Source of the DNA: Acidovorax sp. Leaf160
GTDB taxonomy: Bacteria > Pseudomonadota > Gammaproteobacteria > Burkholderiales > Burkholderiaceae_C
Direction of reading: 5' to 3'
Assembly (NCBI RefSeq): GCF_001424265.1
Contig: NZ_LMOV01000026.1
Location: 62,001-126,000, forward strand
DNA: 64,000 nucleotides
Shown here: positions 1-64,000 of the stretch, one piece after another
Layout of the letters: each line of letters opens with the position of its first letter
Numbering within the stretch: position 1 is the first letter of the stretch
Notes under the pieces: generated by a model
Database searches by the model: none
What the model was told of the DNA's origin: nothing
Seen by the model: the letters and a program-made list of their open reading frames with translations, nothing else
Position numbers and translations under genes: made by a program

Positions 1-279
1 ATGCTGATGCTGCTGGTGGAAGACAGCGGCCCGGGCATTCCGCCGGCCGCCATCGGCCGTGTGCTGGAACCGTTCGGCCAGTTGGACACGGCCCGGGGCC
101 CGGGTCGGGGCGGGGTGGGCCTCGGGCTGGCCATCGCCCGGCAGTGCGTGCATTCGCAGGGCGGCACGCTGGTGCTCGGCAACCGGCCGCAAGGGGGCCT
201 GCGCGCGACCGTGCACCTTGCCGGCACGCCCCGCTGCGAGGACGCCGCGGCCCAAGGCGGCACGCAGCAGCGCGCGTGA
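1..279 (+). CDS. Sensor histidine kinase, C-terminal fragment (5' end outside window)
   Basis: Only the last 92 residues are inside the window. They are the end of a HATPase_c ATP-binding domain: a G1-type box EDSGPGIPP near residue 8, then a G2-type box GGVGLGLAIARQCV near 37-50, then the usual final strand that closes the fold. The family autophosphorylates a histidine and passes the phosphate to a response regulator; the sensing part and the H-box lie upstream and cannot be seen. The ATG at position 1 is very unlikely to be the true start, because a kinase cannot begin inside its ATPase domain. No response regulator follows, so any partner is probably upstream. The last 20 residues are a low-complexity tail. 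Confidence 0.85.
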   Translation: MLMLLVEDSGPGIPPAAIGRVLEPFGQLDTARGPGRGGVGLGLAIARQCVHSQGGTLVLGNRPQGGLRATVHLAGTPRCEDAAAQGGTQQRA

Positions 280-489
280 ATGCAGGAGTAGCAGCCCCGC
301 AGAAAGCCGTTCCGCCCATTCGTAACCGTAAGAAACGGCCCACGGCGGGCGGGGGGCAGGGCCTACGGATATGGCTTTTTCCGGTGCCGACAATCCATCA
401 CCAACCCTGCCGCGCTCCCGTCCTCTCCCTGGTGAGAAAACGTTGGCGCTGCAGTCCGCCATATCGACATCGATTCAGGAGCCCTTCCC

Positions 490-1017
490 ATGCAGACTGC
501 CACCTTCCTCCGAACCTCTTGCGCCGTGCTGGCCCTGGGGGCGCTCGCGGCGTGCTCTTCCACGCCGCCGCCGGTGGACCAACTGGCCGTGAGCCGCTCC
601 ACCGTGAACCGCGTGGGCGCCGAGGCGAATGTGGTGGCCAATGCGCCGGTCGAGTTGCAGCGCGCCCGTGACAAGGTGGCGATGGCCGAGAAAGCCATGA
701 ACGACAAGAACTACGACATCGCCCGCCGCTACGCCGCCGAAGCCGAAGCCGACGCCCGCGTGGCCGAAACCAAGGCCGATGCCGCCAACAACGCCAACAC
801 GCTGCAGCAAGTGCAGACCAGCATCCGTGGCCTGCAGACCGAGATCGACCGCCGCGCGCCGGTCGTGGCTCCGGTGCCGCCCGCCCCAGGTGCCATGGCC
901 GCGCCTGGCGCCATGCCCGCTCCCGCAGCGCCGATGGCACCGCCCGCTCCACCCGCACCGCCTGCTCCCATGGCCGCACCCATGGCACCCGCCGCTCCGA
1001 TGGCGCCCGTCCGCTGA
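490..1017 (+). CDS. DUF4398 domain lipoprotein with Pro/Ala-rich tail
   Basis: A 175-residue envelope lipoprotein of unknown biochemical role. The N-terminus is a lipoprotein signal ending in a lipobox (LAACSS, Cys about residue 22). Residues 30-120 are an Ala/Glu/Asp-rich helical DUF4398 domain, probably coiled coil (pattern ELQRARDKVAMAEKA). The last 50 residues are a low-complexity tail built of Pro, Ala and Met, such as could span the cell wall. An AGGAG ribosome site lies 8 bases before the ATG. It is followed after 65 bases by a second DUF4398 protein that also has an OmpA domain, so the two probably work together at the outer membrane-peptidoglycan boundary. The function is inferred from domain content and neighbour only. 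Confidence 0.8.
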   Translation: MQTATFLRTSCAVLALGALAACSSTPPPVDQLAVSRSTVNRVGAEANVVANAPVELQRARDKVAMAEKAMNDKNYDIARRYAAEAEADARVAETKADAANNANTLQQVQTSIRGLQTEIDRRAPVVAPVPPAPGAMAAPGAMPAPAAPMAPPAPPAPPAPMAAPMAPAAPMAPVR

Positions 1018-1082
1018 GGCGTTTCGCCCCAGCCCGCCGCACGCCTCGCTGCCTGCCCTTCACCTCTTTTGCCTAGAACACC

Positions 1083-1973
1083 ATGCATCCACAACTTCGC
1101 CGCACTCCCCTGCTCGCCGCCGCCCTGCTGGCCGCCGGTCTGATGGCCGGCTGCGCCACCCGCCAGCCGCTCAACTCGGTGGAAGACGCCCGCACCGTCG
1201 TCACCCGCACCGCCAACAACCCCGACGTGGTGCGCCTGGCCCCGCTGGAGCTGAAGGCCGCGACCGACACGCTGGCCCGCGCCGACCGCGTCTGGACGGA
1301 TGACAACGACGCCGCCGAAGCCAACCATCTGGCCTACCTGGCATCGCAGCGCGCCGAGATCGCCAGCAACACCGCCCGCGCCCGCCAGCTGGAAGCCGAC
1401 ATCAAGAAAGCGGGCACCGACGCCGAGCGCCTGCGCCTGACCCGCGAAGCCGACCGCGCCCGCATGCAGGCCGACGCCAATGCGCGCACCGCCCAGGCCG
1501 CGCAGGCGCAGGCCATGAGCGCCGAGCAGCGCGCCGCGCAGAACGAAGCCCGCGTGCGTGCCCTGGAAGCGCAACTGCGCGACATCGAGGCGCAGCAGAC
1601 CGAGCGCGGCCTGCTGGTCACCCTGGGCGACGTGCTGTTCGCCTTCAACAAGGCCGAGCTGTCGCCGCAGGCGGGCCCGCGCCTGGACAAGCTGGCCAAT
1701 TTCCTGCGCCAGTTCCCCGACCGCAAGCTGATCATCGAAGGCCACACCGACAGCGTCGGCGGCGACGCGTACAACCAGGAGCTGTCCGACCGCCGTGCCC
1801 AGGCCGTGCAGGGCGCCCTGGTGCAGCGCGGCGTGGCGCCCGACCGCATCACCGCCCGTGGCTACGGCAAGACCTATCCGGTGGCGGAGAACGCATCGCC
1901 CGAAGGCCGTGCGATGAACCGCCGCGTGGAAATCGTGATCGCCGACGAAAAGGGCAACCTGCGCGGCCGCTGA
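1083..1973 (+). CDS. OmpA-family lipoprotein with N-terminal DUF4398 domain
   Basis: A 296-residue protein expected to tether the outer membrane to peptidoglycan. The signal peptide ends in a lipobox (LMAGCAT, Cys about residue 24). Residues 30-115 are a DUF4398-like helical domain related to that of the gene just upstream. Residues 115-180 form a long Ala/Arg/Glu-rich coiled coil. Residues 185-290 are an OmpA C-terminal domain with the peptidoglycan-binding signature: GDVLFAFNKAEL, then IIEGHTDSVGGDAYNQELSDRRA, and a final MNRRVEIVI (all cited in parts). Family knowledge says the domain binds meso-diaminopimelate. A strong intrinsic terminator follows the stop codon, so the pair 490-1973 looks like a two-gene unit. 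The ribosome site before the ATG is weak. Confidence 0.9.
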   Translation: MHPQLRRTPLLAAALLAAGLMAGCATRQPLNSVEDARTVVTRTANNPDVVRLAPLELKAATDTLARADRVWTDDNDAAEANHLAYLASQRAEIASNTARARQLEADIKKAGTDAERLRLTREADRARMQADANARTAQAAQAQAMSAEQRAAQNEARVRALEAQLRDIEAQQTERGLLVTLGDVLFAFNKAELSPQAGPRLDKLANFLRQFPDRKLIIEGHTDSVGGDAYNQELSDRRAQAVQGALVQRGVAPDRITARGYGKTYPVAENASPEGRAMNRRVEIVIADEKGNLRGR

Positions 1974-1996
1974 TCGAACCCATCGCCCCGCGCGAA

Positions 1997-2030
1997 GCCC
2001 GTCCGGCGCCCTGCCGGGCGGGCTTTTTTT
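1997..2030 (+). terminator. Intrinsic terminator after the DUF4398/OmpA pair
   Basis: Two 11-base arms (1997-2007 and 2013-2023) pair with a single G-T wobble around a 5-base loop, followed directly by seven T residues (2024-2030). It starts 24 bases after the OmpA-family stop codon. This is the clearest rho-independent terminator in the window. Confidence 0.9.
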
Positions 2031-2055
2031 CCGGGCGCTTGCCATACTCGTCGCC

Positions 2056-2685
2056 ATGACCCAACGCACCGACCACACCTCCACTTCCGCCTCCACCTCC
2101 GCCTCCGCCACCCCGGGGGCCCACCGGCCCGAAGCAGCCGGGCACGGCACCGCTGCCGATGTCCTGCGGTTCTGGTTCGACGAATCGACCCCGGCGCAGT
2201 GGTTCCAGAAGGACGACGCCTTCGACGCGGCCATCCGTGGACGCTTCGGCGCCCTGCTGCGCCGCGCGGCCCAGGGCGAGCTGGCCCACTGGCGTACCGG
2301 TGCGGACGGCCGGCTGGCCGAGGTGATCGTGCTCGACCAGTTCTCGCGCAACGTGCTGCGGGGCGAGCGGGCCGCCTTCGCCCAGGACGGCATGGCGCTG
2401 GTGCTGGCGCAGGAAGCCATCGCCCAGGGGCTGGACGCCGCGCTGCCGCCCGAGCGCCGGGCGTTTCTCTACATGCCCTTCATGCACAGCGAATCGGCGC
2501 AGGTGCAGGCCGAGTCGGTGCGGCTCTTCACCGCCCTGGGCAACGCCAACAACCTGGACTTCGCCCAGCGCCACCAGGTGATCGTGGAGCGATTCGGCCG
2601 CTTTCCGCACCGCAACGCGGTCCTGGGACGATCCTCCACCGCCGAGGAAATCGCCTTCCTGCAGGAGCCCGGCAGTTCCTTCTGA
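2056..2685 (+). CDS. DUF924 family protein
   Basis: A 209-residue soluble protein of the DUF924 family, whose biochemical function is not established. After a Ser/Thr/Ala-rich start (residues 1-30) comes the family core: VLRFWFDESTPAQWF near residue 37, LDQFSRNVLRGERAAFAQD near 95-113 and YMPFMHSESAQVQ near 138. The spacing of these motifs and the length fit the family. Family structures are all-helical and resemble TPR folds, which is outside knowledge. It stands alone: a terminator lies just upstream and an SOS-type gene pair starts 155 bases downstream. The ATG at 2056 was chosen as the first start after the terminator; a later start cannot be excluded because the first 30 residues are low complexity. 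Confidence 0.85.
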   Translation: MTQRTDHTSTSASTSASATPGAHRPEAAGHGTAADVLRFWFDESTPAQWFQKDDAFDAAIRGRFGALLRRAAQGELAHWRTGADGRLAEVIVLDQFSRNVLRGERAAFAQDGMALVLAQEAIAQGLDAALPPERRAFLYMPFMHSESAQVQAESVRLFTALGNANNLDFAQRHQVIVERFGRFPHRNAVLGRSSTAEEIAFLQEPGSSF

Positions 2686-2755
2686 GGGCCGCAGGGCGTA
2701 CCCGCGCGGGTTTTTCAGCCAAAACCAGTCCCCGCGCAGGCTGGATGGACATCTA

Positions 2756-2776
2756 TTGCTATTATTTTAATAGCAA
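2756..2776. repeat. Perfect palindrome, TTGCTATTA-ttt-TAATAGCAA
   Basis: Two perfect 9-base arms around a 3-base loop, very AT-rich in a GC-rich setting. A close relative (GCTATT-gtttt-AATAGC) sits inside the dispersed repeat at 58306. It lies between the DUF924 stop and the LexA box and may act as a terminator for DUF924 or be part of a dispersed repeat family. Confidence 0.7.
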
Positions 2777-2825
2777 ATAGACGGCACCGGCACCAGGGCC
2801 TTGCCCTGCAGGAAACGTGAAAACA

Positions 2826-2841
2826 CTGTAAATTACTACAG
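2826..2841. promoter_or_regulatory. LexA (SOS) box, CTGT-N8-ACAG
   Basis: The sequence CTGTAAATTACTACAG is an exact match to the CTGT-N8-ACAG operator used by LexA in beta- and gammaproteobacteria. It sits in a longer inverted repeat with 7-base arms (2824-2830 and 2837-2843). Its last base is the first base of the GTG start codon of the radical SAM gene. An AT-rich TAAATT inside the box could serve as a -10 element; no good -35 was found at normal spacing. Bound LexA would block initiation, so the gene pair should be DNA-damage inducible. Confidence 0.8.
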
Positions 2842-4154
2842 TGCTCACCGAATCCAAACTCGCCATCCTCGCCGACGCCGCCAAGTACGACGCCTCGTGC
2901 GCTTCCAGCGGCACGTCGTCGCGCAACTCCGTGGGCGGGCGCGGCATCGGCTCCACCGAGGGCGCGGGCATCTGCCACAGCTACGCGCCCGACGGGCGTT
3001 GCATCTCGCTGCTGAAGATCCTGCTCACCAACTACTGCCAGTACGACTGCCTCTACTGCGTGAACCGGGTCAGCAGCAACGTGCCACGGGCGCGCTTTTC
3101 CGTGCAGGAGGTGGTGGATCTCACGCTCGACTTCTACCGCCGCAACTGCATCGAGGGGCTGTTCCTCTCTAGCGGCATCATCCAGACGCCCGACTACACG
3201 ATGGAGCGGGTGGTGGAAGTGGCCCGCGTGCTGCGCGAGGAGCACGACTTCCGTGGCTACATCCACCTGAAGACGATTCCCGATGCATCGCCCGAGCTGC
3301 TGCTGCGCGCCGGCCGCTATGCCGACCGGCTCAGCATCAACATCGAGCTGCCGACCTCGGACGGGCTCGCGGCGCTGGCGCCCGAGAAGGACGGCGCGGC
3401 CATCCAGCGCTCGATGGGCCGGCTGGCCACGCACATCGACGATGCCCGCCAGGCCCGCGCCCAGCAGCAGCCGCGCGGCGTCGCCCCGCAGATCGTCTCG
3501 ATGCCCGGGCGCACGCGCCGCGCCGAGGCGCCCCGGTTCGCGCCGGGCGGTCAGAGCACGCAGATGATCGTGGGCGCCGATGCCGCCGACGACCGCACCA
3601 TCCTCGCCACCAGCGCCCGGCTCTACGGCGGCTACGGCCTGCGCCGGGTGTACTACTCGGCCTTCAGCCCCATCCCCGACGCCTCGCGCTCGCTACCGCT
3701 GTCGGCGCCCCCGCTGGTGCGCGAACACCGGCTCTACCAGGCCGACTGGCTGATGCGCTTCTACGGCTTCACGCACGACGAGATCGTGCCGCCCGCTGCG
3801 GCATCCGGTGGCGATGCCAACGCAGCGGCCGGCATGCTGTCGCTGGACATGGACCCGAAGCTGGCCTGGGCCGTCGCCCACCCCGAGCTGTTCCCCGTCG
3901 ACCTGAACACCGCCCCCCGCGAGCGCCTGCTGCGCGTGCCGGGCCTGGGCGTGCGCACGGTGGACAAGCTGCTGTCGGCCCGCCGCGTGCGGCGGCTGCG
4001 CCATGCCGACCTGGGCCAGCTGCATGTGCCGCTGGGCAAGGTGCTGCCCTTCGTCACCGTGACCGACCACCGCCCCGCCGACCGGCTGCGCGACCCGGCC
4101 CGCCTGCGCGCGCACCTCGCTCCACCGCCGGTGCAGGCGTCGCTCTTTGCCTGA
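2841..4154 (+). CDS. Radical SAM protein, putative DNA modification/repair
   Basis: A 437-residue iron-sulfur enzyme. The radical SAM cluster motif CxxxCxxC is at Cys66, Cys70 and Cys73 (NYCQYDCLYCVNR), and a helix-hairpin-helix DNA-binding motif lies near residues 354-390 (LLRVPGLGVRTVDKLL). This pairing is that of the family annotated as 'putative DNA modification/repair radical SAM protein', which is normally encoded beside a DUF4130 protein, as here (16 bases downstream). The substrate is unknown; by analogy with spore photoproduct lyase it may act on a damaged base. The GTG start at 2841 is the only start consistent with the conserved N-terminus (ESKLAILADAAKYDAS). The LexA box overlaps that codon and there is no ribosome site at normal distance, so the mRNA may be leaderless. 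SOS control is inferred. Confidence 0.88.
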   Translation: MLTESKLAILADAAKYDASCASSGTSSRNSVGGRGIGSTEGAGICHSYAPDGRCISLLKILLTNYCQYDCLYCVNRVSSNVPRARFSVQEVVDLTLDFYRRNCIEGLFLSSGIIQTPDYTMERVVEVARVLREEHDFRGYIHLKTIPDASPELLLRAGRYADRLSINIELPTSDGLAALAPEKDGAAIQRSMGRLATHIDDARQARAQQQPRGVAPQIVSMPGRTRRAEAPRFAPGGQSTQMIVGADAADDRTILATSARLYGGYGLRRVYYSAFSPIPDASRSLPLSAPPLVREHRLYQADWLMRFYGFTHDEIVPPAAASGGDANAAAGMLSLDMDPKLAWAVAHPELFPVDLNTAPRERLLRVPGLGVRTVDKLLSARRVRRLRHADLGQLHVPLGKVLPFVTVTDHRPADRLRDPARLRAHLAPPPVQASLFA

Positions 4155-4169
4155 CGCAGGCAGCCAGGC

Positions 4170-5105
4170 ATGCCGCACGCCGTCACGCTGAGCCATGCGG
4201 CCGACTGGCCCGGTTTTCGCGAGGCCGCGCGCAGCTGCCTGCAGGCGGGCCTCGAACCGGATGCAGTGCACTGGGAGGTGGCCGGCGCGGCGGAAGGTGA
4301 TCTGTTCGGCGGGTTGGCGGAGGGCATGCCGGCAGCGGACGGCCCAGCGGACGCCCCGGAGAACGATGCAGCCGGCGGGGTCGCACCGGTCCACCCTGAG
4401 CCTCCGGCGGATGGGGCGCCCGAAGCGGCCGCAGGCTCCGGGCCCGAATCGACCACCGCAGCGCTGCGCGTGCCCCGCGCTTTCGTCACGCTGGGCGGCC
4501 ATGTGGCGCTGCACAGCGACGCCGACCGCTACGCCCTGCTCTACCGCGCCCTGTGGCGCCTGGTGCACGACCCGGCATTGCGGCACGATGCGCTCGACCC
4601 CGACCTGGCGCGCATGCAGCGCATGGCGGCGGCGGTGCGGCGCGACATGCACAAGATGCGCGCCTTCGTGCGGTTCCGGGCAGTGGACGACGGCGAGGCC
4701 GAGCCGCTGCACGTGGCCTGGTTCGAGCCCGACCACCACATCGCGCAGGCGAACGCGGCATTCTTCGTGCAGCGCTTCACGCAGATGCGCTGGGCCATCC
4801 TGACGCCCGAATGCAGCCTGCGCTGGGATGGCGGCACGCTGCGGGTCGGCCCGGGCGCCACGCGCGCCGATGCGCCGCCGCCCGATGCGGGCGAGGCGCT
4901 ATGGCTGACCTACTACCAGCACACGTTCAACCCTGCCCGCCTGAAGCTGGCGATGATGCGGCGCGAAATGCCGACGCGCTACTGGAAGAACCTGCCCGAG
5001 GCGACGCTGATCGATTCGCTCGCCCGGGGCGCGCACCAACGCAGCGTGCGCATGGTGGACGCCGGGGGCACGGTGCCCCAGCGGCGCATACCGAAGACGC
5101 CCTGA
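4170..5105 (+). CDS. DUF4130 protein, partner of the radical SAM repair protein
   Basis: A 311-residue protein in the same operon as the radical SAM gene. Residues 1-45 and 105-300 make up a DUF4130 domain; the features seen are VALHSDADRYALLYRALW near 112, RDMHKMRAFVRFR near 160 and TRYWKNLPEATLIDSL near 270. A Pro/Ala/Gly-rich insert sits at about 50-100. In many bacteria DUF4130 is fused to a uracil-DNA-glycosylase domain. Here the protein stops about 40 residues after the DUF4130 core and no glycosylase domain is present, so a glycosylase, if needed, must be encoded elsewhere. The role is probably in repair of damaged DNA, inferred from the partner and the SOS box. Confidence 0.82.
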   Translation: MPHAVTLSHAADWPGFREAARSCLQAGLEPDAVHWEVAGAAEGDLFGGLAEGMPAADGPADAPENDAAGGVAPVHPEPPADGAPEAAAGSGPESTTAALRVPRAFVTLGGHVALHSDADRYALLYRALWRLVHDPALRHDALDPDLARMQRMAAAVRRDMHKMRAFVRFRAVDDGEAEPLHVAWFEPDHHIAQANAAFFVQRFTQMRWAILTPECSLRWDGGTLRVGPGATRADAPPPDAGEALWLTYYQHTFNPARLKLAMMRREMPTRYWKNLPEATLIDSLARGAHQRSVRMVDAGGTVPQRRIPKTP

Positions 5106-5148
5106 TGCCGCTCAAGGGGCGCCAGGGTCGCCCCATCTAGGCGCGTCC

Positions 5149-5505
5149 TCAGGGCAGGGCGCCGTCCACCGTGCGGATGGTCTCGCGTCCGGCCTTGTCC
5201 TTGAGGCGCCCCAGATCGTTGTCCAGCGCGCGCACCAGCTTGTCGACGGCGGCGGTAAAGGCTTCCGGTACCTTGCCGGCGTCGGCGTTCACCGCCAGGG
5301 GCGGACGGCCGGCGGCGCGGGCCTCGATGTTGCAGCGCTTGTCCGCACCGTTCGAGCGGCCGGCGTCCAGATCGGAGAAATGCACCTCCACCCGGGTCAG
5401 GTGGTCGCGGAACCGGGAGAGGCGGGCATTGGCTTCGTCCTGGATCCAGCGGTTCATGGCCTCGCTGCCATCGATGTGGTCGTCGGTCTGTACCTGTACT
5501 TGCAT
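5149..5505 (-). CDS. HPF/RaiA-family ribosome-associated protein
   Basis: A 118-residue protein matching the sigma54-modulation/S30EA fold used by ribosome hibernation factors. The pattern is a beta strand at the start (MQVQVQTDD), a helix with WIQDEANARLSRFRDHL, then VEVHFSDL and a second helix in which FTAAVDKLVRALDNDL closes the fold. Family members bind the small ribosomal subunit in stationary phase or stress. The sequence is more divergent than core HPF, and the genome probably has a canonical copy near rpoN elsewhere, so this may be a specialised paralogue. It is convergent with the DUF4130 gene (43 bases between stops) and lies just downstream of the CHASE2 gene on the same strand. 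Confidence 0.75.
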   Translation of the reverse strand: MQVQVQTDDHIDGSEAMNRWIQDEANARLSRFRDHLTRVEVHFSDLDAGRSNGADKRCNIEARAAGRPPLAVNADAGKVPEAFTAAVDKLVRALDNDLGRLKDKAGRETIRTVDGALP

Positions 5506-5556
5506 GGGCGGCTCCTTGTGGTTGGAACCTGCACAGTGGGGCCTGGTCCCCGCTCT

Positions 5557-6768
5557 TCAATTGCCGCCGGGCGACCGTTGCGTTTGCTTGCCGACCGTTG
5601 CCTTTCGCCGCAATGTCGCCCGGGGTGCCAGCCCCACGGCAGCGGCGTAACTGGCCAGCACCGCGAGGGCCGGGAAGAGCGGCGGCCACCAGAGCCCGCG
5701 CTGGAACAGCAGCCAGGAGGCCACCACCATGGCGCCGGCACCGGCCAGCGCGAACGCTCCGGCGGCGCCGGGCCAGCGCCAGCCGCCCGCCAGCAGCAGC
5801 GGCAGGCCGAGCATCAGCACGACCGGGGACCAGCCGCTGTCCACGCTGCGCAGCCGCGCGCCGGTGAGCTGGTTGTCGATCAAGGTGGCCTGCAGCTCCA
5901 CGGCCGGGAAGTGCCGTTCGCCGGCCCCCAGAGCGAACGGCGAGGCGAAGAGGCCGCCGGGCACTGCGCTGCTCCGGTCTGCCGGCAGGGTGTGGCCGAC
6001 GAGCACGATCTTGCCGCGGAAGAAGCCGGGCGGCAGCACGCCGGGCTCCAGCGCCTCGCGCCAGGGCCGGGTGTCGAACGTGCCCGGCGGGCCGCGGTAC
6101 ACGACGAATTCCGAGGGCGCTGCTGCGCGGTGCGTGCGGGCCGCACGCGCATCGGCCAGCGCGGCCAGCTTGCCGGCGAAGCTGTTGATGTGGGCATTGG
6201 CCCGGCGCACGACCCCATCGCCATCCGGCCGCACCTGGGCGTCGCCGGGCACGGCACCTGCCGCCAGAAAACGCTGCAGCGGCAGGGCGGCGGCCTGGGC
6301 GAGGGCATCCTGAGGCGCCGCCGCTGGCGCGAAGGCCAGCACCACCGACGAGGCGGCCGCGACCGACCGCTCGAAAGCGGCGTCTTCCGCAGCACCGGCG
6401 GGCTGATCGAACGCCAGGTCGAAGCCCACTGCCGCCGCGCCATCGGCCTGCAGCCGGTCCAGCAGGCGCGCATGCAGACTGCGCGTGGTGGGCGCACCGC
6501 CCGCTTCCTGGGCCGCGGTGGCCGGGTCGATGCTCAGCACCGCCACGGGCACCGCGCTGCGGCCCGGGGCGGCGAGCGCGGTGAAGGCGTCGAACACCTT
6601 CATTTCCAGACGATCCCAGGGTGAAGTCAGGCTGGCGGCCCACACCAGCAGCAAGGCCGCAGCGCCTGCTGCCACGGTGGCGCTCAGCGAGGGCAGGCGC
6701 CGCTGTCCGTCGCGCCGGGGCCGGCCCGCGCGCCCGAGGGCAGCGAGAAGGTGCATCGAGCCAGGCAT
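5557..6768 (-). CDS. CHASE2 domain membrane protein without an output domain
   Basis: About 403 residues. One membrane segment near residues 30-48 (TVAAGAAALLLVWAASL) precedes a CHASE2 extracellular sensor domain at about 50-310, with typical features VAVLSIDPATA, VGFDLAFDQP and GKIVLVGHTLPADRS. Three hydrophobic segments follow (about 310-390: VVLMLGLPLLLAGGW, AGAFALAGAGAMVVASWLL, LFPALAVLASYAAAVGLAP). CHASE2 proteins normally end in an adenylate cyclase, kinase or GGDEF domain; this one ends 20 residues after the last membrane segment with none. It could be a receptor subunit or a remnant. The ATG at 6768 was preferred over a GTG six bases earlier. The neighbour downstream is the HPF-like gene. 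Confidence 0.8.
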   Translation of the reverse strand: MPGSMHLLAALGRAGRPRRDGQRRLPSLSATVAAGAAALLLVWAASLTSPWDRLEMKVFDAFTALAAPGRSAVPVAVLSIDPATAAQEAGGAPTTRSLHARLLDRLQADGAAAVGFDLAFDQPAGAAEDAAFERSVAAASSVVLAFAPAAAPQDALAQAAALPLQRFLAAGAVPGDAQVRPDGDGVVRRANAHINSFAGKLAALADARAARTHRAAAPSEFVVYRGPPGTFDTRPWREALEPGVLPPGFFRGKIVLVGHTLPADRSSAVPGGLFASPFALGAGERHFPAVELQATLIDNQLTGARLRSVDSGWSPVVLMLGLPLLLAGGWRWPGAAGAFALAGAGAMVVASWLLFQRGLWWPPLFPALAVLASYAAAVGLAPRATLRRKATVGKQTQRSPGGN

Positions 6769-6960
6769 GCGCACAGTATCGCGGCGCGCGCTGCAGGCCT
6801 CGCTTCGTTTTGCAACCGACGCGCCGGGTCGCCGCGCTCCTACAGGATGGATCGGCTGCGGCGGTTACAAACGACCCATGCCTTCAGTCTTGCGCAACCC
6901 CGCGCCCGGTCACCCCAGCGCTCCTGGGAGACATGCCCGCCCCTGCGGAATGCCACGCCC

Positions 6961-7830
6961 ATGACGTCGTCGAAACGCCTCAAGATCGGCCTGTCGGCCT
7001 GCTTCTCGCACGCCGACCCGGCCCGGTCGCTCTTCACCAACAAGACGCTCCAGTACGTGGAGCAAACCATCGCGCACTGGATCATGTCGGCCGGCGCGAT
7101 GGTGGTGATGGTGCCCTGCCCCACCGGTGAAACCGCGCGCGGCGACGTGACGCTGGCGCACTACGCCGAATGGCTGGACGGGGTGGTGATGCATGGCGGC
7201 GCCGACGTGTGGCCGGGCAGCTACGGCGAGGTGCCGCTGAAGGACGCCTGGCTGGGCGACCGCATCCGCGACCTGTACGACCTGGCGGTGGTGGAGGCCT
7301 TCGAGCAGGCCGGCAAGCCGATCTTCGGCGTGTGCCGCGGCCTGCAGCTCATCAACGTGGCGTTCGGCGGCACGCTCTACCAGGACATCGAGACCCAGCA
7401 CCCCGGCGCGCAGCAGCACCGCAACGCCGTCACCTACGACCAGCATTTCCACGAGATCGATCTCGTCCCGGGCACGCGGCTGTCCGCGATGTACCCGCGC
7501 CAGCAGCGCGTGGTGGTCAACAGCATCCATCACCAGGGCATCAAGAACCTGGCGCCGGGCTTCGACGTGGAAGCCTGGAGCCATCCGGACGGCGTGCCCG
7601 AAGCGATCCGCCGCCGCCCCAGCCGAGGCAAGGGCTACATCGCGGCAACGCAGTGGCACCCCGAATTCCGCGCCAAGGACGCGGTGGCGCTGGACGACAC
7701 GCCCATCCTGCAGGACTTCCTGGATGCGTGTTCGTTCGCCAAGCTGCGGCCGGCACCGGGCCACAGCCCGTTCCAGATTCGCAATCGTGCATCTCGGCTG
7801 CTGCGGCAGGCCCTTTTGCTCAAGCGTTGA
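6961..7830 (+). CDS. Class I glutamine amidotransferase (gamma-glutamyl-GABA hydrolase type)
   Basis: A 289-residue cytoplasmic hydrolase. The nucleophile elbow FGVCRGLQLIN gives Cys125, and the catalytic His-Glu pair is in TQWHPEF (His233, Glu235). The substrate-facing motif VMHGGADVWP near 77-85 is that of the PuuD/peptidase C26 branch, which cleaves gamma-glutamyl amides such as gamma-glutamyl-GABA. No other putrescine-degradation genes are nearby, so the substrate is open. The ATG at 6961 begins the conserved region; in-frame sequence extends upstream but lacks family similarity. The gene is alone on its strand, and its stop codon overlaps the -35 element of the next promoter. Confidence 0.88.
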   Translation: MTSSKRLKIGLSACFSHADPARSLFTNKTLQYVEQTIAHWIMSAGAMVVMVPCPTGETARGDVTLAHYAEWLDGVVMHGGADVWPGSYGEVPLKDAWLGDRIRDLYDLAVVEAFEQAGKPIFGVCRGLQLINVAFGGTLYQDIETQHPGAQQHRNAVTYDQHFHEIDLVPGTRLSAMYPRQQRVVVNSIHHQGIKNLAPGFDVEAWSHPDGVPEAIRRRPSRGKGYIAATQWHPEFRAKDAVALDDTPILQDFLDACSFAKLRPAPGHSPFQIRNRASRLLRQALLLKR

Positions 7831-7855
7831 GATATAAAAGTCGTTGAGATATAAA
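7827..7855 (+). promoter_or_regulatory. Sigma70-type promoter formed by a 17-bp tandem duplication
   Basis: The 14 bases CGTTGAGATATAAA occur twice (7825-7838 and 7842-7855) with a period of 17 bases. This places TTGAGA (7827-7832) exactly 17 bases before TATAAA (7850-7855), a near-consensus -35/-10 pair. The -35 overlaps the stop codon of the amidotransferase. Transcription would start near 7862 and run into the pilus operon with a leader of about 340 bases. Confidence 0.6.
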
Positions 7856-8203
7856 GCAAAGACCGCGTAGTCGGAACGGCAAGTCGTCTTGCCGACATCA
7901 AAAGGCCGAGGCAGGGTTTCCACTGTTTTTGCGACCAACGCTCGCCGAGCGGGCGTGGACGCAAGATGGCAGTCAGCCAGCGCGCAAAGCGTGGGTGGCG
8001 AGAGGATCCGTTGCTCGGTCGTGCCAGGGCAGTCTTTGCCCGAAGGTTCACCCACTGTCCTCTTCGCCAAACGCCCCGCCTTGCTGCAGGGAGCTGCTGT
8101 CGACGGCGGAAAGGCACGGGCCGAAGGGCCCGTGGGCGTAGACCGGGCCCACCCGTTCACGCTCGGCGCCTTCCGGTTTTCTTTCATCAGCCAGGAGACA
8201 GCG
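7831..8203 (+). other. 373-bp gap before the pilus operon: promoter and long leader
   Basis: No convincing gene lies here. It holds the tandem-repeat promoter, a small hairpin at 7877-7894 (7-base arms CGGCAAG/CTTGCCG, 4-base loop) and otherwise GC-rich sequence. It stays open in the frame of the first pilin for over 100 codons, but that stretch resembles no pilin or signal peptide. The AGGAGA at 8192-8197 is the ribosome site for the ATG at 8204. Confidence 0.6.
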
Positions 8204-8830
8204 ATGCGAGCCAGCCCGGATTCCCACTCCCCCCAACCCTCGGCCCTGGAGCCGACCCCGTCCACCCCCCTCCGCCTGCGACGCTGCGCGGCAGCGCTCA
8301 CCCTCGGCGCCCTGAGCCTGGGCCTGGCGGCGCCGGCAGCGGCCATCACCGGCCAGCTCAATGCGCAGATCACGCTCACTTCGGGCTGCATCATCTTCGG
8401 TGGGCCAGGCACCGTGAGCGGCGCCAACTTCGGCACGCTCGACTTCGGCGTGCGGCCCTCCACCTTCGTCGGCACCGCCACCGCCGTGGCCACCGGCGGT
8501 GAAGGCGGCGGCACCACGCAGGTGGTGTGCTCGCCCGAGGTGTCCGCCATCAACATCGCCGTCAGTCCCGGCAACCATGCCGGACAGGGCACGTCGGGCG
8601 TGGGCCAGCGCGCCATGAGCAACGGCAGCGCCTTCCTGGCCTATGACGTCTACCAGGACCCGGGCCACACCACGCCGTATCCGCTGTCGTCCGCCGTCAC
8701 CGGCATTGCCGTGCCCATCACCGGCTCCGCCTTCGTGCTGCCCATCTACGGCCTGGTCAACAAGACCACCCCCAACGCCCTGCCGGCCGGCACCTACACC
8801 GACCAGCTGCAGGTCACGCTCACCTTCTGA
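8204..8830 (+). CDS. csuA/B: Csu-type major pilin, spore coat U (SCPU) domain
   Basis: A 208-residue exported pilin. The ATG at 8204 follows a clear AGGAGA. A long N-terminal region with an Arg patch leads into a hydrophobic core and an AAPAAA cleavage site near residue 48. The mature part is an SCPU domain: two Cys residues (TLTSGCIIF and TQVVCSPE) that should form the family disulfide, an N-terminal donor strand and the C-terminal strand TYTDQLQVTLTF recognised by the chaperone. It is the first gene of a five-gene archaic chaperone-usher operon (two pilins, chaperone, usher, two-domain tip protein). In Acinetobacter such pili build abiotic-surface biofilms. Its position as first gene suggests the major subunit; this is inference. 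Confidence 0.87.
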   Translation: MRASPDSHSPQPSALEPTPSTPLRLRRCAAALTLGALSLGLAAPAAAITGQLNAQITLTSGCIIFGGPGTVSGANFGTLDFGVRPSTFVGTATAVATGGEGGGTTQVVCSPEVSAINIAVSPGNHAGQGTSGVGQRAMSNGSAFLAYDVYQDPGHTTPYPLSSAVTGIAVPITGSAFVLPIYGLVNKTTPNALPAGTYTDQLQVTLTF

Positions 8831-8843
8831 CGCGGGGGGCGCC

Positions 8844-9431
8844 ATGTCGAGAAGTCCTCTTGCGGACGGGAATGCGCACGCCCGTACCGCCCCCCGCCGC
8901 CCTCGCCACCTGCGCGGTCGATGGCTCGGCGCCGCGCTGCTGGCAGCGCCCGCACTGGCCGTGCCGGCCTCCATTCCCACGACGGCGCCGATGCTGGTGA
9001 CGGCCTCGGTCGTGCGGGGCTGCATCGTCTCGGGCGCACCGCAGCAGACCGCCAACTTGCCGTTCGGTCGGATCGACTTCGGCACCCATCCCGCCGTGGG
9101 CGCGGCCAGCATCACCGCGCTGGCGGGCGGCGGCGGCCTGCAGGCCCGCATCGAATGCACGCCGGGCACGCAGGCCAGCATCAGTGCCAACGCCGGCCTG
9201 CACGCGCAGGGCACGCAGCGGCGCCTGTCCAACAACGCCGGGCAGTTCATTCCCTACGCGCTGGCGCTGGCCGGCGCGGCCACGGCGCCGCTGCCACCGA
9301 ACACCGTGGTGGACCTGCCCCTGGGCGCCACCGCCACGGCGCTGCCCATCGTGGGCACCGCGTCGCTGCCGGGCAGCGGCTTGGCCGCCGGGCTCTACAC
9401 CGACACCGTGCAGGTGACGCTGACATGGTGA
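8844..9431 (+). CDS. Csu-type minor pilin, SCPU domain
   Basis: A 195-residue exported protein with one SCPU domain, 13 bases after the first pilin. It has an Arg-rich start, a signal core LGAALLAAPALAV with cleavage near residue 42, the Cys pair (VVRGCIVS, ARIECTP) and the terminal strand YTDTVQVTLTW. It is more divergent than the first pilin and probably corresponds to CsuA or CsuB, a minor subunit; Acinetobacter has two such genes and this operon has one. The stop codon overlaps the start of the chaperone gene by 7 bases, which fits translational coupling. Confidence 0.85.
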   Translation: MSRSPLADGNAHARTAPRRPRHLRGRWLGAALLAAPALAVPASIPTTAPMLVTASVVRGCIVSGAPQQTANLPFGRIDFGTHPAVGAASITALAGGGGLQARIECTPGTQASISANAGLHAQGTQRRLSNNAGQFIPYALALAGAATAPLPPNTVVDLPLGATATALPIVGTASLPGSGLAAGLYTDTVQVTLTW

Positions 9432-10243
9432 GCCGCGCCACCTTTCTGGGCGGCTGGCTGCTGGCGGCCTGCGCCGGGCTGGGGGCCTGGGCGCCGCCAG
9501 CGCACGCCGCCGCTCCGCTCATGATCTGGCCGGTCGATCCGATGATCGCCGGCGGCCAGCGCGCCGTCGCCCTGTGGATCGAGAACCGGGGCGAGGAGCC
9601 GGTCAGCGTGCAGGTGCGGGTGATGGGCTGGACGCAGGACCAGGGCGACGACCAGTTCGATGCGCAAAAGGACGTCATCCCCAGCCCGCCCATCGCCGAC
9701 ATCGCGCCCGGTGCGCGCCAGCTGGTCCGGCTGATGGCCTTGGTGCCGGCCTCTCCGCTCTCGGAAGATGCCTACCGCGTGATCGTGGACGAACTGCCCC
9801 GGCCCGCGGGCGCAGCGCAGTCCGCCGGTGGTCCGGCGCCTGCTCCGGCGCTGGGCGTGCAGTTGCAGGTGCGCTATGCCATCCCGCTGTTCGTCTACGG
9901 CGCCGGTGCGGCGGGCCCCCGCATGTCGGCCACCGCGCTGGCCGCCCTGAATGGCGAGGCCGCGCAGCCGCTGGAGGCAAACCTGTCCTGGCGCATCGCC
10001 AGCGATGGCGACACGCACCGGCTGGTGCTGCGCAACGCCGGCCGCGCCCACGCGCGGCTCACCGCCGTTAGCTGGCAGGCGGCCGATGCTGCCCGCGAAA
10101 CCGCGATCAACCCCGGCCTGCTGGGCTATGTACTGCCCGGCAGCGAACGGCAGTGGGAACTGCCCGCCCCGCCCGCAGGTCCCCTGCTGCTGAAGGCCTC
10201 CGTCAACGGGCGGCCTGCCCTGGTTCCCCGTGCAGCGCCATGA
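9425..10243 (+). CDS. csuC: Periplasmic pilus chaperone (CsuC type)
   Basis: A 272-residue chaperone. The signal peptide ends at HAAAPLMIWP (cleavage near residue 29). Domain 1 (30-150) has the PapD-like immunoglobulin fold with WIENRGEEPVSVQVRVMGW and the subunit-binding strand motif ARQLVRLMALVP near 105. Domain 2 follows at 155-260 (VQLQVRYAIPLFVYG near 150). Family knowledge: it caps the pilin groove by donor-strand complementation in the periplasm and delivers subunits to the usher. It overlaps the preceding pilin by 7 bases and the usher by 14 bases. Confidence 0.88.
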   Translation: MVSRATFLGGWLLAACAGLGAWAPPAHAAAPLMIWPVDPMIAGGQRAVALWIENRGEEPVSVQVRVMGWTQDQGDDQFDAQKDVIPSPPIADIAPGARQLVRLMALVPASPLSEDAYRVIVDELPRPAGAAQSAGGPAPAPALGVQLQVRYAIPLFVYGAGAAGPRMSATALAALNGEAAQPLEANLSWRIASDGDTHRLVLRNAGRAHARLTAVSWQAADAARETAINPGLLGYVLPGSERQWELPAPPAGPLLLKASVNGRPALVPRAAP

Positions 10244-12677
10244 CCACCCCTCCCCCCTGCTGCGCACCGCCGGCTGGCTGGTGCTGCTGGGCTGCCTGCC
10301 GCATGCGCTGGGGGCAGGCGCCCTGCCGGCGGCGGCCGCGCCGCCTGCAGCGGCCCAAGGCACCGACCCACGCGGGCCGGTCACGCTGTACCTGGAGGTC
10401 ACCCTCAACGGCCAACCCGCGGGCGAGCTGATCGAAGTGACCCGGCACGGCCCCGGCCACCACGCCATCGACGCGGCCGTGCTGCGGCAGTGGCACCTGC
10501 CCGCCGACGCGCCTGACGGCACGCCGGTGGTGCTGGAAAGCCTGCCCGGCGTGTCGACGCGGTACGACGCGGCCGCGCAGCAGCTGGCCGTGCAGGTGCC
10601 GCCCGCCTGGCTGCCGGCGCAGCGGCTGCAGCCCGAGGACCGCGAGCCCCTGCAGCTGTTCGCCGGCAGCGGCTGGCTGCTGAACTACGACGTCTACGCC
10701 CAGCGGTCGCGTACCGGCCCGGTGAACGCGACCACCGCCTCCGTCTGGTCGGAGCAGCGCTATTTCGGCCCGCTCGGCATCGGCTCGAACACGGGAATCC
10801 TGCGCCATGCGGACAGCGGAGGCGGGACTTCCGGCTACCTGCGCTACGACACCCGCTGGACTCGCACCGACCCGGTGGCCGCCACCGAATGGACGGTGGG
10901 CGACATGGTGACCGGCTCCCTCCCTTGGTCCACGCCGGTGCGCCTGGGCGGTGTGCAGTGGTCGCGCAACTTCTCCACCCGGCCCGACCTGGTGACCTAC
11001 CCGCTGCCGGAATTCGCCGGCCAGGCCGCCGTGCCCTCCGCCGTGGATGTGTTCGTCAACGGGTTCCGCGCCACGCGCCAGAACGTGCAGCCCGGGCCCT
11101 TCACCCTGGGCGGCCTGCCCACGGTGTCGGGCAGCGGCATCGCGTCCGTCATCACCACCGACGCGCTGGGCCGGCGCGTGAGCACCGAGGTGCCGTTCTA
11201 CGTCAGCAGCCAGCTGCTGCGGCCCGGCTGGACGGACTATTCGCTGTCGCTGGGCGCCCTGCGGCGGGACTTCGGCATCCGCAACCTCGCCTACGGTCAG
11301 GCGCTGGGTTCAGGCGTGTACCGGCGCGGCATCACCGACCGCTGGACGCTGGAGGGCCAGGCCCAGGCCGGGCGCGACCTGGCGGTGCTCGGCCTGGGCA
11401 CGGTGAACCGGCTGGGGCAATGGGGCGTGGCGTCGGCGTCGGCCACCCGCGGACAGGTGCGCGGCACGGATGCTGGAATAGTTACGGGAAACGGTGGGGG
11501 CTGGCAGTACAGCCTGGGCTACCAGTACGAATCGGCGCTGGGCGGCATCTCGGCACAGCAGCTGGGGCGCACGGCGGGGTACGGCGATGCCAGCACCGCC
11601 GCGCGCGACGGCTTCCGGCTGCAGCGGCGCAGCCGGCAGATCAACGCGCACCTGAACACCCGCGTGGGCAGCTTCAACCTGGGCTGGGTGGATCTGCGCG
11701 GCGCGCTGAACGAGCGCAACCGGCTGGCCTACGCCAGCTTCAGCACGTCGCTGCAGCGTGACCTGTTCCTGTCGCTGACGGCCGGCCGCACGGTGGACAC
11801 GGGCGATACGCAACTGCGGATGCAGCTGACCTACCTGTTGGGCGACGACACCTCGGCGCAGGTCGCCTTCTCGCACACCGGCGGGCGCAACCAGGCGCAG
11901 GCGAGCTACCAGCGAAGCGTTCCGACCGAGGGGGGCTGGGGCTGGAATGCCAGCCGGTCGATCACCAGCGAGCGCGAGGGCCGCTACACGCAGGCCGCGG
12001 TGCAGCACCGCAGCCGCGCGCTGCTGGCCCAGGCCGGCGTGTTCGGCACGCCCGGCGCACCATCGCAGTGGGCGGGCGCTGCGGGCTCCCTGGGGTGGAT
12101 GGACGGCTATGCCTTCGCCGCCAACCGCATCACCGACAGCTTCGCGCTGGTCTCCACCGAAGGCGTGCCCGACGTGGAGGTGACATATGACAACCAGCCC
12201 ATGGGCCGAACGGACGAGCGCGGCTATCTGCTGGTGCCGGGCGTGACCTCGTACTACAACGGCCGCTTCGCCCTGAATGCGCTGGAAATGCCGGCCGACA
12301 TGCATGTGCCGGCGCTGGAAAAGAAGGTCGCGGTGCCGCGCGGCATGGGCGCTTTCGTTTCGCTGCCGGTGCTGAAGATGCGTACCGCCACCATCACGCT
12401 GCTGGACGCCGGGGGCCGGCCGCTGCCGCCCGGCAGCGCCGTGCTGCATGAACAGGGGCAGGTGCCTTCGGTGGTGGGCTGGGACGGGGTCGTCTACCTC
12501 ACGCGGCTGCACCCGCGCAACACGCTGGTGGCGCAGCCACCGGGCGGGGCGCCGCCCTGCCGGGCGGAGTTCGACGAGGCCGCCTATGCCGCCGCGCGGG
12601 ATCTGCTCGTGACCTGCCTCACCGAAGCGGAAGGTGCGGGCCGCGCTGGGCCGGCCGCACCGGGGCAGCGCACATGA
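10230..12677 (+). CDS. csuD: Outer membrane usher (CsuD type)
   Basis: An 815-residue FimD/PapC-family usher. The GTG start at 10230 lies inside the chaperone gene and is followed by a signal peptide (WLVLLGCLPHALGAGALPA). The order is: N-terminal chaperone-binding domain (about 45-160, LYLEVTLNGQPAGELIEV), a 24-strand barrel with plug (about 170-680, with VDVFVNGFRATRQNVQPGPF near 275), and C-terminal domains (about 690-790) with the usual ALEKKVAVPRGMGAFVSL. Length is normal for the Csu branch. It secretes and polymerises the pilin subunits. The stop codon overlaps the start of the tip gene (ATGA type). Confidence 0.9.
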   Translation: MQRHDHPSPLLRTAGWLVLLGCLPHALGAGALPAAAAPPAAAQGTDPRGPVTLYLEVTLNGQPAGELIEVTRHGPGHHAIDAAVLRQWHLPADAPDGTPVVLESLPGVSTRYDAAAQQLAVQVPPAWLPAQRLQPEDREPLQLFAGSGWLLNYDVYAQRSRTGPVNATTASVWSEQRYFGPLGIGSNTGILRHADSGGGTSGYLRYDTRWTRTDPVAATEWTVGDMVTGSLPWSTPVRLGGVQWSRNFSTRPDLVTYPLPEFAGQAAVPSAVDVFVNGFRATRQNVQPGPFTLGGLPTVSGSGIASVITTDALGRRVSTEVPFYVSSQLLRPGWTDYSLSLGALRRDFGIRNLAYGQALGSGVYRRGITDRWTLEGQAQAGRDLAVLGLGTVNRLGQWGVASASATRGQVRGTDAGIVTGNGGGWQYSLGYQYESALGGISAQQLGRTAGYGDASTAARDGFRLQRRSRQINAHLNTRVGSFNLGWVDLRGALNERNRLAYASFSTSLQRDLFLSLTAGRTVDTGDTQLRMQLTYLLGDDTSAQVAFSHTGGRNQAQASYQRSVPTEGGWGWNASRSITSEREGRYTQAAVQHRSRALLAQAGVFGTPGAPSQWAGAAGSLGWMDGYAFAANRITDSFALVSTEGVPDVEVTYDNQPMGRTDERGYLLVPGVTSYYNGRFALNALEMPADMHVPALEKKVAVPRGMGAFVSLPVLKMRTATITLLDAGGRPLPPGSAVLHEQGQVPSVVGWDGVVYLTRLHPRNTLVAQPPGGAPPCRAEFDEAAYAAARDLLVTCLTEAEGAGRAGPAAPGQRT

Positions 12678-13630
12678 CGAGAAGGAAGATGCAGCGGGGC
12701 GCGTGGCTTGCAGCCTGCGCCGGCGCGCTGATGGCCGGCCTGCCGGCGGCGCAGGCCGCGTGCGTGACGGCGGAAACCGGCGGCTCGCTGGGCACGGCAT
12801 CGTCGTTCCGGGTGCGGCAGGGCCCGGCCATCACCACGTCGGCCCAGTTCACGCTGGGCTGCGGAGGCATCGTGCTGTCGGCGCTGGGCACGCCCACGGT
12901 GCGCGCGAAGATCACCTCGCCCACCACGGGCCTGACGCTCAAGAACGGCGCGCGGCAGATCCCCTATCGCATCACCGACCTGGGCGGGGCTTCGTACACG
13001 CAAGGCCTGCTGGTCATCAACGCGTCCGGTGCCGCCGTGCTCGGCCTGCTGAGCAACAACACGGCCAACCTGCCGCTGCGCATCGCCACCACCCTCGGCG
13101 CGAACGTGCCCGCCGGCACCTACACAGACACCATCACGGTGAACTGGGAATACGCCAACCTCTGCGAAGGTTTGCTGGGCCTGGGCAACATCTGCGTGGG
13201 CATGCCGCGCAACGGCAACGTGGACCGGACACTGACCGTGCAGCTGGTGGTGACCAACGACTGCGCCATCACCGCGCCCGACCTGCATTTCGGTTCGGCG
13301 CCGCTGCCGGGGGCCTTCAGCTCCGTCACGCAGAACCTGACGCTGACCTGCACGCAGGGACTGAACTACACGGTGGGTATCACGGCCGGTGGGGCGCCGC
13401 AGGGCGGCCGGCGGCACATGAGCTCGGGCAACAACCGGTTGGCCTACGACATCTTCCGGCCCGGCGGCGGCGTCTGGGGCACCGAGGGCGCGGCCCGCGT
13501 CGCGGGCACCGGCGTGGCCGACGGCCTCACGCCGCAGACGCTGCCCTACACCGCCACCATCTACCCCGACCAGCCGGCCGTGCCGCCCGGGCTCTACCAG
13601 GACAGCCTGCAGGTCGAGGTGCAGTTCTGA
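12674..13630 (+). CDS. csuE: Two-domain pilus tip adhesin (CsuE type)
   Basis: A 318-residue exported protein with two SCPU domains in tandem (about 28-155 and 170-318). The signal peptide ends at AAQAACVTA near residue 28. The first domain holds TLGCGGIVLSALG and is the likely tip-binding domain; the second, with TNDCAITAPDLHFG and the final strand YQDSLQVEVQF, is the pilin-like domain that docks to the fibre. In Acinetobacter CsuE the first domain carries hydrophobic finger loops for binding plastics; whether the loops are equivalent here cannot be judged by eye. It is the last gene of the operon and is convergent with recQ (21 bases between stops). Confidence 0.86.
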   Translation: MTRRKMQRGAWLAACAGALMAGLPAAQAACVTAETGGSLGTASSFRVRQGPAITTSAQFTLGCGGIVLSALGTPTVRAKITSPTTGLTLKNGARQIPYRITDLGGASYTQGLLVINASGAAVLGLLSNNTANLPLRIATTLGANVPAGTYTDTITVNWEYANLCEGLLGLGNICVGMPRNGNVDRTLTVQLVVTNDCAITAPDLHFGSAPLPGAFSSVTQNLTLTCTQGLNYTVGITAGGAPQGGRRHMSSGNNRLAYDIFRPGGGVWGTEGAARVAGTGVADGLTPQTLPYTATIYPDQPAVPPGLYQDSLQVEVQF

Positions 13631-13651
13631 AGCGGAGGGGCCGCGCCCGGC

Positions 13652-15514
<1,863 letters not shown>

Positions 15515-15529
15515 ACTAAAACACTCTCT

Positions 15530-15586
15530 TTTTGATAGCAATCGGCCTTGAATACATAAGCGCCGAAGGCCGATTTGGCTTGAAAT
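15530..15586 (+). repeat. Dispersed intergenic repeat, copy A
   Basis: This 57-base element reads TTTTGATAGC, then a CTTGAATACATAAGCGCC core, then AGGCCGATTTGGCTTGAAAT. It aligns with the element at 62766-62822 and less well with 58306-58372. In both A and B the GATAGC edge points to the start codon of a minus-strand gene. Similar elements are, from memory, common in Comamonadaceae genomes. Confidence 0.7.
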
Positions 15587-15802
15587 CCATGGGCTTGCGA
15601 CTGGGTGGATGGCCGCAGGCACGCGAGGGCGCTATTGTGCGCGCCGCGCCCGCGCTCGCCACCCCTGCGCTGGTGCCGCCAACGATTCGCAACGCCAATG
15701 GGTCGGTCCGATTATTCAATTGGACGCGTATGACTGCTGCCTCCAAGATGGATCTCAGCCCCGGCACAGGGGTACCGACGGACCTGTCAGGAGACAACGA
15801 AC

Positions 15803-16771
15803 ATGCAGCGATTCCTTCGCGCCACCCTGGCGGCCTGCGGCGTGCTGGCGGCCAGCCTGCCGGCAACAGCCCAGCAGCCTTATCCCAGCGCGCCGGTCAC
15901 TCTGGTGGTGCCCTTTGCGGCGGGAAGCGGCACCGACGCCGTCGCCCGCACCGTGGGCCAGAAGCTGGCGGACCGCCTCAGGCAGCCGGTGCTGGTGGAC
16001 AACAAGCCCGGCGCCAACGGCCAGGTCGCCGCGCAACTGGTGTCCAAGGCCAAGCCGGACGGCTACACGCTGTTCATGACGACCAACACCACGCACTCCG
16101 CCAACCCGGCGCTGTACGCCAACCTGAAGTACGACCCCATCAAGGACTTCACGCCCGTGGCCCGCACGGGCGAGCTGCCCTTCGCGCTGATCGTGCATCC
16201 CAGCGTGCCGGCCAGGACGATGGCGGAGTTCATCGACTACGCCCGCGCCCACCCGGGCAAGCTGAGCTACGCCACGCCCAACAGCACCTCCCTGGTGGCC
16301 ATGGAGAGCATCAAGCACATCGCCCGGGTGGATCTTCTCGGCGTGCCGTACAAGTCCAGTCCGCAGGCGCTGACCGACCTGCTGGGCGGCCAGGTGCTGG
16401 CCTATGTGGTGGACCTGGGATCGGGCAAGAGCATGCTCACGGGAGACAAGGTGCGCACGCTGGGCATCACCACGGCCCAGCCGTCGCCGCTGCTGCCGGG
16501 CGTGGCCCCCATCGGGCAGACGGTCAAGGGGTTCGACCTCACGTCCTGGAACGGCATCTTCGGCCCTGCCGGCATGCCCCCTGCCGTGGTCACGCGCATC
16601 AACACCGAACTGCAAGCCGTGCTGGCCGACAAGGACACGCAGGACAAGCTGGCGCAGATCGGCTTCCAGGTCTGGCCCACCAAGACACCGGAAGAGTTCA
16701 GCCAGTACGTCGCCCAGCAGCTCACGCACTGGGGCGCGCTCATCCGGCAGGCGGGCATCCAGCCGGAATGA
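15803..16771 (+). CDS. Bug-family (TctC-like) periplasmic solute-binding protein
   Basis: A 322-residue exported binding protein. The signal peptide is cleaved near residue 24 (LPATAQQPYP). The two-lobe fold follows the family pattern: VTLVVPFAAGSGTDAVAR at about 33-50 and KPGANGQVAAQLVSKAKPDGYTL near 73-93, with conserved loops that bind a carboxylate through water. Family knowledge: such proteins bind dicarboxylic or aromatic acids, amides or other small carboxylates. No tripartite permease genes are adjacent, which is common for orphan Bug proteins. AGGAGA lies about 8 bases before the ATG. It leads a four-gene set with a CoA-transferase, a cupin and an acyl-CoA dehydrogenase, so the ligand is probably an acid that is activated to a CoA ester. 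Confidence 0.88.
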   Translation: MQRFLRATLAACGVLAASLPATAQQPYPSAPVTLVVPFAAGSGTDAVARTVGQKLADRLRQPVLVDNKPGANGQVAAQLVSKAKPDGYTLFMTTNTTHSANPALYANLKYDPIKDFTPVARTGELPFALIVHPSVPARTMAEFIDYARAHPGKLSYATPNSTSLVAMESIKHIARVDLLGVPYKSSPQALTDLLGGQVLAYVVDLGSGKSMLTGDKVRTLGITTAQPSPLLPGVAPIGQTVKGFDLTSWNGIFGPAGMPPAVVTRINTELQAVLADKDTQDKLAQIGFQVWPTKTPEEFSQYVAQQLTHWGALIRQAGIQPE

Positions 16772-16774
16772 CGA

Positions 16775-16835
16775 GCCCCCTTGAGCGGCGGGCCGCGTCG
16801 TGCCCCCGGCCGACGGCCGGTCGCTCCAAGAGGGC
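16775..16835. repeat. Large imperfect stem inside the Bug/CoA-transferase operon
   Basis: The arms GCCCCCTTGAGCG (16775-16787) and CGCTCCAAGAGGGC (16822-16835) pair with one mismatch and one bulge around a GC-rich 34-base middle. A CCCCTTGAGCGGC fragment recurs at about 19676, just after the acyl-CoA dehydrogenase. Without a T-run it is more likely an mRNA-stabilising or attenuating stem than a full terminator. Confidence 0.55.
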
Positions 16836-16853
16836 GCCCAAAGGACACACGAC

Positions 16854-18107
16854 ATGACAGATGACGCTTCCTCCACGCCCTGCGCACCACGCACCGGCCC
16901 GCTGGCCGGGGTGCGCGTGCTCGACCTCACCTCGGTCATCATGGGCCCGTTCGCGACGCAGATCCTGGCGCAGCTGGGCGCCGACGTCATCAAGGTGGAG
17001 ACGCCCGAGGGCGACAACATGCGGCACGTGGGCCCGATGCGGCATGCCGGCATGGGACACATCTTCCTGCATGCGAACGCGGGCAAGCAGAGCATCGCGC
17101 TCGACCTGAAGCAACCGGAGGGGAGCGAAGCGGCGCTGCGGCTGGCCGAGGGCTGCGACGTGCTCATCAGCAACGTGCGGCCGCAGGCGTTGGCCCGGCT
17201 CGGGCTGGATTACGAGGCGGTGTGCGCACGCAACCCGCGCATCGTCCACGTAAGCTGCTGCGGCTTCGACCAGGAGGGGCCGGACGCCGCGCGCCCCGCC
17301 TACGACGACCTGATCCAGGGCGCCACCGGCATCCCGTGGCTCATGCAGCGCTACGGCGCGCCGGAGCCGTCGTATGCGCCCACCACCCTGTCGGACCGGG
17401 TCACCGGGCTGCACGCCGTCTATGCCGTGACGGCGGCGCTCTACGCCCGCGAAAAGACGGGCCGGGGGCAGGCGGTGGTCGTGCCCATGTTCGAGGCCAT
17501 GGCGCAGTTCGTGCTGGGCGACCACATGGCGGGCCTCACCTTCGAGCCGCCGCTGGGCGAGCCCGGCTACGCGCGCCTGCTCACCGCCCACCGCAAGCCC
17601 TACGCCACGGCCGACGGCATGCTCTGCGTGCTGATCTACAACGACAAGCACTGGCGCAGCTTCTTCGCCGCCATCGGCGAGACAGAGGGGCTGGCCCACG
17701 ATCCCCGCTTCGCCACGCACGGAGCGCGCGCCGCCCACATCGACGCCGTCTATGCCGAGGTGGCGCGCATCCTGCGCACCCGCACCACCGCCGCATGGCA
17801 GGCGCTGCTGGACGCCGCCGACGTGCCCAACATGCCGATGAACTCGCCGGCCGACCTGCTGACCAACCCGCAGCTGCGCGCCACCGGCTTCCTGCACGAC
17901 ACGGTGCACCCCACCGAAGGGCCCGTGCACGCCATGGGCCACCCCACACGCTGGTCGGCCACGCCGCCCGCGCGCGATCTGCCCGCGGCACCGCGGCTGG
18001 GCCAGCACACCCGCGCGCTGCTGGCGCAAGCCGGCTACACGCCGGCCCAGATCGACGCCCTGCTGTCGCAGGGCATCTGCCGCACATCCGACGGAGAACC
18101 CGCATGA
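16854..18107 (+). CDS. Class III CoA-transferase (CaiB/BaiF family)
   Basis: A 417-residue enzyme that moves CoA between acyl groups through a mixed-anhydride and thioester on an aspartate. The N-terminal Rossmann part has GVRVLDLTSVIMGPFATQIL near 19-38 and GADVIKVETPEGDNMRHVGP near 42-61. The expected catalytic Asp is Asp151 in RPAYDDLIQGATG. The C-terminal linked domain has PNMPMNSPADLLTNPQL near 324-340, as in the family. The ATG at 16854 is the first start after the stem structure. The next start codon overlaps its stop by four bases. With the acyl-CoA dehydrogenase two genes on, it likely activates the acid bound by the Bug protein; the acid is not identifiable. Confidence 0.9.
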   Translation: MTDDASSTPCAPRTGPLAGVRVLDLTSVIMGPFATQILAQLGADVIKVETPEGDNMRHVGPMRHAGMGHIFLHANAGKQSIALDLKQPEGSEAALRLAEGCDVLISNVRPQALARLGLDYEAVCARNPRIVHVSCCGFDQEGPDAARPAYDDLIQGATGIPWLMQRYGAPEPSYAPTTLSDRVTGLHAVYAVTAALYAREKTGRGQAVVVPMFEAMAQFVLGDHMAGLTFEPPLGEPGYARLLTAHRKPYATADGMLCVLIYNDKHWRSFFAAIGETEGLAHDPRFATHGARAAHIDAVYAEVARILRTRTTAAWQALLDAADVPNMPMNSPADLLTNPQLRATGFLHDTVHPTEGPVHAMGHPTRWSATPPARDLPAAPRLGQHTRALLAQAGYTPAQIDALLSQGICRTSDGEPA

Positions 18108-18508
18108 CCCTCCCCACCTCCCGCTACCTGGTGCGCCAGGCCCAGGTGCCCGGCTACCAGCCGGCCAATCACCACCACACCGTGAACCAGCGCCTGATCG
18201 GCCCCGAGACCGTGGGCGCGCGGCAGATGGAAGTGCTGCTCGGCACCCTGCACCAGGGCGGCGGCGCGCTGCCGCATGCGCACCCGGGCATCGAGCAGGC
18301 CTGCTACCTGCTGGAGGGCACCGCCCGCGCCGAGGTGGAGGGAGAGGCCTTCGACATGGTGCCGGGCGACATGTGCTTCTTCCCGGCCGACCGCATGCAC
18401 GTGTTCACCGTGACCAGCGACACGCCGGTGAAGCTGCTGGTGATCTACAGCCCGCCCTACGGCGAATCGCCCGACAAGGTGATCCGCCCGGCTGCGAAAG
18501 GCGCGTGA
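18104..18508 (+). CDS. Small cupin-domain protein
   Basis: A 134-residue single-domain cupin. Cupin motif 1 is seen around residues 52-70 (LPHAHPGIEQACYLLEGTAR) with two His, and motif 2 around 85-100 (MVPGDMCFFPADRMHVF) with the last metal-ligand His. It overlaps the CoA-transferase stop (ATGA) and its own stop overlaps the acyl-CoA dehydrogenase ATG by one base, so the three are translated as one unit. Such small cupins may be isomerases, decarboxylases or sensors; nothing here decides which. Confidence 0.8.
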   Translation: MTLPTSRYLVRQAQVPGYQPANHHHTVNQRLIGPETVGARQMEVLLGTLHQGGGALPHAHPGIEQACYLLEGTARAEVEGEAFDMVPGDMCFFPADRMHVFTVTSDTPVKLLVIYSPPYGESPDKVIRPAAKGA

Positions 18509-19671
18509 TGGATTTCGCCCTTTCCCCCGAACAGGAGCAGATCCAGGGTGCCATCGAGCGCGTATGCGCCCCCTTCGATGCCGACTACTGGCTCGCGAAG
18601 GACCGGGAGGGCGGCTTTCCGCACGACTTCCACCAGGCGTTGGCCGATGCCGGCTGGCTGGGCATCGCCATGCCCGAAGCGTACGGCGGCGCGGGCCTGG
18701 GCATCAGCGAGGCGGCACTGATGATGCACACGATCTCCGCCACGGGCGCGGGCCTGTCGGGTGCCTCGGCCGTGCACATGAACATCTTCGGCCTGCATCC
18801 GGTGGTGGTGTTCGGCACCGAGGAACAGAAGGCGCGTTGGCTGCCGCCGCTGATCCAGGGCCGCGACAAGGCCTGCTTCGGCGTGACCGAGCCCAACACG
18901 GGCCTGAACACCCTCAAGCTCAAGACCCGCGCCGTGCGGCAGGGCGACCATTACGTGGTGCACGGCCAGAAGGTGTGGATCAGCACGGCGCAGGTGGCCA
19001 GCAAGATCCTGCTGCTGGCGCGCACCACGCCGCTGGAGGAATGCCGCGGCACCGAAGGCCTGAGCCTCTTCTACACCGACCTGGACCGCAGCACCGTGGA
19101 GGTGCGGGAGATCGAGAAGCTCGGCCGCAAGTGCGTGGACTCCAACCAGGTGTTCATCGACGGCCTGCGCATTCCCGTGGAGGACCGCGTGGGCGAGGAA
19201 GGCAAGGGCTTCCAGTACATCCTGCACGGCCTCAACCCCGAACGCATCCTGATCGCGAGCGAAGCCGTGGGACTGGGCCGCGCGGCGTTGGCGCGTGCGG
19301 CCGGCTACGCGCAGGAGCGCGAGGTGTTTGGCCGCCCGATCGGGCAGAACCAGGGCATCCAGCACCCGCTGGCGCAATCGTGGATGGAACTGGAGGCCGC
19401 GCACCTCATGGTGCAGAAGGCCGCCTGGCTCTACGACCGGCACCAACCCTGCGGCGCCGAGGCCAACGCCGCCAAGTACCTCGCGGCCGAAGCCTGCTAC
19501 CACGCCTGCGAGCGCGCCATCCTGACCCACGGCGGCATGGGCTACGCCAAGGAATACCACGTGGAGCGCTACATGCGCGAATCGTGGATCCCACGCCTTG
19601 CGCCCGTCAGCCCGCAGCTGATCCTGTGCTTCATCGCCGAGAAGGTGCTGGGCTTGCGGAAATCGTATTGA
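18508..19671 (+). CDS. Acyl-CoA dehydrogenase
   Basis: A 387-residue FAD enzyme, normal family length. The signatures are: N-terminal helices to about 115, FGVTEPNTGLNTLKLKT near 128-144 (the GxTEPxxG motif), KVWISTAQVAS near 158 (FAD contact), REVFGRPIGQNQGIQHPLAQ near 270-290, and ILTHGGMGYAKEYHVERYMR near 337-356, which contains the likely catalytic Glu (YAKEY) and the ER-Y-RE end motif. It would oxidise the CoA ester made by the adjacent CoA-transferase to the enoyl-CoA. No hydratase or thiolase gene follows, so the pathway is completed elsewhere. Confidence 0.9.
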   Translation: MDFALSPEQEQIQGAIERVCAPFDADYWLAKDREGGFPHDFHQALADAGWLGIAMPEAYGGAGLGISEAALMMHTISATGAGLSGASAVHMNIFGLHPVVVFGTEEQKARWLPPLIQGRDKACFGVTEPNTGLNTLKLKTRAVRQGDHYVVHGQKVWISTAQVASKILLLARTTPLEECRGTEGLSLFYTDLDRSTVEVREIEKLGRKCVDSNQVFIDGLRIPVEDRVGEEGKGFQYILHGLNPERILIASEAVGLGRAALARAAGYAQEREVFGRPIGQNQGIQHPLAQSWMELEAAHLMVQKAAWLYDRHQPCGAEANAAKYLAAEACYHACERAILTHGGMGYAKEYHVERYMRESWIPRLAPVSPQLILCFIAEKVLGLRKSY

Positions 19672-19787
19672 CATCCCCTTGAGCGGCTGGCGTGACCGGC
19701 TCTGCGGCCATTTGAGGAGATGCCATAGGCCGGTGGGGTTCCGCGCACCGGATCGCCGGACTCACAGCGGCTGGCATGATTCCCGGC

Positions 19788-20678
19788 ATGAAACTGCACC
19801 TGCTGCGCTACTTCGCCGTGTTGGCCGAGGAGTTGCATTTCGGCCGCGCGGCGGAGCGGCTTGCCATCACCCAGCCGCCGCTCAGCTCGGGCATCAAGGC
19901 GCTGGAAGACGGGCTGGGCGTGAAGCTGTTCGACCGCAGCAGCAAGCACGTGGCGCTCACGCCTGCGGGCCAGGCCTACCTGGCCGAGGTGCGCGTGGTG
20001 CTCGACCGCGTGGCACGCGCGGGCGACACGGCGCGCGCAGTGGCTGCGGGCCAGCGGGGGCGGCTGGACATCGGCTTCACTGGTTCGATGGTCTACCGCG
20101 ACATGCCGGCCATCGTGCGGGCCTTCGGCGAACGCGCGCCGGGCATCGAGGTCCACCTGCGCGAGATGTCCTCGGGCGAGCAGATCGAGGCGCTGCTGCA
20201 CCGGCAGCTGCACGCCGGCTTCATCAACGCCACCGTGGTGCCGGTGCCGCTGCGCAGCCTGCCGCTGGCGCCGGACCATTTCGTGGCCTGCCTGCCGCAC
20301 GACCACGCACTGGCCGGCGCGGCCCAGGTGGACCTGCGCGCCCTGGCCGATGAGACCTTCGTGATGTTCGCTCGCGACGTGGCGCCGGCCAACCACGACA
20401 ACGTGATCGCCCTCTTCCACCGCGCCGGCATCCATCCGCACACGCGCCACGTCACGCGCCAGTGGCTGACCGTGGTGGCCCTGGTGGCCATGCGCATGGG
20501 CGTGGCGCTGGTACCGGCCACGATGGCGCAGGCCGCCGTGCAGGGCGTGCGCTTCGTGCCCATCGCGCATCTGGAGCATCCCACCGTGGGGGTGCTGGCG
20601 TGGCACGAGGCGGCGCTGAATCCCGCGCTGCAGACGTTTCTGGACGTGGCGGCCGCCGCCTCGCCAAGCTCGGGCTGA
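19788..20678 (+). CDS. LysR-family transcriptional regulator
   Basis: About 296 residues. The N-terminal winged helix (2-60) is LLRYFAVLAEELHFGRAAER followed by LAITQPPLSSGIKALED and FDRSSKHVALTPAG. The effector domain spans about 90-296. The second ATG at 19788 was preferred because homologues of this subgroup begin MKLHLLRYFAVL; an ATG 12 bases earlier is possible. It follows the Bug/CoA-transferase/cupin/acyl-CoA dehydrogenase operon by 116 bases on the same strand and is convergent with the semialdehyde dehydrogenase. It probably controls the upstream catabolic operon; this rests on position only. Confidence 0.85.
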   Translation: MKLHLLRYFAVLAEELHFGRAAERLAITQPPLSSGIKALEDGLGVKLFDRSSKHVALTPAGQAYLAEVRVVLDRVARAGDTARAVAAGQRGRLDIGFTGSMVYRDMPAIVRAFGERAPGIEVHLREMSSGEQIEALLHRQLHAGFINATVVPVPLRSLPLAPDHFVACLPHDHALAGAAQVDLRALADETFVMFARDVAPANHDNVIALFHRAGIHPHTRHVTRQWLTVVALVAMRMGVALVPATMAQAAVQGVRFVPIAHLEHPTVGVLAWHEAALNPALQTFLDVAAAASPSSG

Positions 20679-20720
20679 TCCTCACACCCCCTTAAACGAG
20701 CGGCCATTGCGGCCCGCCCG

Positions 20721-22316
20721 TCACCCGCGCCCGTGCTGGCCGTCCGTCAGCCGCCAGAGGCCCAGCGGGTTGGCCTGCTGCAGCGCTTCGGGCAGCAGGG
20801 CGTCCGGCAGGTCCTGGTAGCACACGGGCCGCAGGAAGCGGTCGATGGCGGAGGCACCCACCGAGGTGAACATGGCGTTCGACGTGGACGGGAAGGGGCC
20901 GCCATGCACCATGGCATGGCAGACCTCCACGCCGGTCGGGAAGCCGTTGGCCAGCAGCCGGCCGGCCTTGCGCTCCAGCACCGGCAGCAGGCGGCGGGCG
21001 AGCGGATGGTCCGCCGCTTCCAGGTGCAGGGTGGCGGTGAGCTGGCCTTCCAGCCGCTCGGCCAGGGCGATCAGCTCGTCCATGTCCTTCGCGCGCACCA
21101 CCAGCGATGCCGGGCCGAAGACTTCGGACGACAGCGCATGCTGCTCCATCCAGGTGCGCGCATCGGTGGTGAACAGTGCGGCCTGCGCAGCGTTGTGCAG
21201 CCCGTCCGCAGCCTGGCCCTCGGCCACCCGCTGCACGCTGGGCGTGGCGGCCACGGCCTCCACGCCGCTGCGGTAGGCGCCATGGATGCCGGCGGTGAGC
21301 ATGGTCTGTGCGTTCTTGCCCGCCAGCGCCTGGGCTGCAGCCTGCACGAAGCGGTCCAGGTCCGGTCCGTCGATGCCCAGCACCAGGCCGGGGTTGGTAC
21401 AGAACTGGCCCGCGCCCATGGCGAGCGAGTCGGCGAAGCCGTGGCCGATGGCTTCGGCGCGTTGCGCCAGGGCGGCGGGCAGCAGGAAGACCGGGTTGAT
21501 GGCGCTCATCTCGGCATACACGGGAATCGGCTCGGGGCGGCGGTTGGCGATGGCCACCAGCGCCAGGCCGCCCTGGCGCGACCCGGTGAAGCCCACGGCC
21601 TGGATGGCGGGGTGGGCGACCAGCGCCTCGCCGATGCTGCGGCCGGCGCCGATCAGCAGCGAGAACACGCCCTCGGGCAAGCCCTGCTCGCGCACCGCCT
21701 GCTGGATGGCGCGGCCCACCAGCTCGGACGTGCCCAGGTGGGCGCCGTGTGCCTTCACCACCACCGGCGCGCCGGCAGCGAGGGCCGAGGCCGTGTCGCC
21801 ACCGGCCACCGAGAAGGCGAGCGGGAAGTTGCTGGCGCCGAACACGGCCACGGGGCCCAGCGGCACCCGGGCCAGCCGCAGGTCGGCGCGCGGCAGCGGC
21901 TGGCGCTGCGGCTGGGCGGGGTCGATGGTGGCGTGGAGGAAGTGGCCGTCCCGCACCACGCTGGCGAAAAGGCGCAGCTGACCCACGGTGCGGCCGCGCT
22001 CGCCCGTCAGGCGCGCCATCGGCAGGCCGGTTTCGGCATGGGCGCGCTCCAGCAGCGCATCGCCCAGCGCCATGATCTGGTCGGCAATGGCTTCCAGGAA
22101 GGCGGCGCGGCGCGCGAGCGGCAGCGCACGGTATTCGTCGAAAGCCGCCGCGGCCAGGCGGGCGGCACGGTCCACGTCAGCGGCCGTGCCGAAGCCGAAG
22201 ACAGGCTCGGCGATCTCGGCATTCGTGGCGGGGTTGAAGGCCCCCTGGCCTCCGTCGGTGCCGGCAACCGCAGAGGCGCCGATCAGCATTTCGCCCGTCA
22301 GGGTGGTGGTAGTCAT
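20721..22316 (-). CDS. Aldehyde dehydrogenase, alpha-ketoglutarate semialdehyde dehydrogenase type
   Basis: A 531-residue NAD(P)-dependent dehydrogenase. It has [20 protein letters not shown] near 163-182, the general base Glu269 ([12 protein letters not shown]) and the nucleophile Cys306 ([11 protein letters not shown]). The long C-terminus and the Gly-Asp-Thr motif put it in the branch that oxidises 2-oxoglutarate semialdehyde (2,5-dioxopentanoate) to 2-oxoglutarate in sugar-acid and hydroxyproline breakdown. No dehydratase for those pathways is in the window. The start at 22316 ([11 protein letters not shown]) fits homologues; an in-frame ATG 48 bases upstream is possible. It is downstream of the iron alcohol dehydrogenase on the same strand. 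Confidence 0.85.
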
Positions 22317-22427
22317 GGCTGGAACGTCATCGAAAAGGAAGGAAAGGGAGAGCCACTGGGGCATGCCGGTGGCGGCGGCACGGCCCGCGCCGGCATCTGC
22401 GTGCGGCGGGCCGGGATTCTGTGCTGG

Positions 22428-23564
22428 TCACATCGCCGCTTCGAGCAGCCGCGCGTAGTCGTCCGCGCTGGCCTCGCGCGGGTTGGTCTTGTGGCTGTGG
22501 TCGGCCAGCGCGCCGGTGACGATGCGCGGCGTCAGGTCGGCCGTCACCCCCATCGCGCCCAGGCCAGCGGGCAGCTGGAGCCTGCGGGACATGTCCTGGA
22601 TGGCGTCCTCCACCCCCACGTGCGCCGGCAGGCCCATGGCCTGGGCCAGGCGGTCGATCTTCTCGTCGCGCACCACGGTGTCGGATGCGCGGTTGAAGCG
22701 GATCACCGCCGGCAGCAGCACCGCGTTGAGGGTGCCGTGGTGCAGGCGCGGGTCGATGCCGCCCAGCGAATGGCTCAGGCTGTGCACGCAGCCCAGGCCC
22801 TTCTGGAAGGCCAGCGCGCCTTGCAGCGACGCGCTCATCATGTTGCTGCGGGCGTCGATATTGCTCGGCTCGTGGAAGGCGGTCTCGATGTTCTTCCAGG
22901 CGCGGCGCAGGCCGTCCAGGGCGATGCCTTCGGCCGGCGGGTTGAAGCTGGGCGCTAAAAAGGTTTCGATGCAGTGCGCCACGGCGTCCATGCCGGTAGC
23001 GGCCGTCAGGCCGGGCGGCAGGCCCACGGTGAGGGAGGGGTCGCAGAGGGCGACCTTCGGGATGACGTAGGGCGAGATGATGCCGACCTTGCGGCCATCG
23101 TCCAGGATGATGATGGCGCCGCGCCCGACCTCGCTGCCCGTGCCTGCGGTGGTGGGGATCGCCACCACCGGCACCGTGGCCGCGGTGATGCGGGCCAGGC
23201 CCCCTTCGATCAGCGCGAACTGGCGCAGCGGCCCCGGGTGGCGCGCCGACACGGACACAGCCTTGGCCAGGTCGATGGACGAGCCGCCGCCCACGGCGAC
23301 GATGCCGTCGCAGCCTGCCTCATGGAAGCTGGCCACGCCTTCGCGCGCCGCGGCCTCGGTGGGGTTCGACGGCGTGCCATCGAACACATGGAACTGCGGC
23401 AGGTCGTTCGCGGCGAGGATGCGCTCGATCAGCCCGGCCGCGACCACGCCCTTGTCGGTGATGAAGAGCGGCTTCTGGAAACCCAGTGTCTGGCACACCT
23501 GGGCCAGCTCGGCCGCGCTGCCCGGGCCGAAGCGGATTTCCGTCACGTAGTTGATCATCGCCAT
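22428..23564 (-). CDS. Iron-containing alcohol dehydrogenase
   Basis: A 378-residue group III alcohol dehydrogenase. The nucleotide site has VAVGGGSSIDLAKAVSV near 94-111 and AIPTTAGTGSEVGRGAII near 136-153. The metal ligands are in GMDAVAHCIETF (Asp, His), CVHSLSHSLGG (His) and LHHGTLNAVLLP (His). Family enzymes reduce aldehydes or oxidise short alcohols or hydroxy acids such as 4-hydroxybutyrate. AGGAG lies 8 bases before the ATG at 23564. It is probably cotranscribed with the semialdehyde dehydrogenase (111-base gap) and is divergent from a LysR gene (114-base gap), its likely regulator. Confidence 0.9.
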   Translation of the reverse strand: MAMINYVTEIRFGPGSAAELAQVCQTLGFQKPLFITDKGVVAAGLIERILAANDLPQFHVFDGTPSNPTEAAAREGVASFHEAGCDGIVAVGGGSSIDLAKAVSVSARHPGPLRQFALIEGGLARITAATVPVVAIPTTAGTGSEVGRGAIIILDDGRKVGIISPYVIPKVALCDPSLTVGLPPGLTAATGMDAVAHCIETFLAPSFNPPAEGIALDGLRRAWKNIETAFHEPSNIDARSNMMSASLQGALAFQKGLGCVHSLSHSLGGIDPRLHHGTLNAVLLPAVIRFNRASDTVVRDEKIDRLAQAMGLPAHVGVEDAIQDMSRRLQLPAGLGAMGVTADLTPRIVTGALADHSHKTNPREASADDYARLLEAAM

Positions 23565-23647
23565 CGCTTATCTCCTGCTATCAAGATTTCTCATATTCAA
23601 TTGCCGCCACCGAAAGTCTATGAATGTCTGAACGCCGAATAAACTGA

Positions 23648-23662
23648 CTGTTATCGATACAG
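23648..23662. promoter_or_regulatory. Possible LysR operator, imperfect palindrome
   Basis: CTGTTATCGATACAG is almost self-complementary (one extra T), and overlaps a second dyad GTTAT...ATAAC (about 23650-23669). It lies 17 bases before the LysR start in the divergent promoter region. It resembles an autoregulatory LysR site, but no T-N11-A core was proven. Confidence 0.35.
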
Positions 23663-23678
23663 CTATAACTCCAAGGCA

Positions 23679-24638
23679 ATGCAAAGCCCTTACAACCTCA
23701 ATTCGGTGATGTCACGCCTGCATGCCCGGCAGCTGCGGCTGCTGATCGCCGTGGCCGAGCACGGCTCGCTGCTGGCGGCGGCGGACCACGTGGGGCTGAC
23801 GCAACCTGGTGCCAGCAAGGCGCTCAAGGAGCTGGAAGCCACGCTGAACGCGCCGCTCTTCACGCGCACCAACCGCGGCCTGGTGCCCACGGAGGCCGGA
23901 ACCTGCGCGGTGCGCTTCGCGCGGCTGATCCAGTCCGACATCAGCCACCTGCAACAGGAGCTGAGCGCGATCGCCAGCGGCGCGGGCGGCCGCATCGCGG
24001 TGGGCACCATCATGGGCGCGGTGCCGCTGCTCACGCGGGCGGTGTCGCAGCTGCTGGATCAGCAGCCCGACCTCTCGGTCGAGATCGTGGAGGACACCAG
24101 CGCCAGCCTGCTGGCGCTCATCGACCAGGGGCGGCTGGACGCGGCGATCTGCCGCTCCTCCGTCAGCCCCAAGCCCCATCTGTACGACTCCATCGTGATC
24201 AAGGACGAATCCCTGGCCGTGGTCGCGCACCGGGCGCACCCGGCGGCGGGCCTGCCGTCGATCACGCTGCAGGATCTGTCGGCCAGCCGCTGGGTGATGT
24301 ACCGTGCCCACATGCCTATGCGCCGCACGCTGGAGCGCGAGTTCTTCGAAGAGAACCTGTTTTTTCCCACGCACCTGATCGAAACGACTTCCGCGCTCGC
24401 CACGCTCTCGCTGCTGAGCCACAACGCCAATCTGGTGGCCCTGGTGTCCGACGACGTGGCCGACTATGTCTGCCAGCACGGCATGGTCGCCCGGCTGCCG
24501 CTGCAGCTCAAATCGCGCAGCGAACCCTATGAGTTGATCGCGCGGCGCAATGCGCACCGCCATCCGGCGCTGGCGCTGCTGATCGATGCGTTGCTGGCGT
24601 TGCGCCCGCCCGCCGAAGAAGCCTTTGTGCCCGCGTGA
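23679..24638 (+). CDS. LysR-family transcriptional regulator
   Basis: A 319-residue regulator. The DNA-binding part (about 10-75) reads [18 protein letters not shown], then [17 protein letters not shown] and [13 protein letters not shown], as in the GbpR/galactose-binding-protein regulator branch. The effector domain (about 100-305) has [15 protein letters not shown] and [20 protein letters not shown]. It is divergent from the iron alcohol dehydrogenase and the semialdehyde dehydrogenase, which it probably controls in response to a sugar acid or similar metabolite. The ATG at 23679 has AAGG close upstream; an in-frame ATG at 23709 would also keep the whole helix-turn-helix. Confidence 0.86.
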
Positions 24639-24664
24639 GCCGCCGCGGTTCTTACAATTCGCCG

Positions 24665-25729
24665 ATGCATCCGATCACCTACACCCGCGCCCAGCAACTC
24701 CCCGCCATCCTGGCCGAACGCATCGCCATCCTCGACGGCGCGATGGGCACCATGATCCAGCGCTTCAAGCTGGGCGAGGCGCAGTACCGGGGCGAGGGCT
24801 ACAGCGGCCCGGACGGCGCGGGCGACCGGTTCAAGGACTTTGCGCGCGACGTGAAGGGCAATAACGAACTGCTCTCGCTCACCCGGCCGGACGTGATCCG
24901 CGACATCCACGAACGCTACCTGGCGGCCGGCGCCGACCTGATCGAGACCAACACCTTCGGCGCGACCACCATCGCGCAGGAGGACTACCACATGGCCGAT
25001 CTGGCGCGCGAGATGAACCTGCAGTCCGCCCGGCTGGCCCGCGCCGCGTGCGACAAATATTCCACGCCGGACAAGCCCCGTTTCGTGGCCGGCGCCCTGG
25101 GCCCCACACCCAAGACGGCGAGCATCAGCCCCGACGTGAACGACCCGGGCGCGCGCAACGTCGATTTCGAGCAACTGCGCGCCGCCTATTACGAGCAGAC
25201 CGAAGCACTGGTCGAAGGCGGCGCGGACGTGCTGCTGGTCGAAACCATCTTCGACACGCTCAATGCCAAGGCCGCGCTCTTCGCCATCGACGAGTTTTTC
25301 GAGCAGAGCGGCGAACGCCTGCCGCTCATCATCAGCGGCACCGTCACCGACGCCTCGGGACGCATCCTGTCGGGCCAGACCGTGACGGCCTTCTGGCACA
25401 GCGTGCGGCACTCGCGGCCGCTGGCCATCGGCCTCAATTGCGCCCTGGGTGCCACGCTGATGCGCCCCTACATCCAGGAGCTGAACCGGGTGGCGGAAGA
25501 CACCTTCATCAGCTGCTACCCCAACGCCGGCCTGCCCAACCCGATGAGCGACACCGGCTTCGACGAGACGCCCGAGGTCACCAGCCGGCTTGTCCACGAA
25601 TTCGCCGCCGAGGGCCTGGTGAACATCGTGGGCGGCTGCTGCGGCACTACGCCGGACCACATCGCCGCCATCGGCCGCGCCGTGGCGCCCGTGCCCGCGC
25701 GCCGGCTTTTCTACCCGGAAGCCGCCTGA
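24665..25729 (+). CDS. Homocysteine S-methyltransferase, N-terminal module of split MetH
   Basis: A 354-residue (beta/alpha)8 barrel equal to the homocysteine-binding module of cobalamin-dependent methionine synthase. It has [15 protein letters not shown] near 22-36, [15 protein letters not shown] near 94-108 and the zinc-binding cysteines Cys259 (GLNCALG) and Cys325/Cys326 (GGCCGTTP). It stops where the methyltetrahydrofolate, cobalamin and reactivation modules would begin in E. coli MetH. Split MetH is common in Burkholderiales; the other part must be elsewhere, as it is not adjacent. The ATG at 24665 is 27 bases after the LysR stop. No cobalamin riboswitch was seen. Confidence 0.9.
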
Positions 25730-25748
25730 CCGGCCACTGAACGCGCCG

Positions 25749-25790
25749 GCTGCGGCTTCCGGTTCGGTCGGCCGGCCGGCCGGCCGCAGC
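25749..25790 (+). terminator. Possible GC-rich terminator stem after the MetH module
   Basis: Perfect 8-base arms GCTGCGGC (25749-25756) and GCCGCAGC (25783-25790) enclose a run of GGCC repeats that can fold on itself. There is no T-run, so termination is uncertain. Confidence 0.4.
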
Positions 25791-25886
25791 GTCGGACAAA
25801 CGCGCTGACCGGGAACGGCGCACTTCCTACTGCCCGCCTTGGCCGGTGGCATTACGATCCGCCGTCTTCCACTTCGGCGGCCTCCC

Positions 25887-27353
25887 GTGCGGTCCTTGCG
25901 CGTTCAACTGTTTCTGTTCTGGGGCTTTCTGCTGGCCGCGTGCGCCCTGGTCGCCGCCGTGATCGTGGTGCTCTACCAGACCGGCTCGGGCGCGCAGGTG
26001 GCGGCCAGCCAGTCCCACGCCACCCGGGCCTGCGAGGACATCGCTACGCGCTATGCCAAGTCGGTGCCGGCGGCAGCGGCCGACACACCCCAGGTCGATC
26101 TGCTGCGCGTGCTGCTGCATGTGGTGCTGCTGGAGGTGCCGCAGGTGGAAGGCGGCGTGTGGCGCGCCAGCAGCGGCATGCTGGCCTATGCCTACCCCAC
26201 TTATGAAGGCAGCAGCGCCAAGGTGGACGTGCCCGCGGCGGAAGAGCCGCTGATCGTGCAGACGGCGCGCGAGGCCGCGGGCGCCGCGCGCCCCACCGTG
26301 AACCTGGTGCGCGGCAGCCGCGAGGTGCTGATCGTCGCCGCCTGCCCGCTTGCGGCGCACCCCGGCACCGCCGTCTGGACCATGACGCGCGCGCATTCCG
26401 GCGCCATCGCCGCGCAGAAAAGCCTGCGCATCGGCATTGCCGTGCTGGCGCTGCTGGTGGTGGCCTCGGGCGCCTGGCTGGGCTGGATGCTGCTGCGCGG
26501 CCTGCGGCAGGTGCGCCAGCTGGAGAGTGCTTTCGCCAACGCCCAGGAAGACACCGTGCCACGGCTGGAGCGCACCGGCATCCGCGAGCTGGACCGCATC
26601 GTCGACGGGTTCAACGGCTACGGCGTGCGTTTGCAGGACGCCCGCGCCCGCCTGAAGGAAGCCATGGCGCAACGCCACCGCGACCTGCGCCTGACCGCGC
26701 TGGGCCGCATGACGGCCTCCGTCGCGCACGAGATCCGCAACCCCATCGCGGCCATGCGGCTGAAGGCCGAGAACGCACTGGCCGCACCCCCCGCCCGCCA
26801 TGCCGACGCCCTGGCCGCCATGGTCACGCAGATCGACCGGCTGGAAGGACTGGTGCAAAGCCTGCTGGCGCTGGTGCAGCCGCTCCACCTGCAACCCCGC
26901 CGCGTGGCGCTGGGCGACTGGCTGCGCGAGCGGCTGGAGACGGCCGGCCCTGCGGCCCAGGCGCGTGGCGTGCGGCTGGCGTGGCACGGCGACGTGTCCG
27001 GCGAGGCCGTCTTCGACCCCGTGCATGCGGCCCGCGCCATCGACAACCTGCTGGACAACGCCGTGCGACATGCCCCGGACGGGGGCGAAGTCGTGCTGTC
27101 GGCCGCGGTGGATGCCGCCCGCTGCTGCTGCACGCTGACAGTGGAGGACGATGGCCCGGGCGTTCCCGAAGCCCTGCGCCCGCAACTGTTCGAGCCCTTC
27201 GCCACCGGCCGCGCCGACGGCAACGGCCTGGGCCTGGCGCTGGCGCGCGAGGTGGCGCTGGCCCATGGCGGCGATCTGCACTACGCGCCCCGCCATGCCG
27301 ACGGCAGCGGCGGCGCCCGTTTCATTTTGGAGCTGCCATGGCGTGCCTCTTAG
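25887..27353 (+). CDS. Membrane sensor histidine kinase (NtrB-like partner of sigma54 regulator)
   Basis: About 488 residues. Membrane segment 1 is at about 7-30, a 150-residue periplasmic sensor region with no recognised fold at 31-180, and membrane segment 2 at 182-202. A HAMP-like linker (203-250) precedes the dimerisation domain with His281 (SVAHEIRNPIAAM). The ATPase domain has IDNLLDNAVRHAPDGG, EDDGPGVPEAL and GNGLGLALAREV. It phosphorylates the response regulator encoded next, whose start overlaps this gene by 16 bases. The GTG at 25887 starts just before membrane segment 1; a TTG at 25839 would add 16 residues. The ribosome site is weak in both cases. Confidence 0.88.
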   Translation: MRSLRVQLFLFWGFLLAACALVAAVIVVLYQTGSGAQVAASQSHATRACEDIATRYAKSVPAAAADTPQVDLLRVLLHVVLLEVPQVEGGVWRASSGMLAYAYPTYEGSSAKVDVPAAEEPLIVQTAREAAGAARPTVNLVRGSREVLIVAACPLAAHPGTAVWTMTRAHSGAIAAQKSLRIGIAVLALLVVASGAWLGWMLLRGLRQVRQLESAFANAQEDTVPRLERTGIRELDRIVDGFNGYGVRLQDARARLKEAMAQRHRDLRLTALGRMTASVAHEIRNPIAAMRLKAENALAAPPARHADALAAMVTQIDRLEGLVQSLLALVQPLHLQPRRVALGDWLRERLETAGPAAQARGVRLAWHGDVSGEAVFDPVHAARAIDNLLDNAVRHAPDGGEVVLSAAVDAARCCCTLTVEDDGPGVPEALRPQLFEPFATGRADGNGLGLALAREVALAHGGDLHYAPRHADGSGGARFILELPWRAS

Positions 27354-28711
27354 TCGTCGACGACGATGCGGCCTTCCGCGATTCGCTGGTCGAAACCCTT
27401 CACAGCCTGGGCCACGAAGTCCATGCCGCGAGCAGCGGCGCCGAGGCCCTGCGCCGGGTGGAAAGCCACCGTTACGGCGCCATCTTCCTGGACCACCGCA
27501 TGCCCGGCATGGACGGGCTGCAGACGCTGGAGGCGCTGGCCGCCCGCGTGGCGCAGCTGCCGCCGGTGCTGGTGCTGACGGCCTATGCCAGCGGCTCGGG
27601 CACCATCGAAGCCATGCGCCTGGGAGCCTTCGACCACCTGACCAAGCCGGTGAGCCGGGCAACGGTGGTGCAGGTGCTGGAACGTGCGCTGCGCTCGCAT
27701 GCCGAGGCCGATGGGTCCGCCGCGCCGGCAGCCGCCCCGGCCGGCGCGGCCGATGACGGCGAGCTGATCGGCATCAGCGAAGCCATGCGCGAGGTGCACA
27801 AGCGCATCGGCCTGGCCGCCGCCAGCGAAGCACCGGTGCTGATCGAAGGCGAGACGGGCACCGGCAAGGAACTGGTGGCCCGGGCCCTGCACCGCCATTC
27901 CCGGCGTGCCCGCCAGCCGTTCGTGGCGCTCAACTGCGCCGCCATCCCGAAGGAGCTGCTGGAAAGCGAACTCTTCGGCCATGTGAAGGGCGCCTTCACC
28001 GGGGCGGTGGCCGACCGGCCCGGGTGCTTCCGGGCAGCCGACGGCGGCGTGCTGCTGCTCGACGAGATCGGCGACATGGCGCTGGACGTGCAGGCCAAGC
28101 TGCTGCGGGCGCTGCAGGAAGGCGAGGTCACGCCGCTGGGCAGCCACCGGCCGGTGCGGGTGGACGTGCGCGTGCTGGCCGCCACCCACCGCGACCTGGC
28201 CGCCGCCGTGCGCGACGGACGGTTCCGGGAAGACCTGCGGTTTCGGCTGGACGTGCTGCACATCGTGCTGCCGCCGCTGCGCGAGCGGCTGGCCGACATC
28301 GTGCCGCTGGCCGAGCACTTCCTGCGCCGCGCCGCCGCGCCGCAGACGCCCCAGCGCCTGTCGGCCGACGCGGCCCGCGCGCTGCTGGACCATCCCTGGC
28401 CCGGCAATGTGCGCGAGCTGCGCAACGCCATGGAGCGCTGCCACGCCCTGCACCGCGGGCCGGTGGTGTCCGCCGCCGATCTGGACCTGCGAGACGCTCC
28501 CGCGTTCGCCGAGCCGGCAAGCGGCGGGACGGGCGCCCTGCCCGCGAGCTGGCTGGACGGGTCCCTGCCCGAGGCCGTCGCGCGCCTGGAGCGGCTGATG
28601 CTGGAGCACGCGCTGAAACAGGCCGAGGGCAACCGCTCGCTGGCCGCGCGCCAGCTCGGCATTCATCGCCAGCTGCTCTACAGCAAGCTGACGCAATACG
28701 GGCTGGGCTGA
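27338..28711 (+). CDS. Sigma54-dependent response regulator (NtrC family)
   Basis: A 457-residue activator. The receiver domain (1-120) has the acidic pocket Asp8-Asp10, phosphorylated Asp52 (FLDHRMPG), Thr81 and Lys103. The AAA+ domain (about 143-375) has Walker A GETGTGKE (171-178), the sigma54-contacting loop GAFTGA (218-223) and Walker B LLLDEIGD (239-246). A Fis-type helix-turn-helix ends the protein (NRSLAARQLGIHRQLLYSKL). All elements for activating sigma54 RNA polymerase are intact. A matching -24/-12 promoter lies 195 bases downstream of its stop, ahead of 28960, so that operon is the likely target. The gene overlaps the kinase by 16 bases. Confidence 0.93.
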   Translation: MACLLVVDDDAAFRDSLVETLHSLGHEVHAASSGAEALRRVESHRYGAIFLDHRMPGMDGLQTLEALAARVAQLPPVLVLTAYASGSGTIEAMRLGAFDHLTKPVSRATVVQVLERALRSHAEADGSAAPAAAPAGAADDGELIGISEAMREVHKRIGLAAASEAPVLIEGETGTGKELVARALHRHSRRARQPFVALNCAAIPKELLESELFGHVKGAFTGAVADRPGCFRAADGGVLLLDEIGDMALDVQAKLLRALQEGEVTPLGSHRPVRVDVRVLAATHRDLAAAVRDGRFREDLRFRLDVLHIVLPPLRERLADIVPLAEHFLRRAAAPQTPQRLSADAARALLDHPWPGNVRELRNAMERCHALHRGPVVSAADLDLRDAPAFAEPASGGTGALPASWLDGSLPEAVARLERLMLEHALKQAEGNRSLAARQLGIHRQLLYSKLTQYGLG

Positions 28712-28905
28712 GGAGCAGAAGAACAAGAAGGCTAAGAAGGAGAAGAAGGAGTGGGCATGCTGGCATATCCCCATTCCGCTGCGTCAGGCGTCGCTTTCAC
28801 GGTCACCGCCGGAGGCGTCCGGAAACCAGACAGGCTGTCGCCGTTTCATTCGCAACGCCAGCGCACCGCATTGCGCAAGTGCTTGATTCATAAGGAATTG
28901 ATACC

Positions 28906-28921
28906 TGGCACGGGAATTGAG
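28906..28921 (+). promoter_or_regulatory. Sigma54 (-24/-12) promoter
   Basis: TGGCACGGGAATTGAG matches the TGGCACG-N4-TTGCW consensus at every key base except the -12 C, which is A. Spacing of GG to the -12 element is correct. Transcription would start near 28931, about 30 bases before the ATG at 28960, with GAAGG between. The gene just upstream encodes a sigma54 activator, which strongly supports the call. A dyad GCATTGCGCAAGTGC (28868-28882) upstream may be a protein-binding site. Confidence 0.65.
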
Positions 28922-28959
28922 ACGTCTTCTGCGTCACAACCCTCTGAAGGATGATTGCC

Positions 28960-29679
28960 ATGCAGAAGACTCTTCACCCCCTGGCTCGCGCCGCAGCGCT
29001 GGGCGCCGCCCTGCTGGCCGGCGCAGCCGCCCAGGCCCAGCCCGCCGTGCCGCCCGCCCCCGCCGTGGTCGTGCAGCCCGCGCCGATGGACCAGGCCACC
29101 GTGAGCGGCACCGTGCAGCGCTGGCTGGTCAACCCCAACGGCGAGGCCGACGGCCTGCTGTTGCAGGACGGCACGCAGATCGCCTTCCCACCGCATCTGT
29201 CGGCCACGCTCACGTCGTGGCTGCGGCCGGGCGACAGCGTCCAGGCCACCGGCTGGAACCGCAAGGACATCGGTGTGCTGCGCGCCACCACCCTGCAGTC
29301 GCAAGGCCGCGTGGTGCAGGACACGCCGCCGGCCCCCGGCCAGCGCCCCCTGCCCGCCCCGCGCGAGGCCCTGACCGCACTGCAAGCCGATGGCCGCGTG
29401 GCCCGCGTGCTGTTCAACGGCCGCGGCGACGCGCACGGGCTGCTGCTGGAAGACGGCACGGTGGTGCGCTTTCCGCCGCACAACGGCAGCGCCGTGATGC
29501 CGTTGCTCAAGCCGGGCGCCACCGTGTCGGTGCGGGGCTGGGGCACGCGCAATGCGCTGGGCACCGGCATCGAGGCTGCGCAACTGGGCGCCAACCCCAA
29601 CAGCCTGCAGGACATGCTGGGCGGCCCCGCCGGCGGTCCCGCAGCGGGCCCCGCTGGCGCCCCGCCGCGCCTTCCCTGA
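28960..29679 (+). CDS. Secreted protein with two copies of a small all-beta repeat
   Basis: A 239-residue exported protein that I do not recognise as any named family. The signal peptide is cleaved near residue 26 (GAAAQAQP). Two repeats of about 50 residues occur at 50-99 and 145-194. Each runs from a GxV strand through GLLLxDGT, then an FPPH motif (76-79 and 171-174), then L-x-PG and V-x-x-GW. The pattern suggests small five-strand OB-like barrels. A Pro-rich linker joins them and a Gly/Pro/Ala tail ends the protein. The ATG at 28960 is preferred over one at 28951 because GAAGG lies at 28946-28950. It is the first gene after the sigma54 promoter. The next gene encodes a paralogue without a signal peptide. 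Confidence 0.75.
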   Translation: MQKTLHPLARAAALGAALLAGAAAQAQPAVPPAPAVVVQPAPMDQATVSGTVQRWLVNPNGEADGLLLQDGTQIAFPPHLSATLTSWLRPGDSVQATGWNRKDIGVLRATTLQSQGRVVQDTPPAPGQRPLPAPREALTALQADGRVARVLFNGRGDAHGLLLEDGTVVRFPPHNGSAVMPLLKPGATVSVRGWGTRNALGTGIEAAQLGANPNSLQDMLGGPAGGPAAGPAGAPPRLP

Positions 29680-29745
29680 ACGCCGGGCGCCCTGCCAGGC
29701 AGTCCACCCTGATGAATTCTTGAACCCCATTTCAACGGAACCACC

Positions 29746-30312
29746 ATGAGCAAACCCCAGGAACAAGCCACGGAACGCTGGTCTCTCGAAGGCCGCTTCC
29801 AGCATCTGCTGCACAGCCCGCGCGGCGAAGTCGAAGGCGTGATGATCGACGTGGAGGGCATTCCCGTGCAGTTCGTGTTCGACAAGCACGCCCACGACCC
29901 CGGCACCCGGGCCTTCCAGGCGCTGACGGCCGGCCAGACAGTGGTGGCCGAGGGCACCCTGATGGCGCCGCCACCGAAGGGCGAGGCGCCGCACGAGGTG
30001 TTCGCTTTCGAGCAGCTCGTCTCCATCGACGGCACCGCCTTCACCCCCGACGCGGCGGAACGCGAGGTGCGGGGCCGCGTGGCACGCATCCACCATGCGC
30101 GCCACGGCGAGCCCAACGGCGTGGTGCTGGACACCGGAGACTTCATCCACACCCGCCCCGACGGCTATGCGCAGTGGGGCGCAGGCCTGGAAGTGGGCGC
30201 CGAAGTCACCGCCGCCGGCCCTGCACGCCCGCTGCAAGGCGGCGCCGCGGGCCAGGTGATCGAGGCCCGCACCGTCAACGGCCAGCCGCTGGCCGACAAG
30301 CCAGCACGCTGA
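29746..30312 (+). CDS. Cytosolic paralogue with two diverged beta repeats
   Basis: A 188-residue protein without signal peptide, not assignable to a named family. It carries two repeats of the kind seen in the upstream gene: about 15-71 (GRFQHLLHSPRGEVEGVMID, ending VVAEG) and 109-158 (GRVARIHHARHGEPNGVVLD, ending VTAAGP). The FPPH motif of the secreted paralogue is not kept; the equivalent places read VQFVFDKHA and IHTRPDGYA. The shared order G-x-V, PxGExxG, hydrophobic strand, then V-x-x-G implies descent from a common repeat. It lies 66 bases after the secreted protein and 76 before an MFS transporter on the same strand, so one operon is likely. Confidence 0.7.
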   Translation: MSKPQEQATERWSLEGRFQHLLHSPRGEVEGVMIDVEGIPVQFVFDKHAHDPGTRAFQALTAGQTVVAEGTLMAPPPKGEAPHEVFAFEQLVSIDGTAFTPDAAEREVRGRVARIHHARHGEPNGVVLDTGDFIHTRPDGYAQWGAGLEVGAEVTAAGPARPLQGGAAGQVIEARTVNGQPLADKPAR

Positions 30313-30365
30313 CCCCCAGGACCCCCAGGACCCCCAGGACCCGCAGGACCCCCAGGACCCGCAGG
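30312..30365 (+). repeat. 9-bp tandem repeat, about six copies of ACCCCCAGG
   Basis: Six 9-base units begin at the stop codon of the 29746 gene; two units have G for C in one place. The array ends just before the ribosome site (CACAGGAG) of the MFS gene. Read in frame past the stop it would code Pro-Pro-Gly/Pro-Ala-Gly triplets. Copy number is likely to vary between strains by slippage. Confidence 0.85.
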
Positions 30366-30388
30366 CCCCAGAACCCACAGGAGTCGCC

Positions 30389-31705
30389 ATGGCCACCACC
30401 ACCGCTGCCCGCACCGCCCCCGGCACCCCCGCTGACCCATCCCTTCCAGCCGCCAGGGCGTCGCTGAGCGCCCTGGCGTGGATGGCGTTCTTCATGGCGG
30501 ACGTACGCGACGGCCTGGGGCCGTTCCTGGCGACGCACCTGCAGACCCAGCGCATCGACCAGACCATGATCGGGCTGGTGCTGTCGGCCGGCGGGCTGGC
30601 CGCGATGGCGGCGACGCCCATCGCCGGCGCCTTCGCCGACCGCTCGCGCGCCAAGCGGGCGCTGGTGGCGGTGGCGGCGCTGGTGGTGCTGATTGCCAGC
30701 GCGCTGGCGTTCTCCACCCGCTCTCCGGGCGTGCTGATCCTGTCGCAGGTGCTGACCGGCGTGGCCGGGGCGGTGCTGGCGGCGGCGTTGGCGGCGCTGA
30801 CCCTGGGCCTGGCCCGCAGCAGCGGCCTGCGGCACCAGACGGGCCGCAACGAGGCGTTCAGCCATGCCGGAAACATCGTTTCCGCCCTGGGCGCCGCGGC
30901 CTTCGCCCACTGGCTGGGCGCGCCCTGGATGCTGGTCGTCATGACCGCCATGGCCGTGGGGGCATGGGCCTGCCTGCTGCGCATCCGCCCGGGCGACATC
31001 GACCACGTCGCGGCGCGCGGCGGCGATGCCGATTCGGCCGCGACTGCATCCAACGACCCTCGCTCCGTGGCGCCCGAAGGGCTGCGCGCCTTCCTCGGCC
31101 AGCGTGCGCTCTGGTGCTTCGGGCTGACATGCGCCCTCTTCCACCTGGGCAATGCCGCCATGCTGCCGCTTCTGAACCAGCGCCTGGCGGCCACCGTGCC
31201 CGACTCGTCGCCACTGCTGTGGACCGGTATCGCCATCGTCGTCGCGCAGCTCACCATGGTGCCGGTGGCGCTCTGGGTGTCGCGCAGCCGAAAGTGGGAC
31301 CTGCAGGTCTTCGTCTACATCGCCATCCTGGCATTGCCGGTGCGGGGCGTGATCGCCTGGGCCATTGCCGACTCGTGGGCCAACATCCCGGTGCAGGTGC
31401 TGGACGGCATCGCCGCGGGCGCCATGGGCGTGGTCACCCCGCTGATGGTCGAGCGCTACGTACGCGGCAGCGGTCGCTACAACACCGCCCTGGGCCTGGT
31501 CATGACCATGCAGGGCATGGGCGCCGCCCTGAGCCCCGCCGTCGCGAACACGGTGGTGGGCTCCGGCGGCCACTTCGGCCTGGCCTTCGGCGTGCTGGCG
31601 GGCTGCGCCCTGCTGGCTCTGCCGGTTTTCTGGGCCGCGCAGCGCTCCGCCGGCAACCCGCACGGCACCCCGGCCGGCCAGACGACGCCCGCCGCCCCGG
31701 CTTGA
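30389..31705 (+). CDS. MFS transporter
   Basis: A 438-residue inner-membrane carrier with about 12 hydrophobic segments. The first cytoplasmic loop has the MFS signature in GAFADRSRAKRAL (about 86-98). The sixth-to-seventh segment loop is at 200-235. The N-terminus is Ala/Thr/Pro-rich. The substrate cannot be read from sequence; the subgroup resembles uncharacterised proteobacterial MFS proteins that sit beside periplasmic proteins. It follows the two repeat proteins and is probably in their sigma54-driven operon. CACAGGAG lies just before the ATG at 30389, directly after the 9-base repeat array, which could tune expression. Confidence 0.85.
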   Translation: MATTTAARTAPGTPADPSLPAARASLSALAWMAFFMADVRDGLGPFLATHLQTQRIDQTMIGLVLSAGGLAAMAATPIAGAFADRSRAKRALVAVAALVVLIASALAFSTRSPGVLILSQVLTGVAGAVLAAALAALTLGLARSSGLRHQTGRNEAFSHAGNIVSALGAAAFAHWLGAPWMLVVMTAMAVGAWACLLRIRPGDIDHVAARGGDADSAATASNDPRSVAPEGLRAFLGQRALWCFGLTCALFHLGNAAMLPLLNQRLAATVPDSSPLLWTGIAIVVAQLTMVPVALWVSRSRKWDLQVFVYIAILALPVRGVIAWAIADSWANIPVQVLDGIAAGAMGVVTPLMVERYVRGSGRYNTALGLVMTMQGMGAALSPAVANTVVGSGGHFGLAFGVLAGCALLALPVFWAAQRSAGNPHGTPAGQTTPAAPA

Positions 31706-31821
31706 CGAGGGGCCACCCGCTGCCTGCGGGCGCGGTGCGGATGAGGGGCGATGTGCCTGCGCCACGGCGTGGCTGGCGCTGCGGCGCGCAAGCAGGCACC
31801 ATGCAGGCGGAGGAACCGCCC

Positions 31822-32583
31822 ATGCCCGACCTGCCCGACCTGCCCGACCTGCCCGACCGCCCCGATCCGCACCCCGGCGGCAGCTTGCCCGGCGCCCCTT
31901 GCCGGAAAGCCGCCCCGGCAGCCGCCCACCGCTCCATCCGCCCTGCGGCACGGCGCTGCATGGCGGCAGGTGCCGCCGCCGTGGCGCTGTGGCTTGCCGG
32001 CTGCGCCACCTCGGGCCCGATCACGCCCGAACAGCCCGCCGCCGGCAGCCCCAGCGCGCAAGACGAAGCCCTGCGCGCCCGCTATCCCGCCGACCTGCAG
32101 GCCTGCCGGAGCTACGCCGGCCAGGCCGGTGTGGTGCAGGATACGCTGGACGGCATGGTCGAAGGTGCGCTGGTGGCCGCCGCGCTGGTCTGGGGCCTGG
32201 GCCGCAGCAGCGACGCCGTGCAGGACTGGGCCATCGGCGGCGCGCTGCTGGGGGCAGGCCAGCAGGCGGTCCGATCCGAAGAGCGCCGCCGCCACTGGAT
32301 CGCGGCCTGCATGGCCCAGCGCGGCCATGTGCAGGGCGCCCCATCGCTGGTGCTGGAGCCGCCTGCGCCCGTGCCAGCGCCGCGGCCCTTCACTCCACCA
32401 CGCGCCACGGGGGTGGACACGTTCAACGCGGAGCGGCTGGCGCGGGAGCAGTCGTGCAGCGCTCAGCCGCTCGCCACCCTGGTTGCCAAGGGCCCGGGGT
32501 TCGAGACCTACAGCCTGCCCTGCGCCAACGGCGATGCGCTGGCGGTCCGCTGCGAGTTCGGCAATTGCCGCGTTCTTCGTTGA
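31822..32583 (+). CDS. Putative lipoprotein with glycine-zipper-like core
   Basis: About 253 residues from the ATG at 31822, which has CGGAGG at the right distance. The first 18 residues are a repeated Pro-Asp-Leu tract (9-base DNA repeat). A lipoprotein signal follows at about 47-61 (VALWLAGCATSG, Cys61), so translation may really start at the ATG at 31960, though that has no ribosome site. The mature part has a helical stretch with GALVAAALVWGLG and AIGGALLGAGQQAV (about 105-145), a Pro-rich linker and a Cys-containing C-terminus (SCSAQPL, LPCANGDAL, CEFGNCRVLR) that may form disulfides. The family was not recognised. It lies 116 bases after the MFS stop. Confidence 0.65.
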   Translation: MPDLPDLPDLPDRPDPHPGGSLPGAPCRKAAPAAAHRSIRPAARRCMAAGAAAVALWLAGCATSGPITPEQPAAGSPSAQDEALRARYPADLQACRSYAGQAGVVQDTLDGMVEGALVAAALVWGLGRSSDAVQDWAIGGALLGAGQQAVRSEERRRHWIAACMAQRGHVQGAPSLVLEPPAPVPAPRPFTPPRATGVDTFNAERLAREQSCSAQPLATLVAKGPGFETYSLPCANGDALAVRCEFGNCRVLR

Positions 32584-32709
32584 CGGGCGCGCACCCCATC
32601 AGCCCGGTTTGAGCGCAATCCGCCGGTCCGTCCACGTTTCCTGCGGTGGCGACGCGCAGCCTGACGCGCAGGCCCGGGTGTTGCGCGGTCGGCACGGCAG
32701 CCGGCTCCA

Positions 32710-33033
32710 TCAAGCCAGCTGCAGGTACACCAGGCCCTGCTCGATGCGCACGGGGTAGGTGCGCAGGCCCTGCGTGAGCGGCGCGCACAGCGCGCTGCCG
32801 TCGCGCACGTCGAAGCGGCCCTGGTGCAGCGGGCACTCGATCTCGTGCCCTTCCAGAAAGCCGTCGCACAGCCGCGCGTTGCCGTGGGTGCAGAGGTTGT
32901 CGGTGGCGAACACCTCGCCTTCCACCGAGTAGAGCGCCACGTCGCGCCCGCCGACGGTCACGCCCACCACGTCGTCTTCGGGCACCTCGTCCAGCGCGGC
33001 GGCTTCGGTCCATGGGGTATCGATGGCTGTCAT
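32710..33033 (-). CDS. nagAb: Rieske-type ferredoxin of salicylate 5-hydroxylase
   Basis: A 107-residue [2Fe-2S] electron carrier. The Rieske ligands are Cys48-x-His50 (NLCTHG) and Cys67-x-x-His70 (ECPLHQG). It would pass electrons from the reductase (nagAa product) to the oxygenase. It is the last of four minus-strand genes in the order reductase, large subunit, small subunit, ferredoxin. This order matches nagAaGHAb of naphthalene degraders such as Ralstonia sp. U2. It starts 16 bases after the small-subunit stop. Confidence 0.88.
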
Positions 33034-33049
33034 GGCGTGGGTCCTCGGA

Positions 33050-33577
33050 TCAGATGGGGTAGATGATGGAATTCAGGATCATTTCGCTGTCGTAGATGCA
33101 TTCCTTGCGGGCGAAGCGCAGCCCGCCCGGCGTGCGCACCACCACGTCGAGGTAGCGGCCCACGTTGAACACCGTGGAGGGCTCCGACAGCTTGGTGCGG
33201 AACACGGCGTAGTTCGCCTCGCACTCCCAGCGGCCCTCGCCGGCCGCGCGCACACGCGGCGCGCCGATCACATGGCGCTGGTAGTAGGGGTCGTGGAACA
33301 GCGTCTCGCGGATGCCGTAGACGCGGTCCTTCAGCATGCCCTGGCTGTCGAACGAGAGCGTGGCGAGCGGCAGGCCGCGCTCATGGTTCTCGCGCGGCTG
33401 CAGGCGGTAGACGCAGTCTTCGGTGAAGAAGCCCGGCCAGCGGTCCCAGTCGGCGGCGTCCAGCGCCGAGGCGTAGTCGGCGTAGAGCTGCTGCAGCGCG
33501 AAGAAATCGGAGAAATCGATGGCGGGCGTGCCGGCGGTGCCGGCCGCGATGGTGGTGTTCGTGGCGATCGTGTCCAT
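33050..33577 (-). CDS. nagH: Salicylate 5-hydroxylase, small oxygenase subunit
   Basis: A 175-residue beta subunit of a Rieske oxygenase, with the SnoaL/NTF2-like fold. Conserved pieces are [20 protein letters not shown] near 29-48, [15 protein letters not shown] near 50-64, and LHDPYYQRH-like [10 protein letters not shown] near 94. The beta subunit is structural and forms the alpha3beta3 hexamer. It starts four bases after the nagG stop. Function is taken from the clear match of the large subunit and the gene order. Confidence 0.87.
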
Positions 33578-33581
33578 GGCC

Positions 33582-34862
33582 TCAGTCCTCCTTCTCCATC
33601 ACGCCGCGCCAGTATTCGTACATGCCGCGGATCAGCGTCTCGGTCACCATGTGGTCGGTGTCGCCCACCCCGTGGCCGCCCAGTTCCACCAGCGCGCGGT
33701 GGAAGGGCTTCTGCTCGAAGCCCTGCTGCGAGAACTCGATCACCTCGCCGTCGTCGGCCGACACGAAGCCCGCCGGGCCGAACAGGTTGGACTGGCGCAG
33801 GCGCCGCTCGGTCATCTCGTCGGTATCGTCCTCGTAGCCGAAATGCGTCCACACGAAATCGAAGGCGTCGTGGCCCACGGGCTGGATGTGGCGCGTGGAG
33901 ACGCTGTTGACCTGCTGCTGCAGGATCACGCTGGGGAACAGCGTGGTCATCACCGCCGTCGGCCCGCCCCACCAGGGCTCGGGCACGATGTCGAGAAAGC
34001 GCGGGTCTTCCAGCTGCATGCCGGCCTTGAAGCTGGAGACGTTGGACACGTCCGACGCCTGCTTCTTGGCCTCGCCGCGCGTGGACACCATGGCCGCATG
34101 GCGGTGGCGCGCGTCCATCTTCAGCTCGGACTTGTTGTCCGCCCGCCAGAGGCCGAAGGTGACGAACCAGGTGTGCAGCAGGCCGGGGTGGTACGGGTCC
34201 TTGATGTTCTCCTGCATCAGCTTCCAGTTGCCCGGAATGCGCTGGCGGTTGTAGCCGAGGATCTTCAGCTGGCGGCCGTTGAACATGCGGTCGAAATAGC
34301 CCAGGATCACCGGGCCCATGAAGTCCTCCAGCGATTCCACGTCGTGGTCGAACGAGGCGAACACCACGCCACCGCGCACGGCCACCTTGAGCCGCGTGAG
34401 GCTGTGCTCCTCCAGCTTGAAATCCGCCGGCATGCCGCCGTGCACCTTGCCGTCCTGCTTCACGCCGCGCCGGAACGGCACGCCCTGCAGCGCGCCGTCG
34501 AGCTTGTAGTTCCACTGGTGGTAGGGGCAGACGAACTCCTTGCGGTTGCCGTGCCGCTCGCGGCAAAAGCGCATGCCGCGGTGCGCGCAGACGTTCTCCA
34601 CCACGTGCAGCTGCATGTCCTCGCCGCGCGTGAGAATCACCGAGCGCTCGCCGATCGCCGTGCGCTTGAAGTCACCGGGGTTCGGTACCTCGGCCTCCAG
34701 GCCCACGTAGCACCAGTGGGCGCGGTAGAAGAAGCGCTCCAGCTCCCGCTGGTACACCGACTCGCTGGTGTAGGCGGCGAAGGGCACCCGGTGCGTGCCC
34801 GGGCCCTCCCATGTCGGGTGCAGCGGGAAGATGGCGGGGGTGGCGTGGGGTGTCGTACTCAT
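33582..34862 (-). CDS. nagG: Salicylate 5-hydroxylase, large oxygenase subunit
   Basis: A 426-residue catalytic subunit. The Rieske cluster is bound by Cys92/His94 (VCAHRGMRFC) and Cys112/His115 (VCPYHQW). The mononuclear iron site follows in QENIKDPYHPGLLHTW, with the Asp bridging residue and two His ligands near 220-228. The sequence closely resembles, from memory, NagG of Ralstonia sp. U2 across its length, including GVPFRRGVKQDGKV and QQQVNSVSTRHIQP. It hydroxylates salicylate at C5 to gentisate. The ATG at 34862 has AAGGAGAC upstream. Related oxygenases (anthranilate, terephthalate) cannot be fully excluded without alignment. Confidence 0.85.
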   Translation of the reverse strand: MSTTPHATPAIFPLHPTWEGPGTHRVPFAAYTSESVYQRELERFFYRAHWCYVGLEAEVPNPGDFKRTAIGERSVILTRGEDMQLHVVENVCAHRGMRFCRERHGNRKEFVCPYHQWNYKLDGALQGVPFRRGVKQDGKVHGGMPADFKLEEHSLTRLKVAVRGGVVFASFDHDVESLEDFMGPVILGYFDRMFNGRQLKILGYNRQRIPGNWKLMQENIKDPYHPGLLHTWFVTFGLWRADNKSELKMDARHRHAAMVSTRGEAKKQASDVSNVSSFKAGMQLEDPRFLDIVPEPWWGGPTAVMTTLFPSVILQQQVNSVSTRHIQPVGHDAFDFVWTHFGYEDDTDEMTERRLRQSNLFGPAGFVSADDGEVIEFSQQGFEQKPFHRALVELGGHGVGDTDHMVTETLIRGMYEYWRGVMEKED

Positions 34863-34925
34863 GTCGCTGTCTCCTTGAGAATTTTTCTTGGGCTGACGAA
34901 AGGAAGCGGGCCGTGGCACACGGGT

Positions 34926-35921
34926 TCAGGGGGTGCTGGCGTAGAAGGCGTCCGCGTACAGGTGTTCGGGCGCGATGCCGCGCTGGCGGGCGAGCAGCGA
35001 CACGGCCTCCACCATCGGCGGCGATCCGCACAGGTAGGCGCGCCAGCCTTCCAGCGAAGGCCAGTCCTGCGCGATGGCGTCGGTGACCAGGCCCGCGCGC
35101 TGGCCCGGCGCGGCGTCGACCGCGGCCACCACGGCATGCACCTGCAACTTCGGATGCCGCTCCTGCAGCGCGGCGAGCCACTGCAGGCCATAGACGTCGC
35201 GCACAGACCGCGCACCGGCATAGACGTGGATCGGATTGGGCATGCCCGCCTCCAGCGCGCCGCGCACGATGGACAGGATCGGCGCCAGCCCCGTGCCGCC
35301 CGCCACGCAGAGCATCGGGCCTTCGTACTTGCGGCGCAGGTAGGCCGAACCCAGTGGCCCGCTCACGCGCACTGCATCGCCCACCGCCAGCACGCTGGCG
35401 ACGTGGGTGGAGACCAGCCCGCCTTCGACCAGACGCACGTGGAATTCGAGTGCGTCGTCGTGCGGCAGCCCGGCCATCGAATAGGGACGCACCAGGCCCG
35501 GGCCGAACTGCAATTGCGCGTACTGCCCCGGCGAGAAGTCCAGCGGCTTGGCCGGCTTCAGAAGCAGGCGGCGGATGTCGTGCGTGAGCGTTTCCACGGC
35601 CGTCACCGTGGCCTTGAGCGTGCGGGCGGTGTGCACCACCACCTCGTCGGGCTCGGGGATCTCGATGGTGCAGGACTCGCTCAGCACCGTCTGGCAGGCC
35701 ATCACGTACTGCGCCTCGCCCTCGCCCCCCAGCGGCGGCATGCGCAGCGCCTGGCCGGAATCCAGCACCTCGCCCGCGACCACCTTGCAGCGGCAGGTGC
35801 CACAGCGGCCGGCCATGCAGCTGTACGACACGGGGATCAGGTGCGTGCGGAGCACTTCCAGCAGGTTGGCGCCGGGCTCCACGGGCAGGACGCGGCCCAG
35901 CGGCTCGATATGCAACTCCAT
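34926..35921 (-). CDS. nagAa: Ferredoxin reductase of salicylate 5-hydroxylase
   Basis: A 331-residue flavoprotein reductase. The N-terminal plant-type ferredoxin domain has Cys35, Cys40, Cys43 and Cys76 ([12 protein letters not shown] and MACQ). The FAD domain has RPYSMAGLP near 170 and the NAD domain [20 protein letters not shown] near 230-249, with CGSPPMVEA near the end. It resembles NahAa/NagAa reductases along its whole length. It draws electrons from NADH for the ferredoxin and oxygenase. It is the first gene of the minus-strand operon; GGAGA precedes the ATG at 35921. A NahR-type site and a promoter lie between it and nagR. Confidence 0.9.
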
Positions 35922-35955
35922 CGGGGACTGTCTCCAGGTTTTCGTTATGGCCCCG

Positions 35956-35984
35956 ATCATTCCTGCGATCCACCCATCAGCCAA
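35956..35984 (-). promoter_or_regulatory. Predicted nagAa operon promoter
   Basis: On the minus strand TTGGCT (35984-35979) and AATGAT (35961-35956) are separated by 17 bases. Each matches the sigma70 consensus at four of six positions, as is usual for an activated promoter. The NagR site lies about 25 bases upstream of the -35, the normal place for LysR activators. Confidence 0.5.
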
Positions 35985-36006
35985 TAGAATGGCATGAATA
36001 CATCGC

Positions 36007-36020
36007 ATCACTCGGATGAA
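36007..36020 (-). promoter_or_regulatory. NahR/NagR operator, TTCA-N6-TGAT
   Basis: Read on the minus strand the bases TTCATCCGAGTGAT match the TTCA-N6-TGAT motif described for NahR and NagR. The site lies in the 111-base gap between nagAa and nagR, upstream of the predicted nagAa promoter. Salicylate-bound NagR would activate nagAaGHAb from here and could also affect its own gene. Confidence 0.7.
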
Positions 36021-36032
36021 TAAAGGTGCAGC

Positions 36033-36944
36033 GTGGAACTGGAAGACATCGACCTGAACCTGCTGGTGGTGTTCCAGCAGCTGCTGGTCACCCGCAAGGT
36101 GTCGCAGGCGGCCGAGAACCTGAGCCTCACGCAGCCGGCGGTGAGCAACGCCCTCGCGCGGCTGCGGCGCCTGCTGGGCGACGAGCTGTTCCTGCGCACG
36201 GCGCACGGCATGCAGCCCACGCCCTACGCCGACCAGCTCGCGGAATCGGTGTCGTACGCGCTCGCCATGATCCACGGCGCGCTGAACCACAAGCTGGGGT
36301 TCGACCCCGCCACCAGCCGGCGCGTGTTCAAGGTGGGCATGACGGACATCGGCGAGATCTACTTCCTGCCGCGCCTGCTGGAGCGCCTGGCCCAGGTGGC
36401 GCCCGGCGTGCGGCTGACCACCGTGCGCAATTCAGCGACCGATCTGAAGGACGCCATGGAGGCCGGCAAGGTGGACCTCGCCGCAGGCCTGCTGCCGCAA
36501 TTGAAGGCCGGCTTCTTCCAGCGCCGGCTTTTCCGCCAGCCCTATGTGTGCCTTTTCCGCCAGGGCCACCCGCTGCACAAGCGCCGCCGCATCGGGCTGG
36601 AGGATTTCGCGAAGGCGCAGCACGTGGTGGTCGTCTCCGAAGGCACGGGCCACGGCAAGGTGGACGAACTGCTCGAACGCATGGGCGTGGCCCGCGACGT
36701 GCGCCTCACCGTCCCGCATTTCGTCGCAATCGGCCACATCCTGCAGGCCACCCAGATGGTCGCCACCGTGCCCGAGAAGATGGCCCAGAGCATGGCCGAG
36801 CCCTTCGGGCTGGCGTATGCGCCCCACCCCGCCAAACTGCCGCAGGTGGCGATCAACCTGTTCTGGCACACCAAGTACCACCGGGATCCGGGGAACCAGT
36901 GGCTGCGGGGGCTGATAGTGGAGATGTTCGCGGAGAGCGACTGA
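36033..36944 (+). CDS. nagR: LysR-family regulator of the NahR/NagR type
   Basis: A 303-residue activator. The DNA-binding domain begins [20 protein letters not shown] and continues [15 protein letters not shown] and [14 protein letters not shown]. The effector domain has [19 protein letters not shown] near 97-115, [17 protein letters not shown] near 160 and [18 protein letters not shown] near 205, all characteristic of NahR, NagR and DntR, which respond to salicylate. It is divergent from nagAaGHAb with the operator between them. NahR itself is a sigma70-type activator. Start ATG versus GTG: the codon at 36033 is GTG, seven bases after AAAGGTG-type sequence. Confidence 0.9.
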
Positions 36945-36987
36945 GCCCGCTTCGGCCGGTGTGAGCGGCTAGCGGCCGCGACGAGCG

Positions 36988-38184
36988 CTAGGACAGCCCC
37001 CACTCCCGCAAGCGCCGGTACAGCAGCCCGCGCGACACTCCCAGCAGGCGCGCAGCGCGCGAGATGTTGCCCTCGCACTGCGCCATCGCCTGCTCGATGG
37101 CGCTGCGGCTGGCGGCTTCCAGCGATTGCGGACGGCCCGCCGTCGCATCGGCCGGAGCAGCGCCGTTGCCCGCCTCCTGCGGGCCCTCCCAGGGCACGGC
37201 GTCGCGGTCTTCCCTCACCGCTGGCACGTCTTCGCGCTCATCGAGATGCGCCTGCACCCACAGGGTCAGCCCGGTCGGCAGGCAGTGCGGCCGCGCCTCC
37301 CCGTGGCGGGCCAACGCCAGCAGGTGGCGCAGGGAGAGACCGAACACCTCCTCCGCCGCGAGCCCTTCCTCTGGACGACGCGCCCGATCGAGCAGTTGGG
37401 CACCCACCCCGTTGAACCAGCACACATGGCCGTCGCCGTCCACGGCGGCCAGCCCCTCCAGCGGTGTGTGGAACATGCTGCGGCTGACCTGGAAGCGCAG
37501 CAGCAGGTGCAGGTGCGCCGTGCCGACGAGCAGCCGGTTCTCGATGCTGGTCGCGTACAGGTGCGCCATGGCGGGCGCATCGAAGCGGAACGGCCCCGCC
37601 TCGCTGCTCAGGTCGAGCATGGCCACCGTGCGCCCCCGGGCGTCGCGAATGGGCGCGGCCGTGCAGTGCAGCGAGGCCATGCAGCGAAAGAAGTGTTCGC
37701 CCCCACGCACATGGCAGACCTCGCCGATGCGGGTCGCGACGCCGGGCGCGCCCGTGCCGATGGCGTCTTCGGCGATGTTCACGCCCACCCGGGCCGCCGA
37801 CAACAGCACCGGGCCGTCGCCCGCGGTGGGGCGCGAGGTCATCAGCACCACCCCCTTGCTGCAGGTGAGGACGGCACGCGCCTGGCTGCCGGCGATCACG
37901 GCTTCCAGCTCGGCGATGGGGTCCTGCGCGGCTTCGAGCAGCGCGCGGTTGTGGGTGAGCAGGGTGGCTATCCGGACCTTGCTGACCGGATCGAAGCTGA
38001 TCGTCTCGCCCGGATCGCGGTGCGCGCCCAGGCAGCGCTCCCACGACTGCACCACATGCTCGGGCACCAGGCCGGCAGGACTTTCTCCACGCTCGAAGTA
38101 CCGCTCGCGGGCCAGCATCACCCGATCCTGGCGCGTGGCATAGAAGGGATTGGACAGCGGCAGGGTGGAGGGCGGACGGTGCAT
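36988..38184 (-). CDS. GAF-domain regulator with Fis helix-turn-helix, no AAA+ domain
   Basis: A 398-residue regulator of the AcoR/DhaR kind. The N-terminal part (about 15-190) is GAF-like with RARERYFERG-type start, VQSWERCLGAHRDP and HFFRCMASLHCTAAPIRDARG. A PAS-like stretch follows (about 225-300, PLEGLAAVDGDGHVCWFNGVG). After a Pro/Ala-rich linker comes a Fis helix-turn-helix (NISRAARLLGVSRGLLYRRL). The AAA+ sigma54-activating domain normally found between these parts is absent, so it should act as a direct DNA-binding regulator. It is divergent from the PQQ alcohol dehydrogenase and aldehyde dehydrogenase genes, its likely targets. The ATG at 38184 begins the family region. Confidence 0.85.
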   Translation of the reverse strand: MHRPPSTLPLSNPFYATRQDRVMLARERYFERGESPAGLVPEHVVQSWERCLGAHRDPGETISFDPVSKVRIATLLTHNRALLEAAQDPIAELEAVIAGSQARAVLTCSKGVVLMTSRPTAGDGPVLLSAARVGVNIAEDAIGTGAPGVATRIGEVCHVRGGEHFFRCMASLHCTAAPIRDARGRTVAMLDLSSEAGPFRFDAPAMAHLYATSIENRLLVGTAHLHLLLRFQVSRSMFHTPLEGLAAVDGDGHVCWFNGVGAQLLDRARRPEEGLAAEEVFGLSLRHLLALARHGEARPHCLPTGLTLWVQAHLDEREDVPAVREDRDAVPWEGPQEAGNGAAPADATAGRPQSLEAASRSAIEQAMAQCEGNISRAARLLGVSRGLLYRRLREWGLS

Positions 38185-38358
38185 GCGGCGGCGCTCTGGA
38201 AATGGGGCGATGTTGTTCCGAGGCGGTACAGAAACGCCCCCGGGTAAATCCGAGTGTTGCTGCGATCGAAGGCCTTTTCTATCGTTGGCGTCCATGGCGC
38301 CGCAGGCTGCCGGCGCCGCCCCCTGCACACGGCAAGCAGACCATACGGAGGACACCCC

Positions 38359-40482
38359 ATGATGAAACCGCGGCTCCCAGCCACCCTGTTGACCATTGCG
38401 ATGACGCTGACCTTGCCGGGCGCAGGGTTCGCCCAGGCACCAGCCCCCGCCAAGGGATCGCCAGAGCGCCCGCGCAACGCCGTGGCGCAAGTGGACGGCC
38501 GCTTCATCGAGGCCAATGCGCGCACCACCCGGGACTGGCCCAGCTATGGCCTGGACTATGCCGAGACGCGCTTCTCGCGGCTCCAGCAGCTGGACACGGC
38601 CAACGTGAAGCGGCTGGGCCTGGTCTGGTCCTACGACCTCGAATCCACGCGCGGCGTCGAGGCCACGCCGGTCATCGTGGACGGCGTCATGTACGTGACG
38701 GCCAGCTGGAGCGTGGTGCATGCCATCGACGTGCGCACGGGCAAGCGCCTCTGGACCTACGACCCCGGCGTGGACCGCTCGATCGGCTTCAAGGGCTGCT
38801 GCGACGTGGTCAACCGGGGCGTGGCGGTCTACCGGGGCAAGGTGTTCGTCGGCGCCTTCGACGGCCGCCTGGTCGCCCTCGACGCCGCCACGGGCACGAA
38901 GGCCTGGGAGCAGGACACCATCATCGACCGCAGCCGCCCCTACACCATCACCGGCGCGCCGCGCGTCATCAAGGGCAAGGTGTTGATCGGCAACGGCGGC
39001 GCCGAGTACGGCGTGCGCGGCTATGTCACCGCCTACGACGCCGACACCGGCGCGCAGCAGTGGCGCTGGTTCACCGTGCCGGGCGACCCCTCCAAGCCCT
39101 TCGAGAACGACGCCATGGCCCAGGCCGCGAAGACCTGGGACCCGGCCGGGAAGTGGTGGGAATCGGGCGGTGGCGGCACGGCCTGGGATTCCATGGCCTT
39201 CGACCCGGAACTAAACCTGCTGTACATCGGCACGGGCAACGGCTCGCCCTGGGCGCACTCCAAGCGCAGCCCGGCCGGCGGCGACAACCTGTATCTGGCC
39301 AGCATCGTGGCGCTCAATCCCGACACGGGCGAGTACGTGTGGCACTACCAGGAGACGCCGGGCGACAACTGGGACTACACCTCCACCCAATCGATCATCC
39401 TGGCCGACCTGAAGATCGCCGGCAAACCGCGCAAGGTGCTCCTGCATGCGCCGAAGAACGGCTTCTTCTTCGTGATCGACCGCACCAATGGCCGATTCAT
39501 CTCGGCAAAGAACTTCGTCGACGTGAACTGGGCGAGCGGCTACGACCAGAACGGCCGGCCCATCGAGCTGCTAGCGGCCCGCGACGGCAGCAAGCCTTAT
39601 GACGCCATTCCGGGACCCTTTGGCGCCCACAACTGGCACTCCATGTCATTCAGCCCTGCCACGGGCCTGGCCTACCTGCCGGCGCAGCATGTGCCGCTGA
39701 CCCTGCAGGACAACAAGAACTGGACGTTCAACGGCGACTCCAAGTTCGAGCCCCACAGCGGCATCGGCTGGAACACGGCCAAGTTCGTCAATACAGAGCC
39801 TCCCAAGAGCACGCCGTTCGGCCGTCTCATCGCATGGGACCCGGTGGCGCAGAAGGAGCGCTGGCGCGTGGAGCAGGTGTCGCCCTGGAACGGCGGCACG
39901 CTGACCACGGCGGGCAACCTCGTGTTCCAGGGAACGGCCGACGGGCGCTTCGTGGCCTACGACGCGCGCAATGGCAAGAAGCTCTGGGAGAAGCCCACCG
40001 GCACGGGCGTGGTCGCGGCTCCCGTCACCTACGAGGTCGATGGCCGGCAATACGTCTCCATCGCCGTGGGCTGGGGCGGTGTCTATGGCCTGGCCGCACG
40101 CGCCACCGAGCGCAAGGGCCCCGGCACCGTCTACACCTTCGCGCTGGACGGCAAGGCCGAGGCGCCGGCCTTCGTCGCCTACCAGCAAGGCAAGCTGCTG
40201 CAGGGCGTGCCCTACGACAAGAAGCTGGTGGCCGAGGGCACGGCGCTCTACGTGAGCAACTGCGCCTTCTGCCACGGCGTGCCGGGTGTGGATCGCGGTG
40301 GCAACCTGCCCAACCTGGGCTATCTCGATCCGGCCTACATCGAGCATCTGGACAAGTTCATCTTCAAGGGCCCGGCCACCTCGCGCGGCATGCCCGACTT
40401 CACCGGCAAGCTGAGCATGGACGACGTGGAAAAGATCAAGGCCTTCATCCAGGGTACCGCCGACGCGATCCGCACCAAATAA
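38359..40482 (+). CDS. PQQ-dependent quinohemoprotein alcohol dehydrogenase
   Basis: A 707-residue periplasmic enzyme. The signal peptide ends near residue 25 (PGAGFAQAP). An eight-blade PQQ propeller follows (about 55-600), with the adjacent-cysteine disulfide in GFKGCCDVV and the likely catalytic Asp in GDNWDYTSTQ. A C-terminal cytochrome c domain has CAFCH at 635-639 and the likely Met ligand at 678 (RGMPDF). This is the type II soluble quinohemoprotein layout: alcohols are oxidised to aldehydes and electrons go through the heme to a copper protein or cytochrome. ACGGAGG lies 7 bases before the ATG at 38359. PQQ synthesis genes are not in the window. An aldehyde dehydrogenase follows. Confidence 0.92.
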   Translation: MMKPRLPATLLTIAMTLTLPGAGFAQAPAPAKGSPERPRNAVAQVDGRFIEANARTTRDWPSYGLDYAETRFSRLQQLDTANVKRLGLVWSYDLESTRGVEATPVIVDGVMYVTASWSVVHAIDVRTGKRLWTYDPGVDRSIGFKGCCDVVNRGVAVYRGKVFVGAFDGRLVALDAATGTKAWEQDTIIDRSRPYTITGAPRVIKGKVLIGNGGAEYGVRGYVTAYDADTGAQQWRWFTVPGDPSKPFENDAMAQAAKTWDPAGKWWESGGGGTAWDSMAFDPELNLLYIGTGNGSPWAHSKRSPAGGDNLYLASIVALNPDTGEYVWHYQETPGDNWDYTSTQSIILADLKIAGKPRKVLLHAPKNGFFFVIDRTNGRFISAKNFVDVNWASGYDQNGRPIELLAARDGSKPYDAIPGPFGAHNWHSMSFSPATGLAYLPAQHVPLTLQDNKNWTFNGDSKFEPHSGIGWNTAKFVNTEPPKSTPFGRLIAWDPVAQKERWRVEQVSPWNGGTLTTAGNLVFQGTADGRFVAYDARNGKKLWEKPTGTGVVAAPVTYEVDGRQYVSIAVGWGGVYGLAARATERKGPGTVYTFALDGKAEAPAFVAYQQGKLLQGVPYDKKLVAEGTALYVSNCAFCHGVPGVDRGGNLPNLGYLDPAYIEHLDKFIFKGPATSRGMPDFTGKLSMDDVEKIKAFIQGTADAIRTK

Positions 40483-40609
40483 GCCAAGCCCTTCCGGCGC
40501 TCCGCCCCCCATTCGCCGAACGCCCCGGCGGGTCCCGCCGGCCCCATGCCAGCGGGGGGCGGCCTCCTTTCCCTCCACCCTTTCCCTTCCACACGCCACG
40601 GAGCACCCT

Positions 40610-42118
40610 ATGGACCTCAGCGACATCCACCACCTGCTCAGCGAACGCGCCAGCGCCTTCCTCCAGCGGGGCACGCACGATCTCTTCATCGACGGCCAAT
40701 GGAGCGCGGCGCACAGCGGCCAGCGGCTGACCACCGTCAACCCCGCCTCCGAAGCCGTGATCGCCCAGGTCGCCAATGCCTGCCCGCAGGATGTGGACCG
40801 GGCGGTCCGCGCAGCCCATCGCGCGTTCCATGAAGGCCCCTGGGGACGCATGCGGCCGGTGGACCGGGAGCGGCTGATGCTGCGGCTGGCCGACCTGATC
40901 GAGACCCATGCCCAGGCACTCGCCGAGGTCGAGTCGCTGGACAACGGCAAGTCGGCCGCCATCGCCCGTGCGGTGGACCTCAACATGGCGATCGACTCCT
41001 TGCGCTACATGGCGGGCTGGGCCACCAAGATCGATGGCCTGACGCGCGAACACAATGTGCCCTTCGCGCCCGACGCACAGATGTTCACCTACACCCGGCG
41101 CGAACCGGTGGGGGTGGTGGCCGCAGTGGTGCCGTGGAACTTCCCGCTGCTCATGGCCCTCTGGAAGATCGGCCCCGCACTGGCCGCCGGCTGCACCATC
41201 GTGCTCAAGCCCGCGGAGCAGACACCGCTGACCGCGCTGATGCTGGCGGAACTGGTGCAGGAGGCAGGCTTCCCGCCCGGCGTGGTCAATGTGATCACGG
41301 GCGATGGCCCGGGCACCGGCGCGCCCCTGGTGTCGCACCCCTTGGTCAACAAGGTCAGCTTCACCGGCTCCACCGAAGTCGGCAAGCTCATCGGCCATGC
41401 CTGCATGGACAACATGACACGCGTCACGTTGGAGCTGGGCGGCAAGTCGCCCGTCATCGTGCTCGACGACTGCGACCCGGCCACGGCGGCGGCCGGCGCG
41501 GCCAATGCGATCTTCTTCAACCACGGCCAGGTCTGCTGCGCGGGTTCGCGGCTGTACGTGCACAAGAAGATGTTCGACCGTGTGGTCGCCGACGTGGCCG
41601 ACCATGCTGCCAAGCTCACGCTGGGCCATGGCCTGGACCCCGGCGCCCAGATGGGGCCGCTGGTGTCGCAAGAGCAGATGGAACGCGTGTGCGGCTACAT
41701 CGACATCGGCCGCAGCCAGGGCGCCGAGGTGGTGACGGGCGGCGGCCGCGCCGGCCAGCGCGGCTACTTCGTGCAGCCCACGGTGCTGACCGGTGTGCAG
41801 CCGGACCATCGCGTGGCGCGCGAGGAGATCTTCGGCCCGGTGCTCGTGGCCATGCCCTACGACGACCTCGACGAAGTCGCTGCCCGGGCCAACGACACGC
41901 CCTTCGGGCTGGGTGCCAGCATCTGGTCCAACAACCTGTCGAAGGTGCACCGGTTGATCCCCAAGATCCAGGCGGGCACCGTCTGGGTCAACTGCCACAG
42001 CACGCTCGACCCGGGCATGCCCTTCGGCGGCTACAAGCAGTCGGGCTTCGGCCGCGATCTGGGCCGTGCGGCGCTGGACAGCTACCTGGAGACCAAGTCG
42101 GTATTCATCCAGCTTTGA
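40610..42118 (+). CDS. NAD-dependent aldehyde dehydrogenase
   Basis: A 502-residue enzyme of normal family length. The general base is Glu275 (VTLELGGKSP) and the nucleophile Cys309 (NHGQVCCAGSR). The cofactor motif is VVPWNFPLLMALWKIGPAL near 173-191, and FTGSTEVGKLI near 251. The C-terminus has MPFGGYKQSGFGRDLG. It would turn the aldehyde made by the PQQ alcohol dehydrogenase (127 bases upstream) into the acid. The pair resembles ethanol or longer-alcohol oxidation modules of Pseudomonas and relatives. Confidence 0.92.
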   Translation: MDLSDIHHLLSERASAFLQRGTHDLFIDGQWSAAHSGQRLTTVNPASEAVIAQVANACPQDVDRAVRAAHRAFHEGPWGRMRPVDRERLMLRLADLIETHAQALAEVESLDNGKSAAIARAVDLNMAIDSLRYMAGWATKIDGLTREHNVPFAPDAQMFTYTRREPVGVVAAVVPWNFPLLMALWKIGPALAAGCTIVLKPAEQTPLTALMLAELVQEAGFPPGVVNVITGDGPGTGAPLVSHPLVNKVSFTGSTEVGKLIGHACMDNMTRVTLELGGKSPVIVLDDCDPATAAAGAANAIFFNHGQVCCAGSRLYVHKKMFDRVVADVADHAAKLTLGHGLDPGAQMGPLVSQEQMERVCGYIDIGRSQGAEVVTGGGRAGQRGYFVQPTVLTGVQPDHRVAREEIFGPVLVAMPYDDLDEVAARANDTPFGLGASIWSNNLSKVHRLIPKIQAGTVWVNCHSTLDPGMPFGGYKQSGFGRDLGRAALDSYLETKSVFIQL

Positions 42119-42300
42119 CAGGCGTGGCGCACTGCGTGCCGGGCGGCAGGCTGCGTGGGAGCGGAAAGCCATCTGGCGGAGCACCGTGGCGCCGGCCCGT
42201 GGCCCCGCCGAGAACGCGGTGCCGCCGTGCGCCAGCGGCACCGTTCGCTTGCCACGTTCGTGCCGTGGCCACCTGCCTCGCCTTTGGCTAGGCAGGCCCG

Positions 42301-43821
42301 TCACGCCCGGGCCGACGGCCCTCGCGGCAGCTCCAGGCGCGCATCGAGCCCGCCTTGCGGGCGGTTGGCCAGTTGCAGCCGGCCGCCGTGCGCCCGCGCC
42401 ACGGCATCGGCGATCGCGAGGCCCAGCCCGAAACCGCCCGAGTCCGCATTGCGCGAACCCTCGGCGCGGTAGAAGGGCTCCAGCACATGCGGCAGATGCG
42501 CCGCGGCGATGCCGGGGCCGTCGTCGCGAACGGTGACGACCAGCAACCCGGGCGCCTCCTCGATGTGGACCGCTGCGTTGCCGGCATGGCGCAAGGCGTT
42601 CTCCAGCAGGTTCTGCAGGCAGCGGCGCAGGCTTTGCGCATAGCCGGGCAACGGCGCCTGCGCCGCGCCATGCACCGCGATGGCCACTCCCGTGGATTCG
42701 TGCAGGTCCTGCACCAGGCTGCCCACCAGGGCGTCGATGTCCACACTCTGGCGCGGGCCGGGGGTGTCGGCGCCGCGCAGCACGTCGAGCGTGGCGGTCA
42801 CCATGCTCTCCATCTCCTGCAGATCGGCGCGGAACTTGGTGCGCAGCGATTCGGGCTGCAGCATCTCGGCGCGCAGCCGCAGCCGCGTGATCGGGGAGCG
42901 CAGATCGTGCGAGACGGCGGCGAGGAAACGCGTGCGCTCGGCCACGCCCTCGGCGATGCGCTGCTGCATGGCGTTGAAGGCCTGCGCGGCCTGGCGCACT
43001 TCGCGCGGGCCGCGGGTGTCGAGCGGCGGGCTCTGCAGGTCGCGCCCCAGCGCGTCGGCGGCGCGGGCCATGCGCGCCAGGGGCCGCATCGCGATGCGCA
43101 CCGCCAGCAGCGCCACGGCCACCACCACGGCGATGCGCAGCAGGTAGATGCGCAGCACATAGTCCGCCAGTGCCGAGTAGGGCCGCACGGCGTAGCCCGA
43201 TTCGCCCTCGCGCGCCTGCAGCCGCAGCCACTGGCCGGCGCCCAGGCCGAGCAGCAGGTGCACGTGCGCCTCGGGCTCGCTCGCCGTCAGCAGCGCGCCG
43301 GTGGCGGCGCTCTGCCCGCCGTCGCCGCGCAGTTCCACCGACAGGAGGTGCAGCGGCACGGGCGCGCCCGCACGCCGGTCCAGCACGTCGGCCACCATCC
43401 GGCGCGCCGCCGCATCGGGCACGGCATCCGCTGGCACGGCAGCCGCCGCCAGTGCTGCCGCTTCGTCGTCGCCGACCAGGGATACGCGGTAGTGGGCCGA
43501 GTCCAGCGTGCGCACCGCCGCACCGCGGTCCGGGAGCTGCAGCGACGCCAGCAGCGTGAACGTGTCGGCTGCGCGCGCCGCCACCACGCGCAGCGGCACC
43601 TCCAGCAGCTGGCCGCGCCGCATGTCCCACCAGATGGTGCCGGTGAGCGCCTGGGCGGCCAGCATGCCCGCCACCAGGATGGCGACGATGCGCCCGGTGA
43701 GCGTCTGCGGCCAGAGCGCGCGTCCAGCCCGCTGCCGCAGGCGGTGCAGCCAGCCCCGCTGCGCGGGCGCCGGCGGGGGTGCGGTGCCGCGCTGGCCCGG
43801 GGGGCCTGCCTGGCCGCTCAT
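42301..43821 (-). CDS. Membrane sensor histidine kinase
   Basis: A 506-residue kinase. After a Gln/Pro/Arg-rich start, membrane segment 1 is near 43-62 (IVAILVAGMLAAQALTG). The periplasmic part (about 65-225) has no recognised fold. Membrane segment 2 (about 228-250) leads to a HAMP domain (MRPLARMARAADALGRDL) and the H-box AAVSHDLRSPITRLRLR (near 305-320). The ATPase domain has NLLENALRHAG, RDDGPGIAAAHL and GGFGLGLAIADAV. Its ATG overlaps the stop of the response regulator gene (ATGA), so the two are coupled. The pair is divergent from an iron-siderophore-type ABC transporter operon. Confidence 0.9.
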   Translation of the reverse strand: MSGQAGPPGQRGTAPPPAPAQRGWLHRLRQRAGRALWPQTLTGRIVAILVAGMLAAQALTGTIWWDMRRGQLLEVPLRVVAARAADTFTLLASLQLPDRGAAVRTLDSAHYRVSLVGDDEAAALAAAAVPADAVPDAAARRMVADVLDRRAGAPVPLHLLSVELRGDGGQSAATGALLTASEPEAHVHLLLGLGAGQWLRLQAREGESGYAVRPYSALADYVLRIYLLRIAVVVAVALLAVRIAMRPLARMARAADALGRDLQSPPLDTRGPREVRQAAQAFNAMQQRIAEGVAERTRFLAAVSHDLRSPITRLRLRAEMLQPESLRTKFRADLQEMESMVTATLDVLRGADTPGPRQSVDIDALVGSLVQDLHESTGVAIAVHGAAQAPLPGYAQSLRRCLQNLLENALRHAGNAAVHIEEAPGLLVVTVRDDGPGIAAAHLPHVLEPFYRAEGSRNADSGGFGLGLAIADAVARAHGGRLQLANRPQGGLDARLELPRGPSARA

Positions 43822-44564
43822 GGCTGCGGCTGCGCCACCACGTCGCAGGCCAGCTGGTAGCCCGCGTTGCGCACGGTGCGGATCAGGCGCGCCTGGCGCG
43901 GGTCGTCTTCCAGGTGCTGGCGCAGGCGGCTCACGCACACGTCCACGGCGCGGTCGAGCGCCGAACGCTCCTTGCCGAAGGCGTGTTCGGCCAGGTAGTC
44001 GCGGCTGAGCGTGCGGTGCGGGTTCTGCGCGAGCGCCTGCATCACCCGGAAGTCCGACTGCGCGAGTGCCACCACCACTCCGGCGGGCGACACGAGCTGG
44101 CGCGCCCGCCCGTCCAGGCACCAGCCGGCGAAGCGCAGCGTGGCCGCCAGTTCGGGCTCATGCAGGTGCGCGGGCACCTGGCGCGCGCGCCGCAGCACCC
44201 CGTTGATGCGGGCCAGCAGCTCGCGCGGATCGAAGGGCTTGGGCAGGTAGTCGTCGGCACCCATCTCCAGCCCCAGGATGCGGTCGAGCAGCGCCCCGCG
44301 CGCCGTGAGCATGACCACCGGGATGTGCGTGCGTTCGCGCAGCGCCCGGCACAGCGCCAGGCCGTCGGTGCCGGGCAGCATGAGGTCGAGCACCACCAGG
44401 TCGGCCGTGTGCCGCGCCAGCCACTGCCACATGGCCTCGCCCTCGGCCACGGCCGCAGGCCGCAGGCCGGCCGCGCGCAGGTAATCGCACAGCAGCTCCC
44501 GGATCTCGGCGTCGTCGTCCACGACGAGGATGCGTGCGCCTCCCGTGCCCGCTGGCGCGTTCAT
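43818..44564 (-). CDS. OmpR-family response regulator
   Basis: A 248-residue two-domain regulator. The receiver (12-125) has the acidic pair in VVDDDAEIREL, the phosphorylated Asp in VVLDLMLPGTDG (about 56) and Lys in DDYLPKPFDPRELL. The winged-helix domain (140-240) has LAQSDFRVMQALAQNPHRTL, SALDRAVDVCVSRLRQHLED and IRTVRNAGYQL. It forms a two-gene unit with the kinase and is divergent from the ABC transporter genes over a 182-base gap. Control of the transporter, of the azurin-like gene, or of both is a reasonable guess from position. Confidence 0.92.
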   Translation of the reverse strand: MNAPAGTGGARILVVDDDAEIRELLCDYLRAAGLRPAAVAEGEAMWQWLARHTADLVVLDLMLPGTDGLALCRALRERTHIPVVMLTARGALLDRILGLEMGADDYLPKPFDPRELLARINGVLRRARQVPAHLHEPELAATLRFAGWCLDGRARQLVSPAGVVVALAQSDFRVMQALAQNPHRTLSRDYLAEHAFGKERSALDRAVDVCVSRLRQHLEDDPRQARLIRTVRNAGYQLACDVVAQPQP

Positions 44565-44693
44565 GCCGGCCCGCCGCAGGTGCGGATTTGTAATGGAATA
44601 TGTTGGACGCCCGCTCTGCAACATGGCATTGCATGCGGACGCCGGGCCGGGGCCCGATCGGTCGATTGGCTCACTAGAGTGCAAGGCTTCATC

Positions 44694-44712
44694 AATAGGA
44701 ACGATTTGCATT
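44694..44712. promoter_or_regulatory. Possible Fur box ahead of the ABC transporter operon
   Basis: On the minus strand the 19 bases read AATGCAAATCGTTCCTATT. They resemble the beta-proteobacterial Fur form AATGCAAATGATTCTCATT (four differences) more than the E. coli 19-mer. The site is 35 bases before the binding-protein ATG. It is weak evidence for iron control. Confidence 0.4.
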
Positions 44713-44746
44713 CTAGTTTTCCCGCCCGCCTGACGCGGCCTGTGCC

Positions 44747-45946
44747 ATGACCTCCCTGCCTGTTTCCGCCTCCCCGCCGCCCCTGGTGCGCCGCGCGCTG
44801 CTGCGCGCCTGCACGGCTGGCGCGCTCTGCGCCGCCCTCTGCCTTCCTGCCCTGGCCGCGCCATCGCCAGCGCCAGCGCACACCGTCGTCGACATCGTCG
44901 GCCGCACGGTCACGGTTCCCGACAAGGTCGAACGCATCCTGCTGGGCGAAGGCCGCTTCCTCTACGCCCTGGCGCTCATCGAAGGCGACCAGCCACTGGC
45001 GCGCATCGCCGGCTGGCAGGGCGAGCTGCCCTTCGCCGACCCCAACGGCTATGCGGACTACCGCCAGCGCTTCCCGGCGATCGACCGCATCCCGGTGATC
45101 GGGCGCACCTCCGAAGACAGCGTGAGCTCGGAGCAGAGCGTCTCCACCCGCCCCGACATCGCCATCTTCGGCCTGGGCGGCCACGGCCCGGGGCGCCAGA
45201 ACGCGCTGGTGAAGGAGCTGGAGAAGGCCGGCGTGCCGGTGGTGTTCATCGACTTCCGCGCGCAGCCGGTGCAGCACACGCCGGCCAGCATGCGCATCCT
45301 GGGCCGGGCGATCCATCGCGAGGCAGCGGCCGAGGCCTATGCGCGCTTCTACGAAGAGCATCTGCAGCGCGTGCGGTCGCGCGTGCAGGCGATCCCGCCC
45401 GCCCAGCGCCCGCGGGTCTTCGCCGAGCTGCTGGCCGGCGTGTGGGACGGCTGCTGCCACACGGTCGGCCAGGGCAACATGGCCGAATTCATCGAGGCCG
45501 CGGGCGGCGTGAACGTGGCCGCCGGCAAGGTGCCCGGCGCCATCGGCGATCTGCACTTCGAAGCGCTGATCGCGGAGGACCCCGGGGTCTACATCGCCAC
45601 CGGCAGCCGCCCGCAGGGCCACCGACTGATGCTCAGGGCCGGCGCGGGCGTCGCACCGGCCGAGCTGTCGGCCAGCCTGCAGGCGCTCACGGCGCGCCCG
45701 GGTTTCGAGGTGCTGTCTGCCGTGCGCCAGGGCCGTGCCCACGGCCTGTGGCACAACTTCTACGACGCGCCCACCAACATCCTGGCCATCGAGGCCATGG
45801 CCCGGTGGTTCTATCCCGACCGCTTCGCCGACGTCGATCCGCAGGCCACGCAGGACGAGATCAACCGCCGCTTCCTGAAGGCGCTGCCGCTGCACGGCGC
45901 CTACTGGGGCGATCTGCAGCCCGCCGCCGGAGCCGCGGTCCGATGA
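44747..45946 (+). CDS. Periplasmic binding protein of iron-siderophore-type ABC transporter
   Basis: A 399-residue exported protein of the FepB/FhuD class. The signal peptide ends near residue 45 (LPALAAPSPAPA). The mature part starts HTVVDIVGRTVTVPDKVERILLG (in parts), the usual first lobe, and has RPDIAIFGLGG, VPVVFIDFR, a long linking helix near 185-215 and the second lobe with GNMAEFIEAAGGVNVAAG. The ligand cannot be read; family members bind ferric siderophores, heme or cobalamin. The stop overlaps the permease ATG (ATGA). Its gene is preceded by a possible Fur box. Confidence 0.85.
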   Translation: MTSLPVSASPPPLVRRALLRACTAGALCAALCLPALAAPSPAPAHTVVDIVGRTVTVPDKVERILLGEGRFLYALALIEGDQPLARIAGWQGELPFADPNGYADYRQRFPAIDRIPVIGRTSEDSVSSEQSVSTRPDIAIFGLGGHGPGRQNALVKELEKAGVPVVFIDFRAQPVQHTPASMRILGRAIHREAAAEAYARFYEEHLQRVRSRVQAIPPAQRPRVFAELLAGVWDGCCHTVGQGNMAEFIEAAGGVNVAAGKVPGAIGDLHFEALIAEDPGVYIATGSRPQGHRLMLRAGAGVAPAELSASLQALTARPGFEVLSAVRQGRAHGLWHNFYDAPTNILAIEAMARWFYPDRFADVDPQATQDEINRRFLKALPLHGAYWGDLQPAAGAAVR

Positions 45947-47046
45947 ACGCCATAGCAGGCTTGCAGGGCGCCACCGCACCGGCGGTTCCACCGCTCCACA
46001 CCACATCGCAGGCATCGCTGCAGCAGGCCTACCGGCGGCTGGCCGGGCTGCGCCTGCTGGTACTGGCGGCACTCGCCACCGGCATCGTGGCCGCGCTGCT
46101 GCTGGACTTCACGACCGGCCCGTCGGGCCTCTCCCTCGCGCAGCTGGGAGAGACATTGCTGGACGCGGCCCATGCGCCGCCCGCGCTGCGCGTGATCGTC
46201 TGGGACATCCGCATGCCCTATGCGCTGATGGCCGTGGCCGTGGGCCTGGCGCTGGGCCTGGCCGGGGCGGAGATGCAGACCGTGCTCGCCAACCCGCTGG
46301 CCAGCCCGTTCACCCTGGGCCTGTCGTCGGCCGCGGCCTTCGGCGCCGCGCTGGCCATCGTGCTCGACTGGAGCCTGCCCGGCGTGCCCGCGGCCTGGGC
46401 GGTGCCCGCCAATGCCTTCCTGTTCGCGATGGCGTCGGCGCTGCTGCTCGACCTGGTGGCGCGCTGGGGCGGGATGAGCGCCACCGGCGTGGTGCTGTTC
46501 GGCATCGCGCTGGTGTTCAGCTTCAATGCGCTGGTATCGCTGCTGCAGTTCGTCGCCACGGCCGAGGCGCTGCAGGGGCTGGTGTTCTGGACCATGGGCA
46601 GCCTCTCGCGCGCCACCTGGCCCAAGCTGGCGGTGCTGGCCGTGGCGCTGGCCGTGGTGGTGCCGTTCTCGCTGGCCAACGCCTGGCGCCTGACGGCCCT
46701 GCGGCTGGGCGAGGACCGCGCCGCGAGCTTCGGCGTGGACGTGCGCCGGCTGCGCCTGGGCGCGCTGCTGCGCATCAGCCTGCTGGCCGCGCTGTCGGTG
46801 GCCTTCGTGGGCAGCATCGGCTTCATCGGGCTGGTGGCACCGCACATCGCGCGCCGGCTGGTGGGCGACGACCACCGCTTCTACCTGCCGGCCGCGGCCC
46901 TCACCGGCGCGCTGGTGCTGTCGCTGGCCTCCGTCGCTTCCAAGACGCTGATCGGCGGCGTGGTCATTCCCGTAGGCATCGTCACGTCGCTGGTGGGCAT
47001 TCCCTTCTTCCTGGCCATCGTGCTGCGCACGCGGGGGCGCGCATGA
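45943..47046 (+). CDS. FecCD-type ABC transporter permease
   Basis: A 367-residue inner-membrane permease of the FecCD/BtuC family with about ten hydrophobic segments. Family signatures are DIRMPYALMAVAVGLALGLAGAEMQTVLANPLASPFTLG (in parts, about 87-125) and FVGSIGFIGLVAPHIARRLVGDDHR (in parts, about 287-311). One permease gene only is present, so it should act as a homodimer. It overlaps the binding-protein gene by 4 bases and the ATPase gene by 4 bases. Confidence 0.92.
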   Translation: MNAIAGLQGATAPAVPPLHTTSQASLQQAYRRLAGLRLLVLAALATGIVAALLLDFTTGPSGLSLAQLGETLLDAAHAPPALRVIVWDIRMPYALMAVAVGLALGLAGAEMQTVLANPLASPFTLGLSSAAAFGAALAIVLDWSLPGVPAAWAVPANAFLFAMASALLLDLVARWGGMSATGVVLFGIALVFSFNALVSLLQFVATAEALQGLVFWTMGSLSRATWPKLAVLAVALAVVVPFSLANAWRLTALRLGEDRAASFGVDVRRLRLGALLRISLLAALSVAFVGSIGFIGLVAPHIARRLVGDDHRFYLPAAALTGALVLSLASVASKTLIGGVVIPVGIVTSLVGIPFFLAIVLRTRGRA

Positions 47047-47843
47047 GCGCCGGGCTGCACATCGCGGACCTGAGCGTGGCCTATGGCCGCCGCCGGGTGA
47101 TCGGCGGCCTCACCCTGGCCACGCTGCAGCCGGGCACCGTGACGGCGGTGCTGGGGCCCAACGGCAGCGGCAAGTCCACGCTGCTGCGCGCCCTGGCAGG
47201 GCTGGTGCGCTCGGGCGGCAGCGTCAGCCTGGAGGGCCAGGCGCTCGAGCGCGCCAGCCTGGCCGAGCGCGCGCGCCGCATCGTCTACCTGCCCCAGGCG
47301 CTGCCGGCGGCCGTGCACCTGCGCGTCATCGAATCGCTGCTGGCCGCACGCAATGCCTCGCCCCACGACGCACGCGCCGGCGACGGCCTGCGCGCCGAGG
47401 GCGCCGTGCAGGAGGGCGCCGTGCTGCTGCAGCGCCTGGGCATCGATCACCTGGCCATGCGGCACCTGGACGAGCTCTCCGGCGGGCAGGCGCAGCTGGC
47501 CGGCCTGGCCCAGGCGCTGATCCGCCAGCCGCAGGTGCTGCTGCTCGACGAGCCGCTTTCCGCGCTCGACCTCAACCACCAGTTCCATGTCATGTCGCTG
47601 GTGCGCGAGGAAACCGCGCGCCACCGCATGGTCACGCTGGTGGTGCTGCACGACCTGGGCATCGCCCTGCGCCATGCCGACCGCGTGCTGGTGCTGCGCG
47701 ACGGCCAGCGCATGGCCGACGGGCCGCCGGCCGAAGCCATCGACCCGGCGCTGCTGGCCCGCGTCTATGGCGTGCAGGCGCGGGTGGAGCGCTGCTCACG
47801 CGGGCTGCCGCAGGTCATCGTGGACGGGCTCAGCACCCGCTGA
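47043..47843 (+). CDS. ABC transporter ATP-binding protein
   Basis: A 266-residue ATPase of the FecE/FepC class. Walker A is GPNGSGKST (about 38-46), the signature LSGGQ is in HLDELSGGQAQLAGLAQAL (about 140-158), Walker B is QVLLLDEPLSALD (about 162-174), and the switch His follows in VVLHDLG. It drives import through the permease encoded upstream. The operon continues after 87 bases with the azurin-like gene on the same strand. Confidence 0.93.
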   Translation: MSAGLHIADLSVAYGRRRVIGGLTLATLQPGTVTAVLGPNGSGKSTLLRALAGLVRSGGSVSLEGQALERASLAERARRIVYLPQALPAAVHLRVIESLLAARNASPHDARAGDGLRAEGAVQEGAVLLQRLGIDHLAMRHLDELSGGQAQLAGLAQALIRQPQVLLLDEPLSALDLNHQFHVMSLVREETARHRMVTLVVLHDLGIALRHADRVLVLRDGQRMADGPPAEAIDPALLARVYGVQARVERCSRGLPQVIVDGLSTR

Positions 47844-47930
47844 CTGCCTCCGGCAGACGCCGATGGCCTTGCGCCCCGTCTTTCGTTCTTTCTCTTCGTC
47901 CCCTTTCCCCGTCCCATCAGGAGTCATCCC

Positions 47931-48494
47931 ATGTCGTCACCGATCTCCCGCTCTCTCCTTCTGCGCTCGGCGCTCGCCGCAGCGGCACTCGGCGCCGCAT
48001 CCTTCGCCGCAGAGGGCCAGCCAGGCCACGCCCATCACCCGGCCGCCACGGCAACGCCAGGCCCGTGCGAAGCGTTCATCGAAGGCCAGCCCGGCAAGCG
48101 GTTCAGCACGCAGGAAATACGGGTCAGCAGCCGCTGCGACCTGTTCACCGTGCACCTGGTCCACACCGGCCGAAAGCCCTGGCAGCAGGCCGGCCACAAC
48201 TGGGTGCTGGCCCGCTCCGCCGACATCGACGCCGTCATCGCGAGCGGCATGCAGGCCGGGCCGGACCGGGCCTGGGTTCCGCGCGGCGACGCGCGCGTGA
48301 TCGCGGCCACGCAGATGCTGTCGGGCGGAGAACACGCATCGGTCAGCTTCCCGGTCGCACGGCTGAAGGCCGGCGAGCAGTACACCTACTACTGCTCGTT
48401 CCCCACCCATGCCGAACCCATGCGGGGCCAGCTGGTGCTGGTGGACGCAGCCGTGCCGGCCGGGCCGTCGCTGGCCGCGGCTCAGAACCGGTAG
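47931..48494 (+). CDS. Azurin-like blue copper protein
   Basis: A 187-residue exported cupredoxin. The signal region has a serine-rich start and SALAAAALGAASFAAEG (cleavage near 28). The type 1 copper ligands are His89 (AGHNW), Cys155, His160 and Met164 (YCSFPTHAEPM), with the exact C-x4-H-x3-M spacing of azurin, and Cys46-Cys69 match the azurin disulfide. A His-rich segment (GHAHHP) follows the signal. It should carry single electrons in the periplasm. It sits after an ABC transporter operon, with AGGAG 8 bases before the ATG. It could serve the PQQ alcohol dehydrogenase 7 kb away as electron acceptor. Its 3' end overlaps the ompW-like gene by 13 bases. Confidence 0.88.
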   Translation: MSSPISRSLLLRSALAAAALGAASFAAEGQPGHAHHPAATATPGPCEAFIEGQPGKRFSTQEIRVSSRCDLFTVHLVHTGRKPWQQAGHNWVLARSADIDAVIASGMQAGPDRAWVPRGDARVIAATQMLSGGEHASVSFPVARLKAGEQYTYYCSFPTHAEPMRGQLVLVDAAVPAGPSLAAAQNR

Positions 48495-49249
48495 CTCACC
48501 CCGGCCGTCACCACCAGCGGATCCAGCCGCACCTTGGCATGCGCGGGCGCCCCGCCCAGCGCCGGCAGCGTGCCTGTCGCGGTCGTCTTGAGCCAGATCT
48601 TCTTGGCATCGACGAAGAAGCTCCAGCGCGCATCGATCGGCACCTCGAAGCCGGCCTGCAGCACCGGGCCGACGCCATTCTTCACATCCAGGTTCGACAC
48701 GAAGCCGTCGCGGGATTCGAGCACCAGGGTGTAGTTGATGCCCGCCCCGATGTAGGGGCGCACGGGGCCGTCTTCCCAGAGCTGGCGGCGCACGGAAAGG
48801 ACGGCGGGGCCGTATTTCACCTTGCCGAGCGTGCCCGCGCCGGCCAGGGTGCCGGTGCCCTTGAGGGCGGTGGTGGGCGGCAGGCCCAGGGCGATTTCGG
48901 CGCTCCAGCCCGGGTGGAAGTCGTAGATGGCGCCGAAGGCGAGGCTGTTGTTGGAATCCGCCCGGGCGTCGGCGCCGGGCACCAGCTGGCCGCCGGCACG
49001 CACTTCGGCCGAGGTGCTGAAGCCGATGTGCGCGGCGCCCGCATAGATGCGCCAGGGGGACGGTGCGGACAGGTCCGCCGACGGCGTGCGCGATGTTGCA
49101 GCCTGTGCGGCCTGTGCGGCCTGTGCGGGTGGTTGCGGCTGCGTTGGTGCTTGTGCCTGGGCGGACGGCGCGGCGATGAGGCTGCCGGCCGTGGCTGCGG
49201 TGGCGAAGGCCGCAACGGCGACGCGTGAGGGGCGTGCGATGGCTTGCAT
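48482..49249 (-). CDS. OmpW-family outer membrane protein
   Basis: A 255-residue beta-barrel protein. The signal peptide is cleaved near residue 33 (PSAQAQAPTQ). A Gln/Ala/Pro-rich stretch (33-60, from a 9-base DNA repeat) precedes eight predicted strands, starting PWRIYAGAAHIGF, with VRPYIGAGINYTLV near 165 and FFVDAKKIWLKTTA near 212, and ending in the Phe required for barrel insertion (VSYRF). OmpW barrels pass small hydrophobic compounds. It is the last of eight minus-strand genes beginning with gentisate dioxygenase, so uptake of aromatic compounds is a plausible role. Convergent overlap with the azurin-like gene is 13 bases. Confidence 0.87.
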   Translation of the reverse strand: MQAIARPSRVAVAAFATAATAGSLIAAPSAQAQAPTQPQPPAQAAQAAQAATSRTPSADLSAPSPWRIYAGAAHIGFSTSAEVRAGGQLVPGADARADSNNSLAFGAIYDFHPGWSAEIALGLPPTTALKGTGTLAGAGTLGKVKYGPAVLSVRRQLWEDGPVRPYIGAGINYTLVLESRDGFVSNLDVKNGVGPVLQAGFEVPIDARWSFFVDAKKIWLKTTATGTLPALGGAPAHAKVRLDPLVVTAGVSYRF

Positions 49250-49290
49250 GGTGTCGTCTCCTGAAGGGTGTCGGTGTCATGCCGTGCGGC

Positions 49291-50019
49291 TCAGTCCCGC
49301 CCCGCGCGCTCGATGCCGCGCGCGAAGCCTTCGGGGTCGGTGAACAGCGCCTCGTGGCTGCCGCCCGCCTCCACGTAGCGGAACAGGCCGAGCCGCTCCG
49401 ACAGGCGCGGGTGCCAGGGCAGGCTCTGCGGCAGCGCGGTGTCCTCCCGGCAGTTCAGGTACGACTTGCCCAGCGCCAGCGCGGCGGTGGGCTGCGCGAG
49501 GGCGATGGGGTCGGTCAGGCAGCGCAGCGGCTGCGGGTGCAGCAGCGCATAGGTGCTGCGCGCCAGCTCCGCATCGGCGTCGTTGATGAAGGATTCGCGC
49601 CAGACCTCGAACGGCAGCTGCACTCCGCCGCCGTTCGCGGCAGCGATGTTTTCGAACATCGCGCGGTAGTAGGGCGGCGCCATGTCGGCGAGCGATTCGC
49701 CGGGCAGCGGCACGAAGGCGTTCACGTAGACCAGCCGCCGGATGCGCTCGGGCACGCGGTCGGCCGCGCCGGAGAGCAGCATGCCGCCGTAGCTGTGGCC
49801 GACGAGGCGCACGTCTCTCAGGTCGTTCGATTCCAGGAATTGCACCAGCCCGTCGATCGCGTCCTGCAGGCCCAGCGGGGCCGTGCCGTCGCCGGGGCGG
49901 TTGCCCGGCAGCGTGGGGCAGTGCACGGTGTGGCCGCGCGCCCGCAGGTGCCCGGCCGTGGCCTCCAGCGTTTCGCCCGTGTGCCAGGCGCCGTGGACCA
50001 GTACGTAGGTGTCCGCCAT
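49291..50019 (-). CDS. Alpha/beta hydrolase
   Basis: A 242-residue esterase-like protein. The nucleophile elbow is GHSYGG with Ser76; the oxyanion region is VLVHGAWHTGE near 6-16; the catalytic His lies in GGSHEALFTDPEGFA near 222. This is the branch that includes plant methyl-salicylate esterases and bacterial pyrethroid and aryl esterases. Placed between an OmpW porin and gentisate-pathway genes, it may release an aromatic acid (for example salicylate) from an ester. The substrate is inference only. Confidence 0.85.
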   Translation of the reverse strand: MADTYVLVHGAWHTGETLEATAGHLRARGHTVHCPTLPGNRPGDGTAPLGLQDAIDGLVQFLESNDLRDVRLVGHSYGGMLLSGAADRVPERIRRLVYVNAFVPLPGESLADMAPPYYRAMFENIAAANGGGVQLPFEVWRESFINDADAELARSTYALLHPQPLRCLTDPIALAQPTAALALGKSYLNCREDTALPQSLPWHPRLSERLGLFRYVEAGGSHEALFTDPEGFARGIERAGRD

Positions 50020-50125
50020 GTCGTTGTCTCCTTGTGTGGTGGGAGACCCATGGTGGCCCGGCGCTGGGGCCGCGGATGGCCGATGCGTGCCAGCGTGGCG
50101 GACGCTGGATGCCAGGCGGACGGGT

Positions 50126-51085
50126 TCAGCGGCGCGCCGCTGCGCCCACCACGCCCGCGCACCGCTCCTGCGCGGGCGTGCGACCGCACCACTGCCGGCA
50201 GGCGCGCGCGAAATGCGATGGGTCCAGGAAGCCCGCGCGCCGCCCGATCTCCGCCACCGTCAGGTGCCGGTGCGAGGGCGTATGCAGCATGCGCTGGGCC
50301 ACGGCCATGCGCTCGCGCAGGAGCAGCACCGCGAAGGTGGTGCCGCCCGACGACAGCGCGCGGTGCAGCGTGCGCAGCGAGACGCCGACATCATGGGCCA
50401 CGTCGGCGGCGGTGAGGCCGGGCTCGCAGAAGCGCTCGCGCACGCACTGTTCGATGCGCTGCAGGAGGCCCGGGCGCGGCGGCTCAGGCGGCACCGCGCC
50501 GCAGGCCAGCGACAGCAGGCCGCCCAGGTGCTCGGCCTGCAGCGCGCCCAGCCGGTCGGGCGTCTCGGCCTGCAACTGGTTCACATAGGCGCTCAGCACC
50601 CGGCCCCAGCCGGCGGAGCCGTCCACGCGGCGGCCCAGCCACGGGTCGGCGGCGGGTAGCCAGGTGTCCAGCCAGCCGATCGGGATCTGGATGGAGACGG
50701 TGTCCACCACGTCCGGGAAGTCCAGCAGGTAGCAGCGGCGCGAATCGACCAGGGCCAGGTCGCCGGGCAGCAGGCGCGCGGCGCCGGCGTCTGCCTGCGC
50801 GACGTGGCAGGGCGCGGAGTCCTTGCAGAGCAGGTAGTAGAAGTTGTCGCCGTCACTGCGGCGGATGGCCTGCTGCGTGCGGCGCACGCGCTGCCCGCTG
50901 CCGCTCACTCGGTTGATGCGCAGGCCGCCGCAGGGCATGGAGGTGAGCGTGGCCGAGAACGCGTGGCGCTGGCCGGGCTCGACCTCCATGTCGAGGAAGC
51001 AGTCGCAGACGGCGCCGACCCAGTAGTCGGCCCGCTGCGCGGGGGGAACGGCGTCGGTGGTCCAGGTGCGAAGGCCGTCGTGCAT
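50126..51085 (-). CDS. AraC-family transcriptional regulator
   Basis: A 319-residue regulator. The N-terminal part (1-200) is the AraC-binding-like domain of the FeaR/NahR-unrelated group, with DYWVGAVCDCFLDMEVEP near 20. The C-terminal part (210-310) has two helix-turn-helix motifs: TAADVAHDVGVSLRTLHRAL and TVAEIGRRAGFLDPSHFARACRQWCG (in parts). It follows the aromatic acid transporter by 101 bases and precedes the hydrolase gene on the same strand. It may control the hydrolase and porin, or the whole gentisate set. Confidence 0.88.
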   Translation of the reverse strand: MHDGLRTWTTDAVPPAQRADYWVGAVCDCFLDMEVEPGQRHAFSATLTSMPCGGLRINRVSGSGQRVRRTQQAIRRSDGDNFYYLLCKDSAPCHVAQADAGAARLLPGDLALVDSRRCYLLDFPDVVDTVSIQIPIGWLDTWLPAADPWLGRRVDGSAGWGRVLSAYVNQLQAETPDRLGALQAEHLGGLLSLACGAVPPEPPRPGLLQRIEQCVRERFCEPGLTAADVAHDVGVSLRTLHRALSSGGTTFAVLLLRERMAVAQRMLHTPSHRHLTVAEIGRRAGFLDPSHFARACRQWCGRTPAQERCAGVVGAAARR

Positions 51086-51186
51086 GGCGTGTCCGGTGCG
51101 GTGGGCCGCTGTGGGAATGTCTTTGCCAGGGATGCTATGCCGGCTCGGCAGTGGGCGGCCTCCGGGCCATCCCTATCACGTCGCCA

Positions 51187-52512
51187 TCACGTGCCGCGCC
51201 GCACGCGCCCCAGCAGCAGCACCGCCACGGCCGCCATCACCGCGGGCACGGCCGCCACCAGGATGATGGAGGACGGCGCCCAGGCCGCGGCCAGCAGCGC
51301 GCCGCCCGCCAGCGGGCCGACGATGGCGCCGATGCGGCCCACGCCCAGCGCCCAGCCCACACCGGTGGCGCGGATGTGGGTGGGGTAGATGGCGGCGGCC
51401 AGCGCGTTGCAGCCGATCTGCGCGCCCATCACGCCGAAGCCCGAGAGCGCGGCGCCGGCCAGCAGGCCCGTGAGGTTCTGCCCGCTGAAGGCGATCAGCG
51501 CGATGAAGCCGGCCGAGGCGGCGTAGGCCGCGCCCAGCACGGTGTAGGCGCTGAAGCGGTCGATGAGCCGACCCAGCACGAGCGCACCCACCACGCCGCC
51601 CAGGTTGAGCATGGCGGTGGAGAGGATGGCCTTTTCCAGCGGCAGGCCGGCGCTTTTCAGCAGCGTGGGCAGCCAGTTGACCAGGAAGTACATGACCAGC
51701 AGGTTCATGAAGAAGGCCAGCCAGAGCAGCACGGTGGTGTGCAGGCGGCCATGGCGGAACAGCTCGAAGACCGAGAAGCCGGCCTGCACGCCAGCCGCCT
51801 CGCCGCGCAGCCCGGCCATCACCGTGGCCGGGTCTTCGCCGGGGTAGGCGCTGCGCGCGATGGGTTCGTAGCGCGCAGGCGCCGCGCCGCTGGCGGCCAG
51901 GTAGCGCAGCGATTCGGGCAGCAGCAGGGCCAGCACCGGCAGCAGCAGCAGGGGCAGCACGCCGCCCAGCACGAACACCGAGTGCCAATCGAAACGCGCG
52001 ATGAGCCAGCTGGAGATGAGCCCGCCCAGCGTGGAGCCCAGCGGGAAGCCGCAGAACATCACCGTGACCAGCGTGGCGCGCAGGCGCTGCGGCGCGTATT
52101 CGCTGGTGAGCGCGATGATGTTGGGCATGGCCGCACCCAGGCCCACGCCGGTGATGAAGCGGTAGGCCAGCAGCTCGTTCATGCTGGTGGCCCACGCGGT
52201 GAGCAGCGCGAACAGGCCGAAGATGAATGTGGACAGCAGGATCACCTTCTTGCGGCCCCAGCGGTCGGCCACCGGGCTGAGCAGGAAGGCGCCGGCCATC
52301 AGGCCGAACAGGCCCGCCGCGAAGATGGGGCCGAACTCGGACGCCTTGAGGCCCCAGTCTTCCGCGATGCGCGGCGCCACGTAGGCGATGGACTGGGTGT
52401 CGAAGCCGTCGAGCATGGCGACGATGGCGCACAGCAGCGTCACGCGCAATTGCAGCGGCCCGAAGGCGGCGCGGTCTGCCGCCGGAATGCCGGCGGCCAT
52501 GGATGGGGTCAT
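51187..52512 (-). CDS. Aromatic acid:H+ symporter (AAHS family MFS)
   Basis: A 441-residue carrier with 12 membrane segments. The family motif near the first segment is AMLDGFDTQSIAYVAPRI, with the Asp of the DGxD motif, and the first loop has SPVADRWGRKKVIL. The end of segment 4 region reads LTSEYAPQRLRATLVTVMFCGFPLG (in parts). Family knowledge: AAHS carriers import 4-hydroxybenzoate, gentisate, 3-hydroxybenzoate or salicylate with protons. Its place after the gentisate pathway genes suggests gentisate or salicylate. The ATG at 52512 has GGAGAGAG upstream and was preferred to the ATG at 52527, which overlaps that site. Confidence 0.9.
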   Translation of the reverse strand: MTPSMAAGIPAADRAAFGPLQLRVTLLCAIVAMLDGFDTQSIAYVAPRIAEDWGLKASEFGPIFAAGLFGLMAGAFLLSPVADRWGRKKVILLSTFIFGLFALLTAWATSMNELLAYRFITGVGLGAAMPNIIALTSEYAPQRLRATLVTVMFCGFPLGSTLGGLISSWLIARFDWHSVFVLGGVLPLLLLPVLALLLPESLRYLAASGAAPARYEPIARSAYPGEDPATVMAGLRGEAAGVQAGFSVFELFRHGRLHTTVLLWLAFFMNLLVMYFLVNWLPTLLKSAGLPLEKAILSTAMLNLGGVVGALVLGRLIDRFSAYTVLGAAYAASAGFIALIAFSGQNLTGLLAGAALSGFGVMGAQIGCNALAAAIYPTHIRATGVGWALGVGRIGAIVGPLAGGALLAAAWAPSSIILVAAVPAVMAAVAVLLLGRVRRGT

Positions 52513-52622
52513 TGTGTCTCTCTCCATTTTTTTGGGGGATGGAAGGCCCGGCCCGCCGGTGCCGGGTGGTGTGTCCCACCCTGGCCAACGGATCTCAGGC
52601 CCCGTGGGGCTGCCGCGTCAAC

Positions 52623-53264
52623 TCATGGCTGGTAGTCCGGCTGCGCCTGCGGCCGTGCCGCGATGAAGGCGGGGTGCTGCTCGGCATGCGCGTGCACGGC
52701 CATCACGCGCGCATAGGGGGTGAGGTCGCATCCCGCGCGCAGGGCGTTCGCCACCTGGGGCACCAGGCACACGTCGGCCAGCGTGGGCGCGTCGCCGAAG
52801 CACCAGGGGCCCGGGCCGCCATGCCGCACCAGCAACTGCTCCACGGCGGCAAAGCCCTCGGCGGCCCAGTGGGCGTACCAGGCGTCCTTCTGCGCCGCGC
52901 TCAGGGCCAGCGGGCCCTGCAGGTATTTTAGGATGCGCAGGTTGTTCACCGGGTGCATGTCGCAGGCAATCACATTCGCCAGCTCCAGCACGCGGGCGCG
53001 CAGGCGGGGCTCGGTCGGGATCAGCCGGGGCTCGGGATGGCGCTGGTCCAGGTAGTCGAGGATGGCCATGGACTGGCCCAGCGTGAAATCGCCGTCCACC
53101 AGCGTGGGCACGACGCGTGCGGCGTTCAGTTCGGCATAGTCCGCCGCGCGGTGCTCGCCGGTGCGGATGTTCACGCCGTGGTAGTCGGCCGGCAGCCCCT
53201 TGAGCGCCAGTGCGATGCGCACCCGGTACGAGGTGGAGCTGTTGAAGAAGCTGTAGAGCTGCAT
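52623..53264 (-). CDS. nagL: Maleylpyruvate isomerase, zeta-class GST
   Basis: A 213-residue glutathione S-transferase-like isomerase. The N-terminal thioredoxin fold has the zeta-class signature in the form SSTSYRVRIAL (about 9-19), as I recall for NagL of Ralstonia sp. U2, rather than the SSCSWRVR of homogentisate-pathway enzymes. ARVVPTLVDGDFTLGQSMAI near 48-67 binds glutathione. It isomerises maleylpyruvate to fumarylpyruvate. It lies directly after the fumarylpyruvate hydrolase gene. The ATG at 53264 matches the family start; an ATG 12 bases earlier is possible. Confidence 0.88.
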   Translation of the reverse strand: MQLYSFFNSSTSYRVRIALALKGLPADYHGVNIRTGEHRAADYAELNAARVVPTLVDGDFTLGQSMAILDYLDQRHPEPRLIPTEPRLRARVLELANVIACDMHPVNNLRILKYLQGPLALSAAQKDAWYAHWAAEGFAAVEQLLVRHGGPGPWCFGDAPTLADVCLVPQVANALRAGCDLTPYARVMAVHAHAEQHPAFIAARPQAQPDYQP

Positions 53265-53282
53265 GGCGGAGCCCATCGATCG

Positions 53283-53981
53283 TCAGACCACGTACACCAC
53301 CAGCTCGCCCAGGCGCTCCACGCCCACCACCATGCGGTCGCCGCGCACCACCGGGCCCACGCCTTCGGGCGTGCCGGTGTAGATCAGGTCACCCGGCTCC
53401 AGGCGGAAGTACGTGGAGAGGTCCGCGATGGTTTCGGCCACCGACCAGATCAGGTGCGTGACGTCGCTGCGCTGGCGGTCCGCGCCGTTCACGGTGAGCC
53501 AGAGGCCGGCCTGCTCGAAATGGCCCACGTCGCTGGCGCGGTGGATCGGGCCGATGGGCGCGGAGGCATCGAAGGCCTTGCCGATCTCCCACGGGCGGCC
53601 CGCCTGGCGCATCTCCATCTGCCGGTCGCGGCGGGTCATGTCCAGGCCCACGGCATAGCCCCAGGCATGCTCCAGCGCCTGCTCACGCGGGATGTCGCTG
53701 CCGGCCTTGCCGATGGCGACGACCAGCTCCGCCTCGTAGTGGAAGTTGTCGGTGCGCACCGGATACGGCAGCCGCAGCGTCTCGCCATAGGCCACCGGGA
53801 TGACCGCATCGGCCGGCTTGCAGAAGAAGAACGGCGGCTCGCGGTCCGGATCGAACCCCATCTCCCTCGCATGGGCCGCGTAGTTGCGCCCCACGCAGTA
53901 CACGCGGCGCACGGCGAAGGCATCCGGCGTGCCCACGACAGGCACGGCCACAGTAGGAGGAGCAGGGAAAACGAAGGCCAT
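53283..53981 (-). CDS. nagK: Fumarylpyruvate hydrolase (FAH family)
   Basis: A 232-residue hydrolase of the FAH family. The conserved start is VYCVGRNYAAHAREMG near 27-42; the metal site is NFHYEAELVVAIGKAG near 79-94 with two acidic residues and a later Asp (GLDMTRRDRQ); GDLIYTGTPEGVGPV near 196-210 is the C-terminal family motif. It splits fumarylpyruvate into fumarate and pyruvate, the last step of the gentisate route. It lies 161 bases after the gentisate dioxygenase gene on the same strand and 18 bases before the isomerase gene. Confidence 0.9.
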   Translation of the reverse strand: MAFVFPAPPTVAVPVVGTPDAFAVRRVYCVGRNYAAHAREMGFDPDREPPFFFCKPADAVIPVAYGETLRLPYPVRTDNFHYEAELVVAIGKAGSDIPREQALEHAWGYAVGLDMTRRDRQMEMRQAGRPWEIGKAFDASAPIGPIHRASDVGHFEQAGLWLTVNGADRQRSDVTHLIWSVAETIADLSTYFRLEPGDLIYTGTPEGVGPVVRGDRMVVGVERLGELVVYVV

Positions 53982-54142
53982 GGTGTTTTTCTTTCTGGGA
54001 ATGAATCGTTCAAAGGGGAAGCAGGGTCACGTTCGCAAGCGGTCCACAGAGCCTTTAAGGCAAGGCGCCGCATCGCAGACAGTGGCAGCGCCACGGCAAG
54101 TTGCGGCAACGCCGCCGGAGAGGCCCTGTGGACCGCGCCCCG

Positions 54143-55213
54143 TCACATGCGGTGTTCGCGGTGGAGCCCGAGCGCCACCTGCACGGGCCGGTCGGAATAG
54201 CTGAACAGCACCGCGTCCTGCGTGGCGGCCAGCTGCACCGGCGCCCACGACGGGGCGACGAAGGTGTCGCGCGGGCCGAACTGGAAGGTGCTGCCGCCGA
54301 TGCGCGCCGTGCCCTGCCCTTCGACCACGCTGAACACGGTGGCGTCGGTGCTGCGGTAGGTGCGGCCCTGGAAGCCCGAGGGCAGCAGCTGCAGGAAGGT
54401 GGCCATGGTGGGCATGGGCCAGCCGCCGGTGGCGGGGTTCACGTAGCGCAGCTTCACGCCGTCCCAGGCATCGAGCTCGCCCTGGCGGAACAGCCGGTCC
54501 AGCGCCTCGCGGCTGCGGTCGTAGGGGTAGCTGAAGATCGGCGAGGTCGAGGCCGAGTCCGCCGCGCGGTGGCGCACGGGCGCCATGTTGTGGCCGAAGG
54601 TGGCGAAGCTGTGGCCTTCGGCGCGGTTCACCGGCTGCACGGCCTCGGGGTAGTTCTCGGCGAAGCCCGCGTCCAGATGGCCGATCAGGGGAATGTCCAG
54701 GCCGTCGAGCCAGACCACGGGCTCGCCGCCCTCCTCCACCCCGGGGTTGCCGTGGTCGTGCCAGGTCCACGACGGGGTGATGATGAAATCGCCCGGGTGC
54801 ATGGTGGTGCGCTCGCCGTTGACGGCCGTGTAGGCGCCCTGGCCTTCCACGATGAAGCGCAGCGCCGACTGCGTGTGGCGGTGGCTGGGCGCCACTTCGC
54901 CCGGCAGGATCAGCTGCAGCCCCGCGTACAGCGTGGAGGTGATGCTGGAGCGGCCGGCCAAGCCCGGGTTCTCCAGGATGAGCACGCGGCGCACGGCCTC
55001 TTCGGCGCTGATGACCTCGCCGGCCTGCATCACCAGCGGGCGCACGTCGTCGCATTTCCAGAAGGCGGGCACGGCCTGCGGGCGCGGCTCGCGCGGCACC
55101 AGGCTGTGCAGCGATTCCCACAGCGGGGCCATGCCGTGGCCGGCGATGCGGTCGTAGTACGCCTGGCGGTCGGCGGTGATGGTGGGTCGAGCAGCCTGGG
55201 TGGCGGTGTCCAT
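54143..55213 (-). CDS. nagI: Gentisate 1,2-dioxygenase
   Basis: A 356-residue bicupin Fe(II) ring-cleavage enzyme. The iron ligands in the first cupin are His111 and His113 ([13 protein letters not shown]) and His152 or His154 (WTWHDHG). The second cupin (about 250-350) lacks the metal residues, as in the family. [15 protein letters not shown] near 120-134 and [14 protein letters not shown] near 145-158 are family motifs. It opens gentisate to maleylpyruvate with O2. It is the first minus-strand gene of the gentisate set and is divergent from a LysR gene. Confidence 0.92.
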
Positions 55214-55333
55214 GCGTTGTCTCCTGCGAAGGGCGGACGGTCGATGCCGTCTTCGGTCCTGGAACGGGCATTCCAGGGGGCATGGAGAAATTATTGGACC
55301 GCAGCGATACTCCGTAAAATCATTTATTGGTCT

Positions 55334-55353
55334 TATCCATAGCTTTTTGGATA
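55334..55353. promoter_or_regulatory. Possible LysR operator in the gentisate divergent promoter
   Basis: TATCCA and TGGATA form an inverted repeat with an 8-base AT-rich centre. It lies in the AT-rich 164-base gap between the gentisate dioxygenase and LysR genes, where a binding site is expected. TTATTGG also occurs twice just upstream (about 55289 and 55324). Confidence 0.4.
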
Positions 55354-55377
55354 TACCTCTTCAGGATGGACCGACCC

Positions 55378-56307
55378 ATGGACTGGACCCACCGCCTGCG
55401 GCTGCGCCAGCTGCAGATGCTCCTCAGCCTCGCGCAGACCCGCAACATGAGCCAATCGGCGCAGCAGCTGCACACGGCGCAGCCCGCGCTCTCCAAATGG
55501 CTCAAGGAGCTGGAGGACGACCTGGGCATGGTGCTGTTCGAGCGGCACGCGCGCGGCCTGCGGCCCACGCCCCAGGGCGAGGCCCTGATCGCGCATGCCC
55601 GCCGCATCGAGGCCCACCTGGACAGCGCGCGCGACGACATGCAGGCCCTGCGCGACGGCGGCAGCGGACTGGTGGTCGTGGGCACCTCGGGCGCCTCGGC
55701 CTCCGACGTGGTGCCGATGGCCGTGCTGCGCCTGCTGGAGTGGCTGCCGCGCGCGCAGATCCGCCTGGCCGAGAGCACCATGAACGTGCTCATGCAGCAG
55801 CTGGCCCACGGCGAGCTGGACGTGGTGGTGGGCCGGTCCGCGCCCGAATTGCACGATGCGCACATCCAGGCCGAGATGCTCTACATGGAGCCCATCCATC
55901 TGGTGGTGCGCCCGCAGCACCCGCTGCTGGCCCAGCGCGCCGAAGGCAGTCCGCTGGAATGGGCCGACCTGATGGACTGGCGCTGGCTGGTCTGGCCGCG
56001 CGGCACGCCCATCCGCCACGCGCTGGACAGCGCCCTCGCCGCCGCCGGCCATGCGCTGCCGGCAGGCAGCGTGGAATCGAACTCCGTCACCATCAACCTC
56101 ACCCTGCTCGGCCACAGCGACATGATCGGCCTGGCCTCGCACCGCGCGGCGCTGCGCTTCTCGCAGATGAACGCGCTGCGGGTGCTGCCCGTGCGGCTCG
56201 CGGGCTTCGGCTCGGTGTCGATGTACTGGCGCGCCAACACCACCGACCGCACGGCGGTGGCGAGCATGCTGCGGGCGCTGCGCGAAGTGGCGGGGCCGGT
56301 GTCGTGA
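55378..56307 (+). CDS. LysR-family regulator, likely of the gentisate genes
   Basis: A 309-residue regulator. The DNA-binding domain begins MDWTHRLRLRQLQMLLSLAQ and continues QPALSKWLKELEDDLGMVLF and RHARGLRPTPQG. The effector domain spans about 95-305 with VVGTSGASASDVVPMAV and SVESNSVTINLTLLGHSDMIG (in parts). It is divergent from gentisate dioxygenase and so probably regulates that operon. The ATG at 55378 follows CAGGA at good distance and matches the usual start of this subgroup; an ATG at 55366 is also possible. Confidence 0.87.
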   Translation: MDWTHRLRLRQLQMLLSLAQTRNMSQSAQQLHTAQPALSKWLKELEDDLGMVLFERHARGLRPTPQGEALIAHARRIEAHLDSARDDMQALRDGGSGLVVVGTSGASASDVVPMAVLRLLEWLPRAQIRLAESTMNVLMQQLAHGELDVVVGRSAPELHDAHIQAEMLYMEPIHLVVRPQHPLLAQRAEGSPLEWADLMDWRWLVWPRGTPIRHALDSALAAAGHALPAGSVESNSVTINLTLLGHSDMIGLASHRAALRFSQMNALRVLPVRLAGFGSVSMYWRANTTDRTAVASMLRALREVAGPVS

Positions 56308-56596
56308 GGGCGGCGTGCGGCCGGCAGCGCGCGCCGGGGCGATTCCGCACGGCGGCGTGACGCCGGATTCCGCTGTACGGGCCGGGCCCGATCTGGCGGG
56401 TCGCCCATGGGCCAGCGCCGCCCTCCGGCATCGATCCGCGAAGGCCTTCCACAGGGCGCGCAAGGCAGCATCGGCCCTCCGGTAATGACAGCCCCGCTCT
56501 CCGCCCCCCGGGCGGCAGCCAGGCCCACCGTAGGGCCGCCGCGCGGCGCCCCGCTGGGTGGCACGCCGCGCCAGTCTCCCGCAAAATCGACCGCAC

Positions 56597-58303
56597 ATGC
56601 CCTTGCCGCCCCACCACCCCAGCCCCCTTCCCACCCCTGACGAAACGGCCGCCGCCCCTGCCGCCGCGCGCACCGCGTCCGCCGCCGAGGCGGACGCTGC
56701 GGCCGAGCTGCAGCGCAGCGCCGCCCAGCGCGCCTCGCTCTCGCCGTTCGGGCCGCTGTCGGTGCCGGTGTTCCGCATGCTGTGGATCACCTGGCTCACG
56801 GCCAACACCTGCATGTGGATGAACGACGTGGCCGCCGCCTGGCTGATGACCACGCTGACCACGTCGCCGGTGCTGGTGGCCCTGGTGCAGACGGCGTCCA
56901 CGCTGCCCGTCTTCCTGCTGGGCCTGCCCAGCGGGGCGCTGGCGGACATCCTGGACCGGCGCCGCTACTTCATCGCCACGCAGTTCTGGGTGGCCGCCGT
57001 GGCGCTGGTGCTGTGCGTGGCCATTCTGGCGGGGGGCATGACGGCGCACCTGCTGCTGCTGCTCACCTTTGCCAACGGCATCGGCCTGGCGATGCGCTGG
57101 CCGGTGTTCGCGGCCATCGTGCCGGAGCTGGTCAGCCGCGAGCAGCTGCCCGCGGCGCTGGCGCTCAACGGCGTGGCGATGAACGCGTCGCGCATCATCG
57201 GCCCGCTGCTGGCGGGCGCCATCATCGCCAGCGCGGGCAGCGCGTGGGTGTTCGTGCTGAACGCGCTGCTGTCGGTGATCGCGGGCTTCATCATCATGCG
57301 CTGGAAGCGCGCGCCCTCGCCCAACCCGCTGGGGCGCGAGCGGCTCTCCAGCGCCATGCGCGTGGGGGTGCAGTTCGTGCGCGAATCGCCCCGCATGCGC
57401 GCCGTGCTCTGGCGCATCGCCGTGTTCTTTTTGCATGCGACCGCGCTGCTGGCGCTGCTGCCGCTGGTGGCGCGCGACCTGGACGGTGGCGGCGCCGGCA
57501 CCTTCACCCTGCTGCTGGCCTCGATGGGCGCGGGCGCCATCGTGGCGGCGCTGTTCCTGCCGCGGCTGCGCCAGGCAATGGCGCGCGAGACGCTGGTCGG
57601 CCGGGGCGCGCTGCTGCAGGCCGCGGCCACCGCCGTGGTGGCCGTGGCGCCGAATGTCTACGTGGCCGTGCCGGCCATGGTGGTGGGCGGCGCCGCCTGG
57701 ATCACCACGGCCAATTCGCTCACCGTGTCGGCCCAGATGGCGCTGCCCAACTGGGTGCGGGCGCGTGGCATGTCGATCTACCAGATGGCGCTGATGGGCG
57801 CGACGGCCGCCGGCGCGGCGCTCTGGGGCCAGGTGGCGTCGATGACCAGCGTGCACGCCAGCCTGCTGATCGCCGCGGTGACCGGCGCGGCGGGCATGCT
57901 GTTGGTGCAGCGCGCCGCGGTGGACCGCAGCCTGGAGGAAGACCTGAGCCCCTCCACCGCGTTCAAGACTCCGCAGGCGGCCACCACGCCGCAGGCGGGC
58001 CTGCGGCTGGTGGTGTCGATCGAATACTTCATCGACCCGGCGCGGGCGGCGGAATTCCGGGCGGTGATGCAGGAAAGCCGGCGCGCGCGGCTGCGCCAGG
58101 GCGCCTTGAGCTGGGCGCTGCAGCACGACATCAGCGACCCGCGCCGCTACGTGGAGCGCGTGGTGGACGAGTCGTGGACCGAGCACCTGCGCCGCTTCGG
58201 CCGCGCGACTGCGTCGGACGTGTCGCTGCGCGACCGCAAGTTCGCCTTCCACACCGGAGAGAACCCGCCCGTGGTGTCGCGCTACGTGGTCGAGGGTGAG
58301 TGA
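56597..58303 (+). CDS. MFS exporter (EntS-like) with C-terminal ABM-like domain
   Basis: A 568-residue membrane protein. A Pro/Ala-rich start (1-50) leads into about 12 membrane segments (60-450) of the MFS_3/enterobactin-exporter type, with LPSGALADILDRRRYFIATQ (in parts) as the first loop motif and GNGIGLAMRWPVFAAIVPELV-like NGIGLAMRWPVF near 160. After the carrier there are about 110 extra residues (about 458-568), LRLVVSIEYFIDPARAAEFRAV, WALQHDISDPRRYVERVVDE and WTEHLRRFGRAT, which look like an antibiotic-biosynthesis-monooxygenase (ferredoxin-like) fold. Such fusions occur in the family. The substrate is unknown. It stands alone on its strand; the ATG at 56597 begins the low-complexity head. 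Confidence 0.85.
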   Translation: MPLPPHHPSPLPTPDETAAAPAAARTASAAEADAAAELQRSAAQRASLSPFGPLSVPVFRMLWITWLTANTCMWMNDVAAAWLMTTLTTSPVLVALVQTASTLPVFLLGLPSGALADILDRRRYFIATQFWVAAVALVLCVAILAGGMTAHLLLLLTFANGIGLAMRWPVFAAIVPELVSREQLPAALALNGVAMNASRIIGPLLAGAIIASAGSAWVFVLNALLSVIAGFIIMRWKRAPSPNPLGRERLSSAMRVGVQFVRESPRMRAVLWRIAVFFLHATALLALLPLVARDLDGGGAGTFTLLLASMGAGAIVAALFLPRLRQAMARETLVGRGALLQAAATAVVAVAPNVYVAVPAMVVGGAAWITTANSLTVSAQMALPNWVRARGMSIYQMALMGATAAGAALWGQVASMTSVHASLLIAAVTGAAGMLLVQRAAVDRSLEEDLSPSTAFKTPQAATTPQAGLRLVVSIEYFIDPARAAEFRAVMQESRRARLRQGALSWALQHDISDPRRYVERVVDESWTEHLRRFGRATASDVSLRDRKFAFHTGENPPVVSRYVVEGE

Positions 58304-58305
58304 CG

Positions 58306-58372
58306 TTTGCTATTGTTTTAATAGCACAGTGTGCTTGATTGACGGGCGCGAGAGACCGTTTTCGCTCTGAAT
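58306..58372 (+). repeat. Dispersed intergenic repeat, copy C (diverged)
   Basis: The element has TTTGCTATTGTTTTAATAGC at its left edge, then GTGCTTGATTGACGGGCGCG and a tail GCTCTGAAT. It aligns with copies A and B over the GATAGC/CTTGA/GCGC/TTGAA landmarks. It starts right after the MFS stop codon; the GCTATT-N5-AATAGC stem may also help termination. Confidence 0.55.
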
Positions 58373-58420
58373 TCCCGCCGCCGCAGCACGGCTGCGCGGG
58401 AATGAACGATGCACATCGCC

Positions 58421-60424
58421 TCAGGCCGTGCCGACCAGCAGCACCTGCAGCCCGGCTGCGCCGTACACCGCCCGGGCGCGGAAACCCGGCACGACGATCT
58501 GGCCGAATTCGCCCTGCACGTCCTTCGCGCGGATCACGGTGAGGGTGTCGCCCACCTTGGGCGCGAAGCCGGCGCGGAAGGCGATCACCAGCGTGCCGCC
58601 CAGCACTGCCGTGCCCGGCGTGGCGATGGCGCCGGCATCGGCCGAGCCCAGCTGGGCCTGCAGCGTGCCCGCCGCCGTCTGCGCGTAGCCGCCCTGCAAC
58701 TGCACGGTGCTGCCCGCGCCGCCGACGGCCAGCGTGCCGCCGCCCACATACACGGCGCCCGTGCCCAGGGCCTGGGCGCTGTCGGCGCGCAGGGTGCCCG
58801 CCACCAGTTCGGTGCCGCCGCTGAAGCGGTTGGTGCCGGCCAGGGCCAGCGTGCCGCTGCCGCGCTTGGTCAGCTTGCCGGCGCCGGCGATGTCGTTGCG
58901 CCAGACGTCCAGCGCGTGAAAGCCGCCCAGGCTGGCGTCCATGCTCACGTCCACGTCGCCGTTGAAGGCGCCGTAGCCGTCGCCGGCGGCCAGCAGGTTC
59001 AGGCGGCCGAAGCCTTCGGCGTCGTCCATGGTCGGGTAACCCGATGGCAGGGCGGTGGTCTTGAGCACCACGCGGCGCTGCGCGTCGCTCAGGTAGGGCT
59101 GGCGCGTTTCCAGCAGCACTTCGGCGCCCTTGGGCACCACCGCCGCACGGGTGGTGTCGCCCGTCTGCGCAAAGCCGAACACCAGGCGGCGGCGGTAGTT
59201 GCTGCGGTTGGCGGCCGCGTCGGCGAAGCGGTCCTGCGCGGTGGCCTGTGAATGGGCGAAGGCCATCAGGGCTTCGGGCGTGGCCGCGCCGGTGGCCTTC
59301 ATCAGCGTCTGCTGCGCCTGGGCGCGGGCGGCCTTGCGGGCGTCGGGGCTGGTGGCGGCGATGTTGCCCAGCGCCGAGGCCTGGCCCAGCAGGCGCCCGC
59401 CGATCACGTCCATCGGCGAATGCATGCCGGCGACGATGCGCATCTCGCCCAGTTCCAGGCCGCGCGCGAGCATTTCCTGGAAGCGTTCGGGCACCAGGTA
59501 GGCCATGGCGACGGCGTTGCGCACGGCTTCGGCCGAATGGCCGCTCGGAAAGCCGCCGTCGGTGGCCGGCGTGCCGCTCTTGGCCGGCTCCAGCGTGGGC
59601 GCCACCTGCACGCTGCTGCTCCAGCGCCAGGGGCGGGCGTATTTGTAGAAGCGCTTGGCGGGCTCGGTGGAGGCGTTGTTGCCCATGCTGTTCACGAAGT
59701 CGATCGCCAGGCCGAAGTCGGCATTGGCGCTGCCGCCCACGCCGGTGTTGTTGCCCTGGTCGTCGTAGCGCACCGTGCCGGCGTCGGCCGGGATGCCGGT
59801 GATGGTGGTGCTCTGGCGCGCCGCCTGGCGCCAGGCGGCGGTGAGCGGGCCCATGCCGTCGGTCACGCTGTAGTTCTTGCCCCGCCGGTCGTCGTAGTAG
59901 GCGGCTTCGGCCTGCGCGGGCGTGCGGGCGGCGGTGGTGCGCACCACGAAGCCCACGTTCTCGGCCTGGAAGGCCGCGCTCTTGACGGCGCCATCGGTGG
60001 CGTCGCCGGGAATGCCGGACCACTTCGAGGCGGCAACGGCCGGGAAGCCATCGCGCGCGGGGGCCGTCTGGCCGGCATCGACCAGGCGGGTGCTGGGCTC
60101 CCACAGGTCGAGGAAGCCGCTCAGCACGCGCACGCCGGCATTGGTGTCGACCGTGGCGTAGCGCGCATCGCCGCGCTGGTTGGTGGCGGCGTTGTCCACG
60201 AACGCGGGCACGGCCGGCACCGGCGCGGTTTCGGCAAAGCCCAGGCCCGCAGGCGCTGCGGGCAGGGCTGCGCTGTCACTGCCGCCACCGCTACCGCCGC
60301 CGCACGCGGACAGCGCCAGCAGCGCGGGCATCAGCGCCACGCGCAGCGCGCGGACGGCCAAGAGCGACACCGCCGATTGCGCGGGGCGCGACTCAGCGGA
60401 GAAAAGAGAAGCCGAAGAAGGCAT
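58421..60424 (-). CDS. PAP2-superfamily phosphatase lipoprotein with autotransporter-type strand repeat
   Basis: A 667-residue exported protein. The signal ends in a lipobox (ALSAC, Cys41) followed by a Gly/Ser linker. The phosphatase domain (about 75-430) has the three PAP2 motifs: K-x6-RP (257-265, KRFYKYARP), PSGH (294-297) and R-x5-H (329-335). These are the vanadium haloperoxidase/acid phosphatase residues. Residues about 490-665 are Gly/Ala-rich strands with one autotransporter-associated repeat (KRGSGTLALAGTNRFSGGT near 520). No autotransporter barrel follows, so secretion by that route is not expected. A possible Pho box is 50 bases upstream. It probably hydrolyses phosphomonoesters at the outer membrane; haloperoxidase activity is an alternative. 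Confidence 0.82.
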   Translation of the reverse strand: MPSSASLFSAESRPAQSAVSLLAVRALRVALMPALLALSACGGGSGGGSDSAALPAAPAGLGFAETAPVPAVPAFVDNAATNQRGDARYATVDTNAGVRVLSGFLDLWEPSTRLVDAGQTAPARDGFPAVAASKWSGIPGDATDGAVKSAAFQAENVGFVVRTTAARTPAQAEAAYYDDRRGKNYSVTDGMGPLTAAWRQAARQSTTITGIPADAGTVRYDDQGNNTGVGGSANADFGLAIDFVNSMGNNASTEPAKRFYKYARPWRWSSSVQVAPTLEPAKSGTPATDGGFPSGHSAEAVRNAVAMAYLVPERFQEMLARGLELGEMRIVAGMHSPMDVIGGRLLGQASALGNIAATSPDARKAARAQAQQTLMKATGAATPEALMAFAHSQATAQDRFADAAANRSNYRRRLVFGFAQTGDTTRAAVVPKGAEVLLETRQPYLSDAQRRVVLKTTALPSGYPTMDDAEGFGRLNLLAAGDGYGAFNGDVDVSMDASLGGFHALDVWRNDIAGAGKLTKRGSGTLALAGTNRFSGGTELVAGTLRADSAQALGTGAVYVGGGTLAVGGAGSTVQLQGGYAQTAAGTLQAQLGSADAGAIATPGTAVLGGTLVIAFRAGFAPKVGDTLTVIRAKDVQGEFGQIVVPGFRARAVYGAAGLQVLLVGTA

Positions 60425-60473
60425 GAAAGGCCACCGTGGGGACAAGCAAAGGGAGGCACCTTAGTGGGGCTGC

Positions 60474-60491
60474 GTGACCCGTCCGTGACAA
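60474..60491 (-). promoter_or_regulatory. Possible Pho box ahead of the PAP2 phosphatase
   Basis: On the minus strand TTGTCAC (60491-60485), GGAC, GGGTCAC (60480-60474) are two 7-base units with an 11-base period, the layout of PhoB sites (CTGTCAT-N4-CTGTCAT). The units match at five to six of seven bases. The site ends 50 bases before the ATG at 60424. Confidence 0.45.
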
Positions 60492-60601
60492 CGCGCGCCG
60501 CGCCCCGCAGGCCGCATCACGCCACCAGCCGATTCATTCCCAGCGCCTCGCATGCCGAATCGGCGGGCGCTGCTGCACCGCTTTCTTCTGCTGCCGCGCC
60601 C

Positions 60602-62755
60602 TCACACCGCGAAGCTGCGCCGCAGGACGCCGTGGAGCACGGTGCGGAGCAGGGGCTCGACCGCCTGCGCCCGGGCCTGGGCCTGCCCCGGCGGCTGCGC
60701 CGGGTCGGGTGCGGCAGACGGGGCGGTCGCTGCCGGGCCAGGTGGCTCGCCCGGCCGCAGTGCGCGCGCCAGCGCCTCCCAGTGGGCCGCGACCGTCCCG
60801 GTGATCTCGGCCCGCCAGCGCGCGGCCAGGTCGGGCGCGTCGTCCTGCGGCACGCGCGCGTGGTGGGCGATGACGAGGTAGTGCGTGCAGGCCGTTTCCA
60901 CCGCCTGGCGCAGCACCTCGCCTGCGGTCTGCTTCTTGCGCAGCGCCCCCAGCGCCCAGGCCGTGGTGCCCGCCAGCAGCGCGCCCAGGGCCGTGCCTGC
61001 GCCCAGCGTCAGCCCGCCCGTGCCGATGTCGATCAGCGCCCCGGCCTTGGCGCCGGCGGCGGCACCGGCGGCCGCACCGGCCGAGGTGCCCACCGCCAGC
61101 GCCACACGGTCCCTGCGGTCGGCGGCGGGGGCCGCCACGGCACCGGGCTGCGCAGCGGCGCCCGTGGCGGCCGCCGGCGGCAGGCCGTGCAGTTCGCGCA
61201 GCGCCGCGTCGAGCGTCTGCAGATGCGCGGCGTACCGCGCGGCGGCTTCATCGCCGGAGCCGAGGGCACCGCAGGCCGCCACATGCCGCGCCACCGCCTG
61301 CAGCGCGCGGTCGAAACGATCGGTGTTGTGCGCCTGCCAGGCCTGGCGCACGCGTTCCAGCGCGGCGCGGCGGTCCGGTGGCAGCAGGGGCGCCAGGCGG
61401 TCGAACAGCGCCGGCTCCAGCACCCAGCTCTCGCCCCACTGCGCCCACGGCAGCAGGGTGTGGGGCGCGCCGTGCCAGGCCGGCGGTACGGGCGCGTCGG
61501 CCAGCAGGACGACGGCATCGACGGGCGCGCCAGCGCTCTCGGCGCCCATCGGCGCGCCGCCCGTGCCATCCGTGCCACCCGTGCCGCCAGCCCCTGCGGG
61601 CAGCGGCGGGGGCTCGGCAAAGCGCAGGGTGTCGGCGCCGCCGCCTTGCGCATGGCGGGCCGCCAACGCGCGGGCCGCCTGGGCCTCTGCAGCGCTGGCC
61701 CCCACCAGCCCGATGCGCCAGTCGATGGGCAACGCAGCGCGCAGCGCGTCGAAGCTGCCCTCGCCCGGGTCGAGTTGCAGCGCGCGCACCAGCCGGCCTT
61801 CGCGCCAGCGCGCCCAGGCGGCCAGCGCCAGCCGGGGCAGCACCACGACGAGCAGCAGCAGGCCCACGTACATCCAGACCCAGCGGCTGCCTTCTGCGCC
61901 CGTGCCGGCGAAGTTCTGCGTGGCGGCGATCTCCTGCGGCGAGAAGGGCTGCAGCCCGAACAGCGCGGTCAACGGCCAGAACAGCACGCTGGTGATGGCG
62001 TGCACCTGGGGCACGTCGAGAAAGGTGCTCTCCCAGCCGAACTGGTAGCGCACCACCAGCCCGCGCAGCAGCAGCGACAGCGCGATGCCCGCGCCCCAGG
62101 CCGCCGCGCACAGGTGCAGCACCCGCGCCAGCCGCTGGCCGAACAGGGCCGCCGTGGCGGTGAACCAGCGGCGCTGGAAGTCGGCCGCCACGCGTGCCGC
62201 GAGGCGACGGGGGCGCACACCCGGTGCCGCCTGCCCGCCCGCCAGCAGGGACCGGGCCCAACCCCGCAGCGCCATCGGCAGCTCGGTGGGCGGCACTGCC
62301 GCTGCGCTGGCCGGTGGCTGCGGCGCAGCAGCCCGGCGCCGCAGCCCGCGCCAGGCCAGCAGCGCGTAGAGCACCAGATTCCATCCCAGCACCAGCAGCA
62401 GCGGGGGCGAGAGCAGATCCACCCGGTGGGCGTTGGCGATCCGGTCGATCGCCAGCCCCGCCAGCAGCGCCGCCACGGGCAGCAGCCGCCCCAGCCAGCG
62501 CAGGCGCACGCTGGGCTGGGCCAGCGCGGCGATGGCGGGGTCGCGGCCCCCGGCGCGGTCCACCAGGGCCTGCGCACGGGCCTGCACCACGTCGCCCACC
62601 TGCAGGCGCTCCACGCCGCGCTGGCGGGCGCCCGCCACGGCCTGGCGCAGGGCTTCGTCCAGCTCGGGCGGGCTGACGGCGCCGGCCTGCTCGATGGACT
62701 GCGCGAGCAGCACGGCGCGCAGCTGGGGTTCGGTCACGGGCAGGCTGTGGGACAC
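60602..62755 (-). CDS. DUF2868-like membrane protein with DUF3482-like C-terminus
   Basis: About 717 residues. Four membrane segments lie in the first 320 residues (around 85-105, 117-140, 215-240 and 295-318), with RYQFGWESTFLDVPQVHAI between the third and fourth, the pattern of DUF2868. A soluble region at 330-555 follows. The C-terminus (about 560-690) has a Gly/Ala zipper ([40 protein letters not shown]) like that of DUF3482 proteins, which are normally encoded as a separate GTPase next to DUF2868. No P-loop was found, so the GTPase part appears missing. The GTG at 62755 is 8 bases after AAAAGG, better than a GTG at 62764. Function unknown. Confidence 0.65.
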   Translation of the reverse strand: MSHSLPVTEPQLRAVLLAQSIEQAGAVSPPELDEALRQAVAGARQRGVERLQVGDVVQARAQALVDRAGGRDPAIAALAQPSVRLRWLGRLLPVAALLAGLAIDRIANAHRVDLLSPPLLLVLGWNLVLYALLAWRGLRRRAAAPQPPASAAAVPPTELPMALRGWARSLLAGGQAAPGVRPRRLAARVAADFQRRWFTATAALFGQRLARVLHLCAAAWGAGIALSLLLRGLVVRYQFGWESTFLDVPQVHAITSVLFWPLTALFGLQPFSPQEIAATQNFAGTGAEGSRWVWMYVGLLLLVVVLPRLALAAWARWREGRLVRALQLDPGEGSFDALRAALPIDWRIGLVGASAAEAQAARALAARHAQGGGADTLRFAEPPPLPAGAGGTGGTDGTGGAPMGAESAGAPVDAVVLLADAPVPPAWHGAPHTLLPWAQWGESWVLEPALFDRLAPLLPPDRRAALERVRQAWQAHNTDRFDRALQAVARHVAACGALGSGDEAAARYAAHLQTLDAALRELHGLPPAAATGAAAQPGAVAAPAADRRDRVALAVGTSAGAAAGAAAGAKAGALIDIGTGGLTLGAGTALGALLAGTTAWALGALRKKQTAGEVLRQAVETACTHYLVIAHHARVPQDDAPDLAARWRAEITGTVAAHWEALARALRPGEPPGPAATAPSAAPDPAQPPGQAQARAQAVEPLLRTVLHGVLRRSFAV

Positions 62756-62765
62756 GTTGCTCACC

Positions 62766-62822
62766 TTTTGATAGCTAACAGCGCTTGATGCATGAGCGCC
62801 AGAGGCTGATTTGAGCTTGAAT
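62766..62822 (+). repeat. Dispersed intergenic repeat, copy B
   Basis: TTTTGATAGC, then GCGCTTGATGCATGAGCGCC, then AGAGGCTGATTTGAGCTTGAAT. It matches copy A (15530) over its full length with scattered differences. Its left edge provides the AAAAGG ribosome site (minus strand) of the DUF2868-like gene. Confidence 0.7.
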
Positions 62823-62878
62823 GACTGCGGCAGCGCGCGGGCGCTCGAAGGAAAGCGGTCACTGCTCGCGCTGCGCTT

Positions 62879-64000
62879 CTATCGCGGCCAGAGCACCCAG
62901 AGCCGCAGGGCCTGCTTGAGCCGACCGGCGATGTCGCCAGCCTCGGGCCCCCAGCCGGTGAAGTAGTCGGCGCGCACGGCGCCCAGGATGGCGCTGCCCG
63001 TGTCCTGCGCCATCACCAGCCGCTGCAGCTGCGTGGTGGGGCCGGTGGAGGCCAGCCACACCGGGGTGCCGTACGGAATGCTCTGGCGGTCCACGGCGAT
63101 GGAGCGGCCGGGCGTCAGCGCCACGCCCTGCGCGCCCTTGGGGCCGAAGCCCGCATCCAGCGCGCCGAGCGGCTCTTCGCGGAAGAACACGTAGCGCGGG
63201 TTGGCCCACAGCATCTCGTTGACGCGGCCGGGGTTCTGCAGCGTCCAGGCGCGGATGCCGGGCCAGGTGGCGTCGCGCACCAGACCCTGGTCGAGCAGCC
63301 AGCGGCCCACGCTCATGTAGGGCTGGTCGTTGGTGCCGGCGAAGGCCACCCGCACCAGCGAGGTGGTGCCGTCGCTCTCCAGCATGCGCAGCCGGCCCGA
63401 GCCCTGGATGTGCAGCACCATCGCCTCGACCGGGTCGCGCACCCAGCCGATGACGCGGCCCGCGAGCTGCGCCTGGGCCTCGGGCGAGGACTCGATCTGC
63501 TGGCGCGTGTACCAGGGCTTGCGGGCGCCCAGGGTGGCCGGCGGGCGGTAGAGCGGCACCGTGTAGCCGTTGCCGGGCACGCGGGCGGCGTCGAGATACG
63601 GCTCGTAATACGCGGTGAGCAAGCCATCGGCATTGCCGCCCGGCGCCTCCACCCGGTAGGGCTGCAGGCGCGCGCGCATCCAGGCGCGCTGCTCGTCGGG
63701 CGTGCCGATGGACAGGCGCCGCACGTCGCCGCACAGCGGGGCGAAGGCCGGGGCCGGCCGCTCGCAGTTCTTGATCCAGGCGTTCCAGGCCTCGGTGGTG
63801 CTGTCCTGCTCGAAGCCGGGCAGCTCGTCCCACGACACCGGCACCCAGCGGCTCTTGGGCTGTGCCAGGGTGCCAGGCACGGCGGCGGCCGGCGCGGCAG
63901 GCACGGTGGCAAAAGGCGGCGGGGGCGGTGCGGTGGTGGCCGCAGGGGCATCGGTGGGGGCGGGCGGCCGGGTGGAGCAGGCCACCAGCGTTCCTACAAT
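62879..64000 (-). CDS. mltA: Membrane-bound lytic murein transglycosylase A (5' end outside window)
   Basis: The visible 373 codons lack the start. The reading frame enters at the right edge through a hydrophobic stretch ending in a lipobox (GTLVAC), so the missing part is the rest of a lipoprotein signal. After a Pro/Ala linker comes the MltA barrel (about 70-340): DGLLTAYYEPYLDAARV, VLHIQGSGRLRM and, near the end, the 3D domain VMAQDTGSAILGAVRADYF with the catalytic Asp. The enzyme cleaves peptidoglycan glycan strands to 1,6-anhydro products at the outer membrane. The last 25 residues are a short helix. It is upstream of the DUF2868-like gene on the same strand with a dispersed repeat between them. 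Confidence 0.92.
   Translation of the reverse strand: MVGTLVACSTRPPAPTDAPAATTAPPPPPFATVPAAPAAAVPGTLAQPKSRWVPVSWDELPGFEQDSTTEAWNAWIKNCERPAPAFAPLCGDVRRLSIGTPDEQRAWMRARLQPYRVEAPGGNADGLLTAYYEPYLDAARVPGNGYTVPLYRPPATLGARKPWYTRQQIESSPEAQAQLAGRVIGWVRDPVEAMVLHIQGSGRLRMLESDGTTSLVRVAFAGTNDQPYMSVGRWLLDQGLVRDATWPGIRAWTLQNPGRVNEMLWANPRYVFFREEPLGALDAGFGPKGAQGVALTPGRSIAVDRQSIPYGTPVWLASTGPTTQLQRLVMAQDTGSAILGAVRADYFTGWGPEAGDIAGRLKQALRLWVLWPR

Follow-up and report, generated by a model that had tools for sequence, protein, structure and literature searches.

In the 64-kb stretch of DNA analyzed here (the window), a radical-SAM (rSAM) gene and a DUF4130 gene follow a LexA-type box whose last base is also the first base of a GTG codon. 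The arrangement raises the question of whether this overlap is a working part of gene control or an accident of sequence, and of what the gene pair does in a lineage where the partner lacks a uracil-DNA-glycosylase (UDG) domain. The best explanation is quite probably an SOS-controlled, leaderless two-gene repair operon with a compressed control region, the features of which are collected in Table 1. The nearest named match of the rSAM protein is from P. wautersii (90% identical), two same-genus genomes contain the same rSAM-DUF4130 operon, and the source genome, to judge by sequence, is Paracidovorax or very close to it.

Table 1. Features of the rSAM-DUF4130 locus, in window positions
Feature	Position	Strand	Basis
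-35 hexamer place, 17-nt spacing (CTGCAG, a weak match here)	2806..2811	+	class-wide TTGACA peak
LexA operator CTGTAAATTACTACAG	2826..2841	+	sequence read; orthologous box in 63/69 Burkholderiales regions
In-frame TAA within the box, barring upstream start codons	2829..2831	+	direct, codons checked
Predicted -10 hexamer TAAATT, within the operator and 6 nt from GTG	2829..2834	+	inferred from conservation of box positions 4-9
GTG start codon of the rSAM gene; G is the final operator base and predicted +1	2841..2843	+	direct and comparative
rSAM protein TIGR03916 (COG4277-type), 437 aa	2841..4154	+	NCBIfam and Pfam Radical_SAM
CX3CX2C [4Fe-4S] motif, C66/C70/C73	3036..3059	+	invariant in alignment
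C-terminal helix-hairpin-helix-like DNA-binding segment, about residues 352-381	3894..3983	+	weak ComEA/RuvA chain profile matches; high-pLDDT helices
TIGR03915/DUF4130 partner, 311 aa, without UdgX domain	4170..5105	+	NCBIfam, Pfam

Operator and start codon in the window and its relatives

Read directly, CTGTAAATTACTACAG consists of the half-sites CTGT (2826-2829) and ACAG (2838-2841) separated by eight nucleotides, which confirms the perfect CTGT-N8-ACAG box ending on the first base of GTG (2841-2843) that the original prediction described. It is the single occurrence of this pattern within the window; shuffles of the window contain at least one in 41% of cases, so the lone box is weak evidence by itself. 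The start codon could be fixed more closely. In this genus, an in-frame TAA inside the box bars any start farther upstream. Between that TAA and GTG 2841, ATT 2832 is the sole possible in-frame start, and the next nearby one downstream, GTG 2931, would remove K6, K15-Y16-D17 and C20, which are invariant in 39/39 homologues. Translation should therefore start at GTG 2841 or, at least, within the box. A start codon elsewhere, which the original prediction had listed among the outcomes that would count against it, is ruled out on the same grounds, ATT 2832 excepted.

The survey of relatives proposed at the outset was run on rSAM upstream regions from 80 named genomes and from the 44 positives among 200 same-family genomes, giving 69 distinct Burkholderiales regions. 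CTGT-N8-[AC]CAG was found within 100 nt upstream in 60/69, versus 0.165 in dinucleotide shuffles. A box is present in 63 of the 69: in 35 its final G opens an in-frame GTG, in 28 the box stands apart, 2-62 nt before the start codon, and the other six regions have none. The overlap, initially regarded as unusual, is not confined to this genome: roughly half of the relatives in Burkholderiales have it (35/69). Conservation among relatives, not the single box, is what marks CTGTAAATTACTACAG as real.

The fused class has several properties of its own. TG directly follows the box in 35/35 fused cases versus 0/28 others; separate-box relatives start with ATG in 19/28, and in the fused class the operator appears to force GTG as the start codon. 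The 40 nt upstream of fused boxes have diverged to 31% mean identity, so conservation of the fused box is not mere recent ancestry. In four relatives with extra N-terminal codons (L028, L056, L129, L146), box and GTG are still fused, in frame. Genome-wide, CTGTNNNTTNNN[AC]CAGTG occurs only one to three times per genome in 11 genomes, one occurrence always lying at the rSAM gene. In Acidovorax temperans (L021), TTAAATTCATACAGTG persists beside a degenerate left LexA half-site, so here operator and promoter/start have come apart naturally.

Proposed leaderless transcription and competing explanations

In the 35 fused cases, box positions 4-9 are nearly invariant as TA[AT]ATT (TAWATT), exactly 6 nt before GTG, which gives the spacing of a -10 element to a +1 at the G of GTG. 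Among 31 non-redundant fused-class upstream regions, the match to TTGACA peaks at 17-nt spacing (2.45 of 6, the average across all offsets being 1.38; z 3.2). Some circularity attaches to the -10 argument, since LexA itself prefers a TAWAT core; it affects the -35 spacing and the reading-frame evidence to a smaller degree. At this genome's own site the -35 is poor, and a consensus scan found no sigma-70 promoter. Shine-Dalgarno-like triplets are found in the 15 nt before GTG in 0/35 fused cases and in 5/26 at non-overlapping boxes. The leaderless or near-leaderless mRNA implied by the original prediction is thus supported indirectly by comparison, through the -10/-35 spacing, the missing Shine-Dalgarno sequence and the in-frame stop. 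GUG starts on leaderless mRNAs are generally regarded as weak in E. coli. Leaderless transcripts do occur in betaproteobacteria: in B. cenocepacia, the start site of 72 genes coincides with the annotated start codon (PMC4603805).

The anatomy of the sequence, its conservation and the lack of UdgX are direct observations; from the comparisons we infer LexA binding, the mRNA 5' end and leaderless translation. LexA bound at 2826-2841 would sit over the -10 hexamer (TAAATT), the +1 and the G of GTG, and would keep RNA polymerase from the core promoter. Upon DNA damage, LexA cleavage would permit transcription from that G; the resulting leaderless message, beginning 5'-GUG, would be translated with no help from a Shine-Dalgarno sequence. 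The operon would yield a radical-SAM enzyme that ends in a helix-hairpin-helix tail, together with DUF4130, its constant partner; the two would probably act on a DNA lesion by radical chemistry, DUF4130 binding the DNA or the lesion, although both chemistry and lesion are conjecture. UdgX would be an accessory, fused to DUF4130 in many relatives and lost in this lineage. Were this correct, a single 18-bp element would act at once as repressor binding site, core promoter, transcription start and start codon, and would hold that codon to GTG.

The same sequences could be read otherwise. Transcription might begin upstream of the box, with LexA acting as a roadblock and GTG 2841 used without a Shine-Dalgarno sequence; in favour of this, an AT-rich stretch lies at about 2755-2780, and the scarcity of Shine-Dalgarno-like triplets at non-overlapping boxes suggests that initiation without one is tolerated. 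However, a conserved upstream -10 is absent, and fused-class flanks are near random save for the column at the -35 spacing and a few bases beside the box, which makes a leadered transcript under LexA control unlikely. The overlap might instead reflect the LexA consensus plus a shared ancestor and mean nothing for translation, a view that draws on its clustering on the tree (8 changes versus 22.5 when shuffled), by which the cases are not independent. We consider this highly improbable: TG never follows the box where it is not part of the start codon, the fusion survives changes in N-terminal length, and the upstream DNA is saturated. Going beyond the leaderless operon itself, the fusion of operator, -10, +1 and GTG may have been selected, so that the SOS response would yield a 5'-GUG leaderless mRNA translated via the 70S pathway at times when normal initiation is compromised; we put this forward as a doubtful but possible extension. 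Translation as well as transcription would then be damage-specific, a consequence we hold just as tentatively.

The same box-start layout is found at one or more other kinds of gene in these genomes. Small orphan proteins (L160:1051-1506, L154:596-1006 and L158:584-931) likewise have a GTG overlapping a CTGTATATTTG-type LexA box. These proteins (116-152 aa) gave no Pfam or NCBIfam matches where scanned and have no clear mutual similarity; their genes are possibly a second kind of leaderless SOS gene.

The two proteins and the UdgX domain

The rSAM protein scores 536.5 bits against TIGR03916 (cut-off 343.5). An alignment of 39 homologues has 69% mean column identity and six invariant cysteines, of which C20, C45 and C54 lie outside the cluster motif. 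In the predicted model (pLDDT 78), the radical-SAM core most resembles those of BioB, HydE and LipA (Z about 13), and the search for solved-structure relatives gave weak domain matches only. As for SplB membership, TIGR03916 is the sole NCBIfam match and the structure list is led by HydE, BioB and LipA; an SPL fold is conceivable. Our best guess at the job of the rSAM protein is that it processes lesions by radical chemistry.

The DUF4130 open reading frame begins 15 nt after the rSAM stop, and its product scores 209.3 bits against TIGR03915 (cut-off 112.25) and 125 bits against Pfam DUF4130 (cut-off 27). A low-complexity linker at about residues 44-95 has a pLDDT of about 50 or less in a model of pLDDT 86. 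Most top structural matches are DHH/DHHA1 proteins and are weak (RecJ: Z 6.6, 194 aa, 5.8 A); Foldseek E-values are above 0.07, and no solved-structure relatives of DUF4130 were found. The letters DHH do occur at residues 188-190, in the second subdomain, with an aspartate that is not conserved. Kinship with RecJ is a structural hint lacking profile support, hhalign of DUF4130 against RecJ having found nothing, and we make no claim of membership in the DHH/DHHA1 superfamily. An anti-phage role was also considered, and PADLOC returned no match for either the rSAM or the DUF4130 protein.

A profile scan gave no UDG match in the window protein, which ends soon after DUF4130 and lacks the C-terminal UdgX domain (GEQPG, KRRxH) of the DUF4130-UdgX fusion; the expectation of a partner with DUF4130 but no glycosylase domain was borne out. 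Relatives such as Variovorax, Xanthomonas and Bradyrhizobium carry a UDG-fold domain fused to DUF4130. This domain matches solved UdgX structures (E 3e-51) and has GEQPG and KRR[IML]H in 80 of 82 motif-bearing ORFs, the other two looking like off-frame artefacts. By motif and fold it is UdgX, a self-cross-linking uracil-DNA enzyme, not an ordinary glycosylase. UdgX covalently traps the site that it has excised, and its physiological role is described as largely unknown (PMC10359453).

In a family sample of 43 loci, 22 are short and 21 UdgX-fused, with about seven changes of UdgX presence or absence on the tree. The survey for separate UDG genes, also proposed at the outset, did not turn up a replacement: a free-standing UdgX over cut-off is absent from this genome and from nearly all short-form relatives, the exceptions being G032, with a clearly free-standing UdgX, G097, with an adjacent ORF, and G131, with a second, fused copy. 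TIGR03914 is over cut-off nowhere in this genome, so UdgX was lost rather than moved. What remains here is Ung, a DNA-deoxyinosine glycosylase, and a protein of UDG fold that is degenerate and has no active-site motif. The original prediction that the glycosylase part is dispensable or encoded elsewhere thus needs amending: the second option fails, and the domain in question is UdgX. The operator is kept equally by both forms (18 UdgX-fused and 17 short in the overlap class); as replacements are also nearly all absent, UdgX looks like an accessory rather than part of the core of the rSAM-DUF4130 pair. The converse, that the core job is uracil or AP-site repair and the form without UdgX is degenerate, takes its appeal from the near-even share of UdgX fusions in the family and from regulon papers, which label the pair as UDG-based base excision repair (BER) (PMC8565304). 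We regard it as rather improbable, given that the rSAM core is nearly invariant in short forms and the operator equally kept. Treating UdgX as accessory separates it from the rSAM-DUF4130 core and makes the damage response of Comamonadaceae (SOS) the setting in which to study the two.

The rSAM gene was also encountered on 158 plasmid records, mostly non-mobilizable alphaproteobacterial replicons; in the one plasmid inspected (Paracoccus yeei pTT13-1, L217), it is followed by a gene annotated as UdgX family.

SOS control in other lineages and known systems

The conserved operator at the promoter places the pair in a putative CTGT-N8-ACAG-type LexA regulon and upholds the proposed tie to the DNA-damage response. 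In the same genome, two CTGT-N8-CCAG boxes precede lexA, and one box of this type each precedes imuA and a PA0069-like rSAM gene (both named by eye from sequence). In alphaproteobacterial relatives, GTTC-N7-GTTC or its complement lies upstream of the rSAM gene at 23 loci; this is the known alphaproteobacterial LexA motif, as given in PMC8565304. In many Bradyrhizobiaceae (L058-L096), GTTC-N7-GTTC is accompanied by a second conserved element, GAATCAAAGGGATTC-like, immediately ahead of the start codon.

In Xanthomonadaceae (L192-L216; e.g. L044), GTCTCA-N5-TGAGAC is found upstream of the rSAM gene instead, at 18 loci. Each of 15 genomes has 0-3 such sites, and the reversed control occurs in none of them. 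Repair-type genes follow at 21 of 25 examined sites (rSAM operon 7, DEAH-box helicase 8, uvrA 3, PA0069 rSAM 2, rmuC 1), and the sites may define a putative DNA-repair regulon of the family.

Several known systems invite comparison. DUF4130 has been named a predicted mutagenesis-related enzyme (PMC3765255). The motifs GEQPG and KRR[IML]H of UdgX (PMC10359453, PMC10776899) match the fused domain of the relatives, whereas UdgX is absent from the window protein and its genome. Repair radical-SAM genes of the SplB/PA0069 type are likewise LexA-controlled in beta- and alphaproteobacteria (PMC3323433) but belong to another NCBIfam family, the window protein having a predicted fold nearest to HydE-, BioB- and LipA-type cores. 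Mycobacterium tuberculosis lexA and recX are also SOS-related genes with leaderless mRNAs, a property predicted for the present operon; they differ in belonging to Actinobacteria, where leaderless genes are common, and the accessible part of their description (PMC3062782) does not mention an operator that embeds the -10, +1 and start codon. The closest likeness is the COG4277-COG1573 operon, for which SOS control is published in Bacteroidetes, Verrucomicrobia and Alphaproteobacteria (PMC8565304): it has the same radical-SAM family, two-gene layout, a UDG-annotated partner and LexA. Its LexA motifs are others, the accessible text of that study does not report a fusion of operator and start codon, and the operon is described as UDG-based BER, whereas the window partner has no UDG domain. 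The beta-class box at the rSAM gene may have been reported earlier. SOS control of the pair is thus not new; the variant found here is that operator, predicted -10, predicted +1 and start codon are joined in one element.

Follow-up and report, generated by a model that had tools for sequence, protein, structure and literature searches.

A conserved two-component cassette with a predicted sigma54-type promoter, tandem OB-fold proteins and carriers in Acidovorax sp. Leaf160

Which genes does a sensor kinase with an adjoining NtrC-type regulator control, and in response to what, when the neighbouring genes encode repeat proteins and a carrier? This question was raised by a locus in a 64,000-nucleotide stretch of Acidovorax sp. 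Leaf160 DNA, referred to here as the window. Five genes, encoding a kinase (HK), a regulator (RR), two repeat proteins (R2s and R2c) and an MFS transporter (MFS), were confirmed on the plus strand (Table 1). A first-pass annotation had described a kinase and an intact activator, followed by repeat proteins and an MFS transporter on the same strand, and the open reading frames agreed with it in each respect. The start of HK is uncertain, being either the GTG at 25887 or an in-frame TTG at 25839, and R2s has an alternative start at the ATG 28951. The beginning of RR overlaps the end of HK by 16 bases. A search for structured RNA in 24000-34000 gave no match reaching the gathering threshold.

Table 1. 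Genes and predicted control elements of the cassette, numbered from the first base of the window.
Feature	Position	Strand	Remarks
HK, sensor histidine kinase	25887-27353	+	Open reading frame; HisKA and HATPase_c by Pfam
RR, NtrC-type response regulator	27338-28711	+	Receiver, sigma54 AAA+ domain with GAFTGA, Fis-type helix-turn-helix
Enhancer-like dyad CGTCCGGAAACCAGACA (GTC-N9-GAC)	28816-28832		Predicted RR site, conserved
TGTC half-site	28836-28839	+	Some other loci have a complete second dyad there (~-68)
Predicted IHF site CAAGTGCTTGATT (YAANNNNTTGATW)	28876-28888	+	30 bases upstream of the -24 element
Predicted -24/-12 sigma54-type promoter TGGCACGGGAATTGAG	28906-28921	+	GA instead of GC at -12
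R2s, predicted exported two-OB-repeat protein	28960-29679	+	Signal-peptide-like N terminus, judged by eye
R2c, R2s paralogue, two predicted OB-fold repeats	29746-30312	+	No evident signal peptide
MFS transporter	30389-31705	+	Pfam MFS match

The conservation of the locus was analysed in 40 other family loci together with the window, all chosen for encoding R2s relatives. R2s was present in 17 of 17 genus genomes, the window genome included, and in 30 of 399 family genomes at E<=1e-3, of which 23 reached 1e-30 or better; with its profile, matches were obtained in 7 of 399 genomes sampled from the order and 9 of 398 sampled from the phylum. HK and RR were located upstream of R2s, on the same strand and within ~3.3 kb, in 37 of the 40 other loci, or 38 of 41 with the window. 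The co-occurrence of regulator and repeat genes, on which the first-pass annotation had made its reading depend, was therefore upheld. The same five-gene order, which it had proposed to seek elsewhere, was found as a direct HK-RR-R2s-R2c-MFS series in 21 of the 41 loci, counting the window and L060, whose MFS is without its middle. In the reverse test, the regulator was detected at E<=1e-150 in 7 of 120 family genomes, and all seven were R2s-positive.

The remaining loci presented variations on this arrangement. A CitMHS-type carrier was inserted between RR and R2s in 7 of 41 (L011, L076, L079-L083), accompanied by further genes in L079, while L012 and L084 had the order HK-RR-R2s-MFS-carrier-R2c. 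Six of 41 (L065, L072, L075, L085-L087) lacked an intact R2c and displayed HK-RR-R2s-MFS; in this group, the MFS of L072 reads in pieces, the regulator of L087 lies in two frames, and L075 has a carrier between RR and R2s and just a remnant of R2c. L005 has the target genes, with the regulator on another contig. HK, RR and R2s were kept in L088 and L089, the latter having a fragment of R2s and also a carrier, and L090 and L091 encode single-repeat relatives without the cassette. An intact R2c was not found in 10 of the 40 other family loci (L065, L072, L075, L085-L091), nor an MFS of the window kind in L088-L091. Given these losses, no downstream part is strictly required. Outside the genus, the window flanks, with metH-type and dioxygenase-type genes, gave no matches next to the cassette apart from one weak LysR match in L077. 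Since the cassette recurs across the family, taken as Comamonadaceae from its named relatives, while its flanks are essentially genus-specific, the comparison of gene order identifies the five-gene cassette as a real conserved unit with borders kept across genera.

Beyond the family, R2s matched 20 plasmid records, nine of which were examined. Caballeronia M1242 carries HK-RR-R2s-R2c-like-metallophosphoesterase-MFS-'arsenic transporter'-DMT, Bradyrhizobium a shorter version, and Methylocystis, Paraburkholderia and Caballeronia SBC2 rearranged versions; Acidiphilium has HK-RR-R2s only, and Methylocapsa R2s alone. Profiles revealed HK-RR-R2s-R2c-like-MFS-carrier in two records without usable annotation. 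R2c alone matched one plasmid record, from Variovorax, with no cassette around it, and R2s alone was observed in three low-GC genomes beside ATP-synthase-type genes (identity read by eye). The predicted regulon recurs, whole or in part, in Comamonadaceae, Burkholderiaceae, Bradyrhizobium, Methylocystis and Acidiphilium.

Neither R2s nor R2c reached any cut-off in Pfam or NCBIfam. As the first-pass annotation had proposed, R2s consists of two repeats (24 of 54 residues identical between them) and R2c is paralogous to R2s (hhalign probability 98.5, E 3e-15). The structure prediction that it recommended yielded models with tandem OB folds for R2s and R2c, with a mean pLDDT of 85 and 89, respectively. 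The first repeat of R2s (43-117) was superposed on 7f5y_B with Z 9.6 and an rmsd of 2.8 Å over 75 aligned residues, and that of R2c (7-97) on 4gla_C with Z 10.2 and 2.7 Å over 87; the OB assignment of the second repeats, barely covered by the fold search, rests on predicted strands and sequence similarity. The models place both proteins in the OB-fold superfamily, with a predicted five-stranded barrel occurring twice in each. The nearest solved folds were SSB, PriB and the OB domains of aminoacyl-tRNA synthetases, and likeness to SSB or PriB proves no nucleic-acid binding by R2s or R2c. A PDB sequence search with the queries A1 and A2 gave no convincing match (best E 0.0018 and 0.067). DUF5666 membership was rejected, as one distant R2s (L113) scored 20.8 bits against the Pfam cut-off of 27, and none of 23 aligned members retrieved the family at E<=0.01. 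For BOF (YgiW-type), the Pfam search returned no match for R2s or R2c. R2c is presumably cytosolic, judging from its N terminus. Two protein families without Pfam entries thereby gain a genomic context and a first functional hypothesis.

The carriers differ more widely. The MFS proteins of L005, L012, L072 and L084-L087 are just 36-45% identical to that of the window, in which no direction motif was recognised by eye. The other carriers accompanying the cassette elsewhere are of the CitMHS type and the YdcZ-exporter type, one partner carrier matching the YdcZ exporter family in Pfam. Variovorax-type and Caballeronia-type carriers are both CitMHS by Pfam, yet showed no mutual match at E<=1e-15. 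The L075 carrier matched CitMHS and not ArsB, and the Caballeronia carrier matched CitMHS with 155.9 bits over ArsB with 112.2 bits. An 'arsenic transporter' is annotated in three Caballeronia/Paraburkholderia stretches; the single one examined exceeded the ArsB cut-off in Pfam. An ars operon was nevertheless not supported: the tested protein fits CitMHS better than ArsB, the best NCBIfam ArsB score was 173.3 against a cut-off of 457 bits, and neither ArsR nor ArsC is annotated in the three stretches, whose gene tables may be incomplete.

We read the locus as a self-contained two-component/sigma54 cassette that would combine periplasmic sensing, buffering by OB proteins and a carrier moving the ligand, as protection, and we give this reading an even chance. 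The response probably exports or buffers a harmful small molecule. Protection by buffering and export is favoured because varied carriers, one of them matching the YdcZ exporter family, accompany the same regulator and OB proteins. An uptake system is a somewhat unlikely alternative, in which HK would sense an external organic acid or aromatic compound, the MFS or CitMHS-type carrier would import it and the exported OB protein would capture the substrate. NtrC-type two-component systems often govern nutrient uptake or use, which counts against export, and CitMHS as the best Pfam match of the extra carrier fits import. The Caballeronia neighbours are annotated as aromatic-degradation genes, and those of the window look alike by eye. 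MifSR, likewise a sigma54-linked two-component system, is reported to serve alpha-ketoglutarate utilization (PMC4482717). Against uptake, the flanking genes of the window, dioxygenase-type ones among them, were not seen with the cassette in other genera (the weak LysR match of L077 excepted), different carrier classes are found with the same regulator, and one partner is YdcZ-type; moreover, no catabolic enzyme recurring with the regulator was noticed in the one flank set tested.

Two hydrophobic segments of HK, located by eye, flank a region of ~150 residues, with HisKA and HATPase_c downstream. No Pfam domain exceeded the cut-off in this sensor part, and the best NCBIfam matches of HK were AtoS and ZraS. 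Within the region lie Cys-49 and Cys-153, with codons at 26031 and 26343, respectively, and both cysteines are present in 22 of 22 compared kinases. EGG-W was identified in 20 of the 22 and an AYA-PTY-G-K-D-P-AE motif was recognisable in the same 20, with one substitution each in L103, L118 and L119; L109 and L114 have the cysteines and neither motif. This shared signature and cysteine pair suggests that the compared kinases sense one class of signal, and the conserved region fits the periplasmic sensing proposed at first pass. The cassette looks like a dedicated response to something met outside the inner membrane.

The cysteine pair may either sense or merely hold the fold. If it senses, it could report oxidant or disulfide stress, with the OB proteins acting as envelope chaperones, a redox or envelope-damage response that we regard as unlikely. 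The persistence of both cysteines even in the two kinases without the remaining signature speaks for such a response, and SipA, a single-OB periplasmic protein, acts in stress survival (PMC6370654). However, the pair could form a disulfide of purely structural role, a ligand pocket is suggested by the conserved AYA-PTY-G-K-D-P-AE motif, and the cytosolic paralogue R2c would be left unexplained.

RR is an NtrC-type (group I) enhancer-binding response regulator. PF00072, PF00158 and PF02954 all scored above cut-off, and the intact activator claimed at first pass was confirmed by Walker A (GETGTGKE), GAFTGA, Walker B (LLLDEIGD) and a Fis-type helix-turn-helix. The window's genome also contains rpoN. 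The same annotation had placed a -24/-12 element ahead of the repeat proteins and carrier, a claim that stands in part. GG at -24, the spacing and a conserved position were found, together with an upstream dyad and an IHF-type site; -12 is GA and not the GC of a sigma54 promoter, and the score was reached by 11 of 100 dinucleotide-keeping shuffles. Because shuffles so often match it, the score alone was not used as an argument; what makes the element convincing is the conservation of its position together with the dyad and IHF-type site. The dyad lies 89 bases upstream of the -24 element, transcription is predicted to start near 28932, and the IHF site was called against the IHF consensus. Dyad, IHF-type site, off-consensus -12 and alternative carrier classes were absent from the first-pass annotation.

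The footprint comparison covered 38 loci of the family and 10 from elsewhere. Of the 38 family loci, 34 showed exact TGGCACG upstream of R2s, 32 showed TTG in the -12 half and all 38 had G at -13; the T before TG was lost in six. At -12, 26 loci, the window among them, have GA, seven GG and five GC, while all 10 loci from elsewhere retain GC. The -12 base precedes the start codon used by 31-44 bases in 31 family loci and by 51-88 in the other seven, several of whose starts are doubtful. All 38 family loci, and 9 of the 10 others, have GTC-N9-GAC, the predicted activator site, at 86-92 bases upstream of the -24 element, with a second dyad ~22 bases nearer the promoter in 4 of 38 and 8 of 10. 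The exact IHF consensus lies near -30 in 35 of 38 and in 1 of 10. At 19,200 random points in the same loci, the dyad was found at 0.27% and the IHF consensus at 0.01%. As the loci are related, these counts are not independent, and the persistence of the dyad across classes is a stronger point than the family counts. The -24/-12 site was defined as the best one lying 25-110 bases ahead of the start codon, a choice that partly determines its GG and position; the dyad and IHF positions are unaffected by it. By its footprint, the window element would work like a sigma54-dependent promoter despite the deviating -12.

The counts omit L089-L091 as well as L101 and L118, whose automatic starts were misplaced. 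Inspection by hand showed an IHF match at -30 in L101, whose dyad lies at -68 and not at -92 to -86, and two dyads and TTGGCACGGGTATTGCGG in L118. L071, with a start misplaced downstream, was left out of the shuffle test, and its site is counted in the footprint figures. In that test, the best site lay elsewhere in several loci (for example L058 and L061), and the score was unremarkable in others (for example L012, L078, L080-L083 and L118). No clear -24/-12 site was found directly upstream of the P-II gene used as a control (L135, L136). Sigma70-type matches in 25600-32700 numbered 0 against 0.2 expected, which is little informative. In the same genome, a candidate site with GC at -12 (TGGCATGCAACCTGCT) lies upstream of a pilin gene; this single site hints that the genome's sigma54 still reads GC elsewhere. 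Decay of the element in the window's lineage, with expression from another promoter, would fit the loss of -12 GC in 33 of 38 family loci (window included), the shuffle result and the pilin-gene site, but is very improbable given that TGGCACG, the G at -13, the dyad and the IHF consensus are kept across genera at the frequencies above. The loci make up a natural series for the loss of the -12 C from a sigma54-type promoter in the presence of an IHF-type site.

A dyad with a -24/-12-like site was also found ahead of a separate CitMHS-type carrier (L011, L075, L076, L080-L083, L089), an MFS operon in Methylocystis (L115) and a divergent phosphoesterase-carrier operon in Caballeronia SBC2 (L121); the upstream region of the L079 carrier was scanned and had no dyad. 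Many carrier-side sites are weak, with TCGA at -12 in L011, L075, L076 and L089 and GGGCACG at -24 in L080-L083, the L083 site not being the best-scoring, and an exact IHF match was absent from all carrier-side regions scanned (L121 not among them). Since dyads precede separately placed carrier genes, the link between regulator and carrier exceeds gene order. A promoter-plus-dyad pattern retrieved the R2s promoter in 17 of 17 genus genomes, with five other matches in all, each different in sequence, against three for a control pattern; only the R2s promoter was recurrently matched in the genus. In the window genome, nine matches were obtained against two for the control, one being the R2s promoter and one of the other eight adjoining a GlrR-like gene. 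One perfect consensus site was noted elsewhere in this genome (L138). Sequence alone yields a testable regulon of sensor, regulator, DNA site, promoter and targets.

In the protective reading, HK would sense a periplasmic condition or small molecule through the conserved domain with its invariant cysteine pair. Phosphorylated RR would bind TGTCCG-N5-CGGACA-type dyads ~90 bases upstream of the -24/-12 promoter, IHF would bend the DNA between dyad and promoter, and sigma54 RNA polymerase would transcribe R2s, R2c and MFS. R2s and R2c may share one type of ligand, which each would bind on its own side of the inner membrane and which the carrier would move, most likely outwards, for protection. 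Gene order, dyad, IHF-type site, promoter, paralogy and the dyads before OB and carrier genes elsewhere form the sequence basis, with the OB folds taken from models; phosphorylation, binding, bending, ligand, direction and protective role we infer. The regulation is well supported, and it is cargo and direction that are matters of inference. More tentatively, the cassette could represent an undescribed proteobacterial response class, found in alpha- and betaproteobacteria, with a cysteine-pair sensor, a tandem-OB pair in periplasm and cytosol buffering a small molecule or metabolite that is toxic, and exchangeable exporters (MFS, CitMHS-type, YdcZ-type) in one dyad-controlled regulon.

A literature search, with subscription literature mostly outside it, found no description of the cassette. 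Known systems were compared part by part. GlrKR (QseEF) combines a regulator of the NtrC type with a sigma54 promoter preceded by TGTC-N10-GACA sites and putative IHF sites (PMC8745638). The window likewise has an NtrC-type regulator, TGTC/GAC-type sites, an IHF-type site and a sigma54-type promoter, but its spacer is N9 and its predicted targets are OB proteins and carriers rather than glmY. RR itself was rejected as GlrR (QseF), with 353.9 bits against an NCBIfam equivalog cut-off of 763; a second GlrR-like regulator in the window genome scored 606.4 bits, also below cut-off, and is 41% identical to RR. ZraS and ZraR were likewise rejected (121.9 and 360.8 bits against NCBIfam cut-offs of 479 and 760), and model cut-offs ruled out orthology with AtoC. 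ZraSR is a sigma54 two-component system that induces the periplasmic protein ZraP; it resembles the cassette as a sigma54-type system with an exported target and differs in that R2s has a predicted OB fold. SipA is a periplasmic single-OB protein that binds antimicrobial peptides and is controlled by a two-component system (PMC6370654). R2s shares with YgiW, YdeI and SipA the predicted periplasmic OB fold under a two-component system, whereas the window cassette has two OB repeats, a cytosolic paralogue and sigma54-type control; SipA may be regarded as a functional analogue of R2s. While its sensor, OB family and regulon content are undescribed in the literature searched, the regulatory logic of the cassette is of a known kind, for which GlrKR provides the comparison.

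Two genes that flank the cassette in the window were also observed beside it elsewhere in the genus. The ORF carrying the MetH-type domain adjoins the cassette in all 16 of the other genus loci, and the alpha-subunit-like gene of the Rieske-type dioxygenase set adjoins it in 14 of the 16. Two tandem arrays were located around the transporter (MFS) gene, and the one preceding its start codon could affect MFS translation.

Features of the window and of locus L123, a stretch of the same genome
Feature	Position	Strand	Description
MetH-type domain	window 24635-25729		Separate ORF, immediately 5' of cassette; homocysteine methyltransferase by reading
Tandem array GACCCCCAG	window 30311-30382		8.2 copies; immediately 5' of MFS start codon
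Tandem array TGCCCGACC	window 31823-31862		9-base unit, 4.6 copies; 3' of MFS
Rieske-type set	window 32710-36290	-	Aromatic dioxygenase genes, by reading
GACA/IHF-like/TGGCA arrangement	L123 1487-1660		Between GlrR-like regulator and glycosyltransferase genes

The kinases of loci L109 and L114 keep both conserved cysteines of the sensor region and lack the PTY-G motif, and profile search of these loci found no MFS. The same search likewise found none at L102 and L103, although the motif is present in their kinases.

Disrupted cassette genes were identified at four other loci. The central part of the MFS is missing in L060, and in L072 the MFS reading is broken into pieces; R2c (the presumably cytosolic paralogue) is a remnant in L075, and the regulator is split over two frames in L087. 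These breaks reflect either natural damage or sequencing error.

In L110, L111 and L112, from three genomes of low GC content, a single gene resembling R2s, the predicted exported tandem OB-fold protein, adjoins genes that are, by reading, of the ATP-synthase F0 type, and the kinase and regulator are absent from the examined stretches around it. In the window's own genome, the glycosyltransferase gene bordering the arrangement in L123 is, by reading, of the glucan-synthesis type.
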